Positions 1-20,315 of a stretch of 20,315 nucleotides of DNA are shown piece after piece; within the stretch, counting starts at the first letter, position 1; each line of letters starts with the position of its first letter. Source of the DNA: Thermoplasmata archaeon (lineage in GTDB: Archaea > Thermoplasmatota > Thermoplasmata > Thermoplasmatales > GCA-001856825); assembly GCA_021793855.1 (NCBI GenBank), contig JAJYRY010000007.1, positions 1 to 20,315 on the forward strand, given 5' to 3'. Position numbers and translations under genes: made by a program. Under the pieces are notes generated by a model. The model had not been told where the DNA came from. It ran no database searches and saw nothing but the letters and a program-made list of their open reading frames with translations.

Positions 1-393
1 ATTAGCCTAGATGTTCGAGGATAAGGACTGAGATGGACTCTTATGGAATCCAACTCTGAGATCTGAATGGCGACCTGAAAATAGACTCGAATTAAAAAAA
101 ATGTGATCAGCAAATTACAATTGATGCCCACCCCAAATAACGATGTATAACTGTGGTTATACGTCATCTATTGAGAAATCGACTTCAAGTAAAGGATAAT
201 TCTTAACAATTTAACTCAAGTATAGTAACTTTATATTTTTAATTATTAGAATTTATTAACTATATCCAAGACCTCTTTCCAATTACTTTCAAAGTTGAAT
301 TGTATGCTCACAAGAGAGAATACCCTCCTTTCCGCACTCATGACCCTGCCAACCTGAATTCTAAACAAATGAATGCTGGTCTGCTTAACGCAC
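1..393. other. Gene-free AT-rich left flank
   Basis: No convincing coding region is visible in these 393 bases. The first frame closes at base 24, so at most a few codons of an upstream plus-strand gene could be present. The stretch holds a strong hairpin (142-165) and an A8 run (94-101), which is T8 on the minus strand and lies about 40 bases beyond the hairpin for a transcript leaving ribA. The two could together end the minus-strand transcript, but the spacing is not that of a classical intrinsic terminator. Confidence 0.5.
142..165. repeat. Inverted repeat / hairpin, 10-bp stem
   Basis: GATGTATAAC and GTTATACGTC flank a TGTG loop and pair over ten positions with one G.T wobble. On RNA from either strand this gives a stable stem. 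It lies about 230 bases downstream of the ribA stop codon, so it may be a 3' processing or termination structure for the minus-strand transcript, or a protein-binding dyad for a gene left of the window. No function can be assigned. Confidence 0.5.
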
Positions 394-1113
394 CTAGAGC
401 TTATAGTCTACCAGATCGTCTTCTTGTTCTATCAAGTTCTCTTCCTCTGTCTTATCTAGCATGTGCCCCCCTTTGACTCTTTTAGTTTCGAGATAGAAGG
501 AATTGTGTTCGTTTGGAGGAATTATGAGAGGAATCCTGCCCGTTATCTTTACTCCGTGGAACTTAAGATCCTCAATCTTGGCGGGATTGTTTGACATGAG
601 CCTGATAGACTTAACATGGAGCGACTTTAACATGTGTGCCGCTATCGCGTAATCTCGCTCATCTTCTTTGAAACCTAGAGCCCTATTAGCCTCGAATGTA
701 TCATAACCAGCGTCCTGAAGTTGGTAAGCTTTAATCTTATTTGCAAACCCAATTCCTCTTCCTTCTTGTCTAAGGTAGAGAATAACACCGAATTCCATCT
801 CACCCACCATCTTCATTGACACTTCTAGCTGATCTCTGCAATCGCAGCGAAGGGAACCGAGCGCGTCTCCTGTTAAACATTCTGAATGGATCCTAACCGG
901 AACGTTTTCTTTTTCATAGACATTCCCGTGAATAATGGCTGCGTGATCCTTCTTATCGAAATCGTTCTGGAACGCGACTATCTGAAAACTCCCAAATCTG
1001 GATGGTAGATCTGCTATCGCGGTTATCTTTACGCACGTATCCTTTGCGCCTATGCAGGAGTGGTTCAGATTCTCCTTAATCAGATAACTGATCTCCTCTT
1101 TATCAATCGACAT
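394..1113 (-). CDS. ribA: GTP cyclohydrolase II (RibA)
   Basis: This enzyme opens the imidazole ring of GTP, releasing formate and pyrophosphate, to give the diaminopyrimidine that starts riboflavin synthesis; it is cytosolic and zinc dependent. Counting from the ATG at 1113 (239 residues), the zinc ligands form C-X10-C-X-C at Cys79, Cys90 and Cys92 (SECLTGDALGSLRCDC). RQEGRGIG follows at 115-122, the catalytic-Tyr region KIKAY at 126-130, then SNNPAKIEDL and the C-terminal GGHML. An acidic tail of about 20 residues (DKTEEEN...VDYKL) extends past the usual family end. There is no fused RibB domain. A longer reading from TTG at 1125 is possible, but GGTGA at 1119-1123 sits five bases before the ATG and decides the start. 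The gene is monocistronic or first in its unit. Many archaea use the unrelated GTP cyclohydrolase III instead, so a bacterial-type RibA is worth noting. Confidence 0.95.
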   Translation of the reverse strand: MSIDKEEISYLIKENLNHSCIGAKDTCVKITAIADLPSRFGSFQIVAFQNDFDKKDHAAIIHGNVYEKENVPVRIHSECLTGDALGSLRCDCRDQLEVSMKMVGEMEFGVILYLRQEGRGIGFANKIKAYQLQDAGYDTFEANRALGFKEDERDYAIAAHMLKSLHVKSIRLMSNNPAKIEDLKFHGVKITGRIPLIIPPNEHNSFYLETKRVKGGHMLDKTEEENLIEQEDDLVDYKL

Positions 1114-1118
1114 TAATT

Positions 1119-1123
1119 TCACC
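1119..1123 (-). promoter_or_regulatory. Ribosome binding site of ribA
   Basis: The minus strand reads GGTGA, five bases (AATTA) and then ATG at 1113. GGTGA matches the complement of the conserved archaeal 16S rRNA 3' end (ATCACCTCC). It lies inside the longer TTG-initiated reading and so argues for the ATG start. Confidence 0.6.
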
Positions 1124-1356
1124 AATTTAGTTGACCTTAATTTACTTTAAGGATAAAAACAACTCCTACTTTCTTAAATTCCAATAATAATGAAATATTA
1201 ATTATTCTATAACGCTGATACTGAGACATCAGATATTTAGTTATTAGTTAGTCTTGACTTATTGGAGAAACCGACTTCCACTCTTGAATTATCTCTTTTA
1301 GGTGGATATAGGAAGTCAATGCGGTGGAAAGAGCGGTCCGACTCAGATATCCTCCA

Positions 1357-1824
1357 TTACAATAGTTTGAGACGCAATTCATTTGTTTGCTGAAATCCAA
1401 GTTTTTCATAAATTGACTTCCCTTGATTTGAGGCATGCAAAGAAATCCTGTCAAATCCGTTATCCTTACTCCACTTTATTGCTTCCTTTACAATCGAGGA
1501 GGCGACTCCCATTTTCCTGTACTCTGGTAGGGTGTACATCGATAGAAGATAGGGATACCTCATTTGGAAACTTCCGGGTCTAGGTTGATCTTCTTTAATC
1601 AAAATACACCCTGATCCAGCGACTCCACCTTCGGAGTTCTTTACGATCATTGATGTGAGACTGCCCTCAGAAACCTTAGACCCAATCCATTTTCTCGTCA
1701 ATTCTCGAGACTGCTCAACTGTGTCAATCATGTCTGGATGAATCTCCTTCCACATTAGCAGACGATGATCCACCAGCAAGTCCAGATCGTCCAAGGTTCC
1801 ATACACTAAGAGAAAGTCTTCCAC
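1357..1824 (-). CDS. GNAT-family N-acetyltransferase
   Basis: The product is a single GNAT domain that would move an acetyl group from acetyl-CoA to an amine; the substrate is not predictable. Counting from the GTG start at 1824 (155 residues), the acetyl-CoA pyrophosphate loop is YRKMGVA at 102-108, following the beta-4 strand YLLSMYTLPE. The motif B region HASNQGKSIYEKLGF lies at 130-144, and the protein ends in NELRLKLL, typical of the family. Size is normal. Two starts compete: ATG at 1848 (163 residues) with no visible ribosome site, and GTG at 1824 preceded by AGGGAAGGTG with a five-base spacer. I prefer 1824 because of the ribosome site and because the fold starts shortly after it. It reads the same way as ribA, but 240 bases separate them, so co-transcription is doubtful. 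Its upstream region holds two dyads (1872-1886, 1898-1909) that could be operators. Confidence 0.88.
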   Translation of the reverse strand: MEDFLLVYGTLDDLDLLVDHRLLMWKEIHPDMIDTVEQSRELTRKWIGSKVSEGSLTSMIVKNSEGGVAGSGCILIKEDQPRPGSFQMRYPYLLSMYTLPEYRKMGVASSIVKEAIKWSKDNGFDRISLHASNQGKSIYEKLGFQQTNELRLKLL

Positions 1825-1829
1825 TTTAA

Positions 1830-1839
1830 CACCTTCCCT
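1830..1839 (-). promoter_or_regulatory. Ribosome binding site favouring GTG start of the GNAT gene
   Basis: The minus strand reads AGGGAAGGTG, then TTAAA and GTG at 1824. The GGTG core and its short spacer resemble the ribA arrangement, and the site lies inside the longer ATG-1848 reading. Confidence 0.45.
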
Positions 1840-1871
1840 ACAATACATATCGTTCTAACTATATCTGTTTC

Positions 1872-1886
1872 ACGTCTGCCTGACGT
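1872..1886. repeat. Inverted repeat ACGTC-N5-GACGT
   Basis: A perfect 5-bp dyad with the spacer TGCCT. It lies 24 bases upstream of ATG 1848 and 48 bases upstream of GTG 1824 on the minus strand, close to where transcription of the GNAT gene would begin if the TATA-like sequence at 1910-1922 is used. It may be an operator half of a two-site array with the palindrome at 1898. Confidence 0.35.
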
Positions 1887-1897
1887 AGGAAATTTCT

Positions 1898-1909
1898 TGC
1901 CTATAGGCA
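1898..1909. promoter_or_regulatory. 12-bp perfect palindrome TGCCTATAGGCA, possible operator
   Basis: The sequence equals its own reverse complement over 12 bases. It sits between a TATA-like AT tract (1910-1922) and the GNAT coding start, the position of a repressor site in archaeal promoters. The half-site TGCCT also occurs as the spacer of the neighbouring dyad at 1872-1886. Binding by a regulator is inferred only. Confidence 0.35.
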
Positions 1910-2383
1910 TATTAATTATTTAGTAAATGAAGTCTCATTACTTTGAAGACTGGGTTAGGGAAATCTGAATAATTATATTAATTCCCCAAATTAAACCTAA
2001 CCGGACCAATGTTTATTTGCCACTTTACCACTAGACCAAAAGAAAATATTTACTTTGATTTTTTGATTTAGTACGATCTTCAGATGGTATAGTGAGTTCT
2101 TCACTCGCACTGGCAAGCTAAGAAAGTGGATTTTGCCCCGTAAAACTTGCAGCGCAATTTCAATGCCTTTCAAAATATATCCTGAATTTTAGTACAGTCA
2201 ATGAATCAATGAACGGATTGGTTTACCTCAGATGAAAGATATTCCACTGTACTTACGGTAAAAAGCCAATATTTTGACTCTATCATAATTTCTCCGCTCA
2301 ATCATCCATTTTCCTACCTGGGTTAGAAACTAGCCCCCCCTTTTATCGCACTATCTGGCTACTTCCTAAATCAAATCTGCCGG

Positions 2384-3358
2384 CTAAAGCGTCTCCCATA
2401 CATCATCAGAGTAATCTCTTGATAAGTGTAGTACCACTGGAATGCCTGCTCGCTTATAATAAATAAAGGACTCAGAAATGTGTTTCATAGCATCGAATTT
2501 CTGAACCAAAACTATTATTCGAATGCTGTTGTCTACTTTTTTGAAAAAAACTTTGAATCTCTTGAGACCCATGGAATTTAAAACGTTCGATATCACACTG
2601 AATATCCCTATATTCATATCCTCAAAACGCATTTCATAAATTCGAGAACCTGAAGATACTGGTTTGAGACCTGTTTTTGTCTCACTTGTTCCGTAGAATA
2701 TCACCTTGTTGAATATCGAGGTCGAAAAAACCGCCGCAGATTCTGCAACCGCCCCTTCGTCGAAAAGAGATCTTGCAACTTTACCCTTTACGTTAGAATA
2801 TGGGATGGAATAAACCAAGACTCGCAGAGGGAATTCTCTATTCTTATGTTCCAGATGCGAAATGAAACCGGTTGTTGGGTGTAGATATAATTCCTTGACC
2901 AAGTGTTTCAAATTAGGGCTCTTTCCAAGTATCCTAGAAAGTTGCGGGATTGCAGAATGATGGAGATGGAACCTAGCAGTGAGATTCCCCTTTTCAACAG
3001 TCAAGTCGAATGATGTGGAAGATTGCACTTTGTCCAACGAGGTCAAGAGTTCGTAAAGGGATTCTTCTATTGTTACCGTGGAAATCAGATATCCTTCATT
3101 CTCTGTAGTTGAAGAGAGATACTTTGCAGAGCTACCTTCATTTTCTAAATTTTCTTTTGGAATATATACCAAAAGATATTTGTCATCCCCCTTTAGTTCT
3201 ATGAAAGCCTGAAAAATTAGATCCACGGCTTTAGAAAGGCTGAAAACTCGGTCATCTTTGTTGAAAATTACTTTGCATTCGGTATCGAGCTTCTTGTCTA
3301 GCTCTTTCAACAACATCTTGTTTGATAAATCGGTTAAATTAATACTTATCGAATTCAT
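2384..3358 (-). CDS. Uncharacterised protein with internally duplicated domain (paralogue of 3412-4254)
   Basis: I do not recognise this 324-residue protein. It is soluble, with no signal peptide or membrane helix. It can be read as two copies of one domain. Copy 1 opens with LDKKLDTECKVIF (20-32) and ends with NLTARFHLHHSAIPQL to about residue 160. Copy 2 opens near EFPLRVLVYSI (175-185) and ends with SIRIIVLVQKFDAMKHIS to about residue 312. The closing part of each copy has the pattern beta strand, hydrophobic helix, then a short lysine-containing segment ending in L-L-H/L, as in both halves of the divergent neighbour. The ATG at 3358 lies 27 bases from the centre of a TATA element shared with that neighbour, which fits a leaderless mRNA. 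No catalytic motif is evident. A sensor or partner role near the KaiC-like ATPase is a guess from context. Confidence 0.75.
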   Translation of the reverse strand: MNSISINLTDLSNKMLLKELDKKLDTECKVIFNKDDRVFSLSKAVDLIFQAFIELKGDDKYLLVYIPKENLENEGSSAKYLSSTTENEGYLISTVTIEESLYELLTSLDKVQSSTSFDLTVEKGNLTARFHLHHSAIPQLSRILGKSPNLKHLVKELYLHPTTGFISHLEHKNREFPLRVLVYSIPYSNVKGKVARSLFDEGAVAESAAVFSTSIFNKVIFYGTSETKTGLKPVSSGSRIYEMRFEDMNIGIFSVISNVLNSMGLKRFKVFFKKVDNSIRIIVLVQKFDAMKHISESFIYYKRAGIPVVLHLSRDYSDDVWETL

Positions 3359-3380
3359 GTTATACGGTACGTCAAGGATA

Positions 3381-3389
3381 ATTAAATAT
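3381..3389. promoter_or_regulatory. Shared bidirectional TATA box (ATTAAATAT)
   Basis: The 53-base gap between two divergent start codons (3358 minus, 3412 plus) has this AT element exactly at its centre: base 3385 is 27 bases from each start codon. Read on the plus strand it gives TTAAATAT and on the minus strand ATATTTAAT, both acceptable archaeal TATA boxes at the spacing expected for leaderless transcripts. One TBP site would therefore serve both genes, or the two promoters would compete. Confidence 0.6.
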
Positions 3390-3411
3390 GTCAGAGATTA
3401 TTTACTCCTAA

Positions 3412-4254
3412 ATGATTGACGAGGTAGACAAGAGACTTGATATGTCCCTTAGTTTCTCTTTTCCTATCGAAAGTTATGTTCTATCGACTATAGTCAAGGA
3501 AAAACCGGTACCTATCAATGTCTACCACATAAAGAGTGAACAGTACATTACCTTCTTTCTTCAAGAGCTATCGGCAAACGACAGAATGATGCTAGAACCG
3601 TTAAATCCCGTGAAAATAGGAGACTCGCTGGAGATTACTGAAAGGATAACGAACCCATTGGTGAACATGATTGCTGATAATGTGGGACTGGTCCCGACAC
3701 TTGCGGATGGAGAACTCTTTACAACTGGCAAGATTATGTTCGCGAACTTCAGATTTCATTCATCCCAGATGAAGGGAGCTGCCGAATTGTTAAGAAAAGT
3801 GGTCTCTCTCGGTGCCGATCTTTCAGGGCTAGGCCTTAGCGAATCAAAAGGTTTGGTAGAGATGCTAAATGAGATCGACAAGAGATTGCCGTTATCGTTA
3901 ATAACGTTCTCTTTCGTGGAGCACAGCGACACGAATTTTATCCTTGAGTGGAGAAATTTGCATCAACTTCCTCAGAACTTCATCAAATACGATCTTGATG
4001 GAGACCTTTCTGTCACTAATTTCATTCAATCAAATGGACAAACGTCCGCCTTCTTAGCAGCCGTAGACAAGGAACATATACCTCTTGGAACCTACTTAGA
4101 ATATCATAATAAGGAAAGAGTGCAAGCGTATGTGTATGTTCCAAGTATGCTAGTTAAACCTTTGTTAGTGCGACTGTATGAAACGACAGAAAGGGTTAAG
4201 GATTTCAAATTAGAGGGCATTAGAAATTACAAAGATGAAAACAAGAACATTTAG
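3412..4254 (+). CDS. Uncharacterised protein with tandem duplicated domain (paralogue of 2384-3358)
   Basis: The 280-residue product is soluble and not recognised. It shows a clear internal duplication: DKRLDMSLSFSF at 6-17 recurs as DKRLPLSLITFSF at 156-168. The end of the first half (KIMFANFRFHSSQMKGAAEL to about 142) matches the end of the second (RVQAYVYVPSMLVKPLLVRL to about 270) in hydrophobic pattern and in the closing D-L/F-x-L-x-G-L/I. The same pattern occurs twice in the divergent neighbour, so the two genes look like products of one family that spread by duplication. No enzyme motif or DNA-binding helix-turn-helix is evident. ATG 3412 is probably leaderless (TATA centre 27 bases upstream). 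The KaiC-like gene follows in the same direction after 159 bases with its own TATA box. Expression is likely linked to 2384-3358 through the shared promoter. Confidence 0.78.
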   Translation: MIDEVDKRLDMSLSFSFPIESYVLSTIVKEKPVPINVYHIKSEQYITFFLQELSANDRMMLEPLNPVKIGDSLEITERITNPLVNMIADNVGLVPTLADGELFTTGKIMFANFRFHSSQMKGAAELLRKVVSLGADLSGLGLSESKGLVEMLNEIDKRLPLSLITFSFVEHSDTNFILEWRNLHQLPQNFIKYDLDGDLSVTNFIQSNGQTSAFLAAVDKEHIPLGTYLEYHNKERVQAYVYVPSMLVKPLLVRLYETTERVKDFKLEGIRNYKDENKNI

Positions 4255-4330
4255 GACAATATGTAGTCAGGTTTGTAGAATTATGTATTTCGCAATAGAA
4301 ACGAAAAAAAGATTAAATGCGAACCGTCAC

Positions 4331-4344
4331 TTATAAATATATAG
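4331..4344 (+). promoter_or_regulatory. TATA-box region of the KaiC-like gene
   Basis: The sequence TTATAAATATATAG is the best TATA match in the 159-base gap before the KaiC-like gene. It predicts a start site near 4360-4366 and a leader of about 50 bases. A weak purine-rich stretch (GAGAGAAAGA, 4401-4410) precedes the ATG and may serve ribosome binding. Confidence 0.4.
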
Positions 4345-4413
4345 GTGCTAGAATATCATCTTTTTGAACAAACCAATTTATGTTCTGTTTACCAATTAGA
4401 GAGAAAGATATAA

Positions 4414-5514
4414 ATGTTCAGTGTGCCTCCGATAACTGTAATGACCGGTGACTCCGTTGACATAGCGAGGATAGCTGAAGAATTCGAGCTGGACAACGAA
4501 TTCACATGGGGTAGCAACGTTAAACTTACAGGTAAATCAGGGGCATTACACAAGTTCGATTTAGTTGTCACTTCTAAGAAAGACGAAAACGTTAGGATTG
4601 CAGTTTTACATAGTATATCCGAAGATCTTGTCAGTGACATAATGAAATTCAATGCAATTGCGAGTGATTGTGGAATATCTCTTAAAGCGCTGGTCGTTGA
4701 GAAAGATCTAGACGATACTGAGGTAAATCTTACACACATGTATAACATAGTCACAATAGATCAAAGACGGAGCTTGAAGCCGAAGTCGGATATTTTCGGT
4801 GTCAAAGAGCTTGATGAAACCCTTGGCGGTGCGATGAAACGGGGGAATGTTTACATGGTATCTGGAAAAACTGGCGTTGGTAAAACGACTACTGCCACTC
4901 AATTCTTGGTTCAGGGTGCCAGGTTGGGGGAGAAGGGGGCAATAATACTTACAGATACTAGAGGAGCAGAATTCATAGCAAATGCCAAGACCTTCACATT
5001 TGGTTTTGAAGGGTACTACAAGGAGGGAACTATTGAAGTTATAGAACTCTCGGACAGAATTAGGGAACTGAAGGAGGATGTCTTAGAGAGTCTGAAAAGC
5101 AGGTCGAGATATATTGAAAAACTCACTGGTGAGATAAACAGAATTGTAATTGAATCAAACATCTCCCGTCTTGTTATTGACCCAATTACCCCGATGATTG
5201 TCGAAAATGATGATTTTGTTAACCAGTTCGTTATGTCGCTTGCAATCCCACACACTTACTTGCTTGTCACGAGTCCGGTTATGAAGAGCGACGTGAGCAT
5301 GTATGGAATCGAAGAATACTTTGTTTCTGGTATCATTAAATTAGAGATGGACGATCCCTCCGCGGGAATCAGAAAAGCTTCAATAGTGAAAATGAGAGGT
5401 GGTTCATACAGTCCTTATCCATTCTATTTCAAGATTACAACTAAGGGAATAATAGCCTCCCAATCTGAGCGGGACCTCAAGGGCGGTTCAATTTTCAAGA
5501 GAGTTGAAGCATAG
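4414..5514 (+). CDS. KaiC-like RecA-superfamily ATPase with N-terminal nuclease-fold-like domain
   Basis: The 366-residue protein has two parts. Residues 1-115 carry TGKSGALHKFD (39-49), recalling the first half of a PD-(D/E)XK restriction-endonuclease fold. The strand that should hold (D/E)-X-K reads NVRIAVLHSI (59-68) with no acidic-Lys pair, so the domain is probably catalytically dead. Residues 126-350 form one KaiC-type ATPase domain: FGVKELDETLGG, Walker A GKTGVGKTT (151-159), Walker B RLVIDPIT with Asp256, and the closing KMRGGSYSPYPFYFKITTKG, characteristic of KaiC-like proteins. Where KaiC has its catalytic Glu pair after the beta strand, this protein reads ILTDTRG (178-184), so ATP hydrolysis may be slow or altered. 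There is only one ATPase domain, unlike circadian KaiC. Family members often act in signalling or archaellum control; the target here is unknown. It converges on the next gene with 41 bases between stops. Confidence 0.85.
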   Translation: MFSVPPITVMTGDSVDIARIAEEFELDNEFTWGSNVKLTGKSGALHKFDLVVTSKKDENVRIAVLHSISEDLVSDIMKFNAIASDCGISLKALVVEKDLDDTEVNLTHMYNIVTIDQRRSLKPKSDIFGVKELDETLGGAMKRGNVYMVSGKTGVGKTTTATQFLVQGARLGEKGAIILTDTRGAEFIANAKTFTFGFEGYYKEGTIEVIELSDRIRELKEDVLESLKSRSRYIEKLTGEINRIVIESNISRLVIDPITPMIVENDDFVNQFVMSLAIPHTYLLVTSPVMKSDVSMYGIEEYFVSGIIKLEMDDPSAGIRKASIVKMRGGSYSPYPFYFKITTKGIIASQSERDLKGGSIFKRVEA

Positions 5515-5555
5515 GTTCAGATATTCTCAGGATCTTTACACTGACATGGGAAGAA

Positions 5556-8150
5556 TCACTTCTTGAACTTCAGATACTTGCCACTCCTAACGTATCGTCC
5601 TTCTCTCACAAAAAGGCTTCTGTTCTCGCGTTTGTTCGAGAGGGCTAGGACCACGCCCAGAATTCCGACTGCAACAGCCCCTATTATTCCGATGAGCAAG
5701 AAGTTTGGTGGTACCAGAGAGGCCACTGCAGATGCAGATTTACCGGATACGATTAGAACTCCGGTTACGTGTGAGCCAGTATAGCCAAATGGAGGATGGA
5801 TAGTATAATTGTATGTGCCGTTCGGTTCGTGGAAGATGACAAAACTTTTCGTAGTGTTGACTGTAACGTAGACAGGAATGTGGTTGAATGTACTGCCATG
5901 GAGTGTTACAGACCATTGTTTCCCTGAGGTAATTCCCGACTGAGTTATGTTGATCAGATAGGTTACCATGATCCACTTGACTGGCTGAACCACAGAGCTT
6001 CCGTTAACGGTCACATTCCCGAGGTAATCAGTCGTGGAAAAGCCAGAAAGAGATTGGATTGAATATTCATAGCTCCCGTTGTTCAGTTTGAAGTTTATGC
6101 TATCATTTGTGGAAATTCTGGTTACATTGTTTATAGTAATTGACCAGAAAGTTCCGTTCGTTAAGCCAGTCTCAGAGAATGTCAACGAGTAAGTCACAAG
6201 GATGAAAGTCACTTGAACTGGAAACCTAGACGAGTTTGGCACGAACGATCCCTCAAATGGGTTAGGGCGATACAGTTTGTTGCCGCTTGAGATGACGTAG
6301 GAGTAAGTTCCATTTATCTCGACGAATGAAATCTTTCCTTCCGATGATGAGTAGCTTCCACCCGAACTTACATTCACGTACCACGTATTTCCGTAGGGCA
6401 GTTTTTGTTCCTCGAAAGTGACATTCATGAGTTCATTGAATACTATTGTTAGGCCATTTAGATTGGAGCCGCTGACAGTGAACGAGCCTGATTCAGTAAC
6501 CGTGGAAGGAATGTACCATTTGGTGCTAGCTGAGACAGAATATGAATAAGTTTGATTTGGTTCCCAGAATGTTATAGTGTTTGTGGAAGAGACAAAAGTT
6601 TGGATGTTGGATATGTTAAGATACCACCTTATTGAGGAGGATGGAATCGGAAGGCCAGTTTCAACGAAAGTAATCTGGTAAAGCCGAAGGAACCGGACCG
6701 CCTCAGAAACCGCATTGCCCGAAACGGTGAAATTGCCGGTCGAGGGAGACGGGCCGAACGTTTGGACTCCACTTGTGATGTTGTAGCCGTAGGTCCCATT
6801 GGGCAAATTGAGTGTGATCGTCGGCGAGAACGAAGAGCCTGAGCCGTTGCTGTATCCAGAAGCTGCATTCCCCATGGCTCTTAGGAACCACTCCGTGTTG
6901 GCGGGGAGTCCGCTTTCAGAGAATTCTACTGGATACAATTTCAGGGAAAATACGATGGAGACGTTGATAGACTTTCCGTTTACCTGAACATTTTCCGAGA
7001 AGGGTGTAGGGTAATATTCTTTGAATCCTGTTGCGATTGAAACAGAATAAGTGTCGTTGTACAATTTCGCAACTATGGCATTCGAGCTGGAAGATAGAGA
7101 GGTTTGACCTGTAATGTTCACGTACCAAATCGTTTTCAAAGGAAGCCCTGTTTCTGTGAATGTCACAGAATACAGAACGGGATTGAAGGTGATTAGAAAC
7201 GATTGGTTATTGCCATCCACAATGATATTGAAATACGATTGACTGGGAGTGTAGACCTTGTTACCTGTTGCAATGGTGATGGTGTAAGTTCCGTTAGGTT
7301 CACCGAAAACTATGGAACTCCCCACAGCAGAATGAGTCTGGCCATTTGTGAGGTTTGCATACCACTTTGTATTTACCGGGAGCCCTGACTCTTCAAAAAT
7401 AACGAAATAGGTCTTGAACACAGCTGTAATGGTGCTAATGCTAGAAGAAACGGCCGTAGGCGGACTTGGAGATCCATTAATAGTTCCCGTATCCGTCACG
7501 GATACGTTGACGTAATATGTGGCGTTTCCTGCAGGAGTTAGGGAGTAGGTGGAGGCTGTAGTCGAAGTCTTAGTCCCGTTCAGGAACCAGAGGTAGGAAT
7601 AGGACCCCGTACCTCCAGAGGGAGTTGCTGTGAAAGTGATTTTTGTTCCCACGTTCACCTTCTCACTGCCTGGAGAAATGCTCACGGAAACTGCGCTGTC
7701 TACTGTGACTGTAACTACAGATGACTTAACGGTAGTTCCACTATTCGTGACGGTCACATACACAGTGTTAGATCCAGTAGAACTTGGATCGAAGGTGTAG
7801 GTACTGCTGTTCGTCCCAACGGAGTTTCCGTTCAGGAACCAGGCGTAAGTGTAAGTCAAACCCGACTGATTTGTTGTTACGCTAAAGTCCACCGACTGCC
7901 CAATATCGATCGTCGCACTAGTCGGTGAAATAGTGACTGAAAATGTGGAGAAGCTATGAATTCCAAGACCAGCACTACCTGAACGACCGGTGCTCATGCC
8001 CACGTAATTCACATTTGATGGAATCGGATTCTTAGTACCCCCGGAACCGTATGAATTTGCAATGCTAGAGAGTCCGGAAACCAATACTAAAGTAATCACT
8101 ATGAAAACAAACACTGTTTGTTTCCACCTGGCGCTATATTCCGTCCTCAT
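5556..8150 (-). CDS. Membrane-anchored surface protein: 2 PKD/Ig-like modules and 7 ESGLP repeats
   Basis: The 864-residue product is extracellular and probably held in the membrane. Residues 9-31 form the signal or N-terminal membrane helix (QTVFVFIVITLVLVSG). Two PKD/Ig-like modules follow at about 70-152 and 155-245. Then come seven repeats of about 75-85 residues up to about 812, of the type YxVTFxExGLPxxTxWYVN...NGTYxYxI...VxGxxxxxxVxF. The closing helix is NFLLIGIIGAVAVGILGVV (from 816), followed by a basic tail containing SLFVREGRYV. Asn-X-Ser/Thr sequons are frequent, fitting heavy glycosylation. These repeats are abundant in Thermoplasmata surface proteins; their function is not established. 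A longer reading from TTG 8168 would add six residues before the signal sequence; ATG 8150 fits better. A TATA-like element at 8181-8192 predicts a very short leader. The C-terminal half is paralogous to that of the giant protein upstream. Confidence 0.88.
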   Translation of the reverse strand: MRTEYSARWKQTVFVFIVITLVLVSGLSSIANSYGSGGTKNPIPSNVNYVGMSTGRSGSAGLGIHSFSTFSVTISPTSATIDIGQSVDFSVTTNQSGLTYTYAWFLNGNSVGTNSSTYTFDPSSTGSNTVYVTVTNSGTTVKSSVVTVTVDSAVSVSISPGSEKVNVGTKITFTATPSGGTGSYSYLWFLNGTKTSTTASTYSLTPAGNATYYVNVSVTDTGTINGSPSPPTAVSSSISTITAVFKTYFVIFEESGLPVNTKWYANLTNGQTHSAVGSSIVFGEPNGTYTITIATGNKVYTPSQSYFNIIVDGNNQSFLITFNPVLYSVTFTETGLPLKTIWYVNITGQTSLSSSSNAIVAKLYNDTYSVSIATGFKEYYPTPFSENVQVNGKSINVSIVFSLKLYPVEFSESGLPANTEWFLRAMGNAASGYSNGSGSSFSPTITLNLPNGTYGYNITSGVQTFGPSPSTGNFTVSGNAVSEAVRFLRLYQITFVETGLPIPSSSIRWYLNISNIQTFVSSTNTITFWEPNQTYSYSVSASTKWYIPSTVTESGSFTVSGSNLNGLTIVFNELMNVTFEEQKLPYGNTWYVNVSSGGSYSSSEGKISFVEINGTYSYVISSGNKLYRPNPFEGSFVPNSSRFPVQVTFILVTYSLTFSETGLTNGTFWSITINNVTRISTNDSINFKLNNGSYEYSIQSLSGFSTTDYLGNVTVNGSSVVQPVKWIMVTYLINITQSGITSGKQWSVTLHGSTFNHIPVYVTVNTTKSFVIFHEPNGTYNYTIHPPFGYTGSHVTGVLIVSGKSASAVASLVPPNFLLIGIIGAVAVGILGVVLALSNKRENRSLFVREGRYVRSGKYLKFKK

Positions 8151-8180
8151 AGCAACATTTGCCCACAAAATATCTTGATG

Positions 8181-8192
8181 TATTTAATAATT
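8181..8192 (-). promoter_or_regulatory. TATA-like element of the 864-residue surface protein gene
   Basis: The minus strand reads AATTATTAAATA about 35 bases before ATG 8150, predicting a leader of about ten bases. It lies in the 174-base gap after the giant gene, so the two surface genes can be transcribed separately. Confidence 0.4.
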
Positions 8193-8324
8193 ATTTCTAC
8201 ATTCTTGTTCAGTTCTCGAACGCATGAAGTTTCTTCCTTTCTACCTCTTGCAAATCTTGAAGACAGATTCTCTCTAAAGAATTGGGTTAATTGAAAATGG
8301 CGAAGTGAGTGCAAATGAAACATT

Positions 8325-11300
8325 TCACCTCTTCTTCTTGGTGCGCCCAATCTTGAGGAATCTCCCTTCCCTCTTGAAAAGGCTCTTCTTGTTGCCAATG
8401 TAAAGCAACAGAAAAACAACAATCACTATCGCCAAGGCAACGGTGACGATCCACAACAGGAGGTAGTTCGGAAGGGCCGCTATCTTCAGGTTAGTCGAGA
8501 CAGCGCTCCCAGCTACTAGAATGGTCGACTTGGCGGGAGTAGCCTTGTACCCGTTGGGAAGAGTGACAACATAAGAATAAGTACCATTGGTGACGTTGAA
8601 AGTTATTGAGCTGGAAGTGGAGTTGAAGGTCTGGTTGATTTCCTGTCCTCCCTGTTTAGTGGTCAAAGTGACAGACCAAGTGGCTCCCGCGGCCAGACCG
8701 GATTCTGATATGGTTATCGGGTATGTCACGGCTGTCCATGTCACATACTCTTTAAAATCGCTCCCGTTGACAACAACGGTCACATTGTACTCCTGAGTCC
8801 GAAATCCTGGGATTCCTCCAATTATGAATTCATATGTTCCATTAACTTCTTTGAAGTACTTAGGACCAGATGAGGAATTGTTGTTATTTCCAAGGAATAC
8901 ACTCCATACTGTCCCTGTAGGCAGACCACTCTCTATGAAAGAAACATTATAGTAGAACGGGGAAAATGTAACATGCTCCACTGCCGATTGACCATTGACT
9001 GTGAGAGTCCCGCCGGGAGAATAGAATGTCTTGTCGGCTGTGGCTACAGTATAATAATAGGTTCCATTTGGGAGCTCCACACTAATGCTTTGACTACCTG
9101 AAGAGTATGCCTGTCCATTCGAAAGGTTTACGAACCATAAATAACCGCTTGGAAGAACCGACGATGGAGACTGTTCAAATATGACTGTATAAGTCAGGAG
9201 AGTGAAGTTGACATTTTCTGAGACAGGACCTCCTGAAACAATAAAAGATGACGAATATACCACCGGCTTGTACTGTTTGTTCAAAACGGCTAAGGTGTAG
9301 TGATATGTGTTGTTCATCTCCGAAAATGTTAGAACGCTCTGCGTCGTAGAATAGGACTGACCGTTAGACATATTCACGTACCATTCAGTACCAGACTTCA
9401 ACCCGTACTCTGAAAATGTCACCGCGTACACAACCGGCAGAAAGACCAGTGGCTGCGATATCTCTGTCCCATTCACCACAAATATACCGGTGATCTGTGA
9501 AGACGGCTTGAAGGACTTGTTGCTGGTTGAAATGCTGTAATAATAGGTACCGTTCGGTTCAAGGAAAGATAGATTAGCTGAAGAGGAGGTATAGGAGTAT
9601 CCTCCTGAAATATTCAGAAACCATTTCGCTCCAGTCGGAAGCCCGGTTTCGGTGAAACTCACGCCGTAGATGACCTTTGCGAGTACTGTGACGCTTAATA
9701 TGTTGGAATGGACGTAAGCAGGATCTGTTTTAGTATCCGTCACATTCACATAGAATAGATAAATACCCGGTGTGGTTGCGGATGAGGTCAGGAAGTCATA
9801 GGTAGCGTTGGTGGCTCCTGGAATCATTACGAATGAGCTAGTTCCCGGTAGCTGTTGGAACCACTGATATGAGAAAGTCCCAGTTCCACCGCTGACTGAT
9901 ACATTGAGTACCGATGAGTTACCCCTGTTGATCACTGAAGAGAGGGGGTTAGAGAGTGAAAGAGAACTGGACAACTGATAATTGACGATGAAGGTCGAAG
10001 TGATTGACGCGGTAACACCCCTCGCATCGGTGACCATGAATTTCACGGAATAATTTCCTTCAGTTGTAAATGTTATGGAAGAACCAGAGATCGTATAATC
10101 ACCCGATGCAGAATTACCCGAAGGATAAAGAGTGACCAACCACGAATACTGGTAAGGTGTAGTTCCACCTGCAACGTTTCCGTAGATCGTCTGGCCGACG
10201 TCCGTCTCAATAGTACCAGCCACCTGGAACGAGACCTTCGGGAGTGGATTGACCACAACCGTGATCGGAGATGCGGAAGCTGTCGAGGTGCCCTGACTCA
10301 CGTTCAGATATATCTTGTACAATCCGGGGTTGGACACGTTCAGAGTGTAGGAGCTGGAAGTTCCGACAGTACCCGAAACTCCACTTATCCCCCAAGAATA
10401 GCTGTAAGACCCGCTACCTCCAGTTACGGTCGCCTGGAACACCTGAGCGTGGTTTACATCTAGAGCGGTGATACCTGAACTTGGATAGGAAGATATCGAA
10501 GCAGTCAGGCTGATAACTGCAGTTACTTCGACATTATAGTTGGATGATGTGGCTTGAGAGAAAGAGTCCTTTACTGTTGCACTTACCGTATAGTTCCCCG
10601 ACTTGCTGAACGTCAGCTGGTTTCCGGAAGTGGAATAGTCTCCGGCTGCAGATCCCCCGCCTTTAAGTGTAACGGACCACGTGTAAGTGTAAGGCGATGT
10701 TCCGTACCCAGAGGTGACAGAAGCCGTGACGGGGTTTCCTATATTTGTTGTTGTTGGGCTTATGGATATCGAACCTGAGGAAATATCGTTATTCACCGTC
10801 ACTTCCTCGTAGGCAGATTGTGTATCTCCGACAACAGTATCCTTTACGTACAGAAACACATAAAACGTCCCTGTCGTATTGAAGTAAAAAGTGTGTGTCT
10901 GGGGGGATGACTGAGCGGTATAACCAGAACTCGGAGGTGAGGCGGTGGATGTATTTTGTTTCACCCATTGATATACATACGTACCACTTCCACCGGAATA
11001 GCTACCGGTGAATGACTGTGCCTGGCCCGCGTCTATCGTCGGGGAAGTCGCTGGGGAGGAGATCTTGACAATCACGAGGCTGCTTGAATAAATCTTGACC
11101 GTTGTGTTGTTGTAAGCAACTTTCCCATCAGCGTCTCTCACCTTCAGACTGACTGTGTAGTTGCCAGAGTTACTGAGACCGATCTGGTGTCCGTACCTTT
11201 CAAAGGAGGATAAAGAACTATTTTGGGGAGTTATGGTCCAGGTGTAGTTGTAAGGAGACGTACCATAGCCAGATTTAACTGTGGCGTTGATTAATCCATC

Positions 11301-11939
11301 TATGACAGTGGATGTCGGTGATATCATTATAGAGGCAGTGGTTGGAAGATTGTTTACATACACATTGACAGAGGTTGAGTAGCTTGCGGCAGAGTATGCA
11401 CTATCTGTGATCACAAGATAATAGGTATAATTGCCAGCTACTGTGGGTGTTAAGTGGAGTGAAGGAAGCGGCTGGCCGCTTGTAACTGTACCTGACGCTC
11501 CACTGATCTTGTCGCCACTCGCTGTCCCGTTGCGGTACCACTGATAGGAATAAGGAGCGGTACCGCCACTGATTGTGGGTGTTGATGTCAGGGTAGTACT
11601 GTTCCCGAGATCTAAGGAAGGGGGAGTAGCGGTAACCGTCGTAGATACAAGAAGGGGGGAATTTACGCTTATGGTGAGGCTCTCACTTGTCGTTGAGCCG
11701 AACTTATCGACTACCTTTATTGTTACAGAGAACGTTCCAGTGCCTTTAAACGTTATTACATTGTCGATGTAGCTAGAATTGCTACTACCGAGTTGATAGT
11801 TTTTGAAGCTGGTACTATTGGAGGAATATGCGATTGTCCACGTGAATGTGTAGGGCGGAGTCCCCGTTCCTGCTTGAACGTAAACCGCCCAGGAGGTATT
11901 TTCATCCAGTGTTATTGACGTTCCTTGGAAGGCATTAGA
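8325..11939 (-). CDS. Giant PKD surface protein, C-terminal part (after frameshift)
   Basis: This frame is open from stop 8325 up to and past an A10 run at 11940-11949. It has no ATG, GTG or TTG between the run and GTG 11414, and no signal peptide, so it is not an independent gene start. GTG 11414 falls inside a PKD module and is unlikely to be used. The roughly 1,204 residues contain about eight PKD/Ig-like modules. The two between 11415 and 11939 include GTSITLDENTSWAVYVQAG and GGTAPYSYQWYRNG and would be missed if the gene began at 11414. Five ESGLP repeats follow (SFTETGLPTGAKWFLN is the first), then the membrane helix NYLLLWIVTVALAIVIVVFL and a basic tail with SLFKREGRFLKIG. The module type continues from the 11912-18802 frame, so I read this as the downstream half of one gene. 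If the frame is never restored it is a dead remnant. Confidence 0.8.
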   Translation of the reverse strand, partial: SNAFQGTSITLDENTSWAVYVQAGTGTPPYTFTWTIAYSSNSTSFKNYQLGSSNSSYIDNVITFKGTGTFSVTIKVVDKFGSTTSESLTISVNSPLLVSTTVTATPPSLDLGNSTTLTSTPTISGGTAPYSYQWYRNGTASGDKISGASGTVTSGQPLPSLHLTPTVAGNYTYYLVITDSAYSAASYSTSVNVYVNNLPTTASIMISPTSTVIDGLINATVKSGYGTSPYNYTWTITPQNSSLSSFERYGHQIGLSNSGNYTVSLKVRDADGKVAYNNTTVKIYSSSLVIVKISSPATSPTIDAGQAQSFTGSYSGGSGTYVYQWVKQNTSTASPPSSGYTAQSSPQTHTFYFNTTGTFYVFLYVKDTVVGDTQSAYEEVTVNNDISSGSISISPTTTNIGNPVTASVTSGYGTSPYTYTWSVTLKGGGSAAGDYSTSGNQLTFSKSGNYTVSATVKDSFSQATSSNYNVEVTAVISLTASISSYPSSGITALDVNHAQVFQATVTGGSGSYSYSWGISGVSGTVGTSSSYTLNVSNPGLYKIYLNVSQGTSTASASPITVVVNPLPKVSFQVAGTIETDVGQTIYGNVAGGTTPYQYSWLVTLYPSGNSASGDYTISGSSITFTTEGNYSVKFMVTDARGVTASITSTFIVNYQLSSSLSLSNPLSSVINRGNSSVLNVSVSGGTGTFSYQWFQQLPGTSSFVMIPGATNATYDFLTSSATTPGIYLFYVNVTDTKTDPAYVHSNILSVTVLAKVIYGVSFTETGLPTGAKWFLNISGGYSYTSSSANLSFLEPNGTYYYSISTSNKSFKPSSQITGIFVVNGTEISQPLVFLPVVYAVTFSEYGLKSGTEWYVNMSNGQSYSTTQSVLTFSEMNNTYHYTLAVLNKQYKPVVYSSSFIVSGGPVSENVNFTLLTYTVIFEQSPSSVLPSGYLWFVNLSNGQAYSSGSQSISVELPNGTYYYTVATADKTFYSPGGTLTVNGQSAVEHVTFSPFYYNVSFIESGLPTGTVWSVFLGNNNNSSSGPKYFKEVNGTYEFIIGGIPGFRTQEYNVTVVVNGSDFKEYVTWTAVTYPITISESGLAAGATWSVTLTTKQGGQEINQTFNSTSSSITFNVTNGTYSYVVTLPNGYKATPAKSTILVAGSAVSTNLKIAALPNYLLLWIVTVALAIVIVVFLLLYIGNKKSLFKREGRFLKIGRTKKKR

Positions 11940-14900
11940 TTTTTTTTTTGCTCCTGAGCTAGTGTTTGATGGCCCTGCATCATTTGGGATGAAGTTTGTT
12001 GATTCGGTGATTGACCGGGTTGAAGGACTATGATTGGTGATGGGTTGACTGTTATGAGCACCGAGGATGATGCGACCACTCCTACGGCATCAACGATCGT
12101 CAGTGTTATGGTGAAATTACCCGTATTGTTGAATGTGAAAGTATTCCCAGATTGCGTTATACCCTGTGCTGATGGATATGACCAGATGTATGTATAGGGC
12201 TGGGTCCCGTTTGCAGTCGTGTTGGTAAAGGTAACGCTGTTGCCGGTGTCTATGGTAGTCTGGGAAGCCGGGGAAGCTGTTAGGGTTACCGTTGGAAGTG
12301 CATTGACCGTGACTGTTATAGAATTTGAAGATGACACAGCTTTGCCGAGGGAATCTGTGACCATGGAGGTTACCATATATTCACCAGTAAGTGAGAAAGT
12401 GATCACATTTCCGGTGACAGAATAAGCACCTATCTTGATTCCGCCCCCGATTGAGGTCACGGAATAGCTTATGGTATAAGGGGTCAATCCACCGGCAACT
12501 GAATTGGAGAACGTGACTGACTGTCCCTTGTCGATGATTGTCGGTGTAATTGAAGAAATCGTGATAGAAAGTTGAGAATTGACCGTTATGGTGGCAACAT
12601 TTGAGGCGCTGATTCCGTCTGCATCTATTATTGTCACAGTCGCAGAATAAGTACCGGCGGTATTGAAAGTGACCTGGTTTCCAGATGCGGAATAATCACC
12701 TGAAGCAGAACCTCCTGAAAGAGTCACGGACCATACGTACGTGAAAGGAGAGGTACCATATCCAGGCTGCATTGTCGCAGTTATAGGGCTGCCCACTTCC
12801 GTGGTTGTTGGCGAGATAGAGATCGCAGAAGATGCTGGAGGATTGGTAACAGTAACAGTAATGGGAGAGGATGTTCCGAATATCCCTGTGTTGCTAACCT
12901 CCGTTACAGTTACAACGAAGTGCCACTGGCCGATCGCAGTTAACGTGCCAGTATTGATATTTTCAGGCAGTGTACTGAACTGGTTCGTGGTAGCAACGAC
13001 TGAGTAGGTTGTAGAACCGGGCGATTCTTCCTTGAGTTGGGCAGTATAAGGTCCAGTCCCGCTGACAGCTGTTATGACGATATTAGTTGCTGTACCACTG
13101 TCCATAATTGGTGGCGCAGAAACGGTGACGTTCAGTGAAGAGTAAACGATGACGGGTTGAGTATTTACGGTAACTGCTGAAGATGCGAATCCGCTAGCTC
13201 CTAACGAGTCATTGAAATAGAGCTTTACTGTGAAACTTCCAGTGTTCTGGAAAGTGAACGTATTACCAGACTGAGTGATCCCCGCACTGCCTGGATATCC
13301 CCAACTATAAGTCATTGGTCCCGTGCCCCCAGAGGTTGTGTTGCTGAAAGTGACCGAATTGCCAGCATCGATACTTACTGTAGATGGAGAGATTGTAACT
13401 GATGGGATGTTATTGACAGTTATTGTTTTGGAAAGACTTGCTATTTCACCCGCCGAATCCTTCACTGTAACGGTTGCAGAATAAACACCGGCAGTGTTAA
13501 AGGTCGCACCGTTACCTGACGTGGTGTAATCCCCTGAGGCTGAGCCAGATGGGTAGAGCGTAATGGTCCAGCTGTATGAATAAGGTGATACTCCCGATCC
13601 GGTTGAAACTGAAGCCAAAATTGGATAGCCTACGTCAGTAGTTGTTGGAGTTATTGTTATAGATGATGATGTTAAGCTCCCTACCACCGTTACAACAACT
13701 GAAGCCGGAGTGCTCACGAATCCAGTTGAATCGACGACTGTGACATAGTAAGTGGTCGTGATAGATAGTGATGGGGTTGCGAACGGATTCCCGCTGTAAA
13801 CCAGATTGGAAAGCCCAGAGTCAGAATACCACTTGAACGAATACCCTGTCCTCGATCCTCCTGCGGCAGTTGCTGTAAGAGTCGCACTCTTGCCGCTTCC
13901 GATAGTAACGGGAAGCACCGTCACGCTTGGGTCGGAATTCACAGTGATTACCGCATTACTAGATTTTGCAGTGGGCGTGGGATTAGACCCAGAGATAACA
14001 CCGGTATCGGTGAAACTGAAATAATAAGTGTTGTTGGATTGAGGACTAAACTTGTATGACGGTGTCTTTCCTATTCCAGAGCTTACCAACGTTCCAGAAG
14101 CGGTATAAAGAGACCACGAAAAGCTGGAGGAACCGCCAGTTATCGCGGATGTCAGGGTTATTGATTTTCCAAGGTCTATCATTGTAGACACGGGTTGGAT
14201 CGAGATAGAGGGGGGGGCATAGACGGTAACAGTAATTGGACCAGAAGTGGACAGGAGACCATCGTAGGAGGAAATTGTAAGGTAGAAAACATAGGTCCCC
14301 TTCCCCGCCGGTGTGAATGAGTTAGTAATGACAGTCCCAGAAACAGCCCCACCTGATTTGCCAATTGTTGATGTGCTGGATGTGCCGTTAAGGTACCATT
14401 GATAGCTATAAGGTGAAATCCCTCCACTTATGGTCGGTGTGACGCTGAGAGTTACACTCTCCCCAAGGTCTAGGTAGCCGCTCCCTGATGAGGGCGTGTT
14501 GTAACTGAAAGATACACTCAGGGTTGCTGTATGTACTTGCACCGTTACTGTCGCGGAAATGGTGTATGGTAAAGTGGTTCCGGTGTCTGTCACGTTTAAC
14601 CAAATTGTATAGCTGCCTACTGTTGATTCAATGAAATCGTAGGAATTCGAAACGCTTACCAGATTAGAACTTCCACCCAAGGTCCAGGAGTATGAAAATT
14701 GACCGCTACCTCCCGATGTTGTGGAAGTGAAAACCTGAGACTGTCCCAATGGAACCGTCGCTGATGACGGGCTTATACTTACTGTGAGTGCGGGATCCAC
14801 CGTGATTGCGACAGTGGCAGAGTTCAACTTCGCAGCAGGCGAAGCCGTTTGGGCAACCCCGGTGTCCGTGAATTTGAAGTAGTATGAATTAGTAGCTGCA

Positions 14901-17900
14901 GGAGAGACCGGGTATGAGGCAGTAGGTCCCGTGCCAGAAGCCACAAAAGTATTAGACGAGGTGTATAGTGACCACGAATATTGTCCGGTTCCACCGGTTA
15001 CGGTGGAAGAGAGTGAGATCACTTGACCGCTGTCGATCTTTCCAGAAGAAGGTTCAGTTAAGATGGCCAAGGCTGGGTCCACCGTAACGGAAATCTTGCC
15101 TGAGGAGGCTGTTGCAGCGGGTGTCGAATCAGACGTAGTGCCTGAGTCTGTGAAAGTCACATATACCCCTGTATCCACAGACGAAAGCGTGTATGTAGCA
15201 GTCGGACCGGTTCCAGAAGCACCAGTTATTGGACCAGAAGAATCATACCACTGCCACGTGAAGGAGCCCGTGCCACCTGTAGCCGTTGAGGTAACAACAA
15301 TCGATTGCCCAGAATCTATCGTTGCTGACTGAGGTTGGACTGTTATTGAAGGATTAGAATCCACCACTATAAGTACTGAAGCAGTAATAACGAGATGCAG
15401 GGTAGTTCCCGTATCCGTGACGTTGAGCCACACTTTGTAGGTGCCGGGAGTGGTTTCTGAGAAGGAGTATGTGGATGACGTTCCAACTACGGTGGAACTG
15501 CTACCGATGGTCCAGGAGTAGATGTATGAGCCCGAGCCTCCACTCACTGTAGGCGTCAGTAGCATGCTTTGGGAAGAATCTATCGTTGCAGTCGACGGAG
15601 AGATAGTTACTGAAGGAGCCGCATTAACGATTATAGATATAGAAATCGGAGAGAGAGCATAATTAGGAGAGGTTCCTGTATCGGTCACGTTCAGCCATAT
15701 TGTGTAAGTTCCAATCGTCGATTCTGAAAAAGTATAGCTCGTTCCCGTACCCAAGATTGATTTACTTCCACCGAGCGTCCATGAATACGAGAATTGACCA
15801 GAGCCCCCTTGTGAAGTAGTAGTAAGAGGCAAGGACTGTGATTCATATATTGTCGCAGATGAGGGAGAGACGGAAACAGAAGGGGCAGAGTTCATGGTAA
15901 TAACTGCTACATCAGAAGTAACCGATTGCCCCGTTGAGTCCTTGAAAACAACATAATAACTTCCCGCTTGAACCGGGGTGAAGGTTGCTGTTGTACCGCT
16001 GCCTGATGCATCAGATATGGGGGTTCCACTATTAGTGGTTCCGGTATACCATTGCCAGGTAAATGACCCACTGCCGTACTCGACCATGGATGTCAGGGGA
16101 ATGGTGAATTGTTGGTCGGGATCAATGGAATAAGATTGGGGCTGCTCTGATATCAGAGGAGGTGAAACTACGGTAACAGTGACGTAAGAAGTTGAAGACG
16201 CTCCTGCAGCATCAGTTACCGTAAGGGTAACTGTATAAGTATTTGGCATCGTGAAAGTAAAGGTATTCCCGGGATTTGTTGACTGTGTCCATCCGGACGT
16301 TGGACTGACAGTATATGAATATGCGAAAGGAGAAGTTCCACCCTGAGTCTGATTTGTAAATGTTACAGAATTGCCGGAATCAATTTGAGTGACAGGGGAC
16401 GAAAGGGCAACGGATAGCTGGGGGCTGACCGTAACAGATATGGGAGTGGAATAAGCCACCGTTGACGAGCTGTCTGTAACCTTCAACTCAAAGAGCCAGG
16501 TCCCAGTAGTCGAAAGAGTACCGGTTGAGATAATGGAAGCAGAGAGATCGTTTGAAGTTGCAGGGAAAGAATTGCCAAGATCTACGTAGCTGGCGAAATT
16601 TGGTGGTTCTTCCAACCATTGACCAGTGTAGGGAGGAATGCCGCCATTTATAGATACCGCGGTGAGAGTGGTGGATTGTCCTTCATCTATGTTTGAAAAT
16701 CCATAAACCGCAACTGTTGCACTCAATAGAGCATTGATGGTGACCGTTTCAGTGAACGATACGGATACACCACTTGAGTCGGTTACAGTCACTGTGACGT
16801 CATAGGTTCCAGAAGTACTGAATGTTATCTGGTTTCCGGAAGTACTATAGCCGCTAGGGACAGGTTGCCCTGATGATGTGGAAACTGTCCATGAATAACT
16901 GAAGGGTGCTATCCCATAACCAGACTCAACTGTCGCATACAACGGAGTTCCAACTGTTGCCGTGGTTGGCGATATTGATATCGCAGAAGTCGTCAGAGGC
17001 AAAGACGGGTGCAGGACTATTATCTCTGCAGTGGCCACAGGGGCTAGTTTATGATTTTGGTCCTTAACAAACAGATAGAGATAATAGATCCCGTAGCTGG
17101 ATGGAATGTATGTGAAATTAGCTTTTGGAAGCGAGGTAGTGTTTTCCCTAGAAAATGAATGATGATCTTGTTGCCAATACGGGAAATTGGAAGTCACATA
17201 CCACGCGTATGTGTAAGGAGAGGCGCCCCCTGTCCAATTTGCATAAAAGGTTAGTTGTTCTCCAAGATCCGCACTTACCGTAGTTGGAGTAAGCGTGACC
17301 TGTGTGACACTGGGTTGATGACTCTCTCGTGAGTATATCTGTGATACGGCCATTACCCATGCTGAAGAACTCGCGCTGTTTACGAATAAGTAGACATAAT
17401 ACTGTCCGTTGTCACTGGGCGCGTAACTGAAAGTGGCAGAATTCCCATTAGTATAGTTGTAGGAATTCAATTGTAGGATGTACGGAGTGCTTATAGGCTC
17501 CTTTTTAACGACCATCCAGGCGTATGAGTACCCCGCCGTTCCTCCACTCCAGTTCCCAGTGAAGGTTATAGGAACTCCAGAGTCAGAGTCTGCATTGACA
17601 GAAGATGGAGATATTGTTACTGAAGTAACCCCTGGCGTGCCAGGGAGGAGAATTATTTGTGAATACCCGACCAGGAAATCTTTTTGGTTGTTATGTCCAT
17701 TGCTATCTGTCGGTGTCAAGTAGAGATACAAGTAGTAGATTCCATATGAACTATAAATGGGGTTAAAAGTGAAATCTGCAGACGTCGCATGGGTTGTATT
17801 GAAAGAGTTAATTTGATTGAACTCTTCCTTATAATACGACTTCCAGTTTATTGGGCTGTTTGTTATTTCCCAGGCGTAGTTGTAGGCATTAAAACTACCA

Positions 17901-18802
17901 GTCCAATTCCCTACAAAAGTAATGGGTTGACCGGTGTACATAACCGAAGTAGTTGGAGATAGGGTCACACTTTGAAGACCGGTTTGATAATTTTGGGAGC
18001 CCTGATCGTTTCCGTGTCTGTCTCCATTCTGATTATTCGTTACAGTAATTATTGAAGTGGCATTCAAACCAGCACCTGTGCCCGTTCCATTCACAGTCAG
18101 AAGAATCTTATAAGTTCCAGAGTGGTCGGGTGCGAAACTGAAACTGGCACCATTTCCGGTTGTGGAGCCTGTGTAATAGGTCAAATTGTGGTGGTTATCG
18201 TGAGAAAGGAATACCTGCCAGAGATAGGTAAATGGAGATGCCCCGCCCATCCAGCTACCCTGGAAATTAATGGACTGCCCTATGTAGAGACTGGATGAGG
18301 TAGGGGAAAGAGTGATAGAAGTGAGAGTATACGACTGGGTCAAATTGAATGTACTTCCAGTACTGGCATGGTCTAGTGATGTTATATTACTTTGATTCGT
18401 TGAAATCGCTGAGGCATTTGAACCAGGACTCGATGGAACGTTCAACTGGGATTGTAAATACTTTGAATTCTGTGCTAGATTAGAGGGAGCAGACAATCCG
18501 GATTTTGATAAATTAAGGTTTGTGGTTTGAGGGACAGCCGAAGCGGGCCATGTCTTAACCACCTTTCCGCTTTGAACTTTCTCGTAATAACTAGTGTTTA
18601 AACCGCCCACCCTGGTAGTCACTAGGTAGACGTGACTCCCACCTGATTTGGATTGGGAACTGGCACTAGGATAATAGACAGCACCAGAAAACGAAGAAAC
18701 AATCATAACAGTGACTATGATAAGCGCTACAGCTACGACTAATAACTTTGCGTACTTTTTGTATGACACTGGATTGGAAATTGCCGAAGAGTATAAAAAC
18801 AT
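11912..18802 (-). CDS. Giant PKD-repeat surface protein, N-terminal part
   Basis: The frame encodes 2,296 residues from ATG 18802. Residues 19-38 (KLLVVAVALIIVTVMIVSSF) form a signal or anchor helix. A Ser/Asn-rich linker leads to about 22 tandem PKD/Ig-like modules of 85-115 residues, recognised by YxYxW near the start, a GxYxxxVxVTD strand and a closing ITV(N/D). Modules 1-4 (about 158-585) are longer and carry His-rich loops such as HDNHHN (201-206) and DRHGND (261-266). After the last module comes a Gln-rich linker ending in AQEQKK, then eight unrelated residues and the stop. That tail begins exactly at an A10 run and looks like out-of-frame reading. Joined to the 8325-11939 frame the protein would be about 3,492 residues. 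The role is presumably cell surface, adhesion or glycan binding; this is inferred from domain type. A TATA-like element at 18829-18837 lies upstream. Confidence 0.88.
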   Translation of the reverse strand: MFLYSSAISNPVSYKKYAKLLVVAVALIIVTVMIVSSFSGAVYYPSASSQSKSGGSHVYLVTTRVGGLNTSYYEKVQSGKVVKTWPASAVPQTTNLNLSKSGLSAPSNLAQNSKYLQSQLNVPSSPGSNASAISTNQSNITSLDHASTGSTFNLTQSYTLTSITLSPTSSSLYIGQSINFQGSWMGGASPFTYLWQVFLSHDNHHNLTYYTGSTTGNGASFSFAPDHSGTYKILLTVNGTGTGAGLNATSIITVTNNQNGDRHGNDQGSQNYQTGLQSVTLSPTTSVMYTGQPITFVGNWTGSFNAYNYAWEITNSPINWKSYYKEEFNQINSFNTTHATSADFTFNPIYSSYGIYYLYLYLTPTDSNGHNNQKDFLVGYSQIILLPGTPGVTSVTISPSSVNADSDSGVPITFTGNWSGGTAGYSYAWMVVKKEPISTPYILQLNSYNYTNGNSATFSYAPSDNGQYYVYLFVNSASSSAWVMAVSQIYSRESHQPSVTQVTLTPTTVSADLGEQLTFYANWTGGASPYTYAWYVTSNFPYWQQDHHSFSRENTTSLPKANFTYIPSSYGIYYLYLFVKDQNHKLAPVATAEIIVLHPSLPLTTSAISISPTTATVGTPLYATVESGYGIAPFSYSWTVSTSSGQPVPSGYSTSGNQITFSTSGTYDVTVTVTDSSGVSVSFTETVTINALLSATVAVYGFSNIDEGQSTTLTAVSINGGIPPYTGQWLEEPPNFASYVDLGNSFPATSNDLSASIISTGTLSTTGTWLFELKVTDSSSTVAYSTPISVTVSPQLSVALSSPVTQIDSGNSVTFTNQTQGGTSPFAYSYTVSPTSGWTQSTNPGNTFTFTMPNTYTVTLTVTDAAGASSTSYVTVTVVSPPLISEQPQSYSIDPDQQFTIPLTSMVEYGSGSFTWQWYTGTTNSGTPISDASGSGTTATFTPVQAGSYYVVFKDSTGQSVTSDVAVITMNSAPSVSVSPSSATIYESQSLPLTTTSQGGSGQFSYSWTLGGSKSILGTGTSYTFSESTIGTYTIWLNVTDTGTSPNYALSPISISIIVNAAPSVTISPSTATIDSSQSMLLTPTVSGGSGSYIYSWTIGSSSTVVGTSSTYSFSETTPGTYKVWLNVTDTGTTLHLVITASVLIVVDSNPSITVQPQSATIDSGQSIVVTSTATGGTGSFTWQWYDSSGPITGASGTGPTATYTLSSVDTGVYVTFTDSGTTSDSTPAATASSGKISVTVDPALAILTEPSSGKIDSGQVISLSSTVTGGTGQYSWSLYTSSNTFVASGTGPTASYPVSPAATNSYYFKFTDTGVAQTASPAAKLNSATVAITVDPALTVSISPSSATVPLGQSQVFTSTTSGGSGQFSYSWTLGGSSNLVSVSNSYDFIESTVGSYTIWLNVTDTGTTLPYTISATVTVQVHTATLSVSFSYNTPSSGSGYLDLGESVTLSVTPTISGGISPYSYQWYLNGTSSTSTIGKSGGAVSGTVITNSFTPAGKGTYVFYLTISSYDGLLSTSGPITVTVYAPPSISIQPVSTMIDLGKSITLTSAITGGSSSFSWSLYTASGTLVSSGIGKTPSYKFSPQSNNTYYFSFTDTGVISGSNPTPTAKSSNAVITVNSDPSVTVLPVTIGSGKSATLTATAAGGSRTGYSFKWYSDSGLSNLVYSGNPFATPSLSITTTYYVTVVDSTGFVSTPASVVVTVVGSLTSSSITITPTTTDVGYPILASVSTGSGVSPYSYSWTITLYPSGSASGDYTTSGNGATFNTAGVYSATVTVKDSAGEIASLSKTITVNNIPSVTISPSTVSIDAGNSVTFSNTTSGGTGPMTYSWGYPGSAGITQSGNTFTFQNTGSFTVKLYFNDSLGASGFASSAVTVNTQPVIVYSSLNVTVSAPPIMDSGTATNIVITAVSGTGPYTAQLKEESPGSTTYSVVATTNQFSTLPENINTGTLTAIGQWHFVVTVTEVSNTGIFGTSSPITVTVTNPPASSAISISPTTTEVGSPITATMQPGYGTSPFTYVWSVTLSGGSASGDYSASGNQVTFNTAGTYSATVTIIDADGISASNVATITVNSQLSITISSITPTIIDKGQSVTFSNSVAGGLTPYTISYSVTSIGGGIKIGAYSVTGNVITFSLTGEYMVTSMVTDSLGKAVSSSNSITVTVNALPTVTLTASPASQTTIDTGNSVTFTNTTANGTQPYTYIWSYPSAQGITQSGNTFTFNNTGNFTITLTIVDAVGVVASSSVLITVNPSPIIVLQPGQSPNQQTSSQMMQGHQTLAQEQKKNLMPSKERQ
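11940..11949 (-). other. A10 homopolymer at the frameshift in the giant surface gene
   Basis: The minus strand reads C-A10-TCTAATGCC. With ten A's the frame from 18802 gives Q-K-K-N-L-M-P and stops at 11912. With eleven A's it gives Q-K-K-K-S-N-A-F-Q-G and continues through PKD modules to 8325. A run of eight would also restore the frame. The run is a slippery A-AAA-AAA type sequence. Sequencing error, slipped-strand phase variation, transcriptional slippage and -1 ribosomal frameshifting are all possible. Confidence 0.85.
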
Positions 18803-18828
18803 TTATAAGCAATGAACCAAAGTTAAGG

Positions 18829-18837
18829 TTAATTAAA
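18829..18837 (-). promoter_or_regulatory. TATA-like element of the giant surface gene
   Basis: The minus strand reads TTTAATTAA, centred 31 bases before ATG 18802, predicting a leader of only about five bases. A second AT motif (TTATAAATG) overlaps the start codon and could instead serve a downstream GTG at 18769, but that would shorten the N-terminus for no gain. Confidence 0.4.
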
Positions 18838-18918
18838 TCAATTCTTTAGTCTGAATAGGACAAATTCTTGTACATTCCAATCATCGAAAGTAGTCAGTAA
18901 CGTCCAAATTAAGATAAA

Positions 18919-18948
18919 GTCATGGGCGCCATCTGGTGCGGTCATGAC
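18919..18948. repeat. Imperfect hairpin with ATCT tetraloop
   Basis: An outer 6-bp stem (GTCATG with CATGAC) and an inner 5-bp stem (GCGCC with GGTGC, one G.T pair) enclose the loop ATCT, separated by one wobble pair and a short bulge. It is GC-rich compared with its surroundings and lies midway between two divergent surface protein promoters. It may be an operator, an RNA structure or a small RNA end; nothing further can be said. Confidence 0.4.
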
Positions 18949-19089
18949 TGAATTGATGCCTTAAAAAGAGAGCTAGAACCTAAGACTTGAATGTGCCTAG
19001 TAAGAAAGTGGAATTTTTTCTTTAAGGTTCTGGTCTCTCAGCATTATCAGTCCTGGTCTATTCTCGTTCAAAACTTTATTTTAACAAAA

Positions 19090-19097
19090 TTTAATAA
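19090..19097 (+). promoter_or_regulatory. TATA box supporting the GTG start at 19119
   Basis: TTTAATAA is centred about 26 bases before GTG 19119, the spacing of leaderless archaeal mRNAs. An in-frame stop at 19098-19100 excludes a longer N-terminus, so the GTG is the only start before the signal sequence. Confidence 0.45.
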
Positions 19098-19118
19098 TAG
19101 TTCACGCTATATAAGGAT

Positions 19119-20315
19119 GTGAAGGAAATTCGAAAGAAAATCACTCTTTTATCGGCACTGGCAGTGACATCATTTGTTCTTTTCTCTGCTCTAAGTTCTT
19201 CATTAATCATGACTGAGGGTACAACTGCTAACTTAGCTACTTCTCCAGTGGCAAACAGCTTGAACTACAACAGTTCTGCTTTGCCATCTGTTGCCCAAGC
19301 TCATATCGCCTATGAAAAAGGTCCAGGGAGCACTTTTGGTTCGTGGCAAAGCATTGGAAATCAACCCTTGGGTGAATCTCCATTTGTAGAGAGCCCAGTT
19401 GCCAAATTTACAGTGAACTTCACTGCTACCAATAAACCGAGCGGAGAGAGCTGGAGTGTCTATGTATATACAGATCTTGCACTTTCTGCACCAGATCTCC
19501 CTCTATACAACACTATCTATCATGAGTCAAATGGACTGATCTTTTCAAGTAGCGCAACATCCTCTAGTATCTCCGGGTCAATTGGAGCGGGTACATATTA
19601 TTACTATGCGGGTCCATCCTCAACTCTTTCTGGCCCTTATAAATTAATTATATCTGGGAACAGGTCTGTTTCAGTCCTTTTCCCAGTACTCCATAGCGCA
19701 ACATTTACTGAAACTGGCCTTCCCCCAGGAACCATATGGACCGTTTATGCTTCATCTAGCCAATCTAAAGGAAATATGACTATCCTATCAGAATCATCCA
19801 GCAACAATACCATATTAGCTTCTCTTCCCGACGGCTACTATAGTTTCGCATTTGGAACCGGTTCCACTGTGATTGAGTCCAACTCGTTTGCAATTTCTGG
19901 ATCGAACATAGACAAACAGATAAGTTTTCCAACTCTTTATCCAACCGTATTCCAGGAATCTGGCCTGACTGCTGGTTCATCCTGGCAACTATTTGGAGAA
20001 ACCACATCCCCTAATGCTCATTCGCTGAACACTTTCTTTGTCGATACAGCAAGTCAGTCTTCAATTACGATTTACCTTCCCGACGGAGTCTATTATTATC
20101 AGCCAACATTTGAACGGACTACTTTCACTGAACCTTCGTCCATCTATGTAAGTGGAAGCAGTCAGAATGTATCAATCAGCTTTCCCTCATTGACACGCTT
20201 TACAATTGATACTACGGGATTAGCTACAGGATTAAGTTGGCAGATCTCTGTTTACTCCAGCGACGGAACGATCTACGCTCAGAATTCCAGTTACAATTCA
20301 AACTTGACTCTGGAG
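19119..20315 (+). CDS. Secreted ESGLP-repeat surface protein, N-terminal part (runs off window)
   Basis: An open frame of 399 codons from GTG 19119 reaches the right edge of the window without a stop, so the protein is incomplete here. The N-terminus is a classic signal sequence: basic KEIRKK at 2-7, then a hydrophobic stretch ITLLSALAVTSFVLFSALSS to about residue 31. A Ser/Thr/Asn-rich segment follows. Repeats of the ESGLP type begin around residue 193 (SATFTETGLPPGTIWTVYA), 273 (TVFQESGLTAGSSWQLFG) and 360 (FTIDTTGLATGLSWQISV), with a looser copy near 104 (NFTATNKPSGESWSVYV). The spacing is about 80-87 residues and each copy has an LPDG-Y-Y turn in place of the PNGTYxY of the minus-strand proteins. 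No PKD module is seen in this part. An ATG at 19117 leads straight to a stop and cannot be the start. Confidence 0.85.
   Translation, partial: MKEIRKKITLLSALAVTSFVLFSALSSSLIMTEGTTANLATSPVANSLNYNSSALPSVAQAHIAYEKGPGSTFGSWQSIGNQPLGESPFVESPVAKFTVNFTATNKPSGESWSVYVYTDLALSAPDLPLYNTIYHESNGLIFSSSATSSSISGSIGAGTYYYYAGPSSTLSGPYKLIISGNRSVSVLFPVLHSATFTETGLPPGTIWTVYASSSQSKGNMTILSESSSNNTILASLPDGYYSFAFGTGSTVIESNSFAISGSNIDKQISFPTLYPTVFQESGLTAGSSWQLFGETTSPNAHSLNTFFVDTASQSSITIYLPDGVYYYQPTFERTTFTEPSSIYVSGSSQNVSISFPSLTRFTIDTTGLATGLSWQISVYSSDGTIYAQNSSYNSNLTLE

Follow-up and report, generated by a model that had tools for sequence, protein, structure and literature searches.

The window, by which we mean the whole stretch of 20,315 nucleotides from a Thermoplasmata archaeon of acid-mine type analysed here, carries two long reverse-strand frames that overlap by about 178 bases (Table 1). 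The upstream frame, ORF1, ends in QKKNLMPSKERQ immediately before its stop codon, and the second frame is bounded on its upstream side by an in-frame stop at 12092-12090. The part of the second frame that is homologous to the C-terminal region of relatives extends from 11948 to 8325 and comprises 1,207 aa, with a GTG at 11414 as its first start codon past a run of ten A's (A10). This run is the only slippery sequence seen within the overlap of the two frames. The initial annotation had placed the meeting point of the frames at the A10 run, which is borne out (11949-11940), and its sum was correct, 10,478 + 1 = 10,479 = 3 x 3,493 codons. It had also anticipated that a standard annotation would leave 11415-11911 blank, in agreement with the position of the GTG. 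Its description of the second frame as open from the run holds, but the frame is in fact already open from 12089.

Directly after the second frame follows a separate surface-protein gene at 5556-8168 (-) with SGLP-type repeats, and the related loci L001-L004 have open frames of 865-876 codons at the same place. Farther along, two divergent Pfam Ta1207 genes lie beside a KaiC-type ATPase gene (2384-3358 (-), 3412-4254 (+) and 4414-5514 (+)). At the opposite end, an open frame of at least 399 aa (19119-20315 (+)) runs off the window edge and gave no Pfam match at E 0.001.

Table 1 Features of the two frames, their junction and the adjoining surface-protein gene in the window.
Feature	Positions	Strand	Remarks
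ORF1, N-terminal part of giant PKD/Ig-repeat surface protein	11912..18802	-	2,296 aa
N-terminal hydrophobic segment (signal peptide or signal anchor), ORF1 residues 16-44	18671..18757	-	hydropathy
Gln-rich inter-domain linker	11942..12022	-	QKK at its end
A10 run, proposed slippage site	11940..11949	-	frame 0 = CAA AAA AAA AAT
ORF1 stop TAA	11912..11914	-	nine codons past QKK
Second open frame	8325..12089	-	
Second frame ahead of its first start, blank in standard annotation	11415..11911	-	purifying selection
C-terminal transmembrane anchor followed by basic tail, second-frame residues 1156-1188	8385..8483	-	hydropathy
Separate surface-protein gene	5556..8168	-	870 aa; hydrophobic segments at both ends (by eye)

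The features of a membrane-anchored archaeal surface protein of the PKD/Ig-repeat type are all present, namely the modules, an N-terminal hydrophobic signal and a C-terminal anchor. Ig_3, PKD_4, PKD and PKD_3 score above the Pfam cut-off in ORF1, and a single Ig family, Ig_3, exceeds the curated cut-off in the second frame. By hydropathy, ORF1 has no C-terminal anchor and the second part, as originally stated, no signal peptide; the latter carries 42 N-x-S/T sequons in its 1,207 aa. The gene product is presumably located at the cell surface. In a fold of L002 predicted from a three-sequence alignment (mean pLDDT 58.5), the counterpart of the junction forms a low-confidence stretch (residues 101-159, block means 23-44), which follows one beta-sandwich module predicted well and precedes another predicted with less certainty.

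Comparison to relatives identifies the two frames as parts of one ancestral gene, as had been proposed, since both align with the single 3,483-aa protein P0009. Here, the ORF1 match amounts to 62% over 2,297 columns and that of the second frame to 62% identity over 1,219 columns, and P0001 (from residue 21) and P0002 (full length) both align with P0009. The proteins P0006-P0011, P0126, P0235 and P0236 cross the junction in one frame and have QKKT at the position of the A-run, i.e. in nine of nine relatives with an unbroken and recognisable junction, with a linker that is otherwise variable. These nine represent about seven separate lineages, as P0007 pairs closely with P0010 and P0235 with P0236; P0011 hardly differs from L003. 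Two more distant homologues, P0031 and L014 (G035), lack QKK at the junction position and were left out of this count, having no recognisable junction of that form. The closest named relatives of the window are MAGs labelled Thermoplasmatales or Thermoplasmata, I-plasma among them. Repeat modules are gained and lost fast in this family, and the module content differs by more than 1,000 residues among relatives (3,928 aa in P0003; 4,600 codons in L002).

Codon preference locates the switch between the frames only weakly, with a cumulative score that is nearly flat from about 12040 to 11970. We assign the junction to the A-run or the bases immediately following it, because relatives read from QKKT into the LDE/LDQ module in one frame. 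A switch farther upstream was considered in view of the odd, Q-rich last 30 residues of ORF1 and of a second frame that is open to 12089, and was rejected because the linker of unbroken relatives is similarly variable and likewise runs up to QKKT.

The break is common to a clade. Both the A10 and the break are found in L001 (MAG IK54 1579), which has 92.6% DNA identity to the window over 11 kb, and both are likewise present in G032 (L013), 99.3% identical over 5.3 kb. The same truncation is present in three database proteins: P0004, a near-copy of the window that stands for a cluster of 31 sequences (99% over ORF1 residues 1700-2296); P0005, from a cluster of 11 (87% identity); and P0003 (88% identity), which has extra modules and is about 62% identical to P0004 over most of P0004. 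All three end in QKK[NT]LM[PH]SKERQ, and the tail [NT]L[MV][PH]SKERQ, followed by the stop, is common to the window, P0003, P0004, P0005 and L001. In a tree of 15 rows, midpoint-rooted for drawing only and without P0123, P0124 and P0125, which have no ORF1 part, these five broken ORF1 sequences fall on one side of a branch with a support of 100/100. Counted from the first A of the run, the ITLD landmark is reached after 34 bases in three broken copies, but after 35 in three unbroken ones. P0003 and P0005 have a threonine after QKK and therefore at most nine A's, yet are broken, so the A10 by itself does not account for the break. The initial annotation held that orthologues ending naturally at the same Gln-rich linker, together with a separate downstream gene with its own signal peptide, would speak against a single gene; such orthologues exist (P0003, P0004, P0005 and L001), whereas a signal peptide is missing from the downstream part, whose first start codon also differs in position between the window and L001.

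The second frame is not decaying and is under purifying selection. Between the window and L001, the one DNA pair from which the values were derived, dN/dS of the second frame is 0.135 over 1,206 codons. Over the 177 codons compared between the run and the first start in the window (11948-11415), dN/dS is 0.110, with dS 0.313, dN 0.035 and a Fisher p of 5e-13 on rounded counts, and for the first 94 codons, ahead of either start, 0.142, with dS 0.248, dN 0.035 and a Fisher p of 1.9e-5. After the window's first start codon the value is 0.14, i.e. selection is as strong before it as after. The tail of ORF1 gives 0.216 over 982 codons, and dS is uneven along the gene (0.17, 0.31 and 1.02). No stops were found inside the second frame in the window, L001 or G032. 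Both frames are thus conserved as protein in the clade with the break, as would be expected of a recoded gene, as far as this one DNA pair goes. Second-frame proteins are also represented in the database by P0124 (40 sequences), P0123 (8) and P0125 (6), with no signal peptide discernible by eye at their N-termini. That the second frame is under selection, also ahead of its first start, and free of stops implies that something still joins the two frames. Allele exchange may contribute to its preservation, because P0126, an unbroken mosaic, is only 67% like the window in ORF1 and nearly identical to it in the second-frame body. Compared to 11948-8325 of the window, P0125 and P0126 are nearly identical in part and only about 50-65% identical in the rest. 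These mosaics point to recombination or chimeric assembly in the surface gene, and exchange with unbroken alleles may help to keep the second frame clean.

The three unbroken DNA copies, L002, L003 and L004, have nine A's (A9) at the same codons, CAA AAA AAA A, and these genes contain no further A-run of six or more. Neither this A9 nor the purifying selection on the second frame had been foreseen in the initial annotation. Among the window, L002, L003 and L004, the identity at four-fold sites is 0.25-0.27 in five pairs and 0.32 for L003-L004, at or near the random expectation of 0.25-0.28, and the three QKK codons are identical in all four. Within the codon columns compared, which cover the last 330 codons before the junction and all after it (L001, a near-copy of the window, left out), one of the ten other shared lysine columns is all-AAA and none of the 15 other shared glutamine columns is all-CAA. 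Lys-Lys pairs off the junction are spelled AAAAAA in none of 12 cases, counted in L002-L004 and the two frames each of the window and L001. If QKK and the codon use of each gene are taken as given, the A9 spelling in L002-L004 would arise by chance with a probability of 4.6e-4, in a test of three genes; codon counts of L003 were taken from 5263 on, its A-run count also on the whole span. Judged by these copies, the A-run is older than the break, because unbroken relatives keep the A9 in frame at the same linker.

Runs of nine or more A's are found elsewhere in these genomes of 1.3-1.7 Mb, with about 13, 14, 5, 5 and 14 distinct ones in G001, G002, G003, G004 and G032. Several are located inside open frames of unrelated genes (30 locus ids, some duplicate, of 58 matches), and A9 alone therefore does not mean programming. 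L028 (G004) and L040 (G003) are unrelated genes of this kind with in-frame A9 runs. In the unbroken genes, both alternative frames close within 1-12 codons; this looks suggestive by eye, but is not unusual for any one of them (fractions 0.14-0.48) and is not taken as support. We note that L003, the I-plasma copy, is split again at about 5263-5682 in its N-terminal repeats, into overlapping frames of 1,703 and 3,060 codons, and that no homopolymer of six or more is found at this upstream break. The split may reflect faulty assembly of the repeats or a second genuine break; being away from the A-run, it indicates that frame breaks of the family need not involve one.

Based on these comparisons, we propose that the two frames probably constitute one gene, joined in expression through slippage on the A10 run. 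Two routes would lead to the same protein. In the first, RNA polymerase would add one A to some mRNAs; runs of about nine or more A or T, as required for transcriptional slippage, are present as A10 in the window, L001 and L013 and as A9 in L002-L004. In the second, ribosomes would shift by -1 on A_AAA_AAA, a heptamer that lies in register in CAA AAA AAA AAT, and -1 is the shift that is needed: re-reading one base at the run leads into the second frame. Downstream RNA structure is one of the usual helpers of -1 shifting. Using pseudoknot-free folding, no structure standing out from shuffled sequences was detected beside the run in the window (z 0.24, with -0.09 downstream and -0.37 upstream) or in L001 (z -1.07). 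Because stimulatory RNA structure was not found, we lean slightly towards polymerase slippage, the sequence as such being compatible with either route. A Shine-Dalgarno-like AGGAG is located one base before the A10 in the window (11951-11955 (-)) and in L001 (2908-2912), positions counted by hand, and is absent in L002-L004.

Without slippage, translation would terminate nine codons past the run, yielding a soluble ectodomain of 2,296 aa without C-terminal anchor, and with slippage ORF1 would continue into the second frame, producing the full-length, membrane-anchored protein. In the unbroken relatives, slippage on the A9 would instead give rise to the short product. Our best reading is that an old slippage site in the linker divides the output of the gene, and that the anchor-less form has become the default in the clade of the window; the ratio of the anchor-less to the anchored form would then presumably be useful. 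The wider proposal, that the A9-A10 linker run is an old conserved switch by which every member of the clade splits its output into secreted and anchored protein, one branch having swapped the default, is possible but somewhat doubtful, and we offer it tentatively.

Alternatively, the length of the A-run may vary in the population at the DNA level, switching the anchored protein on and off, with the window representing an off state. A homopolymer in a surface-protein gene is the classic setting for such phase variation, according to the available text of PMC3711429, selection in the 'on' cells would explain the dN/dS of 0.11, and P0126 is an unbroken allele that combines the second-frame body with another N-terminal part. 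Against this, all five ORF1 sequences of the broken clade are in the off state, and a fused form with about 99% identity over the end of ORF1 is absent from the best 120 of 154 matches in one search and from all 36 in another. The clusters in the off state comprise 31 and 40 sequences, counted irrespective of length. Moreover, the run is constant in length, A10 in three of three broken and A9 in three of three unbroken DNA copies, few as these are, as is the distance from the run to the landmark within each group, and P0003 and P0005 are broken with the QKKT spelling of at most nine A's. We therefore regard population-level variation of the run as unlikely.

It is also conceivable that the gene has undergone fission into two separate proteins, the second of which has its own translation start, perhaps used through re-initiation downstream of the ORF1 stop. 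P0125 (75%), known from protein alone, starts just before SITLDE, near the position of the ORF1 stop, and standard annotation calls two genes. However, the second part would then be a protein without signal peptide that carries sequons and is expected outside the cell. In addition, the first start codons are at different places, codon 178 in the window and codon 94 in L001 (0-based), and selection before the first start (0.11, and 0.14 for the first 94 codons) is as strong as after it (0.14), which makes independent initiation a decidedly improbable explanation.

Hardly better, and if anything a shade less probable, is the view of the locus as a young pseudogene, in which the anchored form was lost through the break and decay of the second frame is yet to set in. 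A single origin of the break is enough on the tree, and exchange with unbroken alleles is visible. Being common to both, however, the break most simply predates the split of the window and L001, which are 92.6% identical over 11 kb and have a second-frame dS of 0.17-0.31, and neither relaxed selection nor extra stops or indels are observed: at a dN/dS of 0.135, nonsynonymous change reaches about one seventh of what neutrality would predict, and the 1,206 codons compared are free of stops. Finally, homopolymers are error-prone, but a sequencing or assembly error, as implied by the initial annotation, is very hard to credit, as the same A10 is found in the window, G032 and L001 and the same truncation in P0003, P0004 and P0005, and L002-L004 are assembled through the site in frame; on this evidence the break is real and no sequencing slip, and re-sequencing would probably give A10 again, because the break is common to a clade.

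Joining of the two frames by slippage, the reading that we prefer, has counterparts in systems characterized elsewhere, cited here from partial texts. In Thermus thermophilus dnaX, transcriptional slippage on an A9 generates a short product measured at 50% (PMC1088944). The lay-out of the unbroken relatives is shared with dnaX, with nine A's late in a coding gene and a long and a short product, and dnaX is the nearest known case for it. Unlike this bacterial gene, the locus here is that of an archaeal surface protein with slippage predicted from sequence, and in the clade of the window it is the long form that would arise by slippage. Within the archaea, -1 programmed ribosomal frameshifting has been shown by translation assay for fucA1 of Sulfolobus solfataricus (PMC8211752). 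As in fucA1, two archaeal frames overlap at an A-rich slippery site and -1 is needed, and in both cases close relatives have full-length genes that preserve the flanking sequence, but have one A fewer in the stretch. In contrast, fucA1 contains rare codons together with a putative stem-loop, whereas no structure was found here, and its break is told, in the part of the paper available, for strains P2 and 98/2, whereas the present break characterizes a clade. The magnesium chelatase genes of Methanocaldococcus and Methanococcus, which together with fucA1 come nearest among archaeal -1 sites, have a predicted -1 shift at A_AAA_AAR, and frameshifting of the cassettes in E. coli goes with the length of the A-run (PMC5009743, PMC3711429). 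They resemble the present case in their overlapping archaeal frames and in a poly-A slippery site kept by selection, but encode an enzyme of bacteria and archaea, and their cassettes were tested; the present frames, in this respect also unlike those of fucA1, belong to a surface protein of one archaeal clade and are known from sequence.

Rescue of interrupted genes has likewise been described. Transcriptional frameshifting in Citrobacter rodentium tssM was shown by experiment to give two length variants (PMC4256274), similar to the two lengths proposed here for an interrupted gene of a large protein rescued by slippage, although tssM is a bacterial secretion gene and not an archaeal surface gene. 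In Buchnera and Blochmannia, broken genes are functional through slippage on long poly(A) tracts, with 12-50% of transcripts corrected (PMC5009743); those endosymbiont genomes are AT-rich and reduced, whereas the GC content of the window here is 0.38-0.49 and runs of A9 or more are rare. Homopolymer indels were tolerated through bypass in a laboratory drift experiment (PMC3812077). A paper from 2021 considers archaeal recoding unequivocal only for selenocysteine, pyrrolysine and the -1 shift of fucA1, in the text available (PMC8037382). Among the matches listed, no title or abstract opening mentions a cellular archaeal gene using transcriptional slippage or a frame-broken surface gene of Thermoplasmatales. 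Putative S-layer genes of Iplasma are described in PMC3750248, in the available text of which the terms 'PKD' and 'frameshift' are absent. The principle is hence known, and a giant archaeal surface protein with a default swapped between sister clades is absent from the titles and abstract openings surveyed.

In conclusion, the locus represents a test case in which the two proposed forms of a surface protein would differ by the C-terminal part with the anchor. It offers an A-run that was kept while synonymous sites turned over, together with a natural contrast between broken and unbroken relatives. For genomes of this kind, automatic annotation splits one surface protein in two and loses about 500 coding bases.
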